Source: Ignavibacteriales bacterium
Lineage (GTDB): Bacteria > Bacteroidota > Ignavibacteria > Ignavibacteriales > Melioribacteraceae
NCBI GenBank assembly: GCA_016177735.1
Contig: JACOUS010000018.1
Location: 1-64,000, forward strand
Reading direction: 5' to 3'
DNA: 64,000 nucleotides
The notes under the pieces are model-generated. The model made no database searches and was not told the origin of the DNA. It was given only the letters and a program-made list of their open reading frames with translations. Each line of letters opens with the position of its first letter. Positions within the stretch are counted from its first letter, which is position 1. This document shows positions 1-64,000 of the stretch, piece by piece. Made by a program: the position numbers and the translations under genes.

Positions 1-88
1 GTGACACAGCAGACAGCAACTACAAGACAAAAATTATCATAACTTTGGACAGATAATTACAGAGTAACAGAATAGAAGACATTAAATT

Positions 89-970
89 ATGAGTAATGCA
101 AAAATATCCATACGTTTCTTTGACGATCACGAAGTGCGAGCCTTTTGGGACGAGCAAAACGCCAAATGGTGGTTTAGTGTGTTGGATATTGTAGCTTTGC
201 TTACCGACCAAGACGATTATACCAAAACTCGCAACTATTGGAAATATCTTAAAACCAAATTGAAAAAAGAAAAAAACGAGTTGGTTAGTGCCACTACCCA
301 ACTGAAACTTTTAGCAAGTGACGGCAAACGATATTTAACCGATATGTTGGATTACAACGGTATTATTGCCTTAGGTAAAGAATTCCCAGGCAAAAAGGCA
401 AACCGATTTATTGAATGGTTTACATACAGTGATGAAAGCATAGATGGAAAAAGCAAAACAAAAGCGTATGCCTTGTTTGAAAGTTCTTTTATCAACAGCA
501 TAGAAGTTGGAACAACCAAAGGTTTGCAACAAATCCACGCTTATTTGTTTGGCGGATTGTATGATTTTGCGGGACAAATCAGACAAAAAAACATTTCAAA
601 AGGTGGTTCTCAATTTGCCGTATCACGCTTTTTAGGCGATACATTAAAGCAAATAGAAGCAATGCCCGAAACTACATTTGACGAAATCGTAAACAAATAT
701 GTAGAAATGAACATTGCACACCCTTTTATGGAAGGTAACGGCAGAAGCACCAGAATATGGCTGGATTTGATACTAAAAAAACGCCTCAAAAAATGCGTTG
801 ATTGGAGTAAAATAAGCAAGCGGGATTACATGAACGCAATGATGCTAAGTTCAACCAAAAGTATTGTTCTAAAAACACTTTTGGAAAAAGCACTTACCAG
901 CAAAATAAGCGACCGCGAAATGTTTATGAAAGGGATTGACTACTCATATTACTATGAAGAAAATGACTAA
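89..970 (+). CDS. Bro-N/Fic fusion, putative protein adenylyltransferase
   Basis: 293 aa. Residues about 1-112 resemble the Bro-N domain of phage antirepressors and BRO/DinD-like proteins (WWFSVLDIV near 27-35, FIEWF at the end). Residues about 118-290 are a Fic domain. The Fic motif [12 protein letters not shown] spans 211-222 and matches HPFx[D/E]GNGRxxR, so the catalytic His211, metal-binding Glu215 and phosphate-binding Arg residues are present. Such proteins transfer AMP (sometimes other nucleotides) to hydroxyl side chains of target proteins. The C-terminus carries S286-YYY-E290, which fits the [S/T]xxxE inhibitory helix of class III (NmFic-like) enzymes, so it is probably autoinhibited and released by oligomer changes. 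No separate antitoxin is seen. The gene stands alone, followed by an attC-like palindrome, which suggests mobile origin. The Fic call is firm; the Bro-N call is by resemblance. Confidence 0.88.
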
Positions 971-1045
971 TGAAAACCGGCAGAAAAGTGGGCAGCACAT
1001 AATGAAAAAATGAAAAGCGAAACGACAAAATCGAAAACAACGAAC

Positions 1046-1175
1046 CGCCAACATCAGCTGCCCAGCAAATGCGTCAGTAGTGGCTTTCGGTGTGTATCTT
1101 TCCGCTCAAGCAGCTTTTCGGTTTGACAGGAAATCGCCCGCAATCCGCCCCTGAGTGTAGCTTCCTATGTTGGCG
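1046..1175. repeat. attC-like imperfect inverted repeat downstream of the Fic gene
   Basis: CGCCAACAT at 1046-1054 is repeated as its exact reverse complement ATGTTGGCG at 1167-1175, enclosing about 112 bases. The size, the terminal inverted boxes and the position 3' of a lone accessory gene resemble an integron recombination site. The outer 7-mer does not fit the strict GTTRRRY core, and no second copy is seen downstream of the next gene, so the assignment is tentative. Confidence 0.35.
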
Positions 1176-1212
1176 TGGGTGAGGCTGATTTAATTATTGA
1201 AAGGATACTATC

Positions 1213-1557
1213 ATGGCATACAACGAAAAATTAGCAGAGAGAATTCGGGATATATTATCAACACAGCCAAAGGTAGAAGAGAAAAAAATGATGGGTGGTT
1301 TGACTTTCATGGTTAACAAAAAAATGTGTGTTGGTATTCTCGGAGATGATTTAATGGTGCGCATCGATCCTTTGGTTTATGAATCTGCTCTTCAAAGAAA
1401 GGGATGCCGAGAAATGGACTTTACCGGCAGACCTATGAAAGGTTTTGTATTTGTTAACAGCGAAGGTACAAAAAGCGCGAGAGACCTTTCCTATTGGATT
1501 GACCTTGCTTTGCAATTCAATAAAAAAGCAAAAGCTTCTCCTAAACGGAAAAAATAG
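1213..1557 (+). CDS. TfoX/Sxy N-terminal domain protein
   Basis: 114 aa. The sequence fits the stand-alone TfoX_N family: KMMGGLTFMVNKKM near residues 26-39, GDDLMVRIDP near 45-54, and the typical end GFVFVNSEGTKS...LSYWIDLAL before a Lys-rich tail. Full-length TfoX/Sxy regulates competence in gamma-proteobacteria; the short single-domain forms common in Bacteroidota have no established role, so only the domain is named. It starts at an ATG after an AAGGA-like site (GAAAGGATACTATC) and lies between the attC-like repeat and the M3 peptidase gene. No competence genes are near. Confidence 0.8.
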   Translation: MAYNEKLAERIRDILSTQPKVEEKKMMGGLTFMVNKKMCVGILGDDLMVRIDPLVYESALQRKGCREMDFTGRPMKGFVFVNSEGTKSARDLSYWIDLALQFNKKAKASPKRKK

Positions 1558-1630
1558 CCCTATCTTTCAAACCTGATAATAAAAAGTATTTCATTATTTT
1601 TATCTCCAACAATTTTAAGCTGGGGGTAAA

Positions 1631-3511
1631 ATGAAAAACCAAACAATCTTTTCACTAATCTTTACGGTGTTAATAATGGCAACAAATACTTTTGCTCAAA
1701 ATATGGAGCGGAAAGACGTACCCGAAAAATTCAAGTGGGAGAACACGCTTCTCTATAAAAATATTGATGATTGGCAGAAAGATAGACAAGCCATCGAAAA
1801 ACAAATTGAGAAATTAAAATTATATAAAGGAAAGATGGGCGAAAGCGCGGAAAGTTTTTATGCAGCTTTGCGCCTCTATTTCGATATCTATAAAAATTAT
1901 TACAAGCTTTCCGATTATGCTTTCCGTAATGCCGACGAGGATATTCGCATCGGTGCAAATCAATCGGTGAACCAGCAGGCAACAACACTCGGGACACAGT
2001 TCGGAGAAGTATCATCTTTTATAAATCCTGAAATTCTTAAAGTGGGCGAAGAAAAAATCAAACAATTCTTTAATGAGAAAAAAGAACTCGGCGAGTTCAG
2101 ATTTTTTGTTAATGATATCCTCCGATTGAAAGAACACACACTCACTGAAAGGGAAGAACAAATTTTAGCCGGTGCCGGTGCAATTTCATCAACTATGAAT
2201 GAAGTGCATGCAGTATTCGACAATGCCGAAAAGCCGAATGCAAAAGTAAAACTTTCTACCGGCGAAGAAGTTGAATTGAGTTCTGCCGCATATTCAAAAT
2301 ATAGAGCGGTTCCCAACAGAGAAGACCGCGGAAAAGTTATGAGTGCGATGTTCGATAATTATAAAAAATTTCAGAACACATACGGCGCTAATCTTGCCGG
2401 TAAGGTACGTGCAGATTATTTCTTTGCAAAAAACAGAAACTATAAAACCGTGCTCGATCAATCGCTAAACGCAAATAAAATTCCGGTATCTGTTTATGAA
2501 AATCTGGTTGAACAGATTCACAAAAATTTGCCGACGATGCACCGCTTCCTAAAATTAAAAGCGAGAATGCTCGGTGTTGACCAGCTTTATTATTATGATT
2601 TATACGCGCCGATGGTAAAAGATGTTGAGTTCAAATACACAATTGAGGATGGACAAAAATTACTCCTCGATGTTTTCAAACCGATGGGCGAGGAATATGT
2701 TTCGACAGTCAAGAAATCTTTCGATGAAAGATGGATCGATTACGTTGCAACTGCCGGAAAGCGGAGCGGCGCTTATTCTTCCGGCGCGGCGTACGATTAT
2801 CATCCCTACATTTTGATGAACTGGACGGACGATTTTGAATCTGTTTCAACTTTGGCGCACGAACTCGGGCATACTATGCACAGTTACTTTTCGAACAAAC
2901 ATCAGTCGTTTGTTGATGCACAGTATGCAACTTTTGTTGCAGAGATTGCTTCGACAATAAATGAAAACATGCTCAACAATTACATGGTGAAAAATGTAAA
3001 GACAGACGATGAAAAACTTTATCTGCTCGGTGAGTACTTGGATTTGTTACGCGCTACAATTTTTAGACAAGTTTCTTTTGCAGAGTTCGAGTTGGAGATA
3101 CACAAAAAAGTTGAAGCCGGCGCGCCTTTAACCGGCGAAGACATGAGCAAAATTTATTACGACATCGTCAAGAAATATTACGGACACGACGAAGGTGTTT
3201 GCATTGTGCCGGATTACGTTGCGTACGAGTGGGCGTACATTCATCACTTTGTGAATTACACTTATTACGTTTATCAATATTCAACTTCGTTAATTTACGC
3301 GACTGCACTCGCAGAAAAAATTGTGAAGGAAGGTCAACCGGCAATTGATAGATATTACAACATATTAAACGGCGGCTCTTCTGATTACCCGATCGAGCTG
3401 ATTAAAAAAGCCGGGCTCGATCCGCTCTCTTCCGAAGCGTTCGATTTGACAATTGCGAAAATGAACAGCGTGATGGATCAGATTGATGATATTTTGAACA
3501 AGAAAAAATAA
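1631..3511 (+). CDS. pepF: Oligoendopeptidase F-type metallopeptidase (M3B), secreted
   Basis: 626 aa. An N-terminal signal peptide ends at about NTFAQ (residue 23), so the enzyme is exported, unlike cytosolic PepF of Firmicutes. Zinc motif HELGH is at 410-414, followed by the M3 pattern MHSYFSNKHQSF and the third ligand in AEIASTINE further on. M3B enzymes cleave short peptides of about 6-20 residues. Length matches the family (about 600 aa). The start ATG follows a GGGGGT-like site (GCTGGGGGTAAAATG). It sits upstream of a class V aminotransferase gene and, like the S46 and S9 genes in this window, suggests peptide feeding in the periplasm or outside the cell. The symbol is by family membership. 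Confidence 0.9.
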   Translation: MKNQTIFSLIFTVLIMATNTFAQNMERKDVPEKFKWENTLLYKNIDDWQKDRQAIEKQIEKLKLYKGKMGESAESFYAALRLYFDIYKNYYKLSDYAFRNADEDIRIGANQSVNQQATTLGTQFGEVSSFINPEILKVGEEKIKQFFNEKKELGEFRFFVNDILRLKEHTLTEREEQILAGAGAISSTMNEVHAVFDNAEKPNAKVKLSTGEEVELSSAAYSKYRAVPNREDRGKVMSAMFDNYKKFQNTYGANLAGKVRADYFFAKNRNYKTVLDQSLNANKIPVSVYENLVEQIHKNLPTMHRFLKLKARMLGVDQLYYYDLYAPMVKDVEFKYTIEDGQKLLLDVFKPMGEEYVSTVKKSFDERWIDYVATAGKRSGAYSSGAAYDYHPYILMNWTDDFESVSTLAHELGHTMHSYFSNKHQSFVDAQYATFVAEIASTINENMLNNYMVKNVKTDDEKLYLLGEYLDLLRATIFRQVSFAEFELEIHKKVEAGAPLTGEDMSKIYYDIVKKYYGHDEGVCIVPDYVAYEWAYIHHFVNYTYYVYQYSTSLIYATALAEKIVKEGQPAIDRYYNILNGGSSDYPIELIKKAGLDPLSSEAFDLTIAKMNSVMDQIDDILNKKK

Positions 3512-3619
3512 ATCCGCATTAGACCTTCAAGGTCGCGGTAACTTTTCCTCGGGATTTGCCGGAGCTAAATTTGAGAGCAGACAAAGATAGCTCCGGCTCT
3601 ATTGCTTGCAAGCAAAGTC

Positions 3620-3778
3620 TTAGTTAAGATGGAGTTCTCGCAACGCCATCCCGATTGCCGTCTCGATTGAATATCTTTGGTTGAGATAATCAATAACGAG
3701 ATTCAAGAAAGATTTTTGATCTCTCTTCGGAATCAAAACTCCGTAAAATGCAGACGCTATTTCGAAAATTTTATTCAT
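3620..3778 (-). CDS. Small hypothetical protein (52 aa) in the 3512-3924 intergenic region
   Basis: This short frame begins MNKIFEIASAF and ends ALRELHLN. The 413-base gap between the peptidase and aminotransferase genes holds nothing else I can identify apart from a GC-richer stretch at 3525-3600. The protein would be amphipathic, with a predicted helical C-terminal half, and codon use looks like that of the neighbours. There is no clear Shine-Dalgarno site, which is common in this group. No family is recognised. It could be the remnant of a longer gene or a chance frame. Confidence 0.35.
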   Translation of the reverse strand: MNKIFEIASAFYGVLIPKRDQKSFLNLVIDYLNQRYSIETAIGMALRELHLN

Positions 3779-3924
3779 CGCTTATCAAAAAAATTAATAT
3801 CTATCAACAGTTTTATAAATTTCCATCCCATCTGATTGCTTCCCTTTGGGAATGGGCTGTTTAACTTATTATCGTAAAGTTTGATTAATTTTTGAGTGCA
3901 AAAAAAATAATTGTAAGGAATTTT

Positions 3925-5070
3925 ATGCTGTTGGATGAAGCCCGTTTATTGTTTCCACATTTGAAAACAAATCAAGTTTATTTTAATCATGCCGCATTGG
4001 GACCGTGGAGTACACTTGCACTAAACAGAATTAATGAATATGCCGCACAAAGAAGCGGCGGGAAAATCGAAAACTATCCTTTCTTCTTGAAATGGAATCA
4101 AAGTGCAAAAGAAAAACTCGGCAGACTTATCGGTGCACCGACCGATAGAATTGCATGGATCGATAATGTTTCCAACGCGCTTAACATTCTTGCAAACGGA
4201 TTGGAATGGAAATCGGGCGATAGAATTATTTTGAACGATATCGAATTCCCTTCGAACATTTACCCTTTCATGAATTTAAAGAAGCACGGAGTAGAAATAG
4301 ATTTTGTGAAATCGCGGAACGGAATTGTTGATGTTGACGATATCGAAAAACTGATTACGCCAAAAACGAAATTGATTTCGATAAGTCTCGTTCAGTTTCT
4401 TTCCGGATACCGGGCGGATATCGATGCAATCGGAGAACTCTGTAAAAAGAACGGAATAATTTTTTGTGTGGACGCAATTCAAGCTGCCGGTGTTGTTCAA
4501 ATTGATGTCCAAAAATCCAAAGTAGATTTTCTTTGCGGCGGTTCACAAAAATGGCTGATGTCTTCGCAAGGTTTATCATATCTGTTTATTACGGAAGAAT
4601 TGCAGAAACGTGTCGAACAAAAATTTGTCGGCTGGACTTCCGTAAAAGATGCATGGAATTTATTGAGCTACGATTTAACGCCGAAAGAAACAGCGGACTG
4701 TTATCAGAACGGAACGATGAATGCATTTGGCGTTGCAATTTTTGATGCGGTGCTCGATCTCTTTATCGAATTCGGAATGGAGAATGTGGAACGCAGAATT
4801 CTGGATAACACAAATTACTTTATTGAAAAACTCGAGCAGATCGGCATCGATCCTATTCTGAAAAATGTTAGCGAAAAGAACCGCGCCGCTATTGTTACTT
4901 TCAAACATGAAAAAGCAAAAATGATTTTTGATGAATTGGAAAAGAGAAAAATCTTTACTGCTGTTCGGGAAGGAATGGTTAGAATATCACCTCACTTTTA
5001 TAATACTTTTTCCGAGATAGATTTCGTACTTGAAGTTCTGATCCCGATTCATCGGGAGAAGAATCGCTAA
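3925..5070 (+). CDS. PLP-dependent class V aminotransferase (cysteine desulfurase/isopenicillin-N-epimerase-like)
   Basis: 381 aa with the ATG at 3925, which has an AAGGAA site 5 bases upstream; a TTG 33 bases earlier lacks one. The fold type I class V signature is clear: VYFNHAALGP near the N-terminus, the cofactor Asp/Gln region FCVDAIQAAG, and GGSQKWL with the Schiff-base lysine at K209. The closest functional groups are NifS-like desulfurases, isopenicillin-N epimerase-like proteins and kynureninase-like enzymes. I do not see the conserved mobile-loop cysteine of IscS/SufS, so a desulfurase role is not supported. No iron-sulfur assembly genes are adjacent. A 28-base palindromic repeat follows two bases after the stop. 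Confidence 0.8.
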   Translation: MLLDEARLLFPHLKTNQVYFNHAALGPWSTLALNRINEYAAQRSGGKIENYPFFLKWNQSAKEKLGRLIGAPTDRIAWIDNVSNALNILANGLEWKSGDRIILNDIEFPSNIYPFMNLKKHGVEIDFVKSRNGIVDVDDIEKLITPKTKLISISLVQFLSGYRADIDAIGELCKKNGIIFCVDAIQAAGVVQIDVQKSKVDFLCGGSQKWLMSSQGLSYLFITEELQKRVEQKFVGWTSVKDAWNLLSYDLTPKETADCYQNGTMNAFGVAIFDAVLDLFIEFGMENVERRILDNTNYFIEKLEQIGIDPILKNVSEKNRAAIVTFKHEKAKMIFDELEKRKIFTAVREGMVRISPHFYNTFSEIDFVLEVLIPIHREKNR

Positions 5071-5072
5071 TC

Positions 5073-5100
5073 GTAGAGACGCGCCATGGCGCGCCTCTAC
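5073..5100. repeat. 28-bp REP-like palindrome, copy A
   Basis: This is a near-perfect palindrome with outer arms GTAGAG/CTCTAC and centre CGCGCCATGGCGCG. It starts two bases after the aminotransferase stop codon and shares arms and spacing with the palindromes at 26121-26148 and 26462-26489, which flank and interrupt a RAYT-type transposase gene. It may act as a hairpin at the 3' end of convergent transcripts (3925-5070 and 5119-5334). Confidence 0.75.
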
Positions 5101-5118
5101 AAAACAAAAAAGAAAAAA

Positions 5119-5334
5119 CTACTCGTTGGGGTTGTAGGATAATTCTACTTTTATGTGGAAATCGGCACCGCTGAATAAAGTGTATTTAACTTCGCCGATT
5201 GTGCATTTGTAATCTTCGCCGACAAGCTCGCTTACAACTTTGGCAATCGCTCCTTCCAACGCACCGACACTAATGCCTTTCAGCTTGTTCTTCAATAATT
5301 TTTCAACGTCAATTGCTTTTTCTTGTTCAGCCAT
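5119..5334 (-). CDS. Conserved-looking small hypothetical protein (71 aa)
   Basis: The start ATG has a strong AGGAG site (AAAGGAGAAATAAAATG). The protein begins MAEQEKAIDVEKLL and contains GISVGALEGAIAKVV followed by two beta-strand-like stretches (CTIGEVKYTLFSG, FHIKVELSYN). No signal peptide, membrane segment or metal motif is seen. It lies downstream of the phosphomannomutase gene on the same strand with an 87-base gap, so it may be co-transcribed. No family was recognised and no function is proposed. Confidence 0.6.
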   Translation of the reverse strand: MAEQEKAIDVEKLLKNKLKGISVGALEGAIAKVVSELVGEDYKCTIGEVKYTLFSGADFHIKVELSYNPNE

Positions 5335-5421
5335 TTTATTTCTCCTTTAAAATTTCATTCGCACAGTTTTAGACGATTCGCATTAACTTCAGTTCTTTGT
5401 AAAATTCAATTTGAAAATCGC

Positions 5422-6768
5422 TTAATTCCTTATAAAATTCAACAACTCTTCAGTCTTTGCTTGCATCAGTTTTCCATCATTTCTCGCTTCAACATTAAGG
5501 CGGATAAGCGGTTCGGTATTGCTCATTCTAACATTGAATCTCCAATCGGGATATTCAACACTCACTCCGTCTAACTCGTTAATTATCCCATCGGAATATT
5601 TTTCTTTTATCGCTTTTATTTTGGAAGCCGGATCTGCAATTGTGGAATTAATTTCTCCCGAACACGGATATGCTTTCACCATTTCGCCGACAAGCTCGGA
5701 AAGCTTTGCATTTTCATCCGACATCAATTGAAGAATAAGCACAAACGGAATCAGTCCGCTGTCGGAATAAAAATTATTGCGGAAGTAATGATGTGCAGAC
5801 ATTTCACCGCCGTAGATTCCGTTTACTTCTCTCATTTTTTGTTTGATGAAAGCGTGCCCGCTTTTTGAAAGGACAGCTTTGCCGTTTGCTCTTTCTACCT
5901 CGTCAATTGTATTCCATGTTAAACGCGGATCGTGGATGATTTTTTCGCCGGGATTTGTTTTGAGAATTGATTTTGCAAGCAGTGCAACTATGTAATATCC
6001 TTCAATAAAATTTCCGTTTTCATCAAAGAAAAAACAACGGTCGTAATCACCGTCCCACGCAACACCGAGATCGGCATTATGTTTTTTAATTGCATCGATT
6101 GTTGGCTGTCTGTTTTCAGGTAGCAATGGATTTGGAACGCCGTTCGGAAAATTTGAATCGGGTTCATGAAAAACTTTTATCAATTGTACCGGCAGAAATT
6201 TTTCGAGAACGTCGAGTGCCGGTCCAACGCACCCGTTGCCGGCGTTAACAACAACTTTGAGCGGGTTCATTTTATCTGCTTTGTAAAATTTTTGCAGACT
6301 ATCGATGAATTCCTTCATTATATCTTTGCCGATCACCTTTCCTTTTTGAGCAGAAATTTCTCCGAGATCATTTTGCAAAACCATCTTTTCGATTTCATTC
6401 AATCCGGAATCGTATCCCATCGGAACGGAACCTTTTTTTACAAATTTCAATCCGTTGTATTCCGGCGGATTATGACTTGCGGTAATCATCACGCCGCCGT
6501 CTGCATTTAAAAAAGGTGTACCGAAGTAAATCATTTCAGTGCCGCAAAGTCCGAGATCAAAAACATCGGAGCCGGCATCGGTTAATCCTTTCGATAATGC
6601 TTCTGCCAATTCGGGAGATGATTTACGGACATCACGCCCGATAACTACAGATTTGCATCCCAAATATTTTACGAGCGCTCTGCCGATTTTATAAGCAAGT
6701 TCTGCATTTAATTCGGATGGTACTTTACCGCGTATATCGTACGCTTTGAAGGAAGAAATTTTATCCAT
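5422..6768 (-). CDS. manB: Phosphomannomutase/phosphoglucomutase
   Basis: 448 aa, usual for the alpha-D-phosphohexomutase superfamily. It interconverts hexose 1- and 6-phosphates in the cytosol, feeding nucleotide-sugar and polysaccharide synthesis. The phosphoserine loop TASHNP has Ser98; the metal loop DGDYDR is at 239-244; the sugar-binding loop GEMSAHHYF and the C-terminal phosphate-binding segment SNTEPLIRLNVE are all present. The N-terminal FKAYDIRG is also typical. PMM/PGM cannot be separated from glucosamine mutase by motifs alone, but GEMSAHH favours the PMM/PGM group. The symbol is by family. Confidence 0.9.
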   Translation of the reverse strand: MDKISSFKAYDIRGKVPSELNAELAYKIGRALVKYLGCKSVVIGRDVRKSSPELAEALSKGLTDAGSDVFDLGLCGTEMIYFGTPFLNADGGVMITASHNPPEYNGLKFVKKGSVPMGYDSGLNEIEKMVLQNDLGEISAQKGKVIGKDIMKEFIDSLQKFYKADKMNPLKVVVNAGNGCVGPALDVLEKFLPVQLIKVFHEPDSNFPNGVPNPLLPENRQPTIDAIKKHNADLGVAWDGDYDRCFFFDENGNFIEGYYIVALLAKSILKTNPGEKIIHDPRLTWNTIDEVERANGKAVLSKSGHAFIKQKMREVNGIYGGEMSAHHYFRNNFYSDSGLIPFVLILQLMSDENAKLSELVGEMVKAYPCSGEINSTIADPASKIKAIKEKYSDGIINELDGVSVEYPDWRFNVRMSNTEPLIRLNVEARNDGKLMQAKTEELLNFIRN

Positions 6769-6912
6769 ACTTTTTTCCCGGATTTTTGTTCATTAAACCC
6801 GGCAAAGATAAGAATTTCGAAATAATTAATTGACCGGTACTGTATTAATTTTTGCATAGACAGAAGGGCTTGTGCCGGTTATATTTCGCTTGCATTTCTA
6901 AGGGAGGTTGGT

Positions 6913-7224
6913 ATCGAAACTAATTATACGATTAACGATAAGAAATTTGCCCAATGCAGCAATTCAAAATGCCGGTCGGTATTTCCATTCGAATCGGCAC
7001 AACAATTTATCGAGGCAAATTTTCTATGCCCTTCATGCAGTGAGAAGCTGCACACTCACCACATAGTTCAATGCAGTAACTGCCAAACAATTGTGAACTT
7101 TATGAGAGTTGAAGAAGGCGAAGAGCCGGTAGTTTTTTATATTAAAAGATGCCGCCAATGCCACGGCTCTTTTGAGGATGAACGCAAATTCCAGCCGTTC
7201 AATTACCCTGAAATTTTTATGTAA
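6913..7224 (+). CDS. Cys-rich zinc-ribbon protein without a canonical start codon
   Basis: A 103-codon frame encodes four Cys pairs: CSNSKC, CPSC, CSNC and CRQC, separated by HTHH, a pattern typical of paired zinc ribbons. A strong ribosome-binding site (AGGGAGG at 6901-6907) sits 5 bases before an ATC codon at 6913. The frame is open upstream to about 6829 but contains no ATG, GTG, TTG or CTG; the first in-frame ATG is in the middle (NFMRVEE) and would lose the first three pairs. Either ATC is used, or a base is missing or extra near 6908-6913 (a TTG just after the SD is out of frame). The cysteine pattern shows the frame is real. Function is unknown; zinc or Fe-S binding is likely. Confidence 0.6.
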   Translation: METNYTINDKKFAQCSNSKCRSVFPFESAQQFIEANFLCPSCSEKLHTHHIVQCSNCQTIVNFMRVEEGEEPVVFYIKRCRQCHGSFEDERKFQPFNYPEIFM

Positions 7225-7344
7225 CAACCATACTTTTTTTTTTGAGTAAAAGTAGAAATTTATCGTACCCATGTTTGGTTATCAGTTGCATCTATTATAT
7301 TTTTTGAATGCAGCTATCTTTTCTTTAAAAAAATGGGTGGGCTC

Positions 7345-9483
7345 ATGAAGAAAACTAAAATGTTGAGAGTCTTTTCGACTCTACTATTATCCGCACTTAT
7401 CATATCATCTCTTCCTTTACAAGCACAATTAAAATTTGACCCCGACACAGTAAAAGCTCAGAAATTCGATACCGGAAAAATGTGGTCGTTTGATTATCCT
7501 CCGTTCGAATACTTCGAAAAGACTTACAGTTTCGCTCCGGATCAGGAATGGTTTGACGATGTTCGTTTATCTGCTTTGAGAGTACCGGGCTGTACTTCTT
7601 CATTTTTATCCGGCGACGGATTAATGATGACTAACTATCACTGTGCAGAAGGTTTGGTAAGACGTGTGCAGAAAGAAGGCGAAGATCTTGTAACAAACGG
7701 CTTCTTCGCTAAAACTTTGGCTGATGAAAGAAAAATTCCGAATTATTATACCGAACAACTCGCGTTCATTAAAGATGTTACCGAAGAAGTTCAAACAGCA
7801 GTATCTGCCGGTAAAACAAATGAAGAAAAAGCAAAACTGAAAGAAGAGAAATCAAAACAATTAGTTGAACAGTACAACAAAGAATCGGGACTGAATTGCC
7901 AGTTTGTTTCTTTGTTCAACGGCGGCAAATATTCTATTTATGGATACAAACGTTACGATGACGTGAGATTAGTTTTTGTTCCCGAATATCAAACAGCATT
8001 CTTCGGCGGCGATTACGATAACTTTACTTATCCGCGTTACAATTTGGACTGCGCTTTCTTGCGCGCTTACGAAAACGATAAACCGGTTCAAGCCGAACAC
8101 TTCTTCAAATTTTCTACAAACGGAATTAAACAAGGCGAACCGATTTTCACGGTCGGAAATCCCGGCTTTACTCAAAGATTGAAAACAGTTGCATTCCTCG
8201 AATACGCACGCGACATAACTTACCGCAATCTTTCGTTCCAGTATGATAATTTTTTCAATGATCTGGAAAAACTGAAATCGATTAAGCCGGCTAATAAAGA
8301 TTCTTATGAACAGATCAGAAGGCAAATTGGAAACGGACAAAAAGTATTTCATCAAGTTTACAAAGGCTTAACCGATCCGTATATGCTTGCACGCAAAAAA
8401 GCTTTCCAAAAAGAAATTCAAGAAAAAGTTTGGAATGACGGTGAACTGAAAGAACAGTACGGCAAAATTTGGGAGAATATCGAAAAGACAAGAATGGAAA
8501 TGAGAAATGTTGGACCGAAGATTGCCGTTTACACATTGAACAACAATTTCAGCGCGAGATATTTCTTTATTGCAAAAAGTCTTGTTGAACTTGCAAAACA
8601 ATTGCAGAAACCCGAAGACCAGCGCGAACCGCAGTACAAATCTGCAAAACTTGATTCAACAATAAATGCAATCTATCCCGAAAAAATTGACGAGCTTCTC
8701 GAAGAAACAAAGCTTGCCATTCAAGCAGATTATATTAGAATGAATCTCGGCGATAATGACCCGATCGTTAAAAAATTGTTCGAAGACAAAAAAGGAAAAG
8801 AAGCCGCTGAATATGTAATTGACAAATCCGTTGTCATTAACCGTGATGATGTTATCGAACTTGCAAAGGACGGTGCCGATGCAATTATGAATTCCGACGA
8901 TCCTTTCATTTATTTCATAAAAGAAACACAAGACAAACTTCCCGAACTACAAAAACAGGCAAAAGAAATTTATGCAACAGAGCAAGTTTACGATGACATG
9001 CTCGGGCAAGTAGTGTTCAAAATTTACGGCACATCAATTCCGCCCGATGCAAATTTCACTTTGAGAATCAGCGACGGCGTACTTCAAAATTTTGATTACA
9101 ATGGGACAATGGCTCCGACCGCAACAACATTTTACGGAATGTACGATAGATGGTATTCGTTCAACAAAGAATATCCGTGGAATCTCGCACCGAAATGGGA
9201 AAACCCGGCTAACCTGAATCTTTCGACACAGTACAATATTACGTCAACAAATGATATAGTTGGCGGAAACTCCGGCAGTGCAGTGATTAATAAAAATGCT
9301 GAAGTAGTAGGGCTTGCATTCGACGGCAACATGGAAAGTATTTACGGCAATTTTATTTACATGACTCACAACAACCGCTGTGTTTCTGTTGATGCACGCG
9401 GTATGATGGAAGCCTTCGATAAAATTTACAAAGCAGAAAGACTTGTTAACGAATTGAAAGAAGGCAAACTGCCGAAAGAATAA
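7345..9483 (+). CDS. S46 family dipeptidyl-peptidase (DPP7-type)
   Basis: 712 aa from the ATG at 7345, which follows GGGTGGG; an ATG 12 bases earlier has no site. A signal peptide ends at LPLQAQ. S46 enzymes are chymotrypsin-fold exopeptidases that release dipeptides in the periplasm. The catalytic His is in TNYHCAEG (H99) and the nucleophile in GGNSGSAV (S643). In the S1-determining segment the sequence reads FDGN; DPP11 has Arg where this has Gly, so preference for hydrophobic rather than acidic P1 residues is inferred. Length matches characterised members (about 710 aa). A paralog follows on the same strand, but a terminator lies between them. Confidence 0.9.
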   Translation: MKKTKMLRVFSTLLLSALIISSLPLQAQLKFDPDTVKAQKFDTGKMWSFDYPPFEYFEKTYSFAPDQEWFDDVRLSALRVPGCTSSFLSGDGLMMTNYHCAEGLVRRVQKEGEDLVTNGFFAKTLADERKIPNYYTEQLAFIKDVTEEVQTAVSAGKTNEEKAKLKEEKSKQLVEQYNKESGLNCQFVSLFNGGKYSIYGYKRYDDVRLVFVPEYQTAFFGGDYDNFTYPRYNLDCAFLRAYENDKPVQAEHFFKFSTNGIKQGEPIFTVGNPGFTQRLKTVAFLEYARDITYRNLSFQYDNFFNDLEKLKSIKPANKDSYEQIRRQIGNGQKVFHQVYKGLTDPYMLARKKAFQKEIQEKVWNDGELKEQYGKIWENIEKTRMEMRNVGPKIAVYTLNNNFSARYFFIAKSLVELAKQLQKPEDQREPQYKSAKLDSTINAIYPEKIDELLEETKLAIQADYIRMNLGDNDPIVKKLFEDKKGKEAAEYVIDKSVVINRDDVIELAKDGADAIMNSDDPFIYFIKETQDKLPELQKQAKEIYATEQVYDDMLGQVVFKIYGTSIPPDANFTLRISDGVLQNFDYNGTMAPTATTFYGMYDRWYSFNKEYPWNLAPKWENPANLNLSTQYNITSTNDIVGGNSGSAVINKNAEVVGLAFDGNMESIYGNFIYMTHNNRCVSVDARGMMEAFDKIYKAERLVNELKEGKLPKE

Positions 9484-9513
9484 TTTTGTGATTTATAATG
9501 TAGAAATGTTTGT

Positions 9514-9561
9514 AACCGGGTCTGCTTTCATAATTTTGATGCTGACCCGGTTGTTGTTTTT
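9514..9561 (+). terminator. Intrinsic terminator after first S46 gene
   Basis: AACCGGGTC (9514-9522) pairs perfectly with GACCCGGTT (9544-9552), a 9-bp stem, followed by a T-rich tract (GTTGTTTTT). It lies 30 bases after the stop of the upstream peptidase gene. Confidence 0.75.
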
Positions 9562-9618
9562 AAAGACGGTTATTATTTTTTATCCCCTCATTGTGCAACT
9601 ATCAATCACGAGGTTAAA

Positions 9619-11760
9619 ATGAAAATCAGATCCTCAATTTACTTTGTCACTTTGTTACTTTGCTTCTTTGTCACTTCGCTAAAATCCCAATCGATATACG
9701 AACCCGTAGATATTTCAAAAGTAGAATCATCACTCAAAGAAATGGGAAAGATGTGGACATTCGATGCAGTTCCGCTCGATTACTTTGAGAAAGAATACGG
9801 ATTCCGACTGGGCGAAGAATGGCTTGATGAAACAATGAAGTCGGCGCTCCAATTCGGCAACGGATGTTCTGCTGCATTTGTTTCCGCAGACGGTTTGATA
9901 ATGACGAATCATCACTGCGGGCGCGGTATTCTTCCTTCGCTTTCGCCGGAAGGAAAAGATTATCTGCGCGATGGTTATTACGCAAATACTCTTGCCGATG
10001 AAATTAAAACACCAAACATGTTTGTTGATCAGTTACTTGTAATTGAGGATATTACAAAAGAAGTTCTCGATGCAATGAAAACGGGTGCAACCGACAAAGA
10101 GAAAGTTCAAAAACGTGATGAGAAAATTACCGAGATCGAAAAGAAGAATTCCGAAAAATCCGGTTTGATCTGTAAAGTAGTTGAATTGTACAACGGCGGA
10201 AAATATTCTTTGTATTACTACAAACGTTACACGGATATTCGTTTGGTGATGTCTCCCGATTTTCAAATTGCATCGACCGGATGGGATTGGGATAATTTTA
10301 CATATCCGCGCTACGAACTCGATTTCATGTTCTTCCGTGCCTATGAAAACGATAAGCCGGTTCAAACAGAACATTTTTTTAAGTTCAGCAAAAACGGTGC
10401 TCAAGAAGGCGAACCAATTTTTGTTATCGGCAGACCCGGCAGTACACAACGGTTAATTTCTTCCGCCGAACTCGAATATTTTAGAGACAAGGATTATAAA
10501 TTCAGACTCACGTTCTTCAATGAAATTTACAAAGCTTATTTCGAACTTTTTCAGACACACCCGGAAAGAAATTCTGAACTGCTCAATCTTGTAATGGGAT
10601 GGGGAAATGCACGCAAATCTTTTGCCGGAAGATTTATGGCTTTGCGCGATGAATTTGTGATGGCTAAAAAGAGAGACTTCGAAAAAAATCTGCGCGCTAA
10701 AATTGATGCCGAACCCGAATTGAAAAAGAAATACAGTCACGTTTGGGATGCCGTCAAAAATAGTCTCGATGAAAAAAGAAAATATGCAGATGAAGATGCG
10801 GCTTACACGCTTCCAAACTTTGGACAGATAAAACCGGTTTATTTCATAATTGCAGAACGCGTTATCAAGTATGCCGAGCAGATGAAACTTGACGAAGCCA
10901 AACGAGATTCTAATTACATCGGGAAAAAACTTGTGACAACAATTGCCGGAATTTTCCCCGAAGGAATTGATATCGAATTGCAGACAAAACTTGTTAGAGC
11001 ATTTGCCGATTATCAAACAAGCATACTCGGCATTGATAATCAATTGATGCAGAAAATTTACGTCGGGAAGAAAGGGGACGAAGCTGCACAGTCTGCTTTG
11101 AATAACTCTCTTCTCACAAGCAAAGAAAAAGTAAATGAGCTGTTGAAAAAAACACCGGATGAAATTCTTAACTCCGATGATTCGTTTATCTATTTTTTAC
11201 GTAACACACAAAGCAGACTTTTGGAAGTGCGTGCAGAAATTTCCGAAATCAATGCAACGCTTGCCGTGCTTAATCAATTACTTGGCGAAGCCGGAAGCAC
11301 TGTTTACGGAGATAAAATTCCACCCGATGCAACAAGCACACTGAGAATTTCCGATGGAAAAATTCAAGGTTATGAATACAACGGAACAATAGCGCCGGGC
11401 AAAACTACTTTCTTCGGTTTGTACGATAGATGGAATTCGTTTGGCAAAAAAGCATACCCGTGGGGATTGCATCCTCGCTGGCAGAAAATTCCCGAAGGAT
11501 TGGATTTATCTGTACCGATCGGGTTTGCATCAACAAATGATATTGTCGGTGGTAATTCCGGCAGTTCGATTATCAACAAAAATAGAGAAGTAATCGGGCT
11601 TGCTCACGACGGCAATCTTGAAAGTCTTGCCGGCGATTTTATCTTTCTTGAAAGCAGTAACAGAACTGTTGCTACAGATTCGTGGGGCTTGATGGAATCT
11701 TTGAAGCATGTATTTAATACGGAACGGCTTGTAAAAGAATTGGAAAACGGAAAAATGTAA
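9619..11760 (+). CDS. S46 family dipeptidyl-peptidase, second tandem copy
   Basis: 713 aa with a signal peptide ending near LKSQ (residue 24). The catalytic His is H99 in TNHHCGRG and the nucleophile is S647 in GGNSGSSI. The segment after it reads AHDGN, again Gly at the position that is Arg in DPP11. Architecture is the same as the preceding gene (shared KMW.FD..P.(D/E)YFEK, NFTYPRYxLD and AYENDKPVQ segments), so the pair arose by duplication, but the sequences have diverged and may prefer different P1 residues. The start ATG follows an ACGAGGTTAAA site. It has its own upstream region after the terminator at 9514-9561. Confidence 0.9.
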   Translation: MKIRSSIYFVTLLLCFFVTSLKSQSIYEPVDISKVESSLKEMGKMWTFDAVPLDYFEKEYGFRLGEEWLDETMKSALQFGNGCSAAFVSADGLIMTNHHCGRGILPSLSPEGKDYLRDGYYANTLADEIKTPNMFVDQLLVIEDITKEVLDAMKTGATDKEKVQKRDEKITEIEKKNSEKSGLICKVVELYNGGKYSLYYYKRYTDIRLVMSPDFQIASTGWDWDNFTYPRYELDFMFFRAYENDKPVQTEHFFKFSKNGAQEGEPIFVIGRPGSTQRLISSAELEYFRDKDYKFRLTFFNEIYKAYFELFQTHPERNSELLNLVMGWGNARKSFAGRFMALRDEFVMAKKRDFEKNLRAKIDAEPELKKKYSHVWDAVKNSLDEKRKYADEDAAYTLPNFGQIKPVYFIIAERVIKYAEQMKLDEAKRDSNYIGKKLVTTIAGIFPEGIDIELQTKLVRAFADYQTSILGIDNQLMQKIYVGKKGDEAAQSALNNSLLTSKEKVNELLKKTPDEILNSDDSFIYFLRNTQSRLLEVRAEISEINATLAVLNQLLGEAGSTVYGDKIPPDATSTLRISDGKIQGYEYNGTIAPGKTTFFGLYDRWNSFGKKAYPWGLHPRWQKIPEGLDLSVPIGFASTNDIVGGNSGSSIINKNREVIGLAHDGNLESLAGDFIFLESSNRTVATDSWGLMESLKHVFNTERLVKELENGKM

Positions 11761-11764
11761 TTGC

Positions 11765-11823
11765 CTTTGTGACTTGGTGGCGAAGATTGATGGAAAAACT
11801 TTTTATGCCGCCAAGTCACAAAG
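11765..11823 (+). terminator. Long imperfect hairpin after second S46 gene
   Basis: CTTTGTGACTTGG at 11765 pairs with CCAAGTCACAAAG ending at 11823; the stem continues after a small bulge (TGGCG/CGCC). It starts 4 bases after the stop codon. There is no long T tract, so it may be a repeat element or mRNA-stabilising hairpin rather than a true terminator. Confidence 0.5.
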
Positions 11824-11879
11824 TTTAAAACTTTGTTGAAAGAAACAGTGTTACAATAAAAAAATCGGAAAGGGTATGA

Positions 11880-12101
11880 ATGCAAAAATTTTCATCCGGC
11901 ACAAACTCAGAATCACCGTGCGACGGCAGCTGTATAATAGATCCCAAAACTGATTATTGTAAAAGCTGTTTCAGAACGATGAATGAAATAATGGAGTGGC
12001 TCTCGTTTACGTACGAACAAAGAAAAGATGTACTAAAAAAAGTTGAAGCGAGAAAACTTTCCGAAAAAAACAAATCTGATAAATCACATGACGAAAATTG
12101 A
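11880..12101 (+). CDS. DUF1289 small cysteine-rich protein
   Basis: 73 aa. It has the DUF1289 pattern SPCDGSCIIDPKTDYCKSC followed by FRTMNEIMEW: four cysteines and the conserved R(T)xxE(I)xxW helix. The family is thought to bind iron-sulfur or zinc; its role is unknown. Its last 14 bases overlap the start of the cobalamin adenosyltransferase gene, so the two are translationally coupled. The C-terminal tail is rich in Lys, Asp and Glu. Confidence 0.8.
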   Translation: MQKFSSGTNSESPCDGSCIIDPKTDYCKSCFRTMNEIMEWLSFTYEQRKDVLKKVEARKLSEKNKSDKSHDEN

Positions 12102-12621
12102 ACGCGGTTACATTCAAATTTATACCGGTAACGGAAAAGGCAAGACCACGGCTGCCTTGGGGCAAACACTTCGCGCCGCCGGTTACGGATTGAAATCTTA
12201 CATAATTCAGTTTATGAAAGAATATCCGTACAGCGAGTTGAACAGTCTGAAAAGTTTATCTCAATTTATAACTATTGAGCAAGTGTGCGGTGATGATTTC
12301 GTGTACAAACGAGAAACACCGCCGGCAGAAGAAATTGAGAAAGCACTTGATGCACTTGAGCGGATAAAAAAAATTATGAACAGCGGCGAATACGATTTGA
12401 TAATTCTTGATGAAGTTTGCGTTGCAATTTATTTCGGATTGCTGAAACTTAATGAGGTGCAAGCAGTTGTTAACAGCAAGCCCGCCAATGTAGAATTAAT
12501 TTTAACCGGCAGATATTGCCCGGACGAACTAATTGAAAAAGCCGATCTCGTTACCGAAATGAAAGAAGTAAAACATTATTATCAAAAAGGTGTGCTCGCA
12601 AGAAAAGGAATAGAATCGTAA
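12088..12621 (+). CDS. cobO: Cob(I)yrinic acid a,c-diamide adenosyltransferase
   Basis: 177 aa. The P-loop GNGKGKTTAALG is at residues 14-25 and the family segment LIILDEVCVAI is present, as in CobO/CobA/BtuR. It transfers the adenosyl group of ATP to cob(I)alamin or cobyrinic diamide to make adenosylcobalamin in the cytosol. I place the start at the ATG at 12088 (MTKIERGYIQIYTGNG), because the family N-terminus begins just before G(Y/R)IQIYTG; an upstream in-frame ATG at 12043 would lie deep inside the DUF1289 gene. No other cobalamin genes are nearby, so salvage rather than de novo synthesis is likely. Confidence 0.88.
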   Translation: MTKIERGYIQIYTGNGKGKTTAALGQTLRAAGYGLKSYIIQFMKEYPYSELNSLKSLSQFITIEQVCGDDFVYKRETPPAEEIEKALDALERIKKIMNSGEYDLIILDEVCVAIYFGLLKLNEVQAVVNSKPANVELILTGRYCPDELIEKADLVTEMKEVKHYYQKGVLARKGIES

Positions 12622-12634
12622 TTAAAAAGTACGA

Positions 12635-12649
12635 TCCGCCGTAGGCGGA
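12635..12649. repeat. Small hairpin with flanking degenerate repeat DNA
   Basis: TCCGCC-GTA-GGCGGA forms a 6-bp hairpin 13 bases after the cobO stop. The rest of 12622-12767 is a degenerate intergenic repeat (AAGTACGA..., GAGGTACGAATTTT, GGAATTACGATTTA, and TATCCAGCATCCAGTATAG) of the type seen at 14897, 15546 and 27616. Confidence 0.55.
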
Positions 12650-12767
12650 ACGAGGTACGAATTTTAATTTTTGATTTCGGAATTACGATTTAGAATCTAT
12701 AAAGTATTGAATTTCATTCTACTAGTATCCAGCATCCAGTATAGAGAACCCAACATTCAGTCCGAAA

Positions 12768-13832
12768 CTATTCGTTCGCCCTCCTTTCGTATGCAAAATC
12801 CACAATCATCTTCAAAGTTTTTCTGTAAGAATAACCGGCATGTTTTGCAGAACGCATGAATCCGGCACCTTCTTGCAAATCGGGGTTCGGATTAACTTCG
12901 AGCACGTAAAGTTTGTTATCAGCTTTTGAAAGGCGCATATCAACACGTGCATAATCGCGGCAGCCGACTGCCTTCACGCATTGCAAAGCCATCTGCTCTG
13001 CTTCAATACGAATTTCGTCTGCAAGCTGTGCCGGACAGATCGGAATTGTTTTGTGATATGCTTCGTGATGAGGATCCCACTTTGCCTGAAAGCTTACTAT
13101 CGGGTGAAGGTTCTCCGGCATCTTTGAAAAATCTATTTCGCTGATCGGAAGAACTTTAGGATTTTTATCGCCGAAGACGGCAACATTTAATTCTCTTCCC
13201 AAAATAAATTCTTCAACAAGCGCCGGCTGTTTAAAAGAATTGAAAACATATTCGACACGTTTCTTTAATGAATCGACATTGTAAACAATTGCATCGTTAT
13301 CAATTCCGACACTTGCATCTTCCAGAGCTGGTTTTACAATTAATGGGTAACGCAAACCGAGCCGGAACGAGCGGTCCATCGTTTTAATTATTTTGTAGCG
13401 TGGAGTTCTGATTCCGAGCGAACTCAAAATTCTTTTTGTGAGGGTTTTATTTTGGCAAGTGCCCAAAGCCATTGGTGGTGCGCCGGTGTATGCCGTGTTT
13501 AGCAATTCAAGCAGCCCGGTAAAATTCATTTCAAGCCGCGGCTGATCTTTATAAAGTTCTACAAGATTGAACACAACATCCGGTTTATTCTTATCGTAAT
13601 CTTTTATGAACAGATTCATGTTATCCATTATATTCAAAGTATAAGATTCGCAGCCGGATTTGCGGAGGGCGGCTGCAATTGCTTCGTATTCGGAAATCGG
13701 GTCAACGCCGTTTAGGTCGAAATAGGGTGTAAAATCAAGCCCGCCGTGGCGGGCAAGTTCGCTTTTACTCTTCTTTTTTGTCTTTTTATAAATCTCCGGA
13801 TTTGCTTCGTTATAGACTACGGCAACTTTCAT
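12768..13832 (-). CDS. ATP-grasp protein, D-alanine-D-alanine ligase-like
   Basis: 354 aa. It begins MKVAVVYNEANPE like the N-terminal domain of Ddl. The ATP-grasp body includes GAPPMALGTCQNKTLTKRIL, YPLIVKPALEDASVGI (ATP-binding Lys), VEEFILGRELNVAV, and the metal-binding end YVLEVNPNPDL. These enzymes join a carboxylate to an amine through an acyl-phosphate. It is longer than typical Ddl (about 305-320 aa) in the N-terminal half, and a housekeeping ddl is normally near mur genes, which are absent here, so a different amino-acid or peptide substrate is plausible. It is divergent from a C39-like gene across a 180-base spacer. Confidence 0.75.
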   Translation of the reverse strand: MKVAVVYNEANPEIYKKTKKKSKSELARHGGLDFTPYFDLNGVDPISEYEAIAAALRKSGCESYTLNIMDNMNLFIKDYDKNKPDVVFNLVELYKDQPRLEMNFTGLLELLNTAYTGAPPMALGTCQNKTLTKRILSSLGIRTPRYKIIKTMDRSFRLGLRYPLIVKPALEDASVGIDNDAIVYNVDSLKKRVEYVFNSFKQPALVEEFILGRELNVAVFGDKNPKVLPISEIDFSKMPENLHPIVSFQAKWDPHHEAYHKTIPICPAQLADEIRIEAEQMALQCVKAVGCRDYARVDMRLSKADNKLYVLEVNPNPDLQEGAGFMRSAKHAGYSYRKTLKMIVDFAYERRANE

Positions 13833-13960
13833 TAATCGCTCTAATTTTTTAAAAGATCATGTTAGTCCAAACTTTTCCGGCAGAGCAAAATGTTCGAGAG
13901 AACAAATTTTTTTATATTAAAAAAGTTTGTGACATTTGTGCAAAAGGTAAACAAAAATGT

Positions 13961-13989
13961 TTTGCAATTCAAAAGTTTTGTTATTTTTG
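13961..13989 (+). promoter_or_regulatory. Putative Bacteroidota-type promoter for the C39-like gene
   Basis: TTTG at 13961-13964 and TATTTTTG at 13982-13989 match the -33 TTTG and -7 TAnnTTTG consensus with a 17-base spacer, slightly shorter than the usual 19-21. Transcription would start a few bases before the ATG at 14013, giving a short leader. Confidence 0.4.
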
Positions 13990-14012
13990 CTTCGAACCGA
14001 AAAGAGACTAAA

Positions 14013-14849
14013 ATGAGTTTCTATCCTCAACCTAACAAATATCAATGCGGTCCGTTTGCACTAAAGTATGCGCTCGTAATGATCGGCATATTTAAAGATG
14101 AAGATCAAATCGGAATTATTGCCGGCAGTACGTGGTGGGCTGGTACGGACGAATTTGGTTTGAGCAGAGCAGCCCGGCGTTTCGAATGCAAGATGAAACA
14201 TTTCCAATCAAGCAATCCCGATGATGCGCGCAGAATGTTGATCAATGAATTGAAGAAAGGACATCCGTGCATTCTCAGCGTCAAAAATTGGGAACACTGG
14301 CATACGGTTGTTAGTTATCAAAAAGGAAAATTTGTTGTGATCGACAGCGAGCTCGATAAAGTTGTTTCGGTTCTTACTTCTTCGCAGCTTTTAAGATTAT
14401 GGAAGTACGTTGAAAAAGGTACCGACATCCGCAGTTACGACGGCTACGCGTTGATTCCGAAATTCAAAGTTACTACACGTGCAAAGTTTACTCCCGAAAA
14501 AGCAAAATATTTGATGTACGATAAAAACGAAGACCTCGCAAAAAAATTTGATCAATACACAAATGATTTGATAAACATCTGCAACCCGCGCACAAAATTG
14601 AGTTACAACTTTATTACTTTCTCGGAATTTTTGAGACGCAACGAACTAAACCTAATTAAACGCGTAGCAAACTGGCACGGCGAGCCGACTTATTCCGAGC
14701 TCAAAAAAATTTTATCCAATATGAAATTTGTTGCCGAGGTTTACGATTTAATTGTTCCCGAAGACGAGGAGAAACGTGCCGCGATTGATCTCGCTTCGAT
14801 TCTAATGCTCTACTCTTGCGGCAAATACGGAATGACTCCTATTTATTGA
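14013..14849 (+). CDS. C39-like (papain-fold) cysteine peptidase-like protein
   Basis: 278 aa from the ATG at 14013; an upstream frame to 13890 would overlap the predicted promoter. The N-terminal domain reads PNKYQCGPFALKYAL with Cys12 preceded by Gln11, then WEHWHTVV with His97 and VVIDSE with Asp111, consistent with the Cys-His-Asp triad of peptidase C39-like proteins. No signal peptide or transporter domains are seen, so it is not a bacteriocin exporter. The C-terminal half (about 150-278) is helical and unrecognised. Divergent pairing with an ATP-grasp ligase suggests opposite reactions on a peptide or amide bond, which is inference only. Confidence 0.65.
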   Translation: MSFYPQPNKYQCGPFALKYALVMIGIFKDEDQIGIIAGSTWWAGTDEFGLSRAARRFECKMKHFQSSNPDDARRMLINELKKGHPCILSVKNWEHWHTVVSYQKGKFVVIDSELDKVVSVLTSSQLLRLWKYVEKGTDIRSYDGYALIPKFKVTTRAKFTPEKAKYLMYDKNEDLAKKFDQYTNDLINICNPRTKLSYNFITFSEFLRRNELNLIKRVANWHGEPTYSELKKILSNMKFVAEVYDLIVPEDEEKRAAIDLASILMLYSCGKYGMTPIY

Positions 14850-15045
14850 GTGATGAGTGCAGAGTGATGAACGCAGAACGAAGGATAAGTACGAGGGACG
14901 ATTTTTTTGAATTACGAAGTACGAATTACGAAGTACGAGGAACGAATTTAGAAAACCTTTTGAGAGTAATGTTACGAGCTTGCCAGTCGAAGACGGGTGT
15001 AGAACGTAGAGTTGACCATTTGGCAATTAGACAATGAAAAAATCA
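14850..15045. repeat. Mixed intergenic repeat block
   Basis: It contains GAGTGCAGAGTGATGAACGC, then a direct repeat of GAATTACGAAGTAC units (14919-14945), then GAGCTTGCCAGTCGAAGACG with GGTGTAGAACGTAGAGT (14978-15012). The same modules recur at 15546-15620, 27616-27660, 37119-37141, 49981-50046, 61199-61318 and 61602-61684. No gene is supported here; short frames crossing it are repeat-derived. Confidence 0.7.
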
Positions 15046-15054
15046 GATTGTGGA

Positions 15055-15325
15055 ATGGAATTGATATTTGAATGGAATAGGGAAAAAGAAAGAGTTAATT
15101 CTATAAAGCACGGCGTTACTTTTGGCGAAGCCTAAACAGTATTTTTCGATCCGTTAGCTAAAATATTTGATAGGAGAAAAGAGAGAAATTATAGTTGGGC
15201 AATCAAAAAATAATAAATTGCTGCTTGTTGTGTTTGTCGAAAGGTTACAAAACAAAATCAGAATAATAAGTGCAAGATTAGCAACCAAAAGAGAAAAGAA
15301 AGATTATGAAGAAAACAAAATCTAG
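15055..15325 (+). pseudogene. brnT: Degraded BrnT-family toxin gene
   Basis: The reading begins MELIFEWNREKERVNSIKHG, the BrnT N-terminus, reaches TFGEA and then hits an in-frame TAA at 15133-15135, where intact BrnT proteins continue EA(K/A)TVF. The frame resumes as TVFFDPLAKIFD, then shifts by one base around 15171-15187 and continues EIIVGQSKNNKLLLVVFVE...IRIISARLATKREKKDYEEN to a TAG at 15323. BrnT is a ribonuclease toxin of a type II toxin-antitoxin system. The stop, the frameshift and the apparent loss of a few residues after IFD mean no full toxin can be made. The 3' end overlaps the brnA start by 20 bases, the normal brnTA arrangement. Confidence 0.85.
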
Positions 15326-15533
15326 TTCTATAGTAGCTGAGATGCAGACGGAATATAAATTTGATTACAAGAAAGCAAAGCCGAACCGGTTTGCAGATTT
15401 GGAAAAACAAATTGTTGTCCAGATTGATAAAGATGTAGCTGAAGTTTTTGATTCATCGGAAAAAGTAAACTCTGCCTTGAGAGCCATTATTTCAGCTTAT
15501 CCAAAAAGCAGAAAGAAAAGACAAAAGGTGTGA
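15306..15533 (+). CDS. brnA: BrnA-family antitoxin, apparently intact
   Basis: 75 aa. It contains the BrnA pattern VQIDKDVAEVF.SSEKVNSALRAII, a ribbon-helix-helix-like DNA-binding region that also neutralises BrnT and autoregulates the operon. The start lies inside the 3' end of the broken brnT gene. Because its toxin partner is disrupted, it may be a relic, an anti-addiction antitoxin against plasmid BrnT, or a free transcription factor. N-terminal KFDYKKAKPNRFA matches the family linker. A repeat block follows. Confidence 0.75.
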   Translation: MKKTKSSSIVAEMQTEYKFDYKKAKPNRFADLEKQIVVQIDKDVAEVFDSSEKVNSALRAIISAYPKSRKKRQKV

Positions 15534-15662
15534 AGAACAACTCATTAAGTACGAATTTTGAATTACGAAGTACGAATTACGATTACGAGCTTGCCAGTCG
15601 AAGAACGTTGAGTTGACCATTTAATAATTAGACAATTCGGCAATAGAACAATTTAATACACT
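15534..15662. repeat. Intergenic repeat block after brnA
   Basis: It contains AAGTACGAATTTTGAATTAC and further GAAGTACGAATTACGATTAC units, then GAGCTTGCCAGTCGAAGAAC followed by GTTGAGTTGACCATTT, which also occurs at 15008-15022. It is the second copy of the 14850-15045 block, so the brnTA remnant is bracketed by direct repeats in the same orientation. Confidence 0.65.
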
Positions 15663-16496
15663 TCAAAATTTTACATTGAGTGACATTCCCAAAGATTTTT
15701 CACCCGTAAAAAAGTTTAAGTGACGCAGAAAGCCATCGTTGCTGCCGCAGCAATTATTATAAACAAACATTGAAATCAAAGTGCCGACTGCCGCGCCGGT
15801 TACTACATCGCTTACATAATGTTTTTTATCGCGGATTCTGCTGTAGCCAACGTAGCCAGCCCATCCGTAAAGTGCTGAAAATGATACGGCGTTAAAAGTA
15901 GTTTTCAGAAAAGGATTATCTTTTGTCAAATCCCATTCATTGTAAAGATCGTTCAGTTCGAGAAAAAGAAAAGTAGATGCCGCAAATGTTGTTGATGCGT
16001 GACCGCTGAAAAAACTTTTGTTATCGCTTCCGTCCGGTCGTTCGCGTTGTGTAAGATTTTTTACAATCTCGGTTATCGTGTAAGTGTAGATGATCGACTT
16101 TTCAAAAAGAAAAATTCTTTTGTAATCTTCTTGTGTAATTTCCGCATCGGTAAAAATATTCAGCGAAGCAGTAATAAAAAATCTAGAATAAAAAACCGTA
16201 CGCGGAAAAATATTTTTATCAATGCTTCCGAAAGATTCACGCCCGTTTATTCCGTTTGTCTGTGAAAAATTTCGTTCAAAAGATGAAGGGCTAATTGCAA
16301 ATTGTTTGTTGATATAATTTCTATAAAGGTACGCAGCACCGATAGGAACATCGTACCAGTTAACAACGGATCGTAATGCGCCGGTAATATTCTCCGAAGT
16401 ATTCTCAAATCGATCGAAGAAATTATTTTCCTGAGCCGGAAGAGAAATGTTAAGTGCCGCAGATAAAATAATTATCGATAAAAAATTTTTCTTCAC
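15663..16496 (-). CDS. PAP2-family phosphatase, exported
   Basis: 277 aa with a signal peptide (MKKNFLSIIILSAALNISLPAQ). The three PAP2 motifs are present: K146-x6-R153P, SGH at 164-166 in FFSGHASTT, and SR-x5-H226-x3-D230. Such acid phosphatases dephosphorylate lipid phosphates or small phosphomonoesters in the periplasm. A few hydrophobic segments follow (FAASTFLFL, VVTGAAVGTLISMFV). It is the last gene of a tight three-gene operon, starting one base after the CotH gene stops, so it is co-transcribed with a kinase-like lipoprotein and a porin. Confidence 0.85.
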   Translation of the reverse strand: MKKNFLSIIILSAALNISLPAQENNFFDRFENTSENITGALRSVVNWYDVPIGAAYLYRNYINKQFAISPSSFERNFSQTNGINGRESFGSIDKNIFPRTVFYSRFFITASLNIFTDAEITQEDYKRIFLFEKSIIYTYTITEIVKNLTQRERPDGSDNKSFFSGHASTTFAASTFLFLELNDLYNEWDLTKDNPFLKTTFNAVSFSALYGWAGYVGYSRIRDKKHYVSDVVTGAAVGTLISMFVYNNCCGSNDGFLRHLNFFTGEKSLGMSLNVKF

Positions 16497-16497
16497 G

Positions 16498-17628
16498 TTA
16501 AAAACCTTGATATGAATTAATATTATCTCTGAAAAATTTTCTACGCTGGATAATATAGTTTTTTAGTTTCTGAATTTCATCGTCAAAAATATACCTCTCT
16601 TTGCCGAGATACGGATCTAAGGCATACGCATCCTTTATTACTGCTGCGGTTGAATCGATAACCGGGAAAATATTTTGTTCGGAATAGAGAGTCTCTGTTA
16701 ATTGCAGACAAAGTTCTTTGTAGCGCTTCAGCAGATTTTGATTCTTAAAAAGTTTCGTGATTATTTGATTGTACCCGGCAAGCGGCGCTGTTGCCGGACG
16801 TGTAAAACATTTGTCGAAATCCCACGGTATCACTTTGAAAGGTGCATGGGGTGTTCCTTTTATCAGAAAAAAATTATTTGTGAAAGCATCGTTGTTAAAC
16901 ATGAGTGAAGTTAGTGCGTGATATTTCAAATAATTATCGATATCAATAAACTTACCCAGAGAATTTTCGAGTTGCGCGCTGTTGCTTGTGTCGCGTGCGT
17001 GAATGAATTCAATCAAGGAATTAAAATTGTTGTCGTCCGGAATTTTTTTCTCGAAGAGAAATTGCGGATTGTTGGTTTCCTCGAAAGAAAATTTTGCATC
17101 AAAACTTAATTTGAATAATTCGGAGACTTCAATATTTCTCTTTGGAAAGAAATCTCCTTCAATTCTTTCGAGCAAAGGATACAAACCGTAATCTTTTCCG
17201 TTGATTCTCAAAAAAACATGTTTTGAAAAGGATACCGGAAAACCAAGCTGTCTGTACAAATGCGAAGCAACTGAATTGTGTACGCCGGTCGGATCGTATG
17301 CTTGTGCGCTCAAATTGAATTCGTTCAATCCCTCAATAAATTTTCCGTGAAATAATTTCAAACGGAACGCCCATTTTTCAAGATAGCGTGAGCCGGCACC
17401 GGAAGGGGAAATAATCGCTTCATAAATTTTTCCGTTGTAAGATAAGCGGCAGCTGGTTTCAAAATCTACAATCTTGTTTGAAAGAAGTGTCAAATATTCT
17501 TCGTGCGGAATTTGAATATCCATCAAAGGAACTTTTGTTAATTGATCCGGCGGTGTGTTGATCGAATCTTCATCGCACGAAGTAAAAACAAGCAGTGCAA
17601 TCAAAAGTATGTTTATAATTTTTTTCAT
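16498..17628 (-). CDS. CotH-kinase-family lipoprotein
   Basis: 376 aa. The N-terminus is a lipoprotein signal with lipobox FTSC (Cys18). The body fits the CotH kinase family: a nucleotide-binding-like region with FRLKLFHGKF and GLYPLLERI, the catalytic-loop-like segment YLKYHALTSLMFNNDAFTNN, and the metal-binding IPWDFDKCF. CotH of spore formers phosphorylates coat proteins; related proteins occur widely in non-sporulating bacteria with unknown substrates. Here it would be anchored in the periplasm or outer membrane. Its ATG overlaps the porin stop by 4 bases (ATGA). How ATP would reach it is unclear. Confidence 0.8.
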   Translation of the reverse strand: MKKIINILLIALLVFTSCDEDSINTPPDQLTKVPLMDIQIPHEEYLTLLSNKIVDFETSCRLSYNGKIYEAIISPSGAGSRYLEKWAFRLKLFHGKFIEGLNEFNLSAQAYDPTGVHNSVASHLYRQLGFPVSFSKHVFLRINGKDYGLYPLLERIEGDFFPKRNIEVSELFKLSFDAKFSFEETNNPQFLFEKKIPDDNNFNSLIEFIHARDTSNSAQLENSLGKFIDIDNYLKYHALTSLMFNNDAFTNNFFLIKGTPHAPFKVIPWDFDKCFTRPATAPLAGYNQIITKLFKNQNLLKRYKELCLQLTETLYSEQNIFPVIDSTAAVIKDAYALDPYLGKERYIFDDEIQKLKNYIIQRRKFFRDNINSYQGF

Positions 17629-18635
17629 TCGAATGTCATTTGAACTTGTAAATTGAGCCGCGAATCTTGTGTGCTGTAATCATCATTATATTGATTTTTT
17701 GTGAACCGCAGATCGCCGTTAATTCTTGCGCGGACTTGTTTGTGCAGATAAAAATTTGCGCCGGCAACCAATTGAATTACTTGATTATCCGTAACATCGG
17801 TATCCGGTGTGAATGTGCTGAGCAGAACTACCGGTTCAATTCCTTTCAAAAATTCTTCGTTCATTTCGAAAAAGTATGAAGCGGAAATTTTTCCCCCGAA
17901 GGAAAAAACTTTTTCATCTTCGCCCATCAATTTTCTTCTGTTGCTTTCGTACGGATCTTGAACGAGGAATAATTCAAGACTGCTGTTGAATTTATCATCT
18001 TCCATAAACAATCCGCCGCCGAAGCCGTGAGTTGAAATCGGGTAATCGCCGCCTTTGTTTTCGAACATGTAGTTCACACCGATTCCGAAATTATTGAGAT
18101 GATATTCGATGCGTGATACGATTCCGCTAAACAATGTGTTGTCTCTAAAAAGTGAAACGTAATACGAGAAAGGAAATTCGGGATGCTTATCGGAATATTT
18201 GTGATAAATCATTAAGCTTACTGCGCGTCCGCCGTAACCGTATTCTGCCAAACTTTCTTGAACAAAACTTCTTTCAATCGGGATCAGGTCTTCTTCATTG
18301 ACGAGGTATTCATAACCGAAAGGTTTTTTGAGATTGCCGGCTTTTAAATTCACGTAGTCGCTTATCTCAAATTTTATTGTTGCCTCGCGAAGTTTCATCG
18401 AGTTGTCAATCGAGTTGCCGCGCAGATCGAGCTGTCCCTCAATCTTTTTGTTGAACTCGATATCGGCTTGAATTTTTCCTTCGTAATAAGTTTCTTGATT
18501 GTAGTGGTTCAGGATATTGCGGTTGTAATATTTGTAACCGACTGCACCGTAGCCGCTCCAATTTATTTTTTGTGCGTTGATTGATGAAACGAGAAAAAGC
18601 AGAAACATCGCGTTGAAGGAAATTCTTTTTAACAT
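17625..18635 (-). CDS. Outer-membrane porin-like protein (OprO/OprP-type barrel)
   Basis: 336 aa from the ATG at 18635, which has GAGAAAGAA just upstream; a longer frame reaches 18668. Signal peptide ends at VSSINAQ. The rest alternates amphipathic strands (GYGAVGYKYYNRN, KIQADIEFNKKIEGQLDLRG, ATIKFEISDYVNLKAGNLKKP) and ends RLNLQVQMTFE with the terminal Phe-Glu region expected of a barrel. The LKAGNLKKPFG segment is characteristic of phosphate-selective-porin-like proteins. It heads an operon with CotH and PAP2. Transport of phosphate or phospho-compounds would fit the PAP2 neighbour, but that is inferred. Confidence 0.75.
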   Translation of the reverse strand: MLKRISFNAMFLLFLVSSINAQKINWSGYGAVGYKYYNRNILNHYNQETYYEGKIQADIEFNKKIEGQLDLRGNSIDNSMKLREATIKFEISDYVNLKAGNLKKPFGYEYLVNEEDLIPIERSFVQESLAEYGYGGRAVSLMIYHKYSDKHPEFPFSYYVSLFRDNTLFSGIVSRIEYHLNNFGIGVNYMFENKGGDYPISTHGFGGGLFMEDDKFNSSLELFLVQDPYESNRRKLMGEDEKVFSFGGKISASYFFEMNEEFLKGIEPVVLLSTFTPDTDVTDNQVIQLVAGANFYLHKQVRARINGDLRFTKNQYNDDYSTQDSRLNLQVQMTFE

Positions 18636-18769
18636 TTCTTTCTCAAAGTATGATTTAATAACCGCCAAAATATCAAAAAACGGTGCGGCATGAAAGAAGC
18701 CCGGCGCCGTTTATTAAGTGTAAATATTTTGATAATTTGAAACCGGTAATCACTAAAAAGTTTGGAGCC

Positions 18770-21388
18770 TTGAATAAACATTTCTACAATTTCTTTCAAA
18801 TAATTTTCTTGTTGACCTTTCCGAGTATTTCGGCACAGACCGGTGTGCCGGATTCCGTTGAGATAGTGTTCCAAAAAGAATTTGAATCCGGAAAACTCCA
18901 CAAGTTTTTTTTCGGGGAACACTGGCGGAATCTTTGGACAACTCCGGTTAAAATTCCAGTGTTGAATATTTCAACATTCGGCGACGGACTAATTCCTACC
19001 GAGCGCGGCGGCGGGCAGCAGACTAAGTCGCTCCGCTTCAAAGATAAGTACGGCAACACATGGAAATTCAGATCGATCACCAAAGATCCTTCAAAAGTTT
19101 TAACGCCTGAACTGCGCGAATCGCTTGTCTCCGATATTTTGCTCGACCAGATTAGCTCTTCGAATCCGGTTGGGGCGCTCGCTGCAAATTATCTTTTGGA
19201 TGCAGCCGGTGTTCTAAATGCGAAACCATATTTGTTCTATTTGCCCGATGATGAAAAACTCGGCGAGTTTAGAAATGAATTCGCAAATATGCCGGGAATT
19301 TTGGAAGCACATCCCGATGAACAAAACGCAGATGATAATTTTGCCGCCGCAGAAAAAATTGTCGGCACATATAAACTTTACAACAGACTTGAAGAAGCGC
19401 GCGATGAAAAAATTGATGCGCTCGAATATTTGAAAGCGCGGCTGATGGATTGTTTGATGGGCGATTGGGATCGTCACACAGATCAATGGCGCTGGGCACG
19501 TTACACCGTGAACAATAAAAAAAATTGGCTTCCGATTCCGCGCGACCGCGATCAAGTATTTCCAAAATATGACGGACTGCTTCCTTCGCTTGCACCGCTT
19601 TTTGTTCTGCAGTTGAATCACTTCGATTATGATTATCCGCATCCGCGCAACATGACCTGGAACGCGCGTTTGATGGACCAAAGATTTTTATCCGAAATAA
19701 AAAAAGAGAATTGGGATTCAATCTCAGTCTATCTTCAAAGTGTAATTACCGATGAAGTGATTGAAACAGCCGTGCATCAATTGCCGGAAGGATTGTACTT
19801 GCTTGCAAAAGATGAATTGATAAGTAAATTAAAATCACGGCGCGACAAATTGAAAAATTTTTCCGATAACTATTACAACTGGATTAATAGATATGCAGAT
19901 ATTTACGCAAGCATGAAAGACGATTTCGTTTCTGTGAATAGAATTAACAACAGCTCTACTCAAGTTTCTATTTTTGCAAGAGATAAAGAAACCGGCGAAA
20001 AGAAAGGGGAGCCGTTCTTCGATAAAATTTTTGATAACTCAATCACTGAAGAAATAAGAATCTATCTGCTCGATGGAAACGACAAAGTTGTTGTTGACGG
20101 TGAAGTAGATGAAAGTCCGCTTGTGCGCGTTACCGGTGGAAAAGGAGATGATGAATTTGCAGATAGTTCTCTCGTCCACGGTTACTTTTTAGATTTCACT
20201 CCGTTCAAAAATTTTCAGACTCAAACAGAATTTTTCGACAGCGGAAACGAATCTAAATTTGTTTCTTCCGGCGGAACATTTGTTGATCAAACAAAATATT
20301 ACGAACCGGAAAACGATTCGATCAGGTACGAGCCGCAGTTCAAAGACCGCTATCACGAATGGGAAGTTAACCCGGTTTTAACGTACAATAAAGATAATGG
20401 TGTTGTGCTCGGTGCCGGTCCAAAATTTTTCAAATATAATTTTAGAATGAATCCGTACGAATACTGGTGGACACTCGTTCCTTCGTATGCGACCAACTCG
20501 AAAAGTTTTAATCTCGTATTTCAGGGAATGTTCAACTCGATAATTAAAGGTGCGCAAGTTTTTATCGAAGCCGGATACACCGAAATGTTTTTGTCTAAAT
20601 ATTTCGGCTACGGCAACAAAACTTTTTTTGATGAAGAACTGAGCAAAGGCGGATACAACCGGCTCAATCAGCAAGTCATAAAAATTCATCCGACGATTCT
20701 TTTCGGGATTTATAAAAATGTAACTCTGCAAACCGGTTTTTCCGTTCAATCATTCAAAACTTCTTTGAACACACGGACTTTGCTCGCCGGTTTTCCGTAC
20801 GGCAGTTACGGACTCGGCAAACTTGATATGCTTACTTTGCACACAGCTCTCGTTTACGACAGCAGAGACAATTTTGCACATCCGTATTCAGGTTCGTTCG
20901 CAAAAATTTCGACAGATTATTATCCGCCTCTTTGGGGAATTGAAGAACATTTTATAAAAAGTGGTTTTGATTTCCGGTATTTCCATTCCTTAAAAACATT
21001 TACCGATATTGTTTTTGCATTTCGAACCGGCGGAGAAAAAATTTTCGGAAAGTACCCGTTCATCAGTTCTGTTTTTCTCGGCGGCAAAGAAAATTTGCGC
21101 GGCTACAACCGTGAAAGATTTTCCGGTGAGGCTTCATTCTTCGCACAAGCAGAGATGCGCACTTATCTCACAACGTTGAATATTGTAATCCCTTCGCGTA
21201 TTGGTGTAAATTTATTTTATGAAAGCGGCAGAGTCTTTGCGAAAACTAACTCGCCCGATAAATGGCATCCGTCATACGGTTTTGGATTTTGGTTTTCATT
21301 TCTGAATAGAGCAGTTAATTTCTCTCTCACCGTTGCATTCTCTCCCGAAGAAGAGTTCTATCACTTCAGCTCGAAGATGGGGTTTTGA
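18770..21388 (+). CDS. Large outer-membrane protein: kinase-like N-terminal half plus Omp85-type barrel
   Basis: About 872 aa from a TTG at 18770, chosen because it leaves a normal signal peptide (about 23 aa ending FPSISAQ) after a GGAG; in-frame GTG (18683) and TTG (18737) starts are possible. The N-terminal half has LMGDWDRHTDQWRW and, 21 residues later, IPRDRDQVF. Those two Asp-containing motifs resemble the catalytic and metal loops of HipA/FAM20/CotH-like kinases. The C-terminal ~350 residues form a barrel of the BamA/TamA surface-antigen type, with GGKENLRGYNRE and the end HFSSKMGF. It is divergent from the porin-CotH-PAP2 operon. The kinase-like reading is by motif resemblance only. 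Confidence 0.7.
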   Translation: MNKHFYNFFQIIFLLTFPSISAQTGVPDSVEIVFQKEFESGKLHKFFFGEHWRNLWTTPVKIPVLNISTFGDGLIPTERGGGQQTKSLRFKDKYGNTWKFRSITKDPSKVLTPELRESLVSDILLDQISSSNPVGALAANYLLDAAGVLNAKPYLFYLPDDEKLGEFRNEFANMPGILEAHPDEQNADDNFAAAEKIVGTYKLYNRLEEARDEKIDALEYLKARLMDCLMGDWDRHTDQWRWARYTVNNKKNWLPIPRDRDQVFPKYDGLLPSLAPLFVLQLNHFDYDYPHPRNMTWNARLMDQRFLSEIKKENWDSISVYLQSVITDEVIETAVHQLPEGLYLLAKDELISKLKSRRDKLKNFSDNYYNWINRYADIYASMKDDFVSVNRINNSSTQVSIFARDKETGEKKGEPFFDKIFDNSITEEIRIYLLDGNDKVVVDGEVDESPLVRVTGGKGDDEFADSSLVHGYFLDFTPFKNFQTQTEFFDSGNESKFVSSGGTFVDQTKYYEPENDSIRYEPQFKDRYHEWEVNPVLTYNKDNGVVLGAGPKFFKYNFRMNPYEYWWTLVPSYATNSKSFNLVFQGMFNSIIKGAQVFIEAGYTEMFLSKYFGYGNKTFFDEELSKGGYNRLNQQVIKIHPTILFGIYKNVTLQTGFSVQSFKTSLNTRTLLAGFPYGSYGLGKLDMLTLHTALVYDSRDNFAHPYSGSFAKISTDYYPPLWGIEEHFIKSGFDFRYFHSLKTFTDIVFAFRTGGEKIFGKYPFISSVFLGGKENLRGYNRERFSGEASFFAQAEMRTYLTTLNIVIPSRIGVNLFYESGRVFAKTNSPDKWHPSYGFGFWFSFLNRAVNFSLTVAFSPEEEFYHFSSKMGF

Positions 21389-21422
21389 TATGGAACGCAG
21401 TCCGCGGCGGCGGATTGCTTCC

Positions 21423-21929
21423 CTACTTCTGAAAATATTTTTTTGGGAAATCGAACATAAAAGTTTTGCCGGTGCCGTGTTCAACTTGCTTCCAGTTTTT
21501 CACATCGAACTCAATCCCAACAACTGCGCATGTCGGAACGTTGTCGATAAATTTATTGCCGAGATGATTTGCAAATGAAGTGAGTGCCGGGTTATGCCCG
21601 AAGATTAAAACCGATTTGTGTTCTTCCGAAATCTTCTGCACAATTTCTTCCAGTTCTTTTATGCCCGATTCATAAATGCTGATGCTTTCTACAATTTTCT
21701 TTTTCGGGTAATCGAGTTCATCGGCAAAAATTTGTGCGGTTGTAATTGCACGCACTGCCGGACTCGAATAAATTAAATCCGGTTTAACATTTTCTTTTTT
21801 GAGAAGCTTCCCCATAAAAGGTGCATCGTGTTTACCGCGTTTGTTCAACGGTCTGTCGAAATCTGAAAAGTCGGGGTTATCCCAGCTTGATTTTGCATGC
21901 CGTACGAGATAGAGTTTTTTCATTTTCAT
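21423..21929 (-). CDS. SixA-like histidine phosphatase
   Basis: 168 aa. The RHG-type motif reads LVRHAKSSW near residue 8, followed by DFDRPLNKRG, and the second catalytic His is in IFGHNPAL. This arrangement is that of the small SixA phosphohistidine phosphatases of the histidine phosphatase superfamily. The true substrate is unknown; SixA acts on phosphohistidine in phosphotransfer proteins. It starts 2 bases after the end of the HD/DUF5706 gene on the same strand, so the two are probably co-transcribed. Its 3' end faces the Omp85 gene. Confidence 0.85.
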   Translation of the reverse strand: MKMKKLYLVRHAKSSWDNPDFSDFDRPLNKRGKHDAPFMGKLLKKENVKPDLIYSSPAVRAITTAQIFADELDYPKKKIVESISIYESGIKELEEIVQKISEEHKSVLIFGHNPALTSFANHLGNKFIDNVPTCAVVGIEFDVKNWKQVEHGTGKTFMFDFPKKYFQK

Positions 21930-21931
21930 TG

Positions 21932-23161
21932 CTAATTGAATAATGGCTGAAGATTAGTTGGAGTGGGTGAAAACAAGATTGCAAAAACAAAAACTATGAC
22001 CGAAATAATCAATCCGTAGATAAAAATGCTGTAGCATATTCGTAAATATCTGTATTTATGACCGAGCACTAAACCGAGGTAGTAAAAATCTTTTATCATG
22101 GAATCGTACAGATATTCTCTATCGTTAATCATTTCTTTCATGCCCCAGCTAAAATCATCGAGGTTCATTCTGTGAAAGTTGCCGAAGAAAAGGAGATTGG
22201 CTTTTTTATTGTGGATCTCCTCTTTTGTGAAAATACCGGAAGAAATTTTAGGACGCGTTACAATTACTGCAAACACGAGTGTAACAAGACTTACAAGCGC
22301 AAGCGTGAAAGTAGGAATTATTAAATGCGGATTTTTATCGAGTTTACTTCCGAGCAGCGCGAAGAGTGCCGTAAGAACAAGCGTGTTGACGCTTATCATA
22401 ATATTGGCTTTGCTGTCTGCCATTGCACTGAATTCAACATGAGTCCGCATCACGTTTCGGAACATTGTTTCCACGCCGCGTCCGGCAGTTTTAATATCGT
22501 TTTTTTTATTTCCCATTTCTTTGCCGGAATTGTTTTTATTGTTATTTCCGCTTGAATCTTTTTCGATCAGCTTGCGTAATTTTTTTTGAAGTTTCAGCAA
22601 GTTGGTCTGTTTCTGCGCTTCGAATTCTGTAGCGGCGTAATCGGTGAAAAATTTATGCGAGGTTAGAAAGTCGATTGTTTTTTTCAGCCACTCATATTCT
22701 GTAAGCGGTCTTCCGAAAAGGAATTCAAATTCTTCCCGGAAAAGATTGTTGCGGCTTTTAAAATTCTTTTTGCCGAGGTGAGCTAAGTCCGCATCGCACA
22801 AAACTTGTTCTGGCAAACTCTTTGGTTTTTGAGGAACTTTGGTTGCAAGGATGCAGTTTTTAACTTTCTTAATTTTTTCTTGCTGATAATTTTCTTTGCC
22901 GAGAAATTCTTCTGCGAATTCTGCGCCTATTTGTTCGTGCCCTTCTGTTTTTTCTACGTAACCGACATCATGAAACCATGCGGCAATAATAACAATTTCG
23001 AGCTCGCTTTCCGTTAAGCCGGCGGCAGTACCTATTGTTTCGGCGGCTTCAACAACTTCTTGCGTGTGGCTTACATCGTGGTAAACATGATTGGTTAAAT
23101 TTTTAGAGCCGAGCAGATCTAATGCGTATGTTTCTGCTTTGTTTATTAACGCAATGTTCAT
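21932..23161 (-). CDS. HD phosphohydrolase fused to Pycsar-effector-type membrane domain (DUF5706)
   Basis: 409 aa. Residues about 1-200 are an HD domain: H32 (HDVSHTQEVV), H64-D65 in AAWFHDVGY, and Asp in CDADLAHLG near 123. A low-complexity Ser/Asn/Lys linker (about 202-225) leads to RTHVEFSAMADSKANIMI, the diagnostic start of the DUF5706/PycTM domain, then membrane segments at about 256-272, 282-302 and 375-398. In Pycsar antiphage systems PycTM is activated by cCMP or cUMP and disrupts the membrane. Here the sensor is joined to a putative nucleotide phosphohydrolase, and no pyrimidine cyclase is present nearby. It could be a self-limiting effector or have a housekeeping role. The domain calls are good; the role is inference. 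Confidence 0.82.
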   Translation of the reverse strand: MNIALINKAETYALDLLGSKNLTNHVYHDVSHTQEVVEAAETIGTAAGLTESELEIVIIAAWFHDVGYVEKTEGHEQIGAEFAEEFLGKENYQQEKIKKVKNCILATKVPQKPKSLPEQVLCDADLAHLGKKNFKSRNNLFREEFEFLFGRPLTEYEWLKKTIDFLTSHKFFTDYAATEFEAQKQTNLLKLQKKLRKLIEKDSSGNNNKNNSGKEMGNKKNDIKTAGRGVETMFRNVMRTHVEFSAMADSKANIMISVNTLVLTALFALLGSKLDKNPHLIIPTFTLALVSLVTLVFAVIVTRPKISSGIFTKEEIHNKKANLLFFGNFHRMNLDDFSWGMKEMINDREYLYDSMIKDFYYLGLVLGHKYRYLRICYSIFIYGLIISVIVFVFAILFSPTPTNLQPLFN

Positions 23162-23242
23162 TGAATCACTTCGTAATTCATTTATTCTGGTATTAAATTT
23201 AATAAATTCCTGATAAGTGTCTAACCAAAAATATCACATGAT

Positions 23243-23947
23243 TTAGTGACAAACTTCTTGCTGGAGCGGAGCGGCTTTTACAAATTTTGGACTGATATAC
23301 GGAATTCCGAGATTCATTCCGCGCAGAATAAAAAGGATTGCAAGCACAACTGCCAAAACCGGAACGAATCTGTTAATTTTTCTTTTGAGATTTATATTAA
23401 TAAATTTTCCGAAGACCGAAGCTGCAAGCATAGCCGGAAATGTACCGAGTCCGAAGAGTGCCATATAAAACGAACCCGATAAAAAATTACCGGTGGAAAC
23501 AGCGCCGGCAATTCCAACGTAAACAAATCCGCACGGAAGAAGCCCGTTCAGTAAACCGATTGTGAACAAAGATGAATTGGAGTTTACCGATAACAATTTT
23601 GCGAATTGAGATTTGAGTAAAGCTGTTGCATGTTTATAAAAAAATGTGCCGGCAATTTTTGTTTTTATTTTCCCCGGAGTGAAAACATAAATCATAATTA
23701 TGATACCGAACCCGATTGATAAATGCTGCTGCAATCCGAACAACACCAATCTGCTTCCGAACAAACCAAATAGTGCCCCGAGAATTGAATATGTAACAAC
23801 TCTGCCGAGATTGTACAAAACTCTTCCGAGCATAATTTTGAAATTAGATTGATTGGATACCGGAAGTGCGAATGCAATCGGTCCGCACATTCCGATGCAA
23901 TGAAGACTTCCAGCCAAACCAACTATAAAACCTGTCCAAACTTCCAT
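23243..23947 (-). CDS. TauE/SafE-like membrane protein of the cbb3 cluster
   Basis: 234 aa with about six membrane segments. The N-terminal GLAGSLHCIGMCGPIAFAL and the mid-protein LLNGLLPCGFVYVG are the signatures of the sulfite-exporter TauE/SafE-like family members found beside cco genes in Bacteroidota and Chlorobiota, where a role in copper delivery or oxidase assembly is suspected. It is the last gene of the oxidase operon, 96 bases after ccoH. Confidence 0.82.
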   Translation of the reverse strand: MEVWTGFIVGLAGSLHCIGMCGPIAFALPVSNQSNFKIMLGRVLYNLGRVVTYSILGALFGLFGSRLVLFGLQQHLSIGFGIIIMIYVFTPGKIKTKIAGTFFYKHATALLKSQFAKLLSVNSNSSLFTIGLLNGLLPCGFVYVGIAGAVSTGNFLSGSFYMALFGLGTFPAMLAASVFGKFININLKRKINRFVPVLAVVLAILFILRGMNLGIPYISPKFVKAAPLQQEVCH

Positions 23948-24043
23948 GTCAATTATATGTCAAATGTAAAATAGCAAATGGGAAAATATCAGTGATCCCT
24001 AAAAATTCCCTTTTACATTTCACATTTTCCCTCCCCCATCTGA

Positions 24044-24487
24044 TTAGTTTATCATTATAATTTTTTCGTTGTAGTAAGAATTTCCTTTTGCGTTCCAATC
24101 AACTTTTACTTTCCACATCCCTTTCGCTTTGCCGGCTGTTGCAACCTCCAAAGAATTTGCGGAATCAACTTTTACATCCGCAAAAAAATCTTTTGAATTA
24201 TCCGAAGGTCTGTAAAAATGAATTTTGCCGTTTATCTCATTCGATTTGAACAAACGCGGAAAAGCGAAACCGACAAATCCGCTTGCCGGTTTTATTTTTA
24301 ATTGTGCATTCAAAGACTGCGTGCGGTTTACTTTATCTATCTGCTGCTGGTATGCTATCTCTTTTGCGTAGTAATCATCTGTAACGAGATGAACATCTTG
24401 ATTCATAAAAACAAACACTGCCGCCAAAAGTGCAATTATGAAAAAAACATAAACAGCCGTGATTCCGGTTCCCCAGGATATTTTCAT
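24044..24487 (-). CDS. ccoH: FixH/CcoH-family oxidase assembly protein
   Basis: 147 aa. One N-terminal membrane segment (AVYVFFIIALLAAVFVFM) is followed by the family segment VTDDYYAKEIAYQQQIDK and a periplasmic beta domain ending KVDWNAKGNSYYNEKIIMI. FixH/CcoH assists cbb3 oxidase maturation together with CcoG and CcoI. Its ATG overlaps the ccoG stop by 4 bases. Confidence 0.88.
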   Translation of the reverse strand: MKISWGTGITAVYVFFIIALLAAVFVFMNQDVHLVTDDYYAKEIAYQQQIDKVNRTQSLNAQLKIKPASGFVGFAFPRLFKSNEINGKIHFYRPSDNSKDFFADVKVDSANSLEVATAGKAKGMWKVKVDWNAKGNSYYNEKIIMIN

Positions 24488-25893
24488 TTTCTATTTGCCT
24501 TCCCTAAAAATGATGTGTTGATAATATCGAGTACTTTTCCGTTGGAAGTAACTGCAATACTTAATTTTGTTTTCAAATTTTTTATCTGATCTTTTGAGAG
24601 AATAACGAGAAACTTTGCTTCGGTTACTCCTTGCGGTTCAACAACAAGTTCATTGCCGATTAATTTTATTTCCCCTTTGATATTCTGCAGTGAAAGCTCC
24701 GCCGGCAGTTCGTCGAAAGATTTGTTAACGATTTTCAAATCATAAATGTTGCTGATTTTGTTTCCGGTTTGTTCTTGAAAAAGCAAACCGGGTGTTCTTA
24801 AAATGCTTAATTCAACTTTGCTTCTGTTCAAAAGCATGAATGAAATTAAACCGGTCAGCAAAATTAGAACGGCTGTGTAACCGATTGCGCGCGGAGTAAA
24901 TACTGAACGTTTGCCCGATTCAATTTCATTTTTTGATGCGTAACGTATCAAACCTTTCGGGCGTTTAACTTTTTCCATTACCGCGTCGCAAGCATCAATG
25001 CACGCGGTGCAGTTAACACATTCAAGTTGTGTCCCGTTGCGAATGTCGATTCCGGTCGGGCAGACATCAACGCACATACTGCAGTCGATGCAGTCGCCGG
25101 AATTTTGGACGGAGTCTTTTTTTATTTTGCCGCGCGGCTCGCCTCGCTTGTAATCGTAATGAATAACAATCGAGTTCGGATCGAGCATCACTCCTTGCAG
25201 TCTTCCGTACGGGCAAACGAGCACGCAAGCCTGCTCGCGGAAATACGAAAACACAAAATAGAAGACACCGGAAAATATCAACACCGCAATGAATGTCCCG
25301 AAATGTTCGGAAGGGGAGTGCGAAATATATTTCTGCAGCTCATCAACGCCGATGATGTACGAAAGGAAAAGATTCGATATGACGAAAGAAATAATGAAAA
25401 AGATAATCTGTTTCAGACTCTTCTTGAAAAATTTCCCCCCGTTCCATGGAGAGTTATTTAATGCTCTTTGTTTGTTTGCATCGCCCTCGATCAAGTATTC
25501 GATTTTCCGGAAAACCATTTCCATAAAAATTGTCTGCGGACAAATCCAGCCGCAGAATATTCTGCCGTAAACAACAGTGAACAAAAAGATTGAAACGATA
25601 AATGCGATCATTGATAATGCAAATAGATGGAGATCGTGTGTTCCGAACGGAATGCCGAAGATTATAAATTTTCTTTCGAGCACATTAAGAATTATAAACG
25701 GGTGTCCGTTAATTTTTATGAGAGGTGCGGCAAATAAAAACGCAATGAGAAAAATACTCAGTATTGTTCTCGCATTGTAAAATTTCCCCGAAGGTTTTCT
25801 CGGGGAAATCCATTTTCGTTTTCCTTCTTTTGTTACTGTTGCAATCGAATCGCGGAAAGCTTCTTCGTTTGAAATTAAATCGCGCATAATCAT
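24484..25893 (-). CDS. ccoG: Cytochrome c oxidase accessory protein CcoG
   Basis: 469 aa. Membrane segments in the N-terminal half include FCGWICPQTIFMEM, followed by the segment CVLVCPYGRLQGVM, and a pair of 4Fe-4S clusters is supplied by CIDCSMCVDVCPTG and CVNCTACIDACD. The C-terminal third is an Ig-like periplasmic domain (FixG_C). CcoG (RdxA/FixG) reduces copper for insertion into cbb3 oxidase. It is separated from its operon partner ccoP by a transposase gene. Confidence 0.92.
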   Translation of the reverse strand: MIMRDLISNEEAFRDSIATVTKEGKRKWISPRKPSGKFYNARTILSIFLIAFLFAAPLIKINGHPFIILNVLERKFIIFGIPFGTHDLHLFALSMIAFIVSIFLFTVVYGRIFCGWICPQTIFMEMVFRKIEYLIEGDANKQRALNNSPWNGGKFFKKSLKQIIFFIISFVISNLFLSYIIGVDELQKYISHSPSEHFGTFIAVLIFSGVFYFVFSYFREQACVLVCPYGRLQGVMLDPNSIVIHYDYKRGEPRGKIKKDSVQNSGDCIDCSMCVDVCPTGIDIRNGTQLECVNCTACIDACDAVMEKVKRPKGLIRYASKNEIESGKRSVFTPRAIGYTAVLILLTGLISFMLLNRSKVELSILRTPGLLFQEQTGNKISNIYDLKIVNKSFDELPAELSLQNIKGEIKLIGNELVVEPQGVTEAKFLVILSKDQIKNLKTKLSIAVTSNGKVLDIINTSFLGKANRK

Positions 25894-25908
25894 TCCTGAT
25901 CAACCGGT

Positions 25909-26433
25909 TTACAAATCATAAATGTTTCCTGTACCGCTTTTTTCTAATTCCCATTTCAAAGGATTCTGTTCGATATATTTTCTGATGTTGAATAATTCTT
26001 TTTCGTTCCGAATTATTCTGTCGTAAAAGCGAGACTGCCAAGCAAAAAACGAACGATTATTTTTATTTGCCCAGCGTTTAGCGGCAGCTTTATATTTACC
26101 AATTATGTAGCCAAGAGGTCGTAAAGACGCCATATATGGCGCCTCTACATTTTTGTTCTCAAGCGGATTTATAATGACTATGCCATGTAAATGGTTTGGC
26201 AATATTATAAAATAATCTAATTCTGTATTTGGAAAATGTATTGGTATCTCTTGCCAACATTTACTTGCAACTGTGCCCAAATCATTCAAAATCATTTCTT
26301 CATTTACAACATTACCAAAATATTCTTTATGATCTTTTGTATTTATTGTTACAAAATACCACCACGGATTTGAATAATCCCATTCTTTTAATCGTGCAGA
26401 TTCGATGCGATATCTGTTTTGGTACAAATCCAT
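25909..26433 (-). CDS. REP-associated tyrosine transposase (RAYT), IS200/Y1-like
   Basis: 174 aa. The HUH motif is H81-L-H83 in PNHLHGIVI, and the probable nucleophile is Tyr153 in RKYIEQNP; N-terminal SNPWWYFVTINTK and FFAWQSRFYDRIIRNE are typical of RAYTs. These single-strand transposases process palindromic REP elements. The gene lies between ccoP and ccoG in the oxidase operon, in the same orientation. A 28-base palindrome lies inside the coding sequence (26121-26148) and encodes VEAPYMASL (residues 96-104) without breaking the frame; another sits upstream at 26462-26489. The protein looks full length and may be active. Confidence 0.85.
   Translation of the reverse strand: MDLYQNRYRIESARLKEWDYSNPWWYFVTINTKDHKEYFGNVVNEEMILNDLGTVASKCWQEIPIHFPNTELDYFIILPNHLHGIVIINPLENKNVEAPYMASLRPLGYIIGKYKAAAKRWANKNNRSFFAWQSRFYDRIIRNEKELFNIRKYIEQNPLKWELEKSGTGNIYDL
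26121..26148. repeat. 28-bp REP-like palindrome, copy B, inside the RAYT gene
   Basis: Read on the minus strand it begins GTAGAGGCGCCATATATGGC and ends GTCTTTAC. It differs from copies A and C at a few arm positions. It falls in a region of the transposase between the HUH motif and the catalytic-Tyr helix, where family members vary in length. Confidence 0.75.
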
Positions 26434-26461
26434 TATTCAACTATTAATAATCGGTTCGAGC

Positions 26462-26489
26462 GCGGAGACGCCATGTATGGCGTCTCTAC
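26462..26489. repeat. 28-bp REP-like palindrome, copy C, at the ccoP 3' end
   Basis: It reads GCGGAGACGCCATGTATGGC then GTCTCTAC. The ccoP stop codon (TAG, complement of 26486-26488) lies within the palindrome's outer arm, so insertion here either created or preserved the stop. It is 29 bases upstream of the RAYT start codon. Confidence 0.78.
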
Positions 26490-27298
26490 TCTTTCCATTT
26501 TTCTCCTTCGGGTTGTTTGCCGTTTGGCGGATTGGTGCCGTACAATGATAAAATAAAACTTGCAGCGGCTTGCATCTTTTTAGGATCGAGTTGTGTCTGC
26601 CAGCTTATCATTCCTTTTTGGGGAACGCCGTATTTAATTGTCTTAAAAATGTTTTTAACACCGCCGCCGTGAATCCAAAAATCATCCGTTAAATTTGGTC
26701 CGACCAAACCTTCGCCGCTTTGTCCATGGCACGAAGCGCAATTTTTTATAAATATATCTTTCCCTTCGGAAAGAACAGCGGCATCGCTGAGAGCAGTTAC
26801 AGTTTCTTCATTTAAGAACGCACCGGTTTTAATCAGGAATTCTCTTTCGAGCGCGGCTTGATGTACTTCCAGATTATATTCTTTCGTTTGAACTTGCCCG
26901 TCATCAAAAACGTGATAGTTCAAAAGATAAATTGCGCCCCAAATAATTGTTCCGTAAAAAAGAATACTGAACCACGGCGGAATTCTGTTATCCAATTCTT
27001 GAATGCCGTCGTAATCGTGATGGAGAAGAATCTCCTGTTCTTTTTCAATCGGCGTTGTTCTGGTTAAATATTTTTTAAAAGCTGCGAGTGGTGCTTTAAA
27101 AGTTTTTCCTTCGCTGTCGTTTTTTTCGGAATAGACAACTGCAAGCCACAAAACAAACGCGATAACAACCAACGTTACAACAAGCATTGTCTTCATTACT
27201 TTGTCCAATGTCTCTTCGTTGGCGGCAAGCAGATTCGTCTGCTCAAAAAAGAAAAAGATCAGCGAAAAAATCATTAATAAAATTTTATTTGATTTCAT
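26486..27298 (-). CDS. ccoP: cbb3 oxidase subunit III, monoheme CcoP
   Basis: 270 aa from the ATG at 27298 (MKSNKILLMIF); longer in-frame starts lie inside ccoQ. A first hydrophobic segment, a second at about TMLVVTLVVIAFVLWLAVV, the CcoP N-terminal domain with DGIQELDNRIPPWF and a third membrane segment lead to a single cytochrome c motif, CASCH (C187, C190, H191). Proteobacterial CcoP has two hemes and is longer; this is the short one-heme form. The gene start overlaps the ccoQ stop by 14 bases. The stop codon lies inside a REP palindrome. Confidence 0.9.
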   Translation of the reverse strand: MKSNKILLMIFSLIFFFFEQTNLLAANEETLDKVMKTMLVVTLVVIAFVLWLAVVYSEKNDSEGKTFKAPLAAFKKYLTRTTPIEKEQEILLHHDYDGIQELDNRIPPWFSILFYGTIIWGAIYLLNYHVFDDGQVQTKEYNLEVHQAALEREFLIKTGAFLNEETVTALSDAAVLSEGKDIFIKNCASCHGQSGEGLVGPNLTDDFWIHGGGVKNIFKTIKYGVPQKGMISWQTQLDPKKMQAAASFILSLYGTNPPNGKQPEGEKWKE

Positions 27299-27506
27299 TT
27301 TTCGTCTCTGCATTGTTAAAATTTTCTGATTTATCCGATGAAGCCGGTTCTTCATCGAGAGGCATATTACCCATGTGTGCAATATATTTTTTATCGAGTT
27401 TGGCAACCCATAAAATCATCAGCGCAAACATTCCGAAAAAAATTATCAAACCGATTATCGCAAAAACCGAAATCCCTTCAATCGAACTCAAGTATATGGA
27501 AAACAT
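27285..27506 (-). CDS. ccoQ: CcoQ/FixQ-like small subunit
   Basis: 73 aa with one membrane segment (GISVFAIIGLIIFFGMFALMILWV) and a hydrophilic, acidic tail, between ccoNO and ccoP. CcoQ helps stabilise the cbb3 complex. Family assignment is by size, topology and position, as CcoQ is poorly conserved. It overlaps ccoP by 14 bases. Confidence 0.75.
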   Translation of the reverse strand: MFSIYLSSIEGISVFAIIGLIIFFGMFALMILWVAKLDKKYIAHMGNMPLDEEPASSDKSENFNNAETKNEIK

Positions 27507-27545
27507 ACTGCCTCTTTTTTTATTTAGATTGAATTACATGTAATA

Positions 27546-27767
27546 TTAGTTGAGCTTAAATTCCAATGAGCAAATCACAAGAAACAAGCAAATTCCAAAA
27601 AACAAATTTCAAATAGGAAGTACGAAGAATAAAATACGAATTACGAATTACGAGGTACGAATAAACAAGTCCCAGATAACAAATTACAATTAGTGAATTC
27701 GTCCTTCGTACCTCATACTTCGAACTTATCATCTTCCTCGTCCTTCGTGTTTCGTACTTATTGCACG
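27546..27767. repeat. Intergenic repeat block inside the cbb3 operon
   Basis: Between ccoNO and ccoQ lie CAAATCACAAGAAACAAGC, then direct GAATTACGAATTACGAGG units (27631-27660), then the inverted counterpart with CTTCGTACCTCATACTTCG and CCTTCGTGTTTCGTACTT up to 27760. The two halves are roughly complementary and could form a long hairpin in the operon mRNA. A 71-codon frame on the minus strand is entirely repeat and is not a gene. Confidence 0.7.
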
Positions 27768-29885
27768 TCATTTAGCGCCGCCCTTTATATCTGTTCCGAG
27801 TCTTTGCAGATAAGCAATCAATGCAATTATCTCCGCATTTGATTCTGCCGGAATGCCGTTGTTCAACAGATCATCAGCAATTTTGTTTGCCTGATTTTCC
27901 AAATCTTCATTCGCAAAATTTTCGTATCCTTTTTCATATGGAACGCCGAGCGAACGCATCACACTTATTTTTGCTTGCGTTGTTGTTGTGTCCAATACTT
28001 GCGTTAACAGCCACGGATACGGCGGCATAATAGAGCCGGGCGACATCTGCCGCGGATCTTCCATGTGTAAATAATGCCAGAGATTTGAATATTTGCCGCC
28101 GACTCTGTGAAGATCGGGACCGGTTCGTTTTGATCCCCACAAAAAAGGATGATCGTAAACAAACTCGCCGGCTTTTGAATATTCGCCGTAACGTTCTGTC
28201 TCGGATCTGAATGGACGCACAAGCTGTGAATGACATGTGTTGCATCCTTCGCGTATGTAAATATCGCGTCCTTGCAGTTCGAGCGGCGTATATGGTTTTA
28301 CGCTTGCAATAGTAGGTATGTTTGATTTGACAAGATATGTCGGAATCAACTCAACAAGTCCGCCGATCAAAACAACAACTGTTGAAAGAAGCGCAAACTG
28401 TACCGGTCTTTTTTCAAGCCAGCGGTGAATCAATCCGCGTTTGATTTGATCCTTTTCATTTTTGTACGGCGCAGCTTCCGCTTCTTCGTTTTTTATGAAT
28501 GAACCTTGCCGTGCTGTTTTAATTAAGTTGTATGCACTCAAAAGTATTCCGCATAAAAATAAAAATCCGCCGATTGAACGAAGTATATACATAGGAATTA
28601 TCTGCAGAACTGTTTCAAGAAAATTCGGGTACTGTAAAATTCCAAGCGGAGTAAATTGCTTCCACATTAATGACTGCGTTATGCCAGCCCAGTAAAGCGG
28701 CACTGCGTAAAAAACTATTCCGAGTGTGCTGATCCAGAAATGGAGATTAGCAAGTTTCTTCGAGTATAATTGTGTGTCCCACATTTTAGGAACAAGCCAG
28801 TAAAGAACTCCGAATGTGAGCATTCCGTTCCAGCCCAAAGCTCCAACGTGTGCGTGTGCAATTGTCCAATCGGTGAAGTGAGAAATTGCATTCACATTTT
28901 TCAATGATAACATCGGACCTTCGAAAGTTGACATGCCGTATGCGGTTACGGCAACAACCATAAATTTTAGAATCGGATTATCACGAACACGATCCCATGC
29001 ACCGCGCAAAGTTAGAAGTCCGTTCAACATTCCGCCCCACGAAGGTGCAAGCAGCATTATCGAAAAAACTGTTCCGAGCGACTGCGCCCAATCAGGCAGC
29101 GCCGTGTATAAAAGGTGATGCGGACCAGCCCATATATAAATAAATATTAATGCCCAAAAGTGGAGTATCGAAAGTCTGTATGAATAAACGGGACGGTTAG
29201 CCGCTTTCGGAAGAAAGTAGTACATCAATCCCAAATACGGAGTTGTTAAAAAGAATGCGACTGCGTTGTGTCCGTACCACCATTGAGTTAATGCATCCTG
29301 AACGCCGGCATAAACCGGGTAACTTTTTAGAAAACTTACCGGCACTTCAATTGAATTAACAACATGAAGGATTGTTACCGTAACAAATGTTGCAATGTAA
29401 AACCAAACTGCAACATACATATGTTTCTCTCTTCTCTTAATTATTGTGCCGATCATGTTTGCGCCGAATGAAAGCCACACGACAGCAATTAAAAGATCGA
29501 CCGGGAATTCAAGTTCAGCATATTCTTTTCCGGTAGTGAAGCCGAGTGGAAGTGTTACGGCAGCAAGCACGATGATTAATTGCCATCCCCAAAAATGAAA
29601 TTGACTTAAAAAATCGCTGAACATTCTTGCTTTGCAGACACGCTGAAGCGAGTAATAAACTCCGCCGAAAATCATGTTTCCCACAAAAGCAAAAATTACT
29701 GCATTGGTATGAAGCGGTCTTATTCTTCCGAATGTCAGGTATTGTATTCCGAGATTTAATTCGGGCAGATATAATTGGACTGCGATAATCAAACCGACAA
29801 GCATTCCGACTGCACCCCAAAGTACTGTTGCAATCGCGAACTGTTTTACTACCTGATTATCGTAACTGAATTTTTCTACTTGCAT
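27768..29885 (-). CDS. ccoNO: Fused cbb3 oxidase subunits I and II (CcoN-CcoO)
   Basis: 705 aa from the ATG at 29885, which follows AGGAGTGATTG. Residues 1-460 are the heme-copper catalytic subunit: candidate heme/CuB His ligands at RPLHTN (H59), WWYGHNAV (H206), GPHH (256/257) and IAHAHVG (344/346). A linker of about 40 residues leads to a membrane segment and the monoheme CcoO domain with CNTCHSQLVRPF (Cys about 548) and SIMPPYPWL (axial Met). The N-O fusion is typical of Bacteroidota/Chlorobiota. This is the terminal oxidase of microaerobic respiration. Confidence 0.95.
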   Translation of the reverse strand: MQVEKFSYDNQVVKQFAIATVLWGAVGMLVGLIIAVQLYLPELNLGIQYLTFGRIRPLHTNAVIFAFVGNMIFGGVYYSLQRVCKARMFSDFLSQFHFWGWQLIIVLAAVTLPLGFTTGKEYAELEFPVDLLIAVVWLSFGANMIGTIIKRREKHMYVAVWFYIATFVTVTILHVVNSIEVPVSFLKSYPVYAGVQDALTQWWYGHNAVAFFLTTPYLGLMYYFLPKAANRPVYSYRLSILHFWALIFIYIWAGPHHLLYTALPDWAQSLGTVFSIMLLAPSWGGMLNGLLTLRGAWDRVRDNPILKFMVVAVTAYGMSTFEGPMLSLKNVNAISHFTDWTIAHAHVGALGWNGMLTFGVLYWLVPKMWDTQLYSKKLANLHFWISTLGIVFYAVPLYWAGITQSLMWKQFTPLGILQYPNFLETVLQIIPMYILRSIGGFLFLCGILLSAYNLIKTARQGSFIKNEEAEAAPYKNEKDQIKRGLIHRWLEKRPVQFALLSTVVVLIGGLVELIPTYLVKSNIPTIASVKPYTPLELQGRDIYIREGCNTCHSQLVRPFRSETERYGEYSKAGEFVYDHPFLWGSKRTGPDLHRVGGKYSNLWHYLHMEDPRQMSPGSIMPPYPWLLTQVLDTTTTQAKISVMRSLGVPYEKGYENFANEDLENQANKIADDLLNNGIPAESNAEIIALIAYLQRLGTDIKGGAK

Positions 29886-29917
29886 CAATCACTCCTGAAT
29901 TTATGTAAAAATTTTTG

Positions 29918-30015
29918 AATGCAGAATGATGGATGCAGAACTCAGAATTTTTTTAATTCTGTTTCTGCTTTTCATTTTTTAACTCAGCACTCTGCGTTCT
30001 CCGTTCTGAATTCTT
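29918..30015. repeat. Inverted repeat covering the 3' end of ccoS
   Basis: GAATGCAGAATGATGGATGC and AGAACTCAGAATT at 29918-29950 are complementary to segments AATTCTG..., CAGCACTCTGCGTTCTCCG and TTCTGAATTC at 29957-30013. This is the GTGTAGAACGCAGAGT family seen at other gene ends. Most of it lies within the ccoS coding sequence. Confidence 0.65.
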
Positions 30016-30156
30016 CTGAGAGTCTTCAAATAAAATTCTAACCGACGGCGTGTACTTATCATCATACTGACCGCTTTTGACCGCCCACAAATATGAAATC
30101 AAAAATCCTACTGCAACCAAAAGACTTGCTGCAATTAAAACAATTATCACAGACAT
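29953..30156 (-). CDS. ccoS: cbb3 oxidase assembly protein CcoS, with repeat-encoded tail
   Basis: 67 aa. The N-terminal 45 residues, MSVIIVLIAASLLVAVGFL...WAVKSGQYDD, are a clear CcoS with one membrane segment and the GQYDD signature. CcoS is needed for heme/copper insertion in the oxidase. The last ~18 residues (SERRTQSAELKNEKQKQN) are encoded by an intergenic repeat, so the stop codon appears to have been displaced by repeat insertion. Its start overlaps the ccoI stop by one base. Confidence 0.88.
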   Translation of the reverse strand: MSVIIVLIAASLLVAVGFLISYLWAVKSGQYDDKYTPSVRILFEDSQKNSERRTQSAELKNEKQKQN

Positions 30157-32582
30157 CAGATCAATCCTTTTCTCTTTGCAATGAAATTAACGGCGAGCGT
30201 CGTGAACAAAACAACGGATATCGAACTCAACGGCATCAAGATCGCCGCGATTATCGGTGTTAACAAATTCTGAATCGCAAAAAACAATCCGGCGGCATTG
30301 TAGAGAAATGATAGAATAAAACTAATCACAATTATTTTTTTGCCGGTGATCGAGAACGAAATGAAGTCGGCAAGTTTGGCAAAAGAATTTGAATCGAGAA
30401 TGCCGTCGCTCGAGGGAGAAAAATTATTGATGTTATCGGTGATCGAAATCCCGACGTCGCTTTGTTTCAAAGCACCGGCATCGTTCAAGCCGTCGCCAAT
30501 CATCAAAACTTTTTTGCCGTTCTGCCGGAGTTTGTTGATGAAATTCAATTTATCGTGCGGCGATTGACGGAAGTATAAATCATCTTCTTTGCCGAAAAAT
30601 TTTTTCAGATTTTCTTTTTCGCCTTCGTTATCGCCGGAAAGAATTGCGAAGTTATAATTTTTATCGAGCGAAGAGATCAATTCGTGCAGACCTTCTCTGT
30701 ATTTGTTTGCAATCTTGAAACAACCGCGTGCTTTTCTATCAAACGATAAATAAACTTTTGTTGTGTAATCTCCGCCGTTTTCTGTTTTGATTGAACCGCA
30801 AAAATCAGCAGAGCCGATTTTTAATTCTTCGCCGTCGATTACTGCATGAATTCCTTTTCCCGTTTCTTCTTCGTAATGATCAGCCGGAATTACTTCTACA
30901 TTTTTTAACCATTCGTAAATTGATTTGCTCAGCGGATGAGTTGAATTTCTAACAGCAGATTTGATTAAAGATTTTTCTCGCCCGGATAAATCTTCGCCTT
31001 CAAAAATAATTTCGGCGGAACCGTTCTCGGTTATCGTCCCGGTTTTATCAAATACGATTGTATCAATCGACGCAATTTTTTCGATGACATGCGTGTTCTT
31101 CAAATAAAATTTGTTACGACCCAAAATTCTTAAAGCATTGCCGAGTGTGAACGGAGTTGACATCGCAAGCGCGCACGGACATGCAACAATTAATATTGCC
31201 GTTGCAGCGTTGAATGCATTTGCCGGACTTGCAGCGAACCACCAAAAAATTCCGGTGATGATTGAAATAAGCAGAATTGCCGGAGTAAAATATTTGCTGA
31301 TCGAATTTGCAAGCGATGTAATCACAGATTCGTCATTCTTCGCAAATGCTTGATGATTCCAAAGCTGTGTTAAATAACTTTGATTCACTTCCTTCACAAT
31401 TTCCAATTCGATGACACTGCCGGTTTGTTTTCCTCCGGCAAAAATCATTTCACCGTTTTTAATTAATACCGGTGCGGATTCTCCGGTAACAAAACTGTAA
31501 TCAATATTTGCAGTCCCTTTTATCAAAACGGCATCAGCCGGAATTAATTCTCCGCTGTGCACTATAATTCTGCTGCCCGGTTTTATTTTTTCCACCGGGA
31601 TTGTTGTTTCGCCGCTGTCTTTTTTTATTGTAACTGCAATCGGGAAAAACGATTTGTAATTTCGTTCGAAGTTGAGCGTCTCGTAAGTTTTGCTCTGGAA
31701 AAGTTTTCCGCTCAAAAGAAATAATAAAAGTCCGGCAAGGGAATCCATGTAACCGGCGCCGGTGTTTGTAACAATTTCATAGACACTTCTGAAAAATAGA
31801 ACTGCAATTCCAAGTGCGAGCGGTACATCAAGATTTATGATTTTGTTCTTTAGACCTTTGTACGAAGAAATAAAATAATCGCTGCTGCAGTAGAAAAAGA
31901 CCGGCAGAGCAAGCAGAACATTTATATATGAAAAAATTCTTTTCAGCTCCGGCATTTCATTTATGCCGCTCGAAAGATATTCCGGAAAACTTAAAAGCAT
32001 TATGTTGCCGAATGCAAAACCCGCAATCCCGATTTTGTAATAAAGTTTTTTGTAATCGGATTTAATTTTGTGTTCATCTTTCTCTTCGAGATTGAAAATC
32101 GGTTCGTAGCCGATTGAATCGAGACGCTCAACAATTTTTTTGATCGATGTTTCGCTCTCTGAAAATCTTACGAATAGTTTCTTCTGCAAGAAATTTACTT
32201 TGGAAATAATTATACCGCTCTCAAGTCTGTTCAAGTTTTCCAGAATCCAGATGCAAGAACTGCAGTGCATCTGCGGAATCGAAAAAGTGATCGATGTGGT
32301 TTTGCCGTCGGTGAATTCAACCAGTTTGTTTTTTAAATCCGTGTCATCCAGGAAATCATAATTTCTTACGGAAGGATTTTTTCTTGTGATACCGGGGTTT
32401 TGATCTATTGAGTAGTAATTGCAGAGGTTGTTTGCCGAAAGAATTTCAAAAACAGTTTTGCATCCGTTACAGCAAAACGTTTTCTCGTTGATACAAATCG
32501 AAGCATCTGCACATTCATCGCCGCAGTGGTAACAGATGAGCTTTGTCTCCGCGTTATGCTCTAATACTGCTGTCCTTTCCAA
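30156..32582 (-). CDS. ccoI: Copper-transporting P1B-type ATPase CcoI/FixI
   Basis: 808 aa. An N-terminal Cys-rich ribbon (CYHCGDEC, CCNGC) is followed by a metal-binding domain with CSSC (107-110), membrane helices, the phosphatase TGES loop, the metal-path CPC (468-470), the phosphorylated Asp512 in DKTGTIT, and GDGLNDAGAL. CcoI supplies copper for cbb3 oxidase. It is the first gene of the operon, divergent from an SDR gene across about 264 bases. A near match to the Bacteroidota -7 element (TATCTTTTG, minus strand near 32620) may be its promoter, but spacing is poor. Confidence 0.93.
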   Translation of the reverse strand: MERTAVLEHNAETKLICYHCGDECADASICINEKTFCCNGCKTVFEILSANNLCNYYSIDQNPGITRKNPSVRNYDFLDDTDLKNKLVEFTDGKTTSITFSIPQMHCSSCIWILENLNRLESGIIISKVNFLQKKLFVRFSESETSIKKIVERLDSIGYEPIFNLEEKDEHKIKSDYKKLYYKIGIAGFAFGNIMLLSFPEYLSSGINEMPELKRIFSYINVLLALPVFFYCSSDYFISSYKGLKNKIINLDVPLALGIAVLFFRSVYEIVTNTGAGYMDSLAGLLLFLLSGKLFQSKTYETLNFERNYKSFFPIAVTIKKDSGETTIPVEKIKPGSRIIVHSGELIPADAVLIKGTANIDYSFVTGESAPVLIKNGEMIFAGGKQTGSVIELEIVKEVNQSYLTQLWNHQAFAKNDESVITSLANSISKYFTPAILLISIITGIFWWFAASPANAFNAATAILIVACPCALAMSTPFTLGNALRILGRNKFYLKNTHVIEKIASIDTIVFDKTGTITENGSAEIIFEGEDLSGREKSLIKSAVRNSTHPLSKSIYEWLKNVEVIPADHYEEETGKGIHAVIDGEELKIGSADFCGSIKTENGGDYTTKVYLSFDRKARGCFKIANKYREGLHELISSLDKNYNFAILSGDNEGEKENLKKFFGKEDDLYFRQSPHDKLNFINKLRQNGKKVLMIGDGLNDAGALKQSDVGISITDNINNFSPSSDGILDSNSFAKLADFISFSITGKKIIVISFILSFLYNAAGLFFAIQNLLTPIIAAILMPLSSISVVLFTTLAVNFIAKRKGLI

Positions 32583-32846
32583 ATCTATATTTGTTTAGTG
32601 AGAATTTGACCAAAAGATAAAACATCCGCTTGCCAAAATAAAAAAATCCGGATGCTTTGTCTAATATATTTATAACATCTACTATCTAAAATCCAAATAA
32701 CAAATTACAAGAAAACATTTGCTGCAAACAGTTTTGGAATTTTCGAAATTGCTGTTCAATATTTATTCATTCGTGCTTTGTATTTGAGATTTGTTATTTA
32801 CGAAGTATGATAATTAACTTTACGCAAAAAATATTTGGGAGTTTGC

Positions 32847-33617
32847 ATGACTTCATTGGGAAATAAAATTGTGTTTATTACCGGCGCTACATCGGGAATC
32901 GGAAAATCTTGTGCATATGCATTTGCAAAAGAAGGTGCACACTTAATTATTTCCGCACGCAGAATAAGCTTGATTAATGAAATTGCAGAAGGTATCCGCA
33001 AAACATACAATGTAAAAGTTCACGCTTTTGAACTCGATGTGCGGAATAAAAATAAAGTTCTATCTGCGGTTAATTCACTTCCCGAAGAATGGAAACCAAT
33101 CGACATTTTAATTAATAATGCCGGACTGGCAAAGGGCTTGAATAAATTTTATGAAGATGATCCCGAAAATTGGGATGAAATGATCGATACAAATGTGAAA
33201 GGACTTCTTTACGTTACACATGCAATATTGCCCGGCATGATCGAAAGAAAGAGCGGGCACATTATCAACATCGGCTCGATTGCCGGACACGAAGCATATC
33301 CCAAAGGTGCAGTTTACTGCGCAACCAAACACGCCGTTGATGCAATTACGCGTTCGCTGAGAATGGATACTGTTGATAAAAATATAAAAGTAAGTACTAT
33401 TGATCCGGGCTTGGTAGAAACTAATTTCAGCAGAATCCGTTTTGGCGGCGACGATGAGAAAGCGAAAAATGTTTACAAAGGTTTAACTCCTCTCACCGGT
33501 GATGATGTTGCTGATGCGGTTATTTATTGTGCATCGCGACCCGCACATATGAATGTTTCGGAAATTACTTTGCTTGCTTCACGACAGGCAAATGCAACTG
33601 TTGTTCACAGAGAATAA
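32847..33617 (+). CDS. YdfG-like short-chain dehydrogenase
   Basis: 256 aa from the ATG at 32847, 5 bases after a GGGAG site; a TTG at 32835 is the site itself. The nucleotide motif TGATSGIGKS, NNAG, the catalytic Ser in GSIAG and Y-x3-K in YCATKHA are present. The segments SLPEEWKPIDILINNAGLA, EMIDTNVKGLLYVTHAILPG and FSRIRFGGDDEKA closely follow E. coli YdfG, an NADP-dependent 3-hydroxy acid (malonic semialdehyde/L-allo-threonine) dehydrogenase. It is transcribed away from the cbb3 operon. Confidence 0.88.
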   Translation: MTSLGNKIVFITGATSGIGKSCAYAFAKEGAHLIISARRISLINEIAEGIRKTYNVKVHAFELDVRNKNKVLSAVNSLPEEWKPIDILINNAGLAKGLNKFYEDDPENWDEMIDTNVKGLLYVTHAILPGMIERKSGHIINIGSIAGHEAYPKGAVYCATKHAVDAITRSLRMDTVDKNIKVSTIDPGLVETNFSRIRFGGDDEKAKNVYKGLTPLTGDDVADAVIYCASRPAHMNVSEITLLASRQANATVVHRE

Positions 33618-33804
33618 ATTTCAAAACAAATTTTATGAGGATGAATAATTATGCATCGTTATGTTTATTGTTAATTCGTTCTGGAAAAATTTAACATTAC
33701 ATCGACAGATTATTTTCGTATATTGCTTACGGAAAGTGTTCATTTCGTAAGTCATCCACGTCACGTATTACAATATTATAAACATCTCTAATCGGGAGGT
33801 GCGC

Positions 33805-34041
33805 ATGAACGTACAGCCTATTGGTGTCTCCACTACAGAGTTAAAGGGTGCAGCTATCAAAATTAATATCCGGAAGAGAGAAGATGAGATTGTTTCCAAG
33901 GATGAAAACTTTGTTTTCGTTCCCGATTTCTGTTGTCCTGATGAAGTCAAGAAGAAAGATTATTCTACTTTACAGCACACACAAAATTTAGACAAGAAAG
34001 GCAAACAAGTTTCTTCTCTCCCCGAGAATTGGATCGGCTGA
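33805..34041 (+). CDS. Small hypothetical protein (78 aa)
   Basis: The start ATG at 33805 has a strong GGGAGGT site 5 bases upstream, which argues it is expressed. The protein begins MNVQPIGVSTTELKG, has a central KINIRKREDEIV and a FVPDFCCPDE segment with adjacent cysteines, and ends SSLPENWIG. No family is recognised. No signal peptide or membrane segment is seen. It stands alone, 187 bases after the SDR gene. Confidence 0.6.
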   Translation: MNVQPIGVSTTELKGAAIKINIRKREDEIVSKDENFVFVPDFCCPDEVKKKDYSTLQHTQNLDKKGKQVSSLPENWIG

Positions 34042-34369
34042 TTGGACTTTTTGCTAAAAACAATATCTCTTATTTTTATTCTCTGTCGGCATTCATCTGC
34101 CTTTCGTAGGTAAAAGGAAATCTATTGCCCGCCGTTCAACATAAAATTGATTAGCGAAATAAAAATTGTAGATCGAAGCTTGCCCGGCATTAGTTTGACG
34201 GGACGCAGCTTCGGCAAAAATATTTTTCGTTTGAAAAAAAGCAGACGAAGCTTGCGCTTCGTCTTGCAAAATAAAAATTAAATGGTGTAGAAAAATTTAA
34301 AAGCCTTTCCTCTTAGCATTGCCACCATGTGGGAAGGGTTAAGGCTTGCCCGGCTCAGACGGGATGGGC
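34042..34369. repeat. Hairpin-rich intergenic region
   Basis: This 328-base gap has no supportable gene. It holds a perfect 9-bp hairpin AGACGAAGC-TTGC-GCTTCGTCT at 34243-34264, a second degenerate version around 34174-34215 (CGAAGCTTGCCCGGC ... GACGCAGCTTCGG), and GGCTTGCCCGGCTCAGACGG near 34342-34361. The GCTTGCCCG core also appears in repeats at 61298 and 61603. The region may terminate the small gene at 33805 and the YciO-like gene, which converge here. Confidence 0.6.
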
Positions 34370-34990
34370 TTACGCTACCGAATAAAAAAGGCTTACATCG
34401 CCGGCACCTTCGCGTATTACCTCAGGCTCTTCGTTGCTTATATCAATAATGCTTGACGGCTTACCGTCCAGTGCACCGCTCGATAACATCAAATCCACTT
34501 GTGTGTTGAATACAAATCTTATTTCCTCCGGATCGAATAATATATCGCCTTTCCTATTTGTTACAGATGTACTTACAATCGGGTTGCCGAGTTCTTTTGC
34601 AAGCATCAACGCAACCGGATGATTGGGAACTCTGATTCCGACAGTTTTTCTTTTTGTCCATAATTTTTTCGGAACTTCTCTTGCCGCCGGCAGAACAAAT
34701 GTGTATGGACCGGGTAAAAGTTTTTTCATCGTTTTGTATGCATAATCCGAAACCTTGGCGTACTTTGCTATATCTTTTAGATCGGGGCAGATAAAGCTGA
34801 AAAGTTTTGTTCCGGCTTCGTGTTTAATATCGTGCACTCTCCGCAAAGCTTCCTGATTATATATGTCACAGCCGATTCCGTACACAGTATCCGTCGGGTA
34901 AATTATCACTCCGCCGTTTCTCAAAACTTCTACTGCTTTGTTGATAAATCTTAATTGAGGCGTAACCGGGTGTAATTCATAGAATTCCAT
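34370..34990 (-). CDS. YciO-like member of the TsaC/YrdC/Sua5 family
   Basis: 206 aa. The fold signature GGVIIYPTDTVYGIGCD, then IKHEAGTKLFSFICPDL, GPYTFVLPAAREVP and STSVTN belong to the YrdC superfamily, which makes threonylcarbamoyl-AMP for tRNA t6A. The opening EFYELHPVTPQLRFINKAVE and the end REGAGDVS match E. coli YciO in order and spacing better than TsaC (190 aa) or Sua5 (about 340 aa). YciO is a paralog with weak or different activity, so tRNA modification is not assured. The start has AGGAGACTGTT just upstream. Confidence 0.85.
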   Translation of the reverse strand: MEFYELHPVTPQLRFINKAVEVLRNGGVIIYPTDTVYGIGCDIYNQEALRRVHDIKHEAGTKLFSFICPDLKDIAKYAKVSDYAYKTMKKLLPGPYTFVLPAAREVPKKLWTKRKTVGIRVPNHPVALMLAKELGNPIVSTSVTNRKGDILFDPEEIRFVFNTQVDLMLSSGALDGKPSSIIDISNEEPEVIREGAGDVSLFYSVA

Positions 34991-35163
34991 AACAGTCTCC
35001 TTCTTAAATTATTTTTGAATATGAGAATGTGTTGTTAAGGCGTGATCATTTTCTAACTATTGAATTGACTACCGGAAATGTTAAAACTTACCGGCAAAAT
35101 GTCAACCAAAAACTGTTATGTTTGGTGTAGAAAAATTTTTGATAACTTTTCTAATGTTGGAAA

Positions 35164-36315
35164 ATGAAGAAAATTCCAAAGGCAGTTTTCGTACTCGGCT
35201 TCATCAGCTTATTTACTGATTTTGCGAGCGAAATGCTTTACCCGGTAACACCGATTTTTTTAACCGCAGCACTCGGCTCTTCAATGGCTGTTGTTGGAGT
35301 GATTGAAGGAATTGCGGAAGTTACCGCCGGGCTGCTGAAAGGATTTTTCGGCGCTCTTTCTGATAAACTTGGCAAGCGTTCAATCTTTGTTATGATCGGC
35401 TACGGACTTTCGGGAATTGTAAAACCTCTGCCGGGAATTTTTCCGCATTTATCAACCGTAATTTTTTCTCGTGTTACCGACCGGATCGGAAAAGGAATTA
35501 GAACAGCTCCGCGTGATGCATTGCTTGCAAGTTATTCGAACAACAACAGTGGTGCAATTTTTGGACTTCACCGTGCAATGGATACAATCGGCGCGGTTGT
35601 TGGTCCGTTAACTGCTTTGCTTTTGCTCTACTTTTTTCCGGGCAATTATGTTTTGATTTTCTTGCTCGCGGCTATTCCTTCAATCTTTGCCATTGCATTT
35701 ACGTTTGGTGTAAAAGAAGTTGCGATTGAAGGTCATAACACGAACAAAAAATTTTTTTCGGCATTTTGGAATCAAGCTCCGCATGAATACAAAGTATTGT
35801 TGATTTTGTTAACGGCATTTTCATTTGTGAACAGCAGTGATGTTTTTTTGATTCTCCGCGCGCAAAATATTTCGCGTTCTGATTCAACGGCAATTCTTGG
35901 TTATGTTTTTTACAATATTATTTACTCGCTTTCATCTTACCCGGTTGGGGTTGTTTCCGATAAATTTGGCAAAAGAAAAATTTTTGTAATTGGTTTATTA
36001 ATCTTTTCGCTCGTCTATTTAATATTTGCGATCAACGGCGAGCCGCTGATTTTGTGGTTCTGCTTTGCATTGTACGGAATTTACGCCGCAGCAACCGAAG
36101 GAATTGCAAAAGCGTGGGTGACTGATATTGTAGGAAATAATTTCCATGGTTCTGCAATCGGCTTGCTAACCACAACAATGAGTCTCGGAGTTATGAGCGG
36201 CTCTGTGTTCACCGGAATTTTGTGGGATCAATTTGGCGCGCCGGTTCCGTTTCTGCTTACATCAATTGTTAGTTTTATAATTGCAATTGTTCTTTTCTTT
36301 TGGAAAAAGAATTGA
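35164..36315 (+). CDS. MFS-family transporter
   Basis: 383 aa with about 12 predicted membrane segments. The loop between helices 2 and 3 reads GALSDKLGKRSIFVMIGY, the MFS signature; its repeat in the second half is GVVSDKFGKRKIFVIG. RVTDRIGKGIRTAPRDALLA is typical of a prokaryotic subfamily of unknown substrate. A repeat-flanked region precedes it. No regulator or enzyme partner is adjacent, so the substrate cannot be guessed. Confidence 0.85.
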   Translation: MKKIPKAVFVLGFISLFTDFASEMLYPVTPIFLTAALGSSMAVVGVIEGIAEVTAGLLKGFFGALSDKLGKRSIFVMIGYGLSGIVKPLPGIFPHLSTVIFSRVTDRIGKGIRTAPRDALLASYSNNNSGAIFGLHRAMDTIGAVVGPLTALLLLYFFPGNYVLIFLLAAIPSIFAIAFTFGVKEVAIEGHNTNKKFFSAFWNQAPHEYKVLLILLTAFSFVNSSDVFLILRAQNISRSDSTAILGYVFYNIIYSLSSYPVGVVSDKFGKRKIFVIGLLIFSLVYLIFAINGEPLILWFCFALYGIYAAATEGIAKAWVTDIVGNNFHGSAIGLLTTTMSLGVMSGSVFTGILWDQFGAPVPFLLTSIVSFIIAIVLFFWKKN

Positions 36316-36325
36316 TAATCGTTGC

Positions 36326-36345
36326 CCTATGCGCTTTGCCATAGG
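36326..36345 (+). terminator. Hairpin after the MFS gene
   Basis: CCTATG (36326-36331) pairs with CATAGG (36340-36345), loop CGCTTTGC, starting 10 bases after the stop. No T tract follows, so termination is only probable. Confidence 0.35.
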
Positions 36346-36430
36346 ATAGCTCACGTAGCGGCGCGTTTATTATAAAACTTCAATTTGCTATTTTTGATTT
36401 CAGTATTGAAAAGTTAGACGGGAAATTATT

Positions 36431-37120
36431 TTGGCAAAAGAAAAATTAGCTGTAGTTGCCGTTAGCGGCGGAATGGATAGTTGTGTTACGGCGGCGATTG
36501 CAAATCAAGAATATAGACTTGCACTTGTTCACATCAATTATGGCCAGCGGACTGAGAAGAGAGAACTAAAAGCATTCAACGACATTGCCGATTTTTACGG
36601 CGCAGAAAAAAAAATAGTAATTGATTTTTCACACTTTGCAAAAATCGGCGGTTCGTCTCTCACTGATTCCAATATTGAAGTAACCAAAGCCGATTTGGAT
36701 AATAAAGAAATTCCAACTTCTTACGTTCCGTTCCGCAACTCAAATATTTTGAGCGCGTGCGTAAGTTACGCGGAAGTGGTGAATGCATCTGCGGTTTTTA
36801 TCGGCGCTGTTTACGAAGATGCAAGCGGTTACCCGGATTGCCGTCCTGAATTTTATTCGGCATTCCAGCAAATTGTAAACATCGGAACGAAGCCGGAAAC
36901 GAACATAAAAATTGAAACACCGATTATACATTTAACAAAATCCGAGATTGTAAAAAAGGGAGTTGAACTTGGTGCGCCGCTGCATTTAACTTGGTCTTGT
37001 TACCAAAGTGAAGATGAAGCATGCGGAGTTTGCGATAGCTGTGCATTCCGTCTGCGCGGTTTTCAGCAAGCCGGAATTGAAGACCCGATTTCATATAAAG
37101 TAAAACCAAATTATCGTTGA
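36431..37120 (+). CDS. queC: 7-cyano-7-deazaguanine (preQ0) synthase QueC
   Basis: 229 aa starting at a TTG (36431), the only start that leaves the family N-terminus intact (AKEKLAVVAVSGGMDS). The PP-loop is SGGMDS; the zinc site is C190, C198, C201, C204 in CYQSEDEACGVCDSC. It converts 7-carboxy-7-deazaguanine to preQ0 using ATP and ammonia. This serves queuosine tRNA modification, or 7-deazaguanine DNA modification in some systems. Its pathway partner queF lies 7.4 kb downstream, beyond an accessory gene block. A GTGTAGAACGTAGAGT repeat follows the stop. Confidence 0.93.
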   Translation: MAKEKLAVVAVSGGMDSCVTAAIANQEYRLALVHINYGQRTEKRELKAFNDIADFYGAEKKIVIDFSHFAKIGGSSLTDSNIEVTKADLDNKEIPTSYVPFRNSNILSACVSYAEVVNASAVFIGAVYEDASGYPDCRPEFYSAFQQIVNIGTKPETNIKIETPIIHLTKSEIVKKGVELGAPLHLTWSCYQSEDEACGVCDSCAFRLRGFQQAGIEDPISYKVKPNYR

Positions 37121-37215
37121 GTGTAGAACGTAGAGTGAAGGAAATTTGGGCTGTAATTATATTTTTACGATAAAGAAATGATTTTTTAGATTAATATTCT
37201 AGGAGGGTTATAAAC

Positions 37216-37467
37216 ATGATGTATAAAAGTCTTTCGGATAACCTTGAAGAGAATGAAATTGTTTTCGCAATTACAGTAGAGCATGTCCAGATGATCGCTG
37301 AAAGAATGGGAAGAGAACCTCTGAATTATGATGAAATGGATTCTGTTCAAAATGGAGTTGAGTGGGGGCTTGATTTTTGGAGCGATATTGTTCGGACAGC
37401 AATAAAAAATTTACCATCTAAACATGAAGATGATGAATTGGAAGAACCAGAATCCGATGAAGAATAA
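37216..37467 (+). CDS. Small acidic hypothetical protein, first gene of the accessory operon
   Basis: 83 aa with an excellent AGGAGGG site. It begins MMYKSLSDNLEENEIVFAIT, contains LDFWSDIVRTAIKNL, and ends in a strongly acidic tail (DDELEEPESDEE). No domain is recognised. It is followed after 23 bases by another small gene and then by the ParB-like, SNF2 and DUF3883 genes on the same strand, so it probably belongs to that system, perhaps as a regulatory or DNA-mimic-like subunit (inference from charge only). Confidence 0.6.
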   Translation: MMYKSLSDNLEENEIVFAITVEHVQMIAERMGREPLNYDEMDSVQNGVEWGLDFWSDIVRTAIKNLPSKHEDDELEEPESDEE

Positions 37468-37490
37468 AACAAAAATATATCTGAGGTAGC

Positions 37491-37706
37491 ATGAAGACAT
37501 ATAAAGTTTTACTCTACCGTGATTATATAGTACACATTGATGCAAAGAATGAAGAAGAAGCAAAATCTCTTGCTGAGTTTTTTATCGATGGTGAAAAAGA
37601 TTGCTTTATCGAGAAGGAAAGAAAGCAATATAGTTTCAAGATTAGCGAAATTGAGATGGTAATGAATGATGCGTTTGAGGTCCAAGAATTGAAAGAAGAT
37701 TTATAA
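37491..37706 (+). CDS. Small hypothetical protein, DpnD/PcfM-like
   Basis: 71 aa. The sequence KVLLYRDYIVHIDAKNEEEA followed by KSLAEFFIDGEKD resembles the short beta-beta-alpha DpnD/PcfM-like proteins sometimes encoded beside restriction or conjugation genes. No catalytic residues are apparent. It follows an AGGTAGC site and lies 60 bases before the ParB-like gene. The family call is weak. Confidence 0.55.
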   Translation: MKTYKVLLYRDYIVHIDAKNEEEAKSLAEFFIDGEKDCFIEKERKQYSFKISEIEMVMNDAFEVQELKEDL

Positions 37707-37766
37707 AAAAGTTATATTATTCATGCTAATAGCTTCATATTAAAATATTTATAAGGGAGAAATTTT

Positions 37767-39161
37767 ATGGAACCTATTACCATTCCAAAATTCAGAGAAA
37801 TCATCGATGACTTTGCCGAAGAAATCAAACGAAGAAAAACAAAGGTATCACCACCCAAAACTGTAATTTATTTTAGGAATGAACATATCAAAGGAATTGA
37901 AAGAGATGTATGGGAAGTTCCAGTAGAATTATTGAGATACAGAGTTGATAATGGAAGAATATCGTCAGATGTAGAAAGTTATAGAAAAATGTATGGACCA
38001 CTTCTGGAAAGAGACGAGAATACTCAAAAAATATTAGCATCATTTTTAGAAAGAAAAGATCCTGATTTAACTGAAATTCTTGTAAAGTCCATTAAACATA
38101 CCGGACAAAAAGAACCCGCGATTATTACATGTGATGGATTTTTAATAAATGGGAACAGACGAAAATTAGCTTTAGAAAAATTAAAACTACCCACAATGCG
38201 TGTCGTAATTTTGCCGGGACCTGGTGATGAGGGAGGACAACCTACTTTACTAGAAATTGAGCAAATTGAAAACAGATATCAACTTCAGAAGGAAGGAAAA
38301 GCAGAGTATTATAAATTTGATCGGGCCATTTCAATACGAAGGAAAGAAAAGCTTGGAATGTCATTAGAAATGCAATTAAGAGATGATCCTCAATTTGCAA
38401 GTTTACCTGAAAAAGAATTCCAACAAAAAATGCAAGAATATCAAAGAGAATATCTTGAACCCTTGAAATGTATTGATATGTATTTATCTCATATTGGAAG
38501 AGAAGGTTTATATGATAATATATCAACTGCAATAGCAGACAGAGAAGGTAGATGGCAAGCATTTTATGACTACTCTGATTCTGTAGAAAGTAAACTTAAT
38601 GATGAAAAGAAAAGAATTAATTTATTAAAAGTGGGTGAAGATGAGGTCGGAATTGTCAGAGACGTAGCTTTCAAAATTATAAGACAGCGTGAATTTCCCA
38701 AACTGAAAAAAGTACATCAGATCATGCGAGATTTCCCGAAAATGTTAAGAAGAAGCGAATCTAAAGAGGCATTATTCGAGCTAAAAGATATAAACATGGA
38801 TCTTCCAAACAAATTAAAATATGATGAGAATGGTGAAGAATTAGATTTTAAAAAAATTGATCAGATGTGGATTAGTAATAATGCTCAAACTATAATTAGA
38901 CAAGTTAAAAAAGCAATAAATCTAGATGAGTACGAAAGAGAGAAAGAAACGCCCGTTTTACTTCTACAAGCAGCATTTGAAAAATTGAATCACCCTAAAA
39001 TGTTGCCTCGAAATGCAAAAGTTGAAGAGTGTAAAGATGCTTGTATATTAGCTCAGCAAATTAGAGATAGAGCAGACATATTACGTGCTGAATTTGCAAG
39101 CTTAGATAAGATGAGCAAAAAGTTCAAAGTAAAAAATCAAATGAAGAAGAAACATAAATGA
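37767..39161 (+). CDS. ParB-like nuclease-domain protein of the accessory operon
   Basis: 464 aa with a GGGAG site. An N-terminal ParB/Srx-like domain runs about 47-140: DVWEVPVELLRYR, EILVKSIKHTGQKEPAII, and DGFLINGNRRKLALEKL (residues 123-139), which matches the ParB box II G-x-R-R motif. Downstream it is mostly charged helix (EYYKFDRAISIRRKEKLG, EYLEPLKCIDMYL), without the HTH of plasmid partition ParB. Such ParB-like domains occur in DNA-modification and defence systems and can bind CTP or cleave DNA. Its stop overlaps the SNF2 start by 4 bases, so the two are made together. The specific biochemical role is unknown. Confidence 0.78.
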   Translation: MEPITIPKFREIIDDFAEEIKRRKTKVSPPKTVIYFRNEHIKGIERDVWEVPVELLRYRVDNGRISSDVESYRKMYGPLLERDENTQKILASFLERKDPDLTEILVKSIKHTGQKEPAIITCDGFLINGNRRKLALEKLKLPTMRVVILPGPGDEGGQPTLLEIEQIENRYQLQKEGKAEYYKFDRAISIRRKEKLGMSLEMQLRDDPQFASLPEKEFQQKMQEYQREYLEPLKCIDMYLSHIGREGLYDNISTAIADREGRWQAFYDYSDSVESKLNDEKKRINLLKVGEDEVGIVRDVAFKIIRQREFPKLKKVHQIMRDFPKMLRRSESKEALFELKDINMDLPNKLKYDENGEELDFKKIDQMWISNNAQTIIRQVKKAINLDEYEREKETPVLLLQAAFEKLNHPKMLPRNAKVEECKDACILAQQIRDRADILRAEFASLDKMSKKFKVKNQMKKKHK

Positions 39162-41059
39162 TAATAGACGTTGATGGAAATAGAGTTGTAATAAAAGAGT
39201 ATGGATTACAACTAAAGTCATATCATATTCATCAATTAGATTTTTGGGGTTTTGTCTCTGACTCAATTACAAAGTCATGCACTTCTTTATCAGAACACAA
39301 TATTTTACTTCCAAAACTTTTACAATATTTTGATAAAGAAAAAATACCCTACAAACTCACTGAATTATGTCAAAAGGCAGTTGACAACATTATAAAAGAG
39401 AGAAATGAATTTGGAAGCCATATTGAAAAAGCGATGGACTACAAAAACGGTAATATTAATAGTGATGTTTTAAACGAATTCATTTCATTTTTAAAAGAAT
39501 TCGTGCCAAGAAAATTGAAGGGTCATCAGATAAAAGCTGCTTTACATTTAGGGTATATTAAGAACGGAGCCAATTTTTCTGTCCCAGGTAGTGGTAAAAC
39601 TACAGTTGTGCTTACAGTATTTGAAAAACTTAAATTAAAGGGTGAAGTAAACAGTCTTTTTATTGTTGGACCTCCTTCATGTTTTGGACCTTGGCAAAAT
39701 GAGTTCAAGGAAACATTAGGAAGAGGGCCTGATTGCTATATTTTTGCTGGGGATTTTAGAATTAATAGAGAGATTGAATACTTTAGAACGGAAAATTTTC
39801 ACGAATTATATTTGACTACTTTTCATACGCTCCTAAATGATGTGGATAATGTCATAGAGTTTTTATCAAATAGAAACTTGAAAGCTTTTTTTGTAATTGA
39901 CGAAGCTCATTATATTAAACAGATTAATGGGAACTGGGCTTCTGCAGTAATTAAATGTGCAGAACATGCTATGTATCGTTGTGTGCTGACCGGGACTCCC
40001 ATTCCTAAAAGTTACGAAGATCTATTTAATTTAATCGAGGTTTTATGGCCGCGAAAAAATTTATTAACAAGCGAAGAAAAATTTAGATTAAAAAAACTAG
40101 AAGCGCAGAGAGCAGATAAAGAAGCAAAACAAATATTAGATAAAAAAATAGGTCCAATTTTTTATCGAGTTCGTAAAAAGGATTTAGGACTGAAAAAGCA
40201 AAACTTTATACCTCCAATCCAAATAGATATGAATAAGCATGAAAAAGCTATTTATGACTCTATATTTAATAAGCTAAGAAATTCATCAAAGAATGATTAT
40301 TTAGTAAACATTGATTTGATTCAACGTTTAATAAAAGGTAGGATGATCCGATTGCGCCAAGCAACATCATATGTGAAACTACTTTCGACATCAATTCAGG
40401 ATTATGATGAGGAAATTCTTTCCAATAAAGATAGTTATGCAAACATTATTCAAAATTATGATCAATTTGAGTTACCGGCGAAGCTTGAATATATAATTGA
40501 TATTGTATCAAAATTTCAAAAGGATAAAAAAAAGATTGTTGTTTGGTCCAACTTTATTGGTACAATAAAATTAATTGAAGATCATCTTAACCGACTGGGC
40601 ATTTATAATAAAAAGATTATTGGAGAAACACCTATACAAAAGGAAAATATCGTAGAAGGAGAAACACGAGAAAAGATAAGGAATGAATTTGTTGATTCGA
40701 AGAGCGGATTGAATGTTTTAATTGCTAATCCGGCTGCTTGTGCAGAATCGATTTCGTTACATAAGACTTGCTTTGATGCAATTTATTATGATCTTTCTTA
40801 TAACTGTGCTCAGTACTTACAATCTTTAGATAGAATTCACAGAGTAGGAGGATCGGAATTACACGAAGCCAACTATTACTTCTTGCAGTATAAAAACAGC
40901 ATTGATTCAGATATTCTTGACAATCTTAAAAGAAAAGCAAAGAAAATGTATGATATAATTGAAGATGATTACAGTATTTATTCATTAGATATGTTTGATG
41001 ATGAAAACGAAGTTGAAGCTTATAAAAGACTGTTCCATCCAAAGAATTTAGATGAATAG
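39158..41059 (+). CDS. SNF2-family helicase/translocase
   Basis: 633 aa. Walker A is VPGSGKTT (K147), Walker B/motif II is IDEAH (248-251 region), motif III is LTGTPI, and motif VI is QSLDRIHRVGG in the second RecA lobe with LNVLIANPAACAESISLH before it. The layout is that of stand-alone bacterial SNF2 proteins that translocate along duplex DNA. The N-terminal ~120 residues are unrecognised and may contact partners. The ATG overlaps the ParB-like stop (ATGA) and the 3' end overlaps the DUF3883 gene by 8 bases, so the three products probably form one machine. Confidence 0.9.
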   Translation: MIIDVDGNRVVIKEYGLQLKSYHIHQLDFWGFVSDSITKSCTSLSEHNILLPKLLQYFDKEKIPYKLTELCQKAVDNIIKERNEFGSHIEKAMDYKNGNINSDVLNEFISFLKEFVPRKLKGHQIKAALHLGYIKNGANFSVPGSGKTTVVLTVFEKLKLKGEVNSLFIVGPPSCFGPWQNEFKETLGRGPDCYIFAGDFRINREIEYFRTENFHELYLTTFHTLLNDVDNVIEFLSNRNLKAFFVIDEAHYIKQINGNWASAVIKCAEHAMYRCVLTGTPIPKSYEDLFNLIEVLWPRKNLLTSEEKFRLKKLEAQRADKEAKQILDKKIGPIFYRVRKKDLGLKKQNFIPPIQIDMNKHEKAIYDSIFNKLRNSSKNDYLVNIDLIQRLIKGRMIRLRQATSYVKLLSTSIQDYDEEILSNKDSYANIIQNYDQFELPAKLEYIIDIVSKFQKDKKKIVVWSNFIGTIKLIEDHLNRLGIYNKKIIGETPIQKENIVEGETREKIRNEFVDSKSGLNVLIANPAACAESISLHKTCFDAIYYDLSYNCAQYLQSLDRIHRVGGSELHEANYYFLQYKNSIDSDILDNLKRKAKKMYDIIEDDYSIYSLDMFDDENEVEAYKRLFHPKNLDE

Positions 41060-41990
41060 AGGCTACACGACGAGTTTCAAAAGCGTATTAGTTTTTTTTG
41101 AATTACTTAAAAAAGTAAATCAAAAAGATCTCCAATATATAAAACAGTTATATGTACAAAGTGCGGAGCGTTTTGAAGATTGTATAGATTTTCTTCTGTC
41201 AATAAATCTGGTAAACCTGAATTCCGGATATATCGAACCAACTCCACCGCTTAATAAATTTCTCTTAAAACGGCTCGACGAAAACAAAGCAAAAGAATTT
41301 TTAATAAACAAATTACTTACCAAAAGAAGCATTGATTTATGGGAATATTTGGAAAAATTCTCTTTCTCTCATGATAAATATATTTTTGAACCACAGATTT
41401 CGGAGAACCTTAAATTTAGCAGCTTAAGAAACTTACTTATCGAATTAGAGTTTATTTTTTATAATCCTAACGAAAAAAATTATGAGATAACAGAAAAATA
41501 CATACCTTTATTTGTTGATGTTATACAAGAACATGCTATTAGTCCTGAGAAGCTGAAGAAAATAATTGAGGAACAAGACAAAATTGGTAAATGTGCTGAA
41601 TTAGAAATTATGAATTACGAGAAATCAAGGTTGTCTAACCGACAAGATTTATTATTAGCAATCGAACACAAATCTTTAAAGGATACTTCAGTGGGTTATG
41701 ATATAAAGAGTTTTACTTTAAGCGATGGTTTAGAAGTAACTGACAGATTTATAGAAGTTAAAGCTATTTCTAAAAGCAGAAAAAAATTTTATATGACACG
41801 TAATGAGGTGAATACTTCAAAAAAATATGGCTTGGAATATTACTTGTACTTACTTCCAGTAGTTGGAAGGACAGAATTTGATTTAGCTAATCTTATGATA
41901 ATTCAAAACCCCTATGATAATATTTTTAATAACAACGAGTGGGAAATCGAATGCGAGCAATTTATAATAAAGAAAGAAGTAGATGAATAA
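41052..41990 (+). CDS. DUF3883 (NO VEIN C-terminal-like), predicted PD-(D/E)xK-type protein
   Basis: 312 aa. The N-terminal ~170 residues are helical and contain winged-helix-like segments (KDLQYIKQLYVQSAERFEDC). Residues about 178-290 fit DUF3883: E183 in CAELEIMNYE, D217 in VGYDIKSF, and E235-V-K237 in RFIEVKAI, followed by FYMTRNEVNTSKKYG and YLYLL. The E...D...ExK order is that of PD-(D/E)xK nucleases, so DNA cleavage is a reasonable inference but is not shown for the family in general. It ends 6 bases before the convergent methylase gene. Confidence 0.8.
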   Translation: MNRGYTTSFKSVLVFFELLKKVNQKDLQYIKQLYVQSAERFEDCIDFLLSINLVNLNSGYIEPTPPLNKFLLKRLDENKAKEFLINKLLTKRSIDLWEYLEKFSFSHDKYIFEPQISENLKFSSLRNLLIELEFIFYNPNEKNYEITEKYIPLFVDVIQEHAISPEKLKKIIEEQDKIGKCAELEIMNYEKSRLSNRQDLLLAIEHKSLKDTSVGYDIKSFTLSDGLEVTDRFIEVKAISKSRKKFYMTRNEVNTSKKYGLEYYLYLLPVVGRTEFDLANLMIIQNPYDNIFNNNEWEIECEQFIIKKEVDE

Positions 41991-41996
41991 GGTGGA

Positions 41997-42881
41997 TTAT
42001 TCTCTAGTGGGGTTTATTTTATGTTGTTTTTTCTCTTTCTCGGTTAGTCGTATAGGTACTCGATTATTCTTTATTGCTTTTTCAAATTGTTGATTCTTCC
42101 AAAGCACCTCTTTTCGTTCATACTTTTTACCAGATGTATCCGCTGTGGTTGTTTCTATAATCGTCTTAGTCCATCCATTTTTAGGTGAAAGAATTTCATT
42201 ATATAAATCATTGTCATAACTACTTATCAACATCATACATTTTGCTTTATTACTTTTTTCGAGTAACTCAATATGAAATGATTCATCAATATCATGTTTG
42301 TAGTGATGGCTTCTTTCCATCAAATAGGGCGGATCCATATAAAAGAGCGTTGCCGGTTTGTTCAGAAACATTTCTAATAATTCACGGGCATCTCGATTTT
42401 CAACTCTGATATTTCTCAACCTTTCAACTACTAATGTTAGCCGTTCTGGAAGATTGTACCATCTATTAACTCTTGCTTCTCGGCCATTTCTCGAATAAGA
42501 TTGAGAGAAGGAGAATCCAGCGCCAGTTTCACCAACAGCACCGTTTACAGTCATCATTGTTGATATTAAAAATCTTCTTGCTTTTTCAATAGGTTCGACA
42601 ACAGTAATTTTTTCTCTAGCTAGAAAATATTCTTTTCTAGCATATGGAGTTAATGATATAGCACTGATTAACTTTTCAGGATTTTTTCGTAGTTGCTCGA
42701 ATAAATTTATGATTTGATCGTCCAAATCATTTATAATTTCTAGTGGAGCCGGTTTTTTTGCTAAAGTTAGGGCAGCAGAACCGCAAAATGCTTCGACCCA
42801 AGCATTATGTAGCGGTAGTGAGTTAATGATTTGTGGAGCAATACGGACTTTAGCTCCATAATATCCAAACGCTGGTTTCAT
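41997..42881 (-). CDS. Dam-type (D12 class) N6-adenine DNA methyltransferase
   Basis: 294 aa. Motif X/I region FGYYGAK near the N-terminus, SAM motif EAFCGSAAL (30-38), catalytic DPPY (183-186) in YMDPPYL, and WVEAFCG order fit the alpha-class D12 methylases such as Dam and M.DpnII. It methylates adenine N6 in a short site, which may be protected from a cognate nuclease. It is convergent with the DUF3883 gene and divergent from a truncated restriction endonuclease, so it may be the surviving half of a type II R-M pair, the protective partner of the ParB/SNF2/DUF3883 operon, or both. Confidence 0.9.
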   Translation of the reverse strand: MKPAFGYYGAKVRIAPQIINSLPLHNAWVEAFCGSAALTLAKKPAPLEIINDLDDQIINLFEQLRKNPEKLISAISLTPYARKEYFLAREKITVVEPIEKARRFLISTMMTVNGAVGETGAGFSFSQSYSRNGREARVNRWYNLPERLTLVVERLRNIRVENRDARELLEMFLNKPATLFYMDPPYLMERSHHYKHDIDESFHIELLEKSNKAKCMMLISSYDNDLYNEILSPKNGWTKTIIETTTADTSGKKYERKEVLWKNQQFEKAIKNNRVPIRLTEKEKKQHKINPTRE

Positions 42882-42987
42882 ATAAACAAGATTTAATACA
42901 TTAATAAAATAAAAAATTCTTCATCAAAAAGTATCAATAGCCCGTGAATATTTTTTATATTAATTATGTAATAATTGAATTGCCTAA

Positions 42988-43344
42988 AACTTTAGGAAAG
43001 CAAAACAAAGACTGAGAACCAATGCTAAGAAAATGCCAGTTGAAGCTATAAACGGCTGTTGTTATGGGCGTGTTGTGAAAACAGATAAAGGTGAATATCA
43101 AAAAATTGCCGGACAAAGATTTTGGGAATTAATTTCCGATAACTCTGAATTATATACAGAAATCATAGAGCCGTTGGCATACCAGTCGAAAGAAAGAAAT
43201 ATAGAATATGATAGTGAGTATGCTAAACAGATTAACATTTTCAGTCTCCAATTTGCTAATGAATTTTGTGTTGATGGTGTAATTAACTGGAATAAAATTG
43301 TTCAATTTAATTCAGGGAAAGAAAAAGTTAAGGTCAATTTATGA
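42988..43344 (+). pseudogene. 5'-truncated type II restriction endonuclease
   Basis: The open frame runs from 42988, just after an in-frame TAA, and encodes FRKAKQRLRTNAKK, then VEAINGCCYGRV, GQRFWELISDN, YTEIIEPLAYQSKERN and FCVDGVINWNKIVQFNSGK. The ...AVNGCCYG...GQ.FW..ISG...LY..IIEPL motif order is what I recall from the C-terminal part of certain type II endonucleases (TdeIII/PmeII-like groups). The N-terminal two thirds with the first catalytic acidic residues are absent. An internal ATG at 43033 could start a 103-aa product, but homologous sequence continues upstream of it, so this is a remnant. It diverges from the Dam-type gene. Confidence 0.6.
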
Positions 43345-43397
43345 CCAATAAGTTTAATCTCCTTTTTTATCAACCCCAACAAACACTATAAAATTTT

Positions 43398-44480
43398 ATG
43401 GCGGCAGTGAACGATAAATTTGAAAACAAGTGGACTGAAGAAGAATTAAACATTCTTAAAGAACATTACATATCCAAAGGTTCTAAATATATTGCGGAGT
43501 TGACTAATCGCAGCCGCAGATCGGTTATGAAAAAAGCTGCAAAACTTGGTCTCCGCATTCCGCCGGTTTGGAATGAGGATGAATTACTATTCCTAAAGAG
43601 AAATTACAAAAAGAAGGGTTCACAGTACGTCGCAAAAAAATTGGGTAAAAGTCCCGATGCAGTGATGTTAAAAGCGGCTAAACTGGGGATCAAGTTTGAC
43701 GGTATCCGTCCGTGGGGACCGTGGGAAGATAATTATTTACGAAGGCATTATAACGATAGGAAAAAAGCTTCTATCGCACGCACACTTAAAAGAACGATTC
43801 CTTCTGTTGTTGGCAGAGCTAAAATTCTAAAGCTAAAAGCACAGCGTGCTGAATTATGGTCGGAAAAAGAAAGAAATATTTTACGCGAATTATATCCCGA
43901 TAGAAAGAATTCTATTGCTGAGATTTGTAACATTTTAAAAAGAACACGCCAAGCAGTACTACTGCAAGCACAGTATTTGGGAGTAAGCAGACCCGTGCAT
44001 GATCATGAATGGACGAGGAAAGAAAAAAATTATCTCGCCAAGTTTTACGATAAAAAAACTTATAAAGAAATTGCAAAGGATCTCGGCTTAACTCAAAGTG
44101 CGGTTTCACATCAAGTGAACAGAATGGGATTGAAACAACGCGAACCGGGAAGACTGTGGACGGAAGAAGAAAAAGAATTTATCAGACAGAATTATAAAAA
44201 AATGCCGAGCAGAGAAATTGCCCGGCGGCTGAACAGAAGTATTGATGCAATAATTAACAGTGCCGGTCCGCTCGGAATTAGTGCCGGTCGTCCTCGCCCG
44301 TGGAATGAAGAGGATAAAGAGTATATCAAAAAAAAATATGGGCAGATTCCTTTGGAAGAAATAGCGTCAGTTTTAGGACGAAGCCCGCTAGCCGTATATG
44401 CTGCAGCTATAAAATTAAAACTGACAAGACAGAGAAAAACACGTTCTAAAAAAGAAGCGGCGGCTCTTCCACTTGAATAA
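43398..44480 (+). CDS. Protein of seven tandem Myb/SANT-like helix-turn-helix repeats
   Basis: 360 aa made of seven ~47-residue units, each starting with a Trp-containing (K/V/P/L/E)W(T/N/G/S) and matching W..E(E/K)...L...Y.......IA..L.R...AV...A..LG(I/L). Unit starts are near residues 12, 58, 105, 154, 204, 254 and 304. Single units are homeodomain-like three-helix bundles that bind DNA or scan nucleic acid in related phage and bacterial proteins. No catalytic domain is attached. The C-terminus is basic (RQRKTRSKKE). It lies between the restriction remnant and queF and could be a modular DNA-binding protein of the accessory block or an independent regulator. Confidence 0.8.
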   Translation: MAAVNDKFENKWTEEELNILKEHYISKGSKYIAELTNRSRRSVMKKAAKLGLRIPPVWNEDELLFLKRNYKKKGSQYVAKKLGKSPDAVMLKAAKLGIKFDGIRPWGPWEDNYLRRHYNDRKKASIARTLKRTIPSVVGRAKILKLKAQRAELWSEKERNILRELYPDRKNSIAEICNILKRTRQAVLLQAQYLGVSRPVHDHEWTRKEKNYLAKFYDKKTYKEIAKDLGLTQSAVSHQVNRMGLKQREPGRLWTEEEKEFIRQNYKKMPSREIARRLNRSIDAIINSAGPLGISAGRPRPWNEEDKEYIKKKYGQIPLEEIASVLGRSPLAVYAAAIKLKLTRQRKTRSKKEAAALPLE

Positions 44481-44549
44481 ATTTATCATCAATTTTGTAC
44501 GTGTAAAAATTTTACCGTAAGTAATAGGCTAACAAAACAATAACAAGCT

Positions 44550-44924
44550 ATGTCTGATAAAACAAAAATCCTCGAAATATTTGCGAACCCTAATCCCGAA
44601 AGAGATTACACAATAATTCATAATGCGCCGGAGTTTACTTCGCTGTGTCCGAAAACCGGTCAGCCCGATTTTGCAACGATAATTCTCGAATATATTCCCG
44701 ATAAAATTTGTGTCGAGCTGAAGAGCTACAAATTCTATCTGCAGTCTTACCGCAATGATGGAATCTTCTTCGAAGCCGTAACAAATAAAATTCTCGATGA
44801 TCTCGTAAAAGTCTGCAAGCCTCGCTACATGAAAATAACTGCAAAGTTCAACACACGCGGCGGCATTCACTCCGAAATTATTGCCGAGCAGAGAAGAAAA
44901 AAACTCAAGAAAAAATTTGTCTGA
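44550..44924 (+). CDS. queF: NADPH-dependent preQ0 reductase QueF
   Basis: 124 aa, the short unimodular form. The active Cys is in [16 protein letters not shown], and the QueF signature [16 protein letters not shown] provides the preQ0/NADPH-binding residues. It reduces preQ0 to preQ1, committing the pathway to queuosine in tRNA. With queC upstream, the pair probably formed one locus now split by accessory DNA. Confidence 0.93.
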
Positions 44925-44940
44925 AGACCCTCGTTTGAAT

Positions 44941-45056
44941 AACCAAATACCAAGAAACAAATCACAAATTATGAGGGAAAATATTTCCGAAAAATCCTTC
45001 GTTCCTCGTACTTCGTACTTGAGATTTGTTTATTGTGATTTGTCTGGTGCTTGGTT
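44941..45056. repeat. Inverted repeat between queF and tyrosine phenol-lyase
   Basis: The left arm AACCAAATACCAAGAAACAA plus ATCACAA (44941-44967) is largely complementary to TTGTGATTTGTCTGGTGC plus TTGGTT (45033-45056). The loop contains the CCTCGTACTTCGTACTTGAG module. A 77-codon frame crossing it is repeat-derived. Confidence 0.65.
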
Positions 45057-45119
45057 ACCTGTATTTGATAATTGCAATTTTATATCAATAATAAATTTTA
45101 AGAATGACGGGTAAAAAAC

Positions 45120-46508
45120 ATGGCAAAGAAAAATATTAAGCACAGTTGGGCTGAACCGTACAAAATAAAAATGGTTGAGCCGATCAAAATGACAACACGC
45201 GACTACCGCGAGATAGCTGCAAAGGAAGCCGGCTACAATACATTCCTATTAAAATCGGAAGATGTTTACATCGATCTATTAACCGACAGCGGCACAAACG
45301 CAATGAGCGATTATCAATGGGCTGGGTTAATGCTCGGCGATGAAGCTTATGCCGGAAGCAGAAATTTTTATTACTTGTGGGATAACGTAAAAAAATATTA
45401 CGGAATGCCTTTTTTCGTGCCAACACATCAAGGGCGCGCCGCAGAACACATGATTTCAAAAATTATGATTAAACCCGGCGACTTCATTCCGGGTAATATG
45501 TATTTCACCACAACGCGTGTTCATCAAGAACTTGCCGGCGGAACTTTTGTTGATGTAATTGTTGATGAAGCACACGATGCACAGAATTCACATCCATTCA
45601 AAGGAAATATTGATCCGCAAAAATTGGAAGACTTAATTAAAAAAGTTGGACCGAAAAAAATTCCATATGTAAGCATGGCTGGTCCGGTTAACATGGCTGG
45701 CGGTCAGCCGTTCTCGATGGAAAACTTAAAACAGATTTACAAGCTCACACAAAAACACGGCATTAAACTTTGGTTCGATGCAACGCGTGCAACCGAGAAT
45801 GCTTACTTCATCAAAATGAAAGAGAAAGGCTACGGCGGAAAATCTATTGCGGCAATTCTACTTGAAATGTGTTCGTACTTTGACGGGCTGTGGGTGAGCG
45901 CAAAAAAAGATTTGATGGTTAACATCGGCGGATTTCTTGCAACACGAAACAAAAAAGTTTACGAAGAAGCGCGCAACATGGTTGTCATTTACGAAGGGCT
46001 TCACACGTACGGCGGACTTGCCGGACGCGATATGGAAGCAATGGCGCGCGGAATTGAAGAGATGGTCAAGTTCGAAAATATCAGTATGCGCGTTCGCCAG
46101 GTTGAATACTGCGGCGCACAATTGGAAAAATACGGAATACCGCTCGTATATCCTTTCGGCGGTCATGCAATATTTCTGGATGCTAAAAGATTCTTGCCTC
46201 ATTTGAAACAAGATGTTTTCCCTTCTCAAACACTCGCTTCGGAAATTTATGTTGACAGCGGCGTGCGTGGAATGGAACGCGGTATCGTTTCATCCGGGCG
46301 CGATCCGAAAACCGGAAAACACCGTTACCCGAAACTTGAACTTGTACGATTAACTTTCCCGCGAAGAGTTTACACGCAGTCTCACATTGATGTTATGGTT
46401 GAATCGATAGCCGAAGTTTTTGATCAGCGAAAGAAAGTTAAGGGATTGAAGATGGTTTACGAGCCGAAGTATCTGCGCTTCTTCCAGGCAAAATTTGCAA
46501 AATTGTAA
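45120..46508 (+). CDS. tpl: Tyrosine phenol-lyase
   Basis: 462 aa, beta-eliminating lyase family (PLP). Aligning from memory with Citrobacter freundii TPL, the Schiff-base lysine is K263 in SAKKDLMVN. The residues that distinguish TPL from tryptophanase are TPL-like: T130 in YFTTTR (Asp in E. coli tryptophanase), R387 in GMERG (Ile in tryptophanase) and F454 in LRFFQ (His in tryptophanase). The enzyme splits tyrosine into phenol, pyruvate and ammonia, so it supports amino-acid catabolism, fitting the peptidase-rich genome. It may act reversibly. The start ATG follows GGGTAAAAAAC. Confidence 0.85.
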   Translation: MAKKNIKHSWAEPYKIKMVEPIKMTTRDYREIAAKEAGYNTFLLKSEDVYIDLLTDSGTNAMSDYQWAGLMLGDEAYAGSRNFYYLWDNVKKYYGMPFFVPTHQGRAAEHMISKIMIKPGDFIPGNMYFTTTRVHQELAGGTFVDVIVDEAHDAQNSHPFKGNIDPQKLEDLIKKVGPKKIPYVSMAGPVNMAGGQPFSMENLKQIYKLTQKHGIKLWFDATRATENAYFIKMKEKGYGGKSIAAILLEMCSYFDGLWVSAKKDLMVNIGGFLATRNKKVYEEARNMVVIYEGLHTYGGLAGRDMEAMARGIEEMVKFENISMRVRQVEYCGAQLEKYGIPLVYPFGGHAIFLDAKRFLPHLKQDVFPSQTLASEIYVDSGVRGMERGIVSSGRDPKTGKHRYPKLELVRLTFPRRVYTQSHIDVMVESIAEVFDQRKKVKGLKMVYEPKYLRFFQAKFAKL

Positions 46509-46550
46509 TCCATTTATTTACATTCATTTTAGTTTATTAAGAAATTATGA

Positions 46551-46573
46551 AGGGGCGGGGTTTCCTCGCCCCT
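46551..46573 (+). terminator. GC-rich hairpin between tpl and glnD
   Basis: AGGGGCG (46551-46557) pairs with CGCCCCT (46567-46573) across a 9-base loop. It lies 13 bases before the glnD start and lacks a T tract, so it could terminate tpl transcripts or influence glnD translation. Confidence 0.45.
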
Positions 46574-46585
46574 AATTTATATACT

Positions 46586-49144
46586 ATGATTGATCGTGCA
46601 CTAAAATTAAAAGAAAAATTTTTAGAAAGCCGCGAGCGCGTTTTCGATGATCCGGAACTGCAAAAAGATCCGATACAATTCTGCATCACCTATTCTCTGC
46701 TTGTTGAAGAGTACATCGTTAAAGCTCTCCATGAATTTCATTTGAACTGTGCGCTGGCTTCGGTCGGAAGCTTCAGCCGCCGTGAACTTTCTCCTTTTTC
46801 AGACATTGACGTGATGCTCATATTTGATAAAGTTGCCGGCAACGAAAAACTGATTAAAGACTGCGTTACAATACTGTGGGATTCCGGAATTGAAGTTTCG
46901 CACACAGTACGTGATTTCACCGATATAAAAAAGTTTTTGAAAGAAGATCTCCACGCATTCACTCAATTTTTTGAAACAAGATTTATTCTCGGCAATGCAA
47001 AAGTTTATAACGATTGGCGTAAAAAGGTTTTTGAACCTCTCAAAGATTCTCACAAGAAACAACTTATCTACGAATTCTTTGAAGATGTGAAGATGCGCTA
47101 TCAAAAGTTCGGTGATTCAGCGAAAGTTCTCGAACCGAATGTTAAATACACAGCCGGTGGTCTGCGCGATATCCAAGTTGTTGAATGGATCTACTCGCTG
47201 AAGAACGAAATATTTTTAACAAGTCAGGAAGAAATTACACAGACGGAATATTTTCTGCAGATCATAAAAGAGAATAAAATTTTGATACCGCGTGCGGCGG
47301 CACGTTTGTATGAAAGTTTTAAACTCGTAATCAATACGCGCAATCATCTTCACCTGATTTCGAAACACAAAAACGACCGCCTCGAATTTTCATATCAGGA
47401 AAAAATTGCATCCGCTTTCGGCTACTCTGCCGATAACTGGCAAGCGTTCATGAAAAAATATTTTGAAGCGGCAAATGTTATAAAAAGATTTTCGCGGACG
47501 ATGATAAAACGTTTTGAAGAAGAGGTTGCCCAGCACATTTCCGATTATCTGGCAATTCAGCTCGATGAAGATTTTTTTCTGAAGAACGGAGTTATTTCCA
47601 TCGGCGAAAAAGTGAGTTTATCTTTATCAACAATTTTGCGCGCATTTTATTACAGAGGTTTGTACGAAGCGCGCTTCGATGAAAATCTTCGCTCGCAGAT
47701 AATTGAAGCGGTGTTTGATCATGAAGAAACACGAAATCTTGAACATCAATCGTCAGTTTTCTTCAGGGAAATTTTGAAGCTTCCGAAAAATGTCGGCAAA
47801 ACTTTAGAAGTAATGAACGAACTCGGCGTGCTTGCTGCATTTCTGCCGGAGTTTAAAGAATTGGTCGGATTCTTCCAGCCGGGCGTTTATCATTGTTACA
47901 CTGCTGATGAGCACACACTCATTGCTTTGAATAATCTTGAAAATCTTTCTGTGCAAAATCATTTTATGGGAAAACTTTTTAGCGGAATTCCGCGCAAAGA
48001 TTTGCTCTATCTCTCGGTTCTATTTCATGATATCGCAAAGCCGATCAGCGTTTCCGGTCATGAAATTATCGGTGCGGAAATTGCCAACTCGATAATGGAA
48101 AGATTGGGATTCGATCAAAAAGAAATTCAGGCTGTTCAATTTCTCGTTCGCCATCATTTAACAATGGAACAAGTTGCTTTCAGAAGAAATTTGAACGACC
48201 CGACAACACTCAATAATTTTGCGGCAATTTTCCCGAACACAGATTGGCTCGATCTTCTTTATCTTCTCACTTATGCCGATCTCTCCGCTGTCTCTCAAGT
48301 TGTGTGGACCCAATGGAAAAGCGATCTGCTTTTTGAACTATACCGCAAAACAAAATTGATGCTTGAAGATCGAATCACCGGTCAAGAACTTCTTGCCGCT
48401 TCGATGCAAGAATTTATCAGCAGTGCCGAACGTTACGACGATAGTTTCAAAGATCATATCGAATCAATTGATGATCTCGGCTATGTTCATCATTTTACGC
48501 AAGATGAAATTAATCAGCACATCGAAGAGATTGAAAAGGGCTCATCCGTTTCAATATTCTTTAAAGAAGATGGCGGCTTCACATCCGTTACGATAATAAC
48601 GAGAGATTCCGATGCTTTGCTTTCGCGTTTGTGCGGTGCTCTTTCGATCAACGATCTCAACATTCACGATGCGAAAATTTTTACGCGCAAAGACGGAATT
48701 GTAATTGATACGTTTAATGTTACCGATTTTAGAACCGGCGGCTACGTTGATAAACTGAGATATTCCAAAATTGAGAACGATCTTAATCTTGCCATTTTCA
48801 ATCAACTGCAGATCACAAAAGAATTCAGCAAGATAAAATCAAAATGGTGGCGGCTGGAAAACAAACTTTTCAAACGCAAAGGAAGAGTAAAAATTGTTTT
48901 TGAAAAACACGACAAGTACACAATCATAGATGTTTACTCGCCCGACCGGCTTGGACTTCTTTATCAAATCACAAAAAAAATGAACGAGCTCGGTCTTTCG
49001 ATCTACTTTGCAAAGATTGCTACGCAAGGTGATAACGTAGTTGATGCTTTTTATATTTTGGATCGCAACAGAAAAAAAATTTCCAAAGAGAATTACGAAC
49101 TTATTTCTGTTGAATTAACTGAAACAATAAATGAAATGTTATAG
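46586..49144 (+). CDS. glnD: GlnD-type [protein-PII] uridylyltransferase/uridylyl-removing enzyme
   Basis: 852 aa from the ATG at 46586 (MIDRALKLKEKF); an earlier frame would cross the hairpin. Domain order: nucleotidyltransferase with GSFSRRELSPFSDIDVM (metal Asps in DID), the helical GlnE-like region with TAGGLRDIQVVEW, an HD domain with LFHDIAKPIS and HHLTMEQVAF, and two C-terminal ACT domains (VTIITRDSDALLSRLCGALS; IIDVYSPDRLGLLYQITKKM). It modifies PII according to glutamine level. No glnB or glnK gene is visible here. Confidence 0.9.
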   Translation: MIDRALKLKEKFLESRERVFDDPELQKDPIQFCITYSLLVEEYIVKALHEFHLNCALASVGSFSRRELSPFSDIDVMLIFDKVAGNEKLIKDCVTILWDSGIEVSHTVRDFTDIKKFLKEDLHAFTQFFETRFILGNAKVYNDWRKKVFEPLKDSHKKQLIYEFFEDVKMRYQKFGDSAKVLEPNVKYTAGGLRDIQVVEWIYSLKNEIFLTSQEEITQTEYFLQIIKENKILIPRAAARLYESFKLVINTRNHLHLISKHKNDRLEFSYQEKIASAFGYSADNWQAFMKKYFEAANVIKRFSRTMIKRFEEEVAQHISDYLAIQLDEDFFLKNGVISIGEKVSLSLSTILRAFYYRGLYEARFDENLRSQIIEAVFDHEETRNLEHQSSVFFREILKLPKNVGKTLEVMNELGVLAAFLPEFKELVGFFQPGVYHCYTADEHTLIALNNLENLSVQNHFMGKLFSGIPRKDLLYLSVLFHDIAKPISVSGHEIIGAEIANSIMERLGFDQKEIQAVQFLVRHHLTMEQVAFRRNLNDPTTLNNFAAIFPNTDWLDLLYLLTYADLSAVSQVVWTQWKSDLLFELYRKTKLMLEDRITGQELLAASMQEFISSAERYDDSFKDHIESIDDLGYVHHFTQDEINQHIEEIEKGSSVSIFFKEDGGFTSVTIITRDSDALLSRLCGALSINDLNIHDAKIFTRKDGIVIDTFNVTDFRTGGYVDKLRYSKIENDLNLAIFNQLQITKEFSKIKSKWWRLENKLFKRKGRVKIVFEKHDKYTIIDVYSPDRLGLLYQITKKMNELGLSIYFAKIATQGDNVVDAFYILDRNRKKISKENYELISVELTETINEML

Positions 49145-49152
49145 GTGCTAAT

Positions 49153-49980
49153 GTGAATTTTATGGACAGAACAAATCCAATTGGATTTTTTGATTCGGGA
49201 ATCGGCGGATTAACCGTAGTGAAATCGGTTACTGAAATACTGCCGAACGAAAACATAGTTTATTTCGGAGATACTGCACGTGTTCCGTACGGCGGCAAAT
49301 CGAATGATACAGTAGTTGAATACACCATTCAAGCGGCAAATTTTCTCTTGAGAAAAAATATTAAACTGCTTGTTGTTGCTTGCAATACTGCTTCCTCCGT
49401 TGCACTCAAAGAGTTAAAAAAATTTCTCACTATTCCGGTAATTGGAATGATTGAACCCGGTTCCAAGATGGCTCTGCAAGAAACAAAAAAAGGAATTGTC
49501 GGTGTCATCGGTACAAGATCAACAATCGGGAATAAAGCATACTCGAACGAAATAAAAAGATTGAATCCGAAAACCAAAGTGTACGAAAAAGCTTGTCCGT
49601 TGTTTGTTCCGCTTGCAGAAGAAGGATGGATAAACAATAAAGTTACCGGACTTGTTGCCAAAGAATATTTAACCGAACTGAAAGAGAAAAAAATTGATAC
49701 GCTTGTTCTCGCTTGTACACATTACCCGATTCTCAACGAAGTAATTCAGAAGGCTGTCGGTAAAAATGTAAAACTTGTTCATTCGGGAATTCCGGCGGCG
49801 AGAATTGTAGAAGAATATCTCAACGGAAGAGGATTGCGGAATATTTCCAACCAGCTTGGCAAACGAGAATTTTACGTCAGCGATGTGCCTTCCAAATTTC
49901 AGGAAATAGCCGAAATATTTCTGGGCAAAAAAATTACACACCTTCACAAAGTGGAACTGGACGAATTAACTAACGAATGA
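49153..49980 (+). CDS. murI: Glutamate racemase
   Basis: 275 aa. Catalytic residues: Asp14 in GFFDSGIGG, Cys77 in VVACNTASS, and Cys188 in LACTHYPIL. It provides D-glutamate for peptidoglycan in the cytosol. The GTG at 49153 has an AGGTG site and is only 8 bases after glnD; an ATG at 49162 is possible. It converges on the NUDIX gene across a repeat. Confidence 0.93.
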   Translation: MNFMDRTNPIGFFDSGIGGLTVVKSVTEILPNENIVYFGDTARVPYGGKSNDTVVEYTIQAANFLLRKNIKLLVVACNTASSVALKELKKFLTIPVIGMIEPGSKMALQETKKGIVGVIGTRSTIGNKAYSNEIKRLNPKTKVYEKACPLFVPLAEEGWINNKVTGLVAKEYLTELKEKKIDTLVLACTHYPILNEVIQKAVGKNVKLVHSGIPAARIVEEYLNGRGLRNISNQLGKREFYVSDVPSKFQEIAEIFLGKKITHLHKVELDELTNE

Positions 49981-50046
49981 AGAGTGTAGAACGCAGAGCT
50001 CAGAATTAAAAATTTCATTCTGCATTCTGCACTCTACGTTCTGCGT
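49981..50046. repeat. Inverted repeat between murI and the NUDIX gene
   Basis: GAGTGTAGAACGCAGAG and CTCAGAATT (49982-50008) are mirrored by ATTCTGCATTCTGCACTC and TACGTTCTGCGTTC (50017-50046). It forms a long imperfect hairpin between convergent genes and enters the NUDIX coding sequence. Confidence 0.75.
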
Positions 50047-50569
50047 TCAATCGCAGCATTGTTATCCCGCAGATCGTTTTTGCATCAACAATTTCTCCGT
50101 TACAGATTTTTTTATCAATTTCATCGAGAGTCAATTCAAAAACTTCGATTCCTTCTTCGCCTTCTTCACGGGCATGATCGCCGGGTTCCAAATTTTCTGC
50201 AAGATAAATGTGAAGCACTTCATCGCAGAAACCGGGTGTTGTGTAAATCTTGCCGAGCTTTGTAATTTTTTTTGAAGTGTAACCGGTCTCTTCCGTCAAT
50301 TCACGCGAAGCACATTCTTGCGGATCTTCTCCGGGTTCAAGTTTGCCGGCTGGTAATTCGAGAATCGTTTCATTGTGAGGATAACGGTACTGTGTAATTA
50401 AAATTATTTTGCCGTCGTTTGTAACCGGCGCAACAACAGCACCTCCGGGATGCACAGCAACTTGCCGCTCTGCTTTGTTGCCGGTTCCGTTATATATTAT
50501 TTCATCAACTTTTACGTCAAAAACTTTTCCGCGAAAAACTGTATGCGACTTTGTTACAGTGAAATTCAT
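50015..50569 (-). CDS. NUDIX hydrolase, ADP-ribose pyrophosphatase-like
   Basis: 184 aa. The NUDIX box is AGKLEPGEDPQECASRE followed by LTEETGY, matching Gx5Ex7REUxEExGU. The N-terminal VFRGKVFDVKVDEI and AVHPGGAVVAPV, and FCDEVLHIYLAE downstream, fit the ADP-ribose pyrophosphatase/GDP-mannose hydrolase group. It cleaves nucleoside diphosphate derivatives in the cytosol. The last ~11 residues (LNAERRVQNAE) are encoded by the intergenic repeat, so the natural C-terminus has been replaced or extended. Confidence 0.87.
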   Translation of the reverse strand: MNFTVTKSHTVFRGKVFDVKVDEIIYNGTGNKAERQVAVHPGGAVVAPVTNDGKIILITQYRYPHNETILELPAGKLEPGEDPQECASRELTEETGYTSKKITKLGKIYTTPGFCDEVLHIYLAENLEPGDHAREEGEEGIEVFELTLDEIDKKICNGEIVDAKTICGITMLRLNAERRVQNAE

Positions 50570-50680
50570 TCTTAACCCAAATTTGTTCAGCGCAAATATA
50601 CATTGATAGGTGCAAAGTTGAATTGCATATAGGAATTATTTAGATTGCTTTCAGCCCATCGAAGAAAGGAAGGATTGTTT

Positions 50681-52216
50681 ATGAAAAAAAATAATCTTGA
50701 ATTCTCTGCTAAACTTGTTAAAGTCCGTCAGCTTACATTTGAAGATTATTCCGCCGTAACAGAACTTCAAAAAAAATGTTTTCCGGATATGCCGGTGTGG
50801 ACGGAAGAACAGTTTAAAAGTCAAATTGCAATTTTCTCCGAAGGACAATTAGGTGTTGAGTATAACGGAAAATTAGTTGCTTCCTCAAGTAGTCTGGTTC
50901 TAAATTTTGCACTTTATTCGCAGTGGCACAGCTGGCTCGAAATTGCAGATCATGGGTTTATAAAAAATCACGAACCCAACGGAAATACTTTGTACGGCAT
51001 TGAAATAATGGTGGACCCGCAATACCGCGGATACAAATTAGCACGCAGATTGTATGAGGCAAGAAAAGATTTGTGCAGGAAGAAAAATTTGATGAGGATC
51101 GTTCTCGGTGGAAGAATTCCCGGTTACGGAAAATATGCAGATAAAATGAGCGCACGTGAATATGTTGAAAAAGTTATGAACAAAACTTTGTACGATCCGG
51201 TGCTCACAACGCAAATTTCCAACGGATTTATTTTGAAAAGATTGCTTCCGAATTACCTCACCTCCGATCAAGATTCGAAAGGGTATGCAACTTTTTTAGA
51301 ATGGGCTAATCTGGATTATGTGCCGGATACCTCGCGCATTTTTGTTCCTACCTCGCCGGTAAGAATTTGTGCCGTGCAATATCAAATGCGCCCGATAAAA
51401 AGTTTTGAAGCATTCGAACAGCAATGCGAATATTTTATTGATGTAGCTTCGGATTATAAATGTGATTTTATCGTCTTCCCGGAAATTTTTACAACACAGC
51501 TTCTTTCGTTTCTTCCGTCGATGCGCCCGGGTTTGGCTGTTAGAAAGCTTGCCGAATTTACTCCGAACTATATTGAATCTTTTTCAAATCTCGCTATCAA
51601 ATACAATATCAATATTATTGCCGGCTCGCATTTTACATTGGAAGACGATCATCTTTATAATGCAGCTTATATATTTCACCGGAGTGGAAAAATTGATAAG
51701 CAATATAAATTACATATTACTTCGAATGAACGAAGATGGTGGGGAGTAGAACCCGGCAGTGAAGTAAATGTTTTTGAAACCGACAGAGGAAAAATTTCCG
51801 TTCTAATTTGTTATGATATAGAATTCCCGGAACTCGCGCGGAGAGTTGTGGAAAAAGATGCTCAAATGATTTTTGTTCCTTTCTGCACCGATGAAAGATA
51901 CGCTTATTTGAGAGTTCGCTACTGTGCTCAAGCCCGGTGTATCGAAAATCATGTTTATACTATTATTTCGGGTTCGGTCGGTAATTTGCCGTTTGTAGAA
52001 AATCTTGACATCCATTATGCGCAGTCTGCAATTTTCACTCCTTCCGATATTCCGTTTACGAGAGATGCAATACTTGCAGAAGCAACTCCAAATGTAGAGA
52101 TGGTTATAGTTGATGAAATCGATCTCGAACTTTTGAAAGAGCATAAAAAATCCGGCAGTGTATTAAATTGGAAAGACAGACGGCTGGATCTTTACTCGAT
52201 AGAATTTAAGCACTGA
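50681..52216 (+). CDS. Bifunctional GNAT acetyltransferase/carbon-nitrogen hydrolase
   Basis: 511 aa from the ATG at 50681, which has a GAAAGGAAGG site. Residues about 10-215 are a GNAT domain (YGIEIMVDPQYRGYKLARRLY is the acetyl-CoA loop). Residues about 225-505 are a nitrilase-superfamily domain with the Glu-Lys-Cys triad in FPEIFTT, DKQYKLHIT and LICYDIEFPE. This fusion is a known arrangement of unknown substrate; it probably acts on an amide and an amine of the same metabolite. It is not next to any obvious pathway. Confidence 0.85.
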   Translation: MKKNNLEFSAKLVKVRQLTFEDYSAVTELQKKCFPDMPVWTEEQFKSQIAIFSEGQLGVEYNGKLVASSSSLVLNFALYSQWHSWLEIADHGFIKNHEPNGNTLYGIEIMVDPQYRGYKLARRLYEARKDLCRKKNLMRIVLGGRIPGYGKYADKMSAREYVEKVMNKTLYDPVLTTQISNGFILKRLLPNYLTSDQDSKGYATFLEWANLDYVPDTSRIFVPTSPVRICAVQYQMRPIKSFEAFEQQCEYFIDVASDYKCDFIVFPEIFTTQLLSFLPSMRPGLAVRKLAEFTPNYIESFSNLAIKYNINIIAGSHFTLEDDHLYNAAYIFHRSGKIDKQYKLHITSNERRWWGVEPGSEVNVFETDRGKISVLICYDIEFPELARRVVEKDAQMIFVPFCTDERYAYLRVRYCAQARCIENHVYTIISGSVGNLPFVENLDIHYAQSAIFTPSDIPFTRDAILAEATPNVEMVIVDEIDLELLKEHKKSGSVLNWKDRRLDLYSIEFKH

Positions 52217-52287
52217 AATTTTTCTTCTTCTTTTATATTCCTATTGCCGTATCATTTTATTTAATAAATAAATTAGAGGAGTTAATT

Positions 52288-52581
52288 ATGTACTTAGTAC
52301 GAGATGTTTTCCGCGCAAAGCCGGGGAAAGCAAAAAATCTTGTAAGTTCATTCAAACAAGCCGCTCCTTTCATGGAAGCAGAAGGTTTCAAAAACGTAAA
52401 AGTAATGACCGATGTTGTTTCAAATTATTGGACGGTCGTTTTACAGACAGAATGTGAGAGCCTCGACATTTATGAAAAAAATGCACGCGGCTTCACTTCC
52501 AAGCCTCAAGTTGCAGAAATTATGAAAGGCTATATGGATAATGTTGAAGGAGGGCACAGAGAGATTTTCAAAATAGAATGA
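52288..52581 (+). CDS. Small alpha/beta-barrel (NIPSNAP/ABM-like) protein
   Basis: 97 aa with an AGAGGAG site. MYLVRDVFRAKPGKAKNLV, then KVMTDVVSNYWTVVLQTE and VEGGHREIFKIE resemble the ferredoxin-like dimeric-barrel proteins (NIPSNAP or antibiotic-biosynthesis-monooxygenase groups). No active site can be named. It is followed by a perfect 18-bp palindrome. Confidence 0.6.
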   Translation: MYLVRDVFRAKPGKAKNLVSSFKQAAPFMEAEGFKNVKVMTDVVSNYWTVVLQTECESLDIYEKNARGFTSKPQVAEIMKGYMDNVEGGHREIFKIE

Positions 52582-52606
52582 TATAACTATAAGTGTACGA
52601 TCCCGA

Positions 52607-52624
52607 AGGCGGCAATTGCCGCCT
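52607..52624. terminator. Perfect 18-bp palindrome AGGCGGCAATTGCCGCCT
   Basis: It lies 26 bases after the barrel-protein stop. It could be a hairpin terminator or a dimeric-protein site; no T tract follows. It is preceded by TACGATCCCGA, resembling TACGATCCGCC before the hairpin at 12635. Confidence 0.45.
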
Positions 52625-52688
52625 CAAGGTTAACGAGTAAAAAATATTTTCATTTTCACAATACTGATGAATTAATCCGGCTGGTAAC

Positions 52689-53264
52689 ATGACTAAAAAC
52701 GGCACTAAAAATATCTATTCCGAAATTGCAATGGAAGAAAGATTGTTCGAAGCATTTAGAGATGCAGCCACTACTAGAAAATTCAGAAAGAATGAAATAA
52801 TTACCGAGCAGAACAAAGTTGAAAAATATCTTTCATATATAGAAAGTGGATCGACTGCAATTATTTATACAAATGAGCACGGCAAAAAAATTTGCTTCGA
52901 TCTTAATTATGAAGGAGAATATGTTAGTTCATATGCATCCTTTGTAACAAAAACTCCCTCGATGCACTATGTAATCGCTCTTGAAAATACAATTATACTT
53001 TCAATCGATTTTGATACTTTGGAGAACCTTTATAATACAAGTAAGGCATTCGAAAGAATGGGGAGACTGGCAGTCGAGTCGGCTTTGCTATACAAAGAAA
53101 ACAGATTTTTATCCGTGTTGGTAAAATCTGCAGAAGAAAGATACATGGAGTTAATTGAGAAAACCCCTGATGTATTGAAACGGACACCGCAAAAATATAT
53201 TGCTTCCTATCTCGGCATCACGCCCGAATCATTAAGCCGGATTAGAAAAACATTATCCTCTTGA
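52689..53264 (+). CDS. Crp/Fnr-family transcriptional regulator
   Basis: 191 aa. An N-terminal cyclic-nucleotide-binding-like jelly roll (FRKNEIITEQNKVEKYLSYIESG) and a C-terminal HTH (KYIASYLGITPESLSRIRK). There is no Cys cluster for an FNR-type Fe-S sensor and no clear PRAARTA cAMP cassette, so the signal is unknown. A possible FNR-like site lies just downstream before an SDR gene. Confidence 0.85.
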   Translation: MTKNGTKNIYSEIAMEERLFEAFRDAATTRKFRKNEIITEQNKVEKYLSYIESGSTAIIYTNEHGKKICFDLNYEGEYVSSYASFVTKTPSMHYVIALENTIILSIDFDTLENLYNTSKAFERMGRLAVESALLYKENRFLSVLVKSAEERYMELIEKTPDVLKRTPQKYIASYLGITPESLSRIRKTLSS

Positions 53265-53268
53265 TTTC

Positions 53269-53282
53269 TTAACATAGATCAA
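53269..53282. promoter_or_regulatory. FNR/CRP-like palindromic site
   Basis: TTAACATAGATCAA: the right half ATCAA is a perfect FNR half-site, the left half TTAAC matches TTGAT at three of five bases. It lies directly after the Crp/Fnr gene and about 120 bases before the SDR start. Confidence 0.3.
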
Positions 53283-53401
53283 TTTCCCCCGCTTATCACT
53301 TTTATAATTTTAGCAGTACAAAAAATTATCTGAATGGCATTCTAAATCTGCCAGCAGAATAATTCAGAAAATATTTTTCTTTTTGAATTTAGGAGTTAAA
53401 T

Positions 53402-54169
53402 ATGGCAACGGCATTAATCACCGGCGCTTCGGGCGGAATAGGGCTTGAGCTTGCAAAAACATTTGCTCAAAAGAAAGTAAACTTAGTTTTAATAGCGCGC
53501 AACGAAAAGAAACTGAATGAGATTGCCGAAAAATTTGTCCAAACGGGGGTAAGTGTTTCAATTTATCCAAAAGATTTAAGCGTATTGAAAAACGCCGAAG
53601 AGATTTATAATGACCTTAAAAATAAAAGTGTGTCTATTGATTATGTGGTGAACAACGCCGGTTTTGGTTTGCACGGAAGTTTAACAGAAACATCGTGGCA
53701 GCGTGAATTGGAGATGATCAACCTCAACATGGTTACATTAACATATCTAACAAAAATGTTTGCCGCCGATATGAAAAAGATAGGCTGGGGCAGAATTCTC
53801 AATGTTGCTTCAACCGGTTCTTTTCAGCCGGGACCATTCATGGCAGTATATTGTGCAACAAAAGCATACGTGTTGAGTTTATCTGAAGCGCTCAATACCG
53901 AATTGAAAGGATCGGGTGTAGTTATTTCTACATTATGTCCGGGTGTAACCGATACCGGTTTTCATGAAATAGCCGACACAGCAAATACAACTTTACTGAA
54001 AAGATCAAGGCACGCTTCTGCAAAAGAAGTTGCTGAATACGGATACCGTCTGATGATGAAAAGAAAAAGTGTAGGCGTTCACGGGTTTATGAATCGTGCA
54101 ATGGTTTTTTCTTTGCGCTTTACACCGAGAAATGCCGTTACCGGCATTGCAAGTTTATTAATGAAATAA
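53402..54169 (+). CDS. Short-chain dehydrogenase/reductase
   Basis: 255 aa. TGASGGIGLELA nucleotide loop, NNAGFG, catalytic Ser in VASTGSF and Y-x3-K in YCATKAYV. It belongs to the DltE/YqjQ-like oxidoreductase subgroup by the ALITGASGGIG and LCPGVTDTGFH segments. Substrate unknown. It has a TAGGAGTTAAAT site and is followed by a strong terminator. Confidence 0.87.
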   Translation: MATALITGASGGIGLELAKTFAQKKVNLVLIARNEKKLNEIAEKFVQTGVSVSIYPKDLSVLKNAEEIYNDLKNKSVSIDYVVNNAGFGLHGSLTETSWQRELEMINLNMVTLTYLTKMFAADMKKIGWGRILNVASTGSFQPGPFMAVYCATKAYVLSLSEALNTELKGSGVVISTLCPGVTDTGFHEIADTANTTLLKRSRHASAKEVAEYGYRLMMKRKSVGVHGFMNRAMVFSLRFTPRNAVTGIASLLMK

Positions 54170-54231
54170 AAAATTTTTCTTAGACGGTTCATTTTCCCGC
54201 AATTGTATTGTGTATCTGTTTCTGCAGCACA

Positions 54232-54262
54232 AAAGAGGATGCGTCTGTTATCCTCTTTTTTA
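54232..54262 (+). terminator. Intrinsic terminator after SDR gene
   Basis: AAAGAGGAT (54232-54240) pairs with ATCCTCTTT (54250-54258) and runs into a T tract (TTTTTT). A classic rho-independent terminator. Confidence 0.85.
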
Positions 54263-54388
54263 TTTATCATCTACATGAAATTCCCAAATCTTTTTAGAAT
54301 CCTTTCTATTGATTTTCTATTTTAATAGTGTCAGTTCTACAATATTATTACGAGCAAAATTTTATAAGATTAATTTGCAAGAGGAAGT

Positions 54389-56443
54389 ATGTGCAAGAAA
54401 ATTTTAACTCTGCTTTTATTCATTTCTTTAATAACACTTCGCGCACAAGATTTTACAAAAGAAACAAAAGAAGGGCACGATGCAAGAATGGAATGGTGGC
54501 GCGACGCACGGTTCGGCATGTTCATTCACTGGGGATTGTACTCTGTCCCAGCCGGCGAGTGGGGCGGCAAAACTAATTACGGTGAATGGATAAGGCACAG
54601 TGCACAAATTCCTCTCGAGGAGTACGATAAATTTATTACTCAGTTTAACCCGGTAAAATTTGATGCCGATGAATGGGCGCGCACCGCTAAAAATGCCGGC
54701 ATGAAATACATTGTAATCACCACCAAACATCATGACGGATTTTGTCTCTTCGATTCAAAATTTACTGACTTCGATGTGATATCAACTCCGTTCAAAAGAG
54801 ATATTCTTAAAGAACTTTCGGAAGCATGCAAAAAATATGATATGAAATTATGTTTCTATCATTCCATCATGGACTGGCATCATCCCGATTATTTACCAAG
54901 AAGGGATTGGGAGAAAGACAGAACAACCGACGGTGCGGATTTTGACCGCTATGTTCAATACATGAAAAATGAATTGAAAGAACTGCTAACGAATTACGGT
55001 GAAATTGGTGTTGTCTGGTTTGACGGTGAATGGGAAGCAACCTGGAATGACAAGCGTGGTCTCGATCTTTATAATTATGTTCGAAGTTTACAGCCGGATA
55101 TAATTATAAATAATCGTGTCGGTGCCACAAGAAACGGACTTGAGGGATTTACTACGGAAGGCGGATTTGCCGGGGATTTTGGAACGCCCGAACAACAAAT
55201 TCCAGCAACCGGTTTGCCCGGTGCAGATTGGGAATCGTGCATGACAATGAACGACAATTGGGGCTACAACAAAAATGATAAGAATTGGAAAACGGCAAAA
55301 GAAATTTTGCAAATGCTTGCGGACATTGCTTCCAAAGGCGGCAACTATTTATTGAATGTTGGACCAACTGCAGAAGGATTATTTCCCGATGAAAGTATTG
55401 AAAGACTGCGCGAAATCGGGAAATGGATGAAAGTTAACGGCGAATCGATTTACGGAACCGAAGCAAGTCCTTTTGAAAAACTTGAATGGGGAAGATGCAC
55501 GCAGAAAAAAATTGAAAACGGCACTCGTCTTTATCTTCACGTTTTTGATTTTCCAGCAAATGGAAAACTTGTTGTGCCGGGAATTAATAATGAAACTGTG
55601 AAAACTTATTTGCTGTCCGATTCTAAAAAAGATTTTTTAAAAGTTGATAGAAAAGATGACGCGCTGATAATTACACTTCCAACAAAAGCGCCCGATGAAA
55701 TAAATACTGTTGTTGTTCTTGAAACAACCGGCGATGCTGATATTGTTAATCCGCCTCAAATTAAATCAACCATCAAAATATTTATTGATAAACTCAATGT
55801 GAATGTCGAACCAAGCAATCACGCAATGGATGTGCGTTATACTTTGGACGGAAGCATTCCTACTTTGAACTCGCCTAATGCAGAGAAAGGAATCGAGTTA
55901 AACGAAACGGTAGTTGTTTCAACACGCTATTTTAAAAACGGTAAGCCGGTTAGCGGAACGGCTAAAACTTTATTCACGAAAGTAAAACCGGAATCCGCGG
56001 TAGAAGTTGATAATTTGAAGAACGGCGTACACTACAAATATTTTGAAGGGAAATGGGAAACGCTTCCGGATTTTAATATACTCCAGCCGATTGATGAAGG
56101 TGTAATGCCCAACATTTCTTTGCCGGAAAAAAAATCGCTTAATAATTATGGAGTTGAATACACCGGTTATATCCGCATTCCGAAAGACGACGTTTATACT
56201 TTTTATCTCTCTTCTGATGACGGAAGCTCTTTGTACATTAGCGGCAAATTAATTATTGATAATGACGGGCTGCATGCGATGATTGAAAGAGAAGGAGCTG
56301 TTGCACTATCTGCCGGTTATCATCCGATACGTATAAAATATTTTGAGAACACAGGCGATGAAGGCTTGAAAGTTTTTTATAAATATTCAGAGAATGATAA
56401 ACAGCAGATTGATGATAACATGCTGTTTCATTCGGCAAAATAG
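54389..56443 (+). CDS. GH29 alpha-L-fucosidase with C-terminal PA14 domain
   Basis: 684 aa with a signal peptide (about 20 aa, ending LRAQ). The GH29 catalytic domain has RFGMFIHWGLYS, TTKHHDGFCLFDS and the nucleophile Asp212 in WFDGEW. After it come a chitobiase C-terminal-like Ig domain (MDVRYTLDGSIPTL) and a PA14 domain (YTFYLSSDDGSSLYIS), which probably binds sugar. It releases L-fucose from glycans outside the cytosol. First gene of a glycan-degrading cluster; an AGAGGAAGT site precedes the ATG. Confidence 0.92.
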   Translation: MCKKILTLLLFISLITLRAQDFTKETKEGHDARMEWWRDARFGMFIHWGLYSVPAGEWGGKTNYGEWIRHSAQIPLEEYDKFITQFNPVKFDADEWARTAKNAGMKYIVITTKHHDGFCLFDSKFTDFDVISTPFKRDILKELSEACKKYDMKLCFYHSIMDWHHPDYLPRRDWEKDRTTDGADFDRYVQYMKNELKELLTNYGEIGVVWFDGEWEATWNDKRGLDLYNYVRSLQPDIIINNRVGATRNGLEGFTTEGGFAGDFGTPEQQIPATGLPGADWESCMTMNDNWGYNKNDKNWKTAKEILQMLADIASKGGNYLLNVGPTAEGLFPDESIERLREIGKWMKVNGESIYGTEASPFEKLEWGRCTQKKIENGTRLYLHVFDFPANGKLVVPGINNETVKTYLLSDSKKDFLKVDRKDDALIITLPTKAPDEINTVVVLETTGDADIVNPPQIKSTIKIFIDKLNVNVEPSNHAMDVRYTLDGSIPTLNSPNAEKGIELNETVVVSTRYFKNGKPVSGTAKTLFTKVKPESAVEVDNLKNGVHYKYFEGKWETLPDFNILQPIDEGVMPNISLPEKKSLNNYGVEYTGYIRIPKDDVYTFYLSSDDGSSLYISGKLIIDNDGLHAMIEREGAVALSAGYHPIRIKYFENTGDEGLKVFYKYSENDKQQIDDNMLFHSAK

Positions 56444-56662
56444 ATTACAGACAGTAAGCGATAGAATTAACCTTTGCGAACTTTGCATCCCTTTGCGTGA
56501 TCTGCCTTGTGGATTTCTTTCATGCAAAGACGCTAAGTTTTTGCTGTGCCGGGTTCAGCACGGCAAAGGTTGCACGGAAAACAAGGATTTAAACACACTC
56601 TCTTTTGATTGCTGTAGATCGATGGCTGACGAAGTTAATTCTAAAAATAGAGAAGGAAGGCA
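56444..56662 (+). other. Gene-free 219-base spacer in the glycosidase cluster
   Basis: It contains CTTTGCGAACTTTGCATCCC and a small hairpin (TGCCGGGTTCAGCACGGCA, around 56550-56568). No credible coding frame is present. The GH2 gene's AGAAGGAAGGCA site lies at its end. Confidence 0.5.
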
Positions 56663-59143
56663 ATGAGACAATTATTCCCCGGCAGTGTTGTTTTTGCGGT
56701 TGTTATTTTTTTCTTCACGGTATTTCATACCGCCGATGCACAGGATATTAAAGAACTGCTCGAACAAAAAAATCCACACGAAAAATTTTTAATGGACTTC
56801 AATTGGAAATTTCATTTTGGAAACGCAGCAGACTCGAAAAAAGATTTTGATTTTGGAACCGGGGCAATTTTTGCAAAAGCCGGCGACGGGGTCGGCGCGA
56901 TCAAACCTGAATTTAATGATTCGGCTTGGCGATCACTCGATCTTCCGCACGATTGGGCTGTGGAACTTGATTTCGTTAATGTGAAGGATGAAGATGTTCT
57001 TTACCACGGTTACAAACCGCTCGGCAGAAATTTTCCCGAAACATCTATCGGATGGTACAGAAAAACTTTTACAATTTCCGAATCTGATCCCGGAAAAAGA
57101 ATTACAATAAAATTTGAGGGTGTTTACCGCGATTGCAATGTTTGGTTCAACGGTCATTTCCTCGGAAAAAATTTCAGCGGCTACAGCGAATTCTTTTTTG
57201 ACGTGACAGATTATATTGAGTACGGAAAGAAAAATGTTTTGACAGTCCGCGTTGACGCATCGCAGTATGAAGGATGGTTTTACGAAGGTGCCGGAATTTA
57301 TAGACATGTTTGGCTGATCAAAACCGATCCGCTCAATATTCCTATTTACGGCGTCTTTGCTCGAAGCAGTGTAAATGACAACAATGCCGTTGTTGAAATC
57401 GATACAAAGATTTTGAATCAACACGATGAAAAAAAAAATCTCTCGCTCTTATCATTGATAATTGATAAAGAAGGAAGTATCGCCGGCTCGGCAGAAGAAA
57501 AATTAACTCTGGAATCTTTCGAAGAAAAAAAGCTGAACCAAAAAATTTCTATCACAAAGGCGCTTCTCTGGTCTATCGAAAAACCAAATCTTTACAAACT
57601 TGTTTCGTTGATTTTATCAGACGGCAAAGTTGTTGATAAAGTTGAAACTGAATTTGGCATAAGAACGATTAGCTGGGATAAAGACAAAGGATTGTTTATA
57701 AACGGCAAGCATGTTCAAATAAAAGGGATGTGCAATCACCAAGATCATGCCGGCGTCGGTTCGGCTCTGCCCGATCGGCTTCAGTATTACAGAATAGAAA
57801 AATTAAAAGAGATGGGTGTTAATGCATACAGAACAAGCCACAATCCTCCAACAGCAGAATTACTTGAAGCGTGTGACAGAATTGGTATGCTCGTACTCGA
57901 TGAAAACAGATTGATGGGAAGTACGCTGGAATTTACAGAGCAATTTGAAAGATTAATTCTGCGCGACCGAAATCATCCCTCTGTTTTTTTGTGGTCAATC
58001 GGAAACGAAGAGTGGAAATTGAACAATACACAAGTCGGAAAGAGAATTGCTCGGTCACTTTTAAGAATACAAAAAAAATTAGATCCGACACGTCTATCAA
58101 CATACGCGGCAAACAACGGAAATAATTTTGAAGGCATCAACAGTGTAATGCCGATTCGCGGATTTAATTATATGAACATCAGCGACATCGACAAATACAG
58201 AAAAGATCATCCCGATCAAATTTTATTGGGCAGCGAAGAAGCAAGCACGCTTTGCACGCGCGGAATTTATGCCAACGATACGATTAACGGCTATGTTGCG
58301 GACTATGATCAGAACAAACCGAGATGGGGTGCGCTTACCGAACCGTGGTGGAAATTTTTTGATGAGCGTGAATGGCTCGCCGGCGCTTTTGTGTGGACAG
58401 GTTTCGATTACCGGGGCGAACCAACTCCGTACAAATGGCCTTGCATCAATTCGCACTTTGGTGTGATGGATGTCTGCGGATTCCCGAAAAATAATTTTTA
58501 CTACTATCAAGCATGGTGGACGGATAAAGATGTACTTCATATTTATCCGCACTGGAATTGGAAAGGAAAAGAAGGAGAGGTTATTAATGTTTGGTGCCAG
58601 AGTAATTGCGAATCGGTAGAACTTTTTTTGAACGGGAAAAGTCTCGGCAAAAAAAATATGGAGAAGAATTCTCACCTTGAATGGAATGTAACGTACGAAC
58701 CGGGGACACTCGAAGCGCGCGGAATCAAAAACGGGAAAACAATTACCACAAAAGTTGAAACAACACGCGAGCCGTATAAAATTCTTCCCGTGCCCGATAG
58801 AGAAACAATTAATGCTGATGGCGAAGATATTTCGATAATCACTGTGACTGTTGTTGATGAAAAAGGTCGGGAAGTGCCGACTGCCGATAATTTGATAACA
58901 TTCGATTTAAAAGGAAACGGAAAAATTATTGGTGTTGGCAACGGTAATCCGAGCAGTCACGAACCGGATAAATTTTTGAACGGCGGCTGGCAAAGAAAAT
59001 TATTCAACGGCAAATGCCAGATTATTGTTCAATCAGGTAAATCAAAAGGCAAAATAATTTTGAGTGCATCTTCTGCCGGATTAAAAGAAACTGATGTTGT
59101 TATAAATACATCGGATATTACACCGGGACCCGCTGTTGAGTAA
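56663..59143 (+). CDS. GH2-family beta-galactosidase-like enzyme
   Basis: 826 aa with a signal peptide ending HTADAQ. The sugar-binding N-domain has DLPHDWAVE; the TIM barrel has GMCNHQDHAGVG, the acid/base E449 in WSIGNEE, and nucleophile E525 in LLGSEEAS. Ig-like domains follow: a DUF4982-type region (FLNGKSLGKK) and a GH2 C-terminal Ig (TVTVVDEKGREVPTADN). Beta-galactosidase is likely; glucuronidase or mannosidase are less so. It is exported, like its neighbours. Confidence 0.88.
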   Translation: MRQLFPGSVVFAVVIFFFTVFHTADAQDIKELLEQKNPHEKFLMDFNWKFHFGNAADSKKDFDFGTGAIFAKAGDGVGAIKPEFNDSAWRSLDLPHDWAVELDFVNVKDEDVLYHGYKPLGRNFPETSIGWYRKTFTISESDPGKRITIKFEGVYRDCNVWFNGHFLGKNFSGYSEFFFDVTDYIEYGKKNVLTVRVDASQYEGWFYEGAGIYRHVWLIKTDPLNIPIYGVFARSSVNDNNAVVEIDTKILNQHDEKKNLSLLSLIIDKEGSIAGSAEEKLTLESFEEKKLNQKISITKALLWSIEKPNLYKLVSLILSDGKVVDKVETEFGIRTISWDKDKGLFINGKHVQIKGMCNHQDHAGVGSALPDRLQYYRIEKLKEMGVNAYRTSHNPPTAELLEACDRIGMLVLDENRLMGSTLEFTEQFERLILRDRNHPSVFLWSIGNEEWKLNNTQVGKRIARSLLRIQKKLDPTRLSTYAANNGNNFEGINSVMPIRGFNYMNISDIDKYRKDHPDQILLGSEEASTLCTRGIYANDTINGYVADYDQNKPRWGALTEPWWKFFDEREWLAGAFVWTGFDYRGEPTPYKWPCINSHFGVMDVCGFPKNNFYYYQAWWTDKDVLHIYPHWNWKGKEGEVINVWCQSNCESVELFLNGKSLGKKNMEKNSHLEWNVTYEPGTLEARGIKNGKTITTKVETTREPYKILPVPDRETINADGEDISIITVTVVDEKGREVPTADNLITFDLKGNGKIIGVGNGNPSSHEPDKFLNGGWQRKLFNGKCQIIVQSGKSKGKIILSASSAGLKETDVVINTSDITPGPAVE

Positions 59144-59176
59144 AAAGAAGAGTAGTAAATCGAGAAATATATTTTG

Positions 59177-59196
59177 TGTGCGGTTCATTCCGCACA
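59177..59196 (+). terminator. Hairpin between GH2 and GH97 genes
   Basis: TGTGCGG and CCGCACA form a 7-bp stem with loop TTCATT. No strong T tract follows; it may be a partial terminator or mRNA-processing site within the cluster. Confidence 0.4.
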
Positions 59197-59238
59197 ATTC
59201 AGTTTTAACTCAGTGAATAATTTATTATCGGGTGAATC

Positions 59239-61194
59239 ATGAAAAATATTTTGAAGAATCTTTTATTCATTTTAATTTTTGTTTCTGTCGTAACTGCAAA
59301 AGAGTACACGGTAAATTCTCCGGGCAAAAAGCTTGAGTTGAAAATCAGTGTTACCGATGCTATAAGTTATTCGGTAATGAGAAATGGAAAAATAATTTTG
59401 AGCCCCTCCAAAATTTCAATGAAATTGAGCGACGGAAAGATTCTTGGCTTAAATCCGAAGTTGAAAAAGGCGGATTCAAAAACCGTGAAAGAAATTTTAA
59501 CTCCGGTAGTAAAACAAAAGTACGCTTCAATTTTAGATAATTACGAAGAACTGACGCTCACATTCGAAGGAAAGTACTCTTTGATTTTCAGAGCGTACGA
59601 TGACGGCGCCGCTTACCGTTTTCAAACAAATTTTCCTTCCGAAATAACAATTCAAAGCGAGCAAACAGAATTTAATTTCGACAAAGATTATAAAATTCTT
59701 TTTCCCGAAGAAAAAAGTTTTATGTCACATTCCGAGCGTACTTACTTGCCGGTTTCTTTGAGCGAAGTAACCTCAAAAAGATTTTGTTCTCTGCCCGCAC
59801 TTGTTCTGCTCGATAATGATGTGAAAGCAGTAATTACCGAAGCAGATCTCGAAGATTACTGCGGAATGTATTTGACCGGCACCGACAAAGACTCCAAAAG
59901 TTTGGCTGGGCTTTTCCCGGCATATCCGGCAAAAGATACTGTAAAGAATGACCGTGATATTTACGTTGTTGAAAGAAAAGATTATCTCGCAAAAACAAAC
60001 GGCACAAGAAAATTTCCGTGGCGCGTTGTTGTTGTTTCCGAAAAAGACGGAGACTTGATTGAGAGTACAATGATTTACAAACTTGCGAAAGCTTCCGATC
60101 CTCAAATGGATTTTTCTTGGGTGAAGCCGGGCAAAGTTGCGTGGGATTGGTGGAACTTCAATAATATTTACGGCGTCGATTTCAAAGCCGGTGTTAACAA
60201 CAACACGTATAAATATTATATCGACTTTGCTTCTAAGTATGGAATCGAATATGTAATTCTCGATGAAGGCTGGTACAAACTCGGCAATCTTCTTGAATTG
60301 AATCCCGAAATAAATGTTGAAGAACTTGTTCGTTACGGAAAAGAAAAAAATGTCGGAATAATTTTGTGGGTTGTGTGGAAGACACTCGATAATCAATTGG
60401 AAGCGCTCGATCAATTTGTGAAATGGGGAGTGAAAGGAATCAAAGTTGATTTTATGCAGAGGGACGATCAACCTATTGTAAATTATTATTATAAAATTGC
60501 ACACGAAGCAGCCAAAAGAAAATTACTTGTTGATTTTCACGGTGCGTACAAACCAACCGGATTGTACAGAACTTATCCGAATGTAATTACGAACGAAGGT
60601 GTGAAAGGACTCGAAAACAGCAAGTGGGGTGAAGAAGCAAATCCATGGATGGCTGTTACGCTTCCGTTTACTCGAATGCTTGCCGGACCGATGGATTACA
60701 CTCCCGGCGCAATGATTAATGCAACGAAGCAAAGTTTCAGATCGATTTGGCAAAATCCCATGAGTCAAGGAACGCGTTGTCATCAACTTGCGATGTACGT
60801 AAATTTTGAAAGCCCATTGCAGATGCTTGCTGATAATCCGACTAACTATTACAAAGAACCGGAATGCATGGAATTTTTATCGAAGGTTCCGGTTGTGTGG
60901 GATGATACTAAAGTTCTCGATGCGAAAATCAGCGAATACATTTTGACAGCACGCCGCAATGGAAATAATTGGTACATCGGTGCAATGACGAATTGGACTC
61001 CGCGAGATTTAACAATAGATTTTTCTTTTCTGCCGGAAGGGAATTACAAAATTGAAATCTGGCAAGACGGAATTAACGCAGATAGAAATGCGAACGATTA
61101 CAAAAAGATTTCGCAAACAATTAACAAGAATACAAAACTTGATATTCATCTTGCACCCGGCGGAGGATGGGTTGGAATTTTGAGTGCAGAGTAA
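59239..61194 (+). CDS. GH97-family glycosidase
   Basis: 651 aa with a signal peptide (about 20 aa). N-terminal beta-sandwich (KLELKISVTDAISYSV), then the GH97 barrel: WDWWNFNNIYGVDF, YVILDEGWY, GIKVDFMQRDDQ, LLVDFHGAYKPTGL, NVITNEGVKGLE. The C-terminal all-beta domain ends LDIHLAPGGGW. The family holds inverting alpha-glucosidases (SusB) and retaining alpha-galactosidases; which one this is cannot be settled from motifs. It is exported and probably acts with GH29 and GH2 on branched glycans. No susCD pair is present. Confidence 0.92.
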   Translation: MKNILKNLLFILIFVSVVTAKEYTVNSPGKKLELKISVTDAISYSVMRNGKIILSPSKISMKLSDGKILGLNPKLKKADSKTVKEILTPVVKQKYASILDNYEELTLTFEGKYSLIFRAYDDGAAYRFQTNFPSEITIQSEQTEFNFDKDYKILFPEEKSFMSHSERTYLPVSLSEVTSKRFCSLPALVLLDNDVKAVITEADLEDYCGMYLTGTDKDSKSLAGLFPAYPAKDTVKNDRDIYVVERKDYLAKTNGTRKFPWRVVVVSEKDGDLIESTMIYKLAKASDPQMDFSWVKPGKVAWDWWNFNNIYGVDFKAGVNNNTYKYYIDFASKYGIEYVILDEGWYKLGNLLELNPEINVEELVRYGKEKNVGIILWVVWKTLDNQLEALDQFVKWGVKGIKVDFMQRDDQPIVNYYYKIAHEAAKRKLLVDFHGAYKPTGLYRTYPNVITNEGVKGLENSKWGEEANPWMAVTLPFTRMLAGPMDYTPGAMINATKQSFRSIWQNPMSQGTRCHQLAMYVNFESPLQMLADNPTNYYKEPECMEFLSKVPVVWDDTKVLDAKISEYILTARRNGNNWYIGAMTNWTPRDLTIDFSFLPEGNYKIEIWQDGINADRNANDYKKISQTINKNTKLDIHLAPGGGWVGILSAE

Positions 61195-61198
61195 CAAA

Positions 61199-61318
61199 CG
61201 AAGAGTGTAGAGAGATAAGTGCAGAGTTTAAAAAATTTTCATTCTGGATTCATCATTCTGAATTCTGCGCTCTACGTTCTACACCCGTCTTCGACGGGCA
61301 AGCTCGTCACTATTCACT
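61199..61318. repeat. Inverted repeat block after GH97
   Basis: GAAGAGTGTAGAGAGATAAG and AGTGCAGAGTT are mirrored by GAATTCTGCGCTCTACG and TTCTACACCCG, followed by CGTCTTCGACGGGCAAGCTC, whose core CCGTC-TTC-GACGG is a hairpin. It is the fullest copy of the 3'-end repeat family. Confidence 0.75.
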
Positions 61319-61340
61319 TTTTTAGAAAGAAAGGAAATCA

Positions 61341-61601
61341 ATGTCAGCAATAGATATTTTAGGTTTTGTTGCAGCAGTTGGAACAACCGGCGCTTTTATT
61401 CCGCAAGCTTTTAAAGTATTCAAAACAAAAAAGACTAATGATTTATCGCTCGGTACGTTTCTGCTTTTAAACTTTGGAATTATCATGTGGGAAATTTACG
61501 GCATCATTGTAAACTCTTTGCCGATAATTCTTGCCAATGCAATTACTTTTATAATGTCTTTCTATATTCTTGTGATGATTATAAAACATAAAAGACAGTA
61601 A
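61341..61601 (+). CDS. SemiSWEET-type sugar transporter
   Basis: 86 aa with three predicted membrane helices, the size of a SemiSWEET (one half of a SWEET). GFVAAVGTTGAFIPQAFKV carries the conserved PQ motif in helix 1, and LNFGIIMWEIYGI is typical of helix 2. SemiSWEETs dimerise to pass mono- or disaccharides through the inner membrane, which fits its position after three exported glycosidases. An AGAAAGGAAATCA site precedes the ATG. Confidence 0.88.
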   Translation: MSAIDILGFVAAVGTTGAFIPQAFKVFKTKKTNDLSLGTFLLLNFGIIMWEIYGIIVNSLPIILANAITFIMSFYILVMIIKHKRQ

Positions 61602-61684
61602 AGAGCTTGCCCGTCGAAGACGGGTGTAGAATTCACAAAAATTTTATTCTGCATTCTAAATTCTACACTCTGCGTTCGTCACTC
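61602..61684. repeat. Repeat between convergent SemiSWEET and YkvA genes
   Basis: GAGCTTGCCCGTCGAAGACG with GGTGTAGAATTC is mirrored by ATTCTACACTCTGCGTTC. It is the same family as 61199-61318, inverted relative to it, so SemiSWEET is flanked by inverted copies. Confidence 0.72.
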
Positions 61685-62023
61685 TCATTCGTAGTACGGA
61701 ATTAATTCGCTTCCGATAAATTTTATGACGGCTACAATTACACCAAGATCATCGAGATATCCTACAAGCGGAGCGAGATCGGGGATTGCATCAATCGGAC
61801 TAATGAAATAAAGCAAAGCGCCGACTACAATTGATTTGCGGTACCAAGGAACATATTTATCACGCATGTAGCGGTAGAGCGCTCGGACATCTTTTGCAAA
61901 ATTTATTTTTTTACCGGTGCGTTCGAGCTTTTCCCACAAACGCTCGTCAACTTCTTTTTCACCCTCGGCTACTTTTTCGGGCGTGTTATATTTTCCTTCG
62001 AATTCATTTGGATCGTAATTCAT
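61685..62023 (-). CDS. YkvA-family (DUF1232) membrane protein
   Basis: 112 aa from the ATG at 62023, which has a GGAGGCGGT site; the longer frame upstream overlaps the S9 gene. The DUF1232 core VVGALLYFISPIDAIPDLAPLVGYLDDLGVI is seen in parts: ISPIDAIPDL and GYLDDLGV. The family is widespread and its role is unknown. It follows the S9 peptidase gene by 10 bases. Confidence 0.85.
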   Translation of the reverse strand: MNYDPNEFEGKYNTPEKVAEGEKEVDERLWEKLERTGKKINFAKDVRALYRYMRDKYVPWYRKSIVVGALLYFISPIDAIPDLAPLVGYLDDLGVIVAVIKFIGSELIPYYE

Positions 62024-62033
62024 ACCGCCTCCA

Positions 62034-64000
62034 TTATTTTTTATATTGATCGAACCACTCGAATACAGTTTTCCACCAAAGAAGAGCATTCTGCGGCTTA
62101 ACTACAAAGTGGAATTCATCAGGGAAGTAGAGAAATTTACTCGGCACATTTTTTCTTTGAAGAGTTGAAAAGAGTTCCATTGCCTGTCCTTCGGCAACGC
62201 GGAAATCCAACGCACCGTGAACAACAAGCATCGGCGTTTTAAAATTATCTGCAAAGCGGTGCGGCGACCATCTTTCGTACATCGCTCTGTTTTTCCACGG
62301 CGTTCCGTTAAATTCCCATTCGGGGAACCAGAGTTCTTCGGTTGTTCCCCACATACTTTCAAGATTGAAAACGCCGTCGTGACAAACAAGCGCGTTGAAA
62401 CGTTCCGTGTGTCCTTCGATCCAATTGATCATGTATCCGCCGTACGAAGCACCGGCGGCAAATGTATTTAGCGGATCGATAAATTTATAATTGGCAAGCG
62501 CATAATCGTAAGCGTTCATCAAATCTGTGTAAACTTTTCCGCCCCAATCGCCGGAAATATCATCGGTAAATTTTTGCCCGTAGCCTGTACTTCCGCGCGG
62601 ATTAGTAGCAACAACAACGTAACCTTTTGCGGCAAACATTTGTGCGTTCCATCTATAATGAAAATCATCCGACCAATGCCCTTGCGGACCGCCGTGAATT
62701 AAAAATATCATCGGATACTTTTTCTTTGCATCAAAGAACGGCGGCTTGATAATGATTGATTGAACTTTGGCTTTTTCAGCACCTTCACTCCAAAAGGTTT
62801 CCGGTTCGTTGAATTCAAGTTGCGCTGTTAAATATTTATTAATGTTTGTAATCTTTGTTATTCCGCCGCCGTTTGTTTTGAGCGCAAAAATTTCCGCCGG
62901 CATTGTTGAGCGCTGGCGTTTGAAGAAAATTGTTTCGCCGTCCGCAGAAATTTTTAGATCGGTATTGATTCCTTCTTTTAAGAAAAGAAGATTTATTCCG
63001 CTGGCAATATCAAAACGATAGACTGAATTATAAATTTCGTTTGCAGCGGAGTAATAAATATATTTTTCGTCGGGCGACCAAACTACTTCTCCAACGGATA
63101 TATCGAGCTTCTCTGTAATGTTTCTCAACTCACCGGTTGAACGATTGTAAAACATGAGCGATTGTTTGTCCGCTTCAAAACCGGCGCGTGCCATCGAACG
63201 GAATGCAATATAATTTCCATCGGGAGAGTAAACCGGCTGGTTATCGCTGCCGGCACTTCTCGAAATCTTTTTTATTTCATTCAAAGAATTTTTGTTGATG
63301 ATAAAAATTTCGTTGTTAGTACTGATTGCAAGATTTTTATCGGGGTTCATCGTCAATGCAATTTCGTTTCCATCGGGTGAAAATGTATAATCCCAATGTC
63401 CGCCGAGATCAACCGGAGGGCAATCGGAAAGATTTCCTTGCATCAAGTCGGTGACTTCTTTGTTTTGCAAGTTCAGCAAAAATAGATGACTTCTTTTTTC
63501 GCCGCGCCAATCGTTCCACGAGCGGTACATCAATTCGGTGATGATCTTTGCTTTTACTTTGCTTTCATCTGCGGTTTTATCTTTTTGTTCATTGCATTCT
63601 TGAGTAGTGCAATCGGGATAAACACTCGATACGAACAAACCAAATTTTCCGTCATTCGACCACACGAATCCCGAAGCGCCGGTGTAAATGTTTGTTAACT
63701 GAACATCATTTTTACCTTCGAGACTGCATTGCCAAATTTGTCCTTTGTATTCGTAGGCAATTGATTTTCCATCCGGCGAAAATTTCGGATTGCTTTCATT
63801 CGCATCGGAATTTTTAAGTGCGCGTAAATTCTTTCCGTCCGAATCGACAAGCCAGATATCGGAATTTCCTTTGTTGCTTTCGAGATTGAAAGAAGTTGCT
63901 GCAAATGCAATAGTCTTTCCATCGGGCGAAACATCAAACGCACCGATTCTTTTCATTGCCCACATATCTTCAACAGTCATTGCACGTTTTTGCTGTGCAT
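62034..64000 (-). CDS. S9-family (prolyl oligopeptidase/acylaminoacyl-type) peptidase, 5' end cut by the window
   Basis: At least 655 aa; the frame stays open to the right edge and reads AQQKRAMTVEDM there, which looks like the end of a signal peptide, so the ATG at 63980 is internal. A WD40-like beta-propeller (repeats such as DVSPDGKTIAFAA, FSPDGKSIAYEYKG, YSPDGNYIAFRS) precedes an alpha/beta-hydrolase with FLIHGGPQGHW, nucleophile GASYGGYM, Asp in HGALDFRV and His in DEFHF. It is probably a periplasmic dipeptidyl- or acylpeptide-type peptidase acting with the S46 and M3 enzymes. Confidence 0.92.
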   Translation of the reverse strand, partial: AQQKRAMTVEDMWAMKRIGAFDVSPDGKTIAFAATSFNLESNKGNSDIWLVDSDGKNLRALKNSDANESNPKFSPDGKSIAYEYKGQIWQCSLEGKNDVQLTNIYTGASGFVWSNDGKFGLFVSSVYPDCTTQECNEQKDKTADESKVKAKIITELMYRSWNDWRGEKRSHLFLLNLQNKEVTDLMQGNLSDCPPVDLGGHWDYTFSPDGNEIALTMNPDKNLAISTNNEIFIINKNSLNEIKKISRSAGSDNQPVYSPDGNYIAFRSMARAGFEADKQSLMFYNRSTGELRNITEKLDISVGEVVWSPDEKYIYYSAANEIYNSVYRFDIASGINLLFLKEGINTDLKISADGETIFFKRQRSTMPAEIFALKTNGGGITKITNINKYLTAQLEFNEPETFWSEGAEKAKVQSIIIKPPFFDAKKKYPMIFLIHGGPQGHWSDDFHYRWNAQMFAAKGYVVVATNPRGSTGYGQKFTDDISGDWGGKVYTDLMNAYDYALANYKFIDPLNTFAAGASYGGYMINWIEGHTERFNALVCHDGVFNLESMWGTTEELWFPEWEFNGTPWKNRAMYERWSPHRFADNFKTPMLVVHGALDFRVAEGQAMELFSTLQRKNVPSKFLYFPDEFHFVVKPQNALLWWKTVFEWFDQYKK

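Follow-up and report, generated by a model that had tools for sequence, protein, structure and literature searches.

The analysed window, 64,000 nucleotides of a contig from an Ignavibacteriales bacterium, encodes a ParB-like protein and an SNF2-family ATPase which, judged by comparative sequence analysis, probably form together with a neighbouring DNA methylase an ATP-dependent, restriction-modification (R-M)-like defence system with an exchangeable effector. The predicted effector in the window is a NOV_C (DUF3883) protein (Table 1). An earlier note on this DNA had read the locus as a restriction-like machine, which is still the best-supported interpretation, with comparative support for three genes plus the methylase. 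The five plus-strand genes it described are all present in the list of open reading frames (ORFs), the last three overlap by 4 (ParB/SNF2) and 8 bases (SNF2/NOV) as it had said, and the ribosome-binding sites claimed for the two small genes can be seen in the sequence. But the unit has different borders from those proposed. The two small genes are not conserved with the trio (tblastn, 114 loci) and are not part of the unit, and the proposed interval ended 6 bp before a D12 methylase gene that belongs to the system.

Table 1. Genes and flanks of the ParB-SNF2-NOV locus (positions in the window)
Feature	Position	Strand	Remarks
Small ORF 1	37216-37467	+	83 aa; AGGAGG RBS-like sequence 5' of start
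Small ORF 2	37491-37706	+	71 aa; GAGG RBS-like sequence 5' of start
ParB-like gene	37767-39161	+	464 aa; GGGAG RBS-like sequence 5' of start; core component
SNF2-family ATPase gene	39158-41059	+	633 aa; core component
NOV_C/DUF3883 gene	41052-41990	+	312 aa; predicted effector
D12-class N6-adenine DNA methyltransferase	41997-42881	-	294 aa; convergent to operon; predicted self-marking enzyme
EcoO109I-type restriction enzyme, C-terminal remnant	43033-43344	+	PF14511 positions 143-198 of 198 only
queC	36431-37120		upstream flank of trio-bearing segment
queF	44550-44924		downstream flank of trio-bearing segment
queC-queF segment	37121-44549		contains small ORFs, trio, D12 methylase and EcoO109I-type remnant

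A survey of other genomes, which the earlier note had suggested as a check, found the trio across phyla, and 92 loci of the ParB-SNF2 core, with or without NOV, in bacteria and archaea. ParB is encoded immediately 5' of SNF2 on the same strand for 87 of 90 SNF2 genes (median gap -4), and therefore the adjacency exceeds chance. Two of the three exceptions start at a contig end (L063, L078) and the third has an intervening ORF (L042). NOV follows immediately 3' of SNF2 in 68 loci, overlapping it in 63; gaps and overlaps were calculated with longest-ORF starts. The window's own copy (L001) as well as L002, L003 and L004 were left out of the 92-locus counts and of the gene-order and co-variation sets, and L001, L003 and L004 (the latter two with short flanks) also of the neighbourhood survey and the loose-motif methylase scan. 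Split genes were counted unmended: L014 and L121 have SNF2 divided between two ORFs, and ParB, SNF2 or NOV is fragmented in L040, L042 and L122. L056 and L060 are near-copies, and L016 and G087:C167 were treated as one. Sampling by ParB only, centres excluded, yielded 6 of 394 genomes of the window's phylum and 8 of 397 genomes of a second phylum (G741 and G695 were taken as also being among the 80 loci). In 13 of these 14 genomes SNF2 is adjacent or next but one, and in 13 a methylase is found at most three genes away.

The trio also stands beside methylases, as the earlier note had expected. Of the 64 loci with sufficient flank, 58 encode a DNA methylase no further than two genes from the core, and such genes occupy 75 of the 310 positions lying one or two genes away vs 3 of the 460 lying three to six away. 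In the other six loci (L008, L011, L014, L015, L050, L073) none was found within two genes, L014 and L073 having one at three, by methylase HMMs that were derived from neighbours of these same loci and can miss other methylases. A loose motif pattern gave further methylase candidates several genes off, for example in L023, L036, L041 and L075. The classes paired with the core are C5, N4/N6, D12 and type III; 31 of 92 loci have a D12 enzyme at most two genes from the core. The Fictibacillus enclensis locus L064 is an example of a C5-ParB-SNF2-NOV operon. In L044, the adjoining methylase is of the N4 class, and the D12-labelled gene (22% identity) is probably not the adjacent one. The window's D12 methylase is intact (PF02086, 1.6e-23) and 82% identical to the D12 gene adjoining a distant ParB-SNF2 pair in L003.

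The ParB/Srx-like identity proposed for the first trio gene product is borne out by weak profile matches (TIGR00180, 0.011; phrog_620, 6.7e-6) and by a modelled ParB fold, while no Pfam family matched the window protein and HTH_ParB and ddrB-ParB each match only 1 of its 44 relatives. The AlphaFold2 model (mean pLDDT 92.3) shows a ParB-CTPase fold at residues ~47-177 and a helical C-terminal region. It superimposes on ParB-CTPgammaS (7bnr) with Z 11.4 and rmsd 1.4 over 93 aligned residues (VIA-align), and its top Foldseek rows are ParB and Noc with probability 1.00. By its modelled fold, the protein belongs to the ParB-CTPase superfamily, and it may bind nucleotides; N62, R64, Q114, G124, N130-R132, E168, Q172 and Y181 are invariant in 44/44 relatives. 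A PDB sequence search with the ParB profile gave no matches, and the viral contigs scanned held no relative. The second protein was correctly recognised as an SNF2 translocase (PF00176, 1.7e-18; PF00271, 1.6e-5), and its GSGKT, DEAH and QSLDRIHR motifs are intact in the alignment.

The third protein matched NOV_C (PF13020, 3.8e-16) and no other Pfam family. Its model (pLDDT 93.1) consists of a winged-helix-like N-terminal region (1-162) and a PD-(D/E)XK-like nuclease domain (168-302). The E-D-ExK pattern pointed out earlier is indeed conserved: E183, E190, D217 and E235-x-K237 are invariant in all 57 full-length rows that were kept from 69 matches after excluding 12 shorter, longer or weaker ones. 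By this conserved active site, the domain is a predicted PD-(D/E)XK restriction-type nuclease. In structural comparison, the N-terminal region resembles the recognition domains of Nt.BspD6I and BpuJI, but ordinary winged-helix proteins of the Hel308 and MarR types score equally. Foldseek gave weak hits for NOV (best E 0.14), and a PDB sequence search with the NOV profile returned nothing except one de novo design. DUF3883 was earlier named a novel REase domain (PMC3710099), and PMC10609329 already regards it as a presumed Type II REase.

NOV is not the only candidate effector. The DUF3883 gene is part of the unit, as had been proposed, in 68 of 92 loci, but it is one of several alternatives: 18 of the 24 NOV-less loci have another candidate, namely HNH on ParB, PLD on SNF2, type III Res or a nucleosidase-fold gene (PNP). 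Among the remaining six, three end at a contig end and three (L011, L025, L029) have no assigned effector. PLD was seen in the relatives L006, L010, L157 and L159, with PLD-SNF2 proteins in L006 and L010. The effectors are nearly mutually exclusive, a single NOV locus out of 68 (L016) also having HNH-SRA. No Pfam family was found for the genes of 309 aa in L115, 391 aa in L050, 304 aa in L029, 896 aa in L159 and 258 aa in L161. On an SNF2 tree of 88 rows, from which L014, L040, L042 and L094 (SNF2 <550 aa) were left out, the minimum is five effector changes and nine changes of methylase class. Effector labels are clustered on this tree (5 changes vs 15.8 in shuffles) and well-supported branches alone force only two NOV changes; therefore, effector exchanges are few. 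In D12 loci, SNF2 identity follows that of ParB (rho 0.78) and NOV (0.86), whereas the D12 methylase barely follows. ParB, SNF2 and NOV thus co-vary, in terms of identity, as one unit. Across 17 D12 loci, the region that best tracks the methylase is the N-terminal part of SNF2 (rho 0.30, Mantel p 0.04), none being strong, while in 24 C5 loci all regions track it (rho 0.37-0.58). We infer that core, methylase mark and effector are separable modules, of which the methylase and the effector have probably been exchanged during evolution.

In such an R-M-like system, the methylase would mark the host genome at a short motif, as its class and position suggest. The ParB-fold and SNF2 proteins would be the constant core, the former serving as a switch or clamp that binds nucleotide and the latter as a double-strand DNA motor engaging DNA that lacks the mark. 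This core would recruit or license the effector, in the window the DUF3883 protein, whose N-terminal winged-helix region may bind DNA and whose E-D-ExK domain, with an active site assigned by conservation, would cut it. Elsewhere the core would work with an HNH, PLD, type III Res or nucleosidase-fold protein instead. Since NOV is absent from some loci, those must recognise DNA by other means. Rather tentatively, ParB-SNF2 could also be a methylation-gated alarm that senses the missing mark and activates whichever effector adjoins it. This would be a nuclease (NOV, HNH, PLD) in most cases, whereas the nucleosidase-fold enzyme of the five PNP loci would act on nucleotides or nucleosides and so stop the cell instead of cutting DNA. 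If this is true, restriction-type self/non-self recognition and abortive infection would be united in one exchangeable platform. The nucleosidase-fold gene is nearest to MTA/SAH nucleosidases, and its role might be merely to relieve product inhibition of the methylase.

The window copy sits in a chromosomal R-M hotspot. G+C around the trio is 0.29-0.33 vs ~0.39, and 4 of 16 relatives have a TdeIII or EcoO109I R-M system in the queC-queF gap. The EcoO109I-type remnant, 62% identical to the full-length enzyme in the gap of G004, is best taken as a trace of an earlier R-M occupant and not as a working part. The flanking queC and queF suggested a connection with queuosine or 7-deazaguanine modification of DNA, which was rejected because these genes stand together (<100 bp apart) without the trio in 10 of the 17 genomes compared.

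BanI/DpnII-like genes adjoin 18 of 92 cores, together with NOV, and type III mod-res adjoins five, so that at these loci the core may supplement R-M systems that are already complete. BglII-like genes are found by the core in L004, L123 and L069 (in L069 under the Pfam cut-off), and the EcoO109I remnant lies within the window. These neighbours would fit an accessory or back-up of ordinary R-M, in which cutting is left to the conventional restriction enzyme and ParB-SNF2(-NOV) either processes the DNA after breakage or steps in where that enzyme's cut has failed or been repaired. However, counting labelled neighbours only, none of the 31 D12 loci has a gene labelled BanI/DpnII-like, and among the NOV loci with a C5 methylase 13 of 28 lack one; we consider such a role unlikely. 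A PDB sequence search with the BanI/DpnII-like protein of L056 gave no matches. Very little speaks for a module that serves mobile elements in counter-restriction or replication, in which methylase and SNF2 would shield or reshape the DNA of the element itself, a role put forward for SWI2/SNF2-methylase dyads of phages and conjugative elements (PMC5512222): plasmid or phage records account for 11 of 92 loci, but the nuclease site is intact in 57/57 NOV proteins, nucleases are among the alternative effectors, and besides the chromosomal location of the window copy, no transposase or integrase family exceeded the Pfam cut-off in the ten proteins scanned at the locus.

As the earlier note had anticipated, the locus fits neither DISARM nor BREX, and PADLOC-DB 2.0.0 does not model a ParB-SNF2-NOV system. 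It has no model for the window ParB, three models matching 1 of 44 relatives each, and SNF2 (DpdE, DrmD, BrxH, HmaA) and NOV (HmaA, PD-T4-1, TmtA, PDC-S36) match only parts of models. DISARM consists of DrmA, DrmB, DrmC, a methylase and the SNF2 protein DrmD; here, the SNF2 protein gave only partial DrmD and DrmA matches, far under the NCBIfam cut-off for DrmD (58.5 bits vs 610), and DrmB and DrmC are unmatched in the ten proteins. Neither DpdA of Dpd, the system that places 7-deazaguanine in DNA, nor PglZ and BrxC of BREX was found among them, and DpdE stayed below its cut-off (28 bits vs 500). Hma comprises HmaA plus partners. SNF2 covers 509-615 and NOV 1069-1148 of the 1176 positions of HmaA, the partner models being unmatched in the ten proteins; SNF2 and DUF3883 are common to both, but fused there and separate genes with ParB here. 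Such SNF2-DUF3883 proteins (Ava_2192 neighbours) occur in R-M operons (PMC3710099). CglI/NgoAVII combine a separate methylase, helicase-type ATPase and nuclease, and cleavage demands extensive ATP hydrolysis; homologues with a PLD nuclease-ATPase fusion were reported (PMC4267653). The dedicated methylase (58/64 loci; D12 in the window) and the PLD-SNF2 proteins of L006 and L010 are similar, but CglI/NgoAVII use a PLD nuclease and a DEAD-family ATPase instead of SNF2 and NOV_C, and the available text names no ParB-fold protein. It is thus most improbable that the locus is a divergent form of DISARM, Dpd, Hma, BREX or CglI/NgoAVII, since the matches are confined to shared ATPase and nuclease domains, other named components are missing from the ten proteins and the window ParB fits no model.

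Further published loci share single features. A Lactococcus plasmid encodes one protein with PLD, SNF2 and helicase domains beside a type IIG-like methylase, compared with DISARM by its authors (PMC6098607); it is likened here by description, not sequence, and the available text mentions no ParB partner. SWI2/SNF2 R-M operons with MORC bring together an SNF2 helicase, varied endonucleases, methylases and Vsr, but the additional ATPase is the GHKL protein MORC, and "ParB" does not occur in the available text (PMC2292703). GmrSD, SspE and other DUF262 systems join a ParB/Srx-fold domain to an HNH-type nuclease (PMC10952713), a plan that resembles the HNH-ParB fusions of our set, but the window ParB has no Pfam match to that family. 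Our literature search, which excluded most subscription papers, bioRxiv and REBASE, found no paper naming a ParB-SNF2-methylase unit. While DUF3883 is already known as a presumed REase, the ParB-SNF2-methylase system looks like a little-studied kind of restriction system. The core recurs in 1.5 to 2% of the genomes sampled from two phyla. With its exchangeable methylase and effector it would add an ATP-dependent R-M class, suggest a role for DUF3883 and for a ParB-fold branch beyond chromosome segregation, and enable defence-finding tools to spot loci now seen as lone methylase, helicase or hypothetical proteins.

A sigma-70 promoter scan of 37000-44600 gave 31 hits, no excess over the 32.7 in shuffles, and a terminator scan of the same interval gave five vs 3.3, little excess. 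In G001, the queC-queF gap contains a homologue (49%) of small ORF 2.

The earlier note on this DNA had proposed a five-gene ParB-SNF2-DUF3883 operon at 37216-41990 as a candidate undescribed defence system. All five plus-strand ORFs are present at these coordinates, and the 4- and 8-base overlaps among the last three genes (ParB-like, SNF2 and NOV, the trio) were confirmed. The two small upstream ORFs do not belong to the system, however: neither is kept with the trio across 114 loci, where the first matches nothing beyond the copies in the window genome and the second has just one further match, in the queC-queF gap of the relative G001. No Pfam family was found for the window ParB-like protein, and ParB-type matches elsewhere were weak. 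G+C over the trio is 0.29-0.33 versus about 0.39 in the surroundings. The HTH-repeat protein adjoining the methylase has a 40% match that adjoins the trio of locus L119, possibly driven by the repeats only.

Features of the window and of compared loci (L numbers)
Sequence	Position	Strand	Feature	Remark
Window	37121-44549		Trio segment	Occupies queC-queF gap
Window	37767-39161	+	ParB-like gene	
Window	39158-41059	+	SNF2 ATPase	PF00176, 1.7e-18
Window	41052-41990	+	NOV_C/DUF3883 (NOV)	PF13020, 3.8e-16
Window	41997-42881	-	D12 adenine methylase, intact	PF02086, 1.6e-23; 6 bases past the earlier note's interval
Window			103-aa ORF	Next after methylase
Window	43398-44480		HTH-repeat protein	phrog_323-like; next after 103-aa ORF
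Window			queF	Next after HTH-repeat gene
L119	11631-12407		Match to HTH-repeat protein	
L016	5670-6398		HNH gene, weak SAD/SRA similarity	Upstream of ParB
L011	3369-5951		860-aa protein	Directly upstream of ParB
L159	5561-8251		896-aa protein	Directly upstream of ParB
L158	8346-10463		HEPN_Swt1-ParB protein	Genome G648
L051	10709-11968		Second ParB-like gene	After NOV

We subsequently searched GTDB genomes with a profile from nine SNF2 proteins, which gave at least 553 relatives. Together with the window and 11 loci from plasmids or phages (L005-L015), the best 80 of these make up 92 loci spanning many bacterial phyla, with four archaeal by record label (L046, L052, L078, L084); the trio recurs elsewhere. 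For 87 of the 90 SNF2 genes, the gene immediately upstream in the same orientation is ParB, with a median overlap of 4 bases, and NOV follows SNF2 directly in 68 loci. One locus, L029, is labelled Glaciecola amylolytica (Pseudomonadota in NCBI), a name or placement that is odd; the sample of its phylum gave matches identical to those of Poritiphilus flavus and the window genome. Since the best 80 were picked by SNF2 similarity, two further samples were drawn by ParB alone. In the window's phylum this picked out 6 of 394 other genomes, and in the phylum of Fictibacillus 8 of 397; two of these 14 (G741, G695) probably duplicate L058 and L089. SNF2 was beside ParB or next but one in 13/14 (cut by the contig end in G086, split over two ORFs in G323), a methylase lay within three genes in 13/14, and NOV was present in 9/14. 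The exceptions were G648, which has no SNF2, and G509, whose contig starts 636 bp before ParB.

Where the ParB-SNF2 core is flanked on both sides by two or more genes (64 loci), a methylase lies within two genes in 58, in agreement with the association that the earlier note had wanted checked. Methylases occupy 75 of 310 positions at distance 1-2 versus 3 of 460 at distance 3-6, as counted with HMMs built from these same neighbourhoods; a loose motif pattern flagged some more distal candidates. Such an excess is hardly expected from defence-island crowding alone. The class varies (D12, C5, N4/N6, type III Mod), requiring at least nine changes on the 88-row SNF2 tree. SNF2 identity tracks that of ParB and NOV (rho 0.78-0.86), D12 methylase identity barely tracks any region (rho 0.06-0.30; 17 loci, methylase within three genes of SNF2), and C5 identity does so moderately (rho 0.37-0.58; 24 loci). 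The D12 methylases of the window and L003 share 82% identity, and the ParB proteins about 25%.

The predicted effector beside the core also varies. NOV is absent from 24 of the 92 loci. In five of these (L020, L021, L023, L024, L027) ParB is closely preceded by a PNP_UDP_1-type gene, labelled by Pfam for L020 only (1.1e-25) and by BLAST cluster for the others; six (L026, L031-L033, L040, L049) have an HNH-like N-terminal extension on ParB, a label resting on an HNH_2 match below the Pfam cut-off (0.0015, L031); L006 and L010 have a PLD domain on SNF2 (PLDc_2 7.2e-7 in L006); and five have a type III Res. Three are cut by a contig end, and L011, L025 and L029 carry no assigned effector. The five ParB-only genomes without NOV comprise G509 and G845 (PLD fused to SNF2), G648, G086 (truncated where its contig ends) and G837 (no assigned effector). 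In G648 the ParB-like protein, with an N-terminal HEPN_Swt1, adjoins two C5 methylases and is possibly an additional effector form. On the SNF2 tree (88 rows) a minimum of 5 effector changes is needed versus 15.8 in shuffles, although well-supported branches alone force fewer; one branch of 33 rows (support 96) holds the PNP and HNH rows alongside 20 NOV rows, including the window. Exclusivity is incomplete, because NOV coexists with a second, BanI/DpnII-like restriction-type gene in 18 loci, a label based on RE_BanI at 5.4e-8 in L007 and a sub-cut-off DpnII match in L056. L016 alone combines NOV with an HNH gene, one weakly similar to SRA. This locus (also L126) is the closest relative of the window trio among the matches listed (SNF2 79%), and its 10.5-kb contig has no gene labelled methylase. 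Alternatively, the PNP-type gene may relieve product inhibition instead of acting as an effector, since its nearest solved structures are MTA/SAH nucleosidases; motifs of the nucleosidase type occur in 5, 4 and 3 of the five proteins. The L011 and L159 proteins upstream of ParB are homologous (26% identity, E 1.7e-59), without a Pfam match. The effector-associated domain EAD11 matches one of 44 aligned ParB relatives (4.3e-4).

The ParB model (pLDDT 92.3) resembles ParB-CTPgammaS (7bnr; Z 11.4, rmsd 1.4, 93 aligned), KorB (8qa9; Z 10.2 and rmsd 4.2 over 197 residues) and sulfiredoxin (6ky4; Z 8.0 and rmsd 3.0 over 86 residues). The NOV model (pLDDT 93.1, pTM 0.69) has two parts. Residues 168-302 resemble Hjc (1gef), with Z 8.5 and rmsd 2.9 over 96 residues, and a SPARDA chain (9qcc), with Z 9.1 and rmsd 4.0 over 111 residues. 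Residues 1-162 resemble Nt.BspD6I (6qnz; Z 8.4 and rmsd 3.7 over 152 residues) as well as the BpuJI recognition domain (2vla; Z 6.9 and rmsd 4.0 over 155 residues). A type IIS-like N-terminal part is a lead only, because FokI spans both parts at an rmsd of 14.9 and single winged-helix proteins score alike (Hel308, Z 8.4, 73 aligned; MarR types). The N-terminal part also varies more than the nuclease part (median pairwise identities 0.15 and 0.36).

Conservation shows that the predicted ATPase, methylase and nuclease motifs are intact, that the ParB-SNF2 order is fixed, and that effectors and methylases differ between loci. In a restriction-modification (R-M)-like system of this kind, the methylase would protect self DNA, ParB-SNF2 would engage unmarked DNA via nucleotide binding and ATP-driven translocation, and NOV would cut DNA. 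DNA cutting is reported for some ParB-fold proteins (PMC5512222), and the ParB of this system may cut as well. None of the named systems tested matched in full. In presumed mode of working, the nearest described system is CglI/NgoAVII (PMC4267653). Related in idea are MORC-associated SNF2 R-M operons (PMC2292703), SNF2-DUF3883 fusions (PMC3710099) and, from a Lactococcus plasmid, a PLD-SNF2 protein paired with a methylase (PMC6098607). The ParB-SNF2-methylase unit was not found in the literature searched; its parts had been noticed singly.

We also compared the insertion site. queC homologues occur in 18 of 20 genomes; that of G085 is a distant copy with no queF within the stretch examined and was left out, leaving 17 genomes including the window genome. 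The queC-queF gap is below 100 bp in 10, 332 bp in G080 and occupied in six. G002, G003 and G009 carry a TdeIII-type R-M pair, G004 a full-length EcoO109I-type enzyme with an N4/N6 methylase, G001 a 309-aa gene without assigned family plus the homologue of the second small ORF, and the window the trio segment. Because R-M genes fill it in several relatives, the gap is a hotspot for R-M systems (window; L115, L116, L118, L127, L128). The 103-aa ORF past the D12 methylase carries the C-terminus of a restriction enzyme of the EcoO109I type, 62% identical to the G004 enzyme, and this remnant suggests that an R-M system occupied the gap before the present one.
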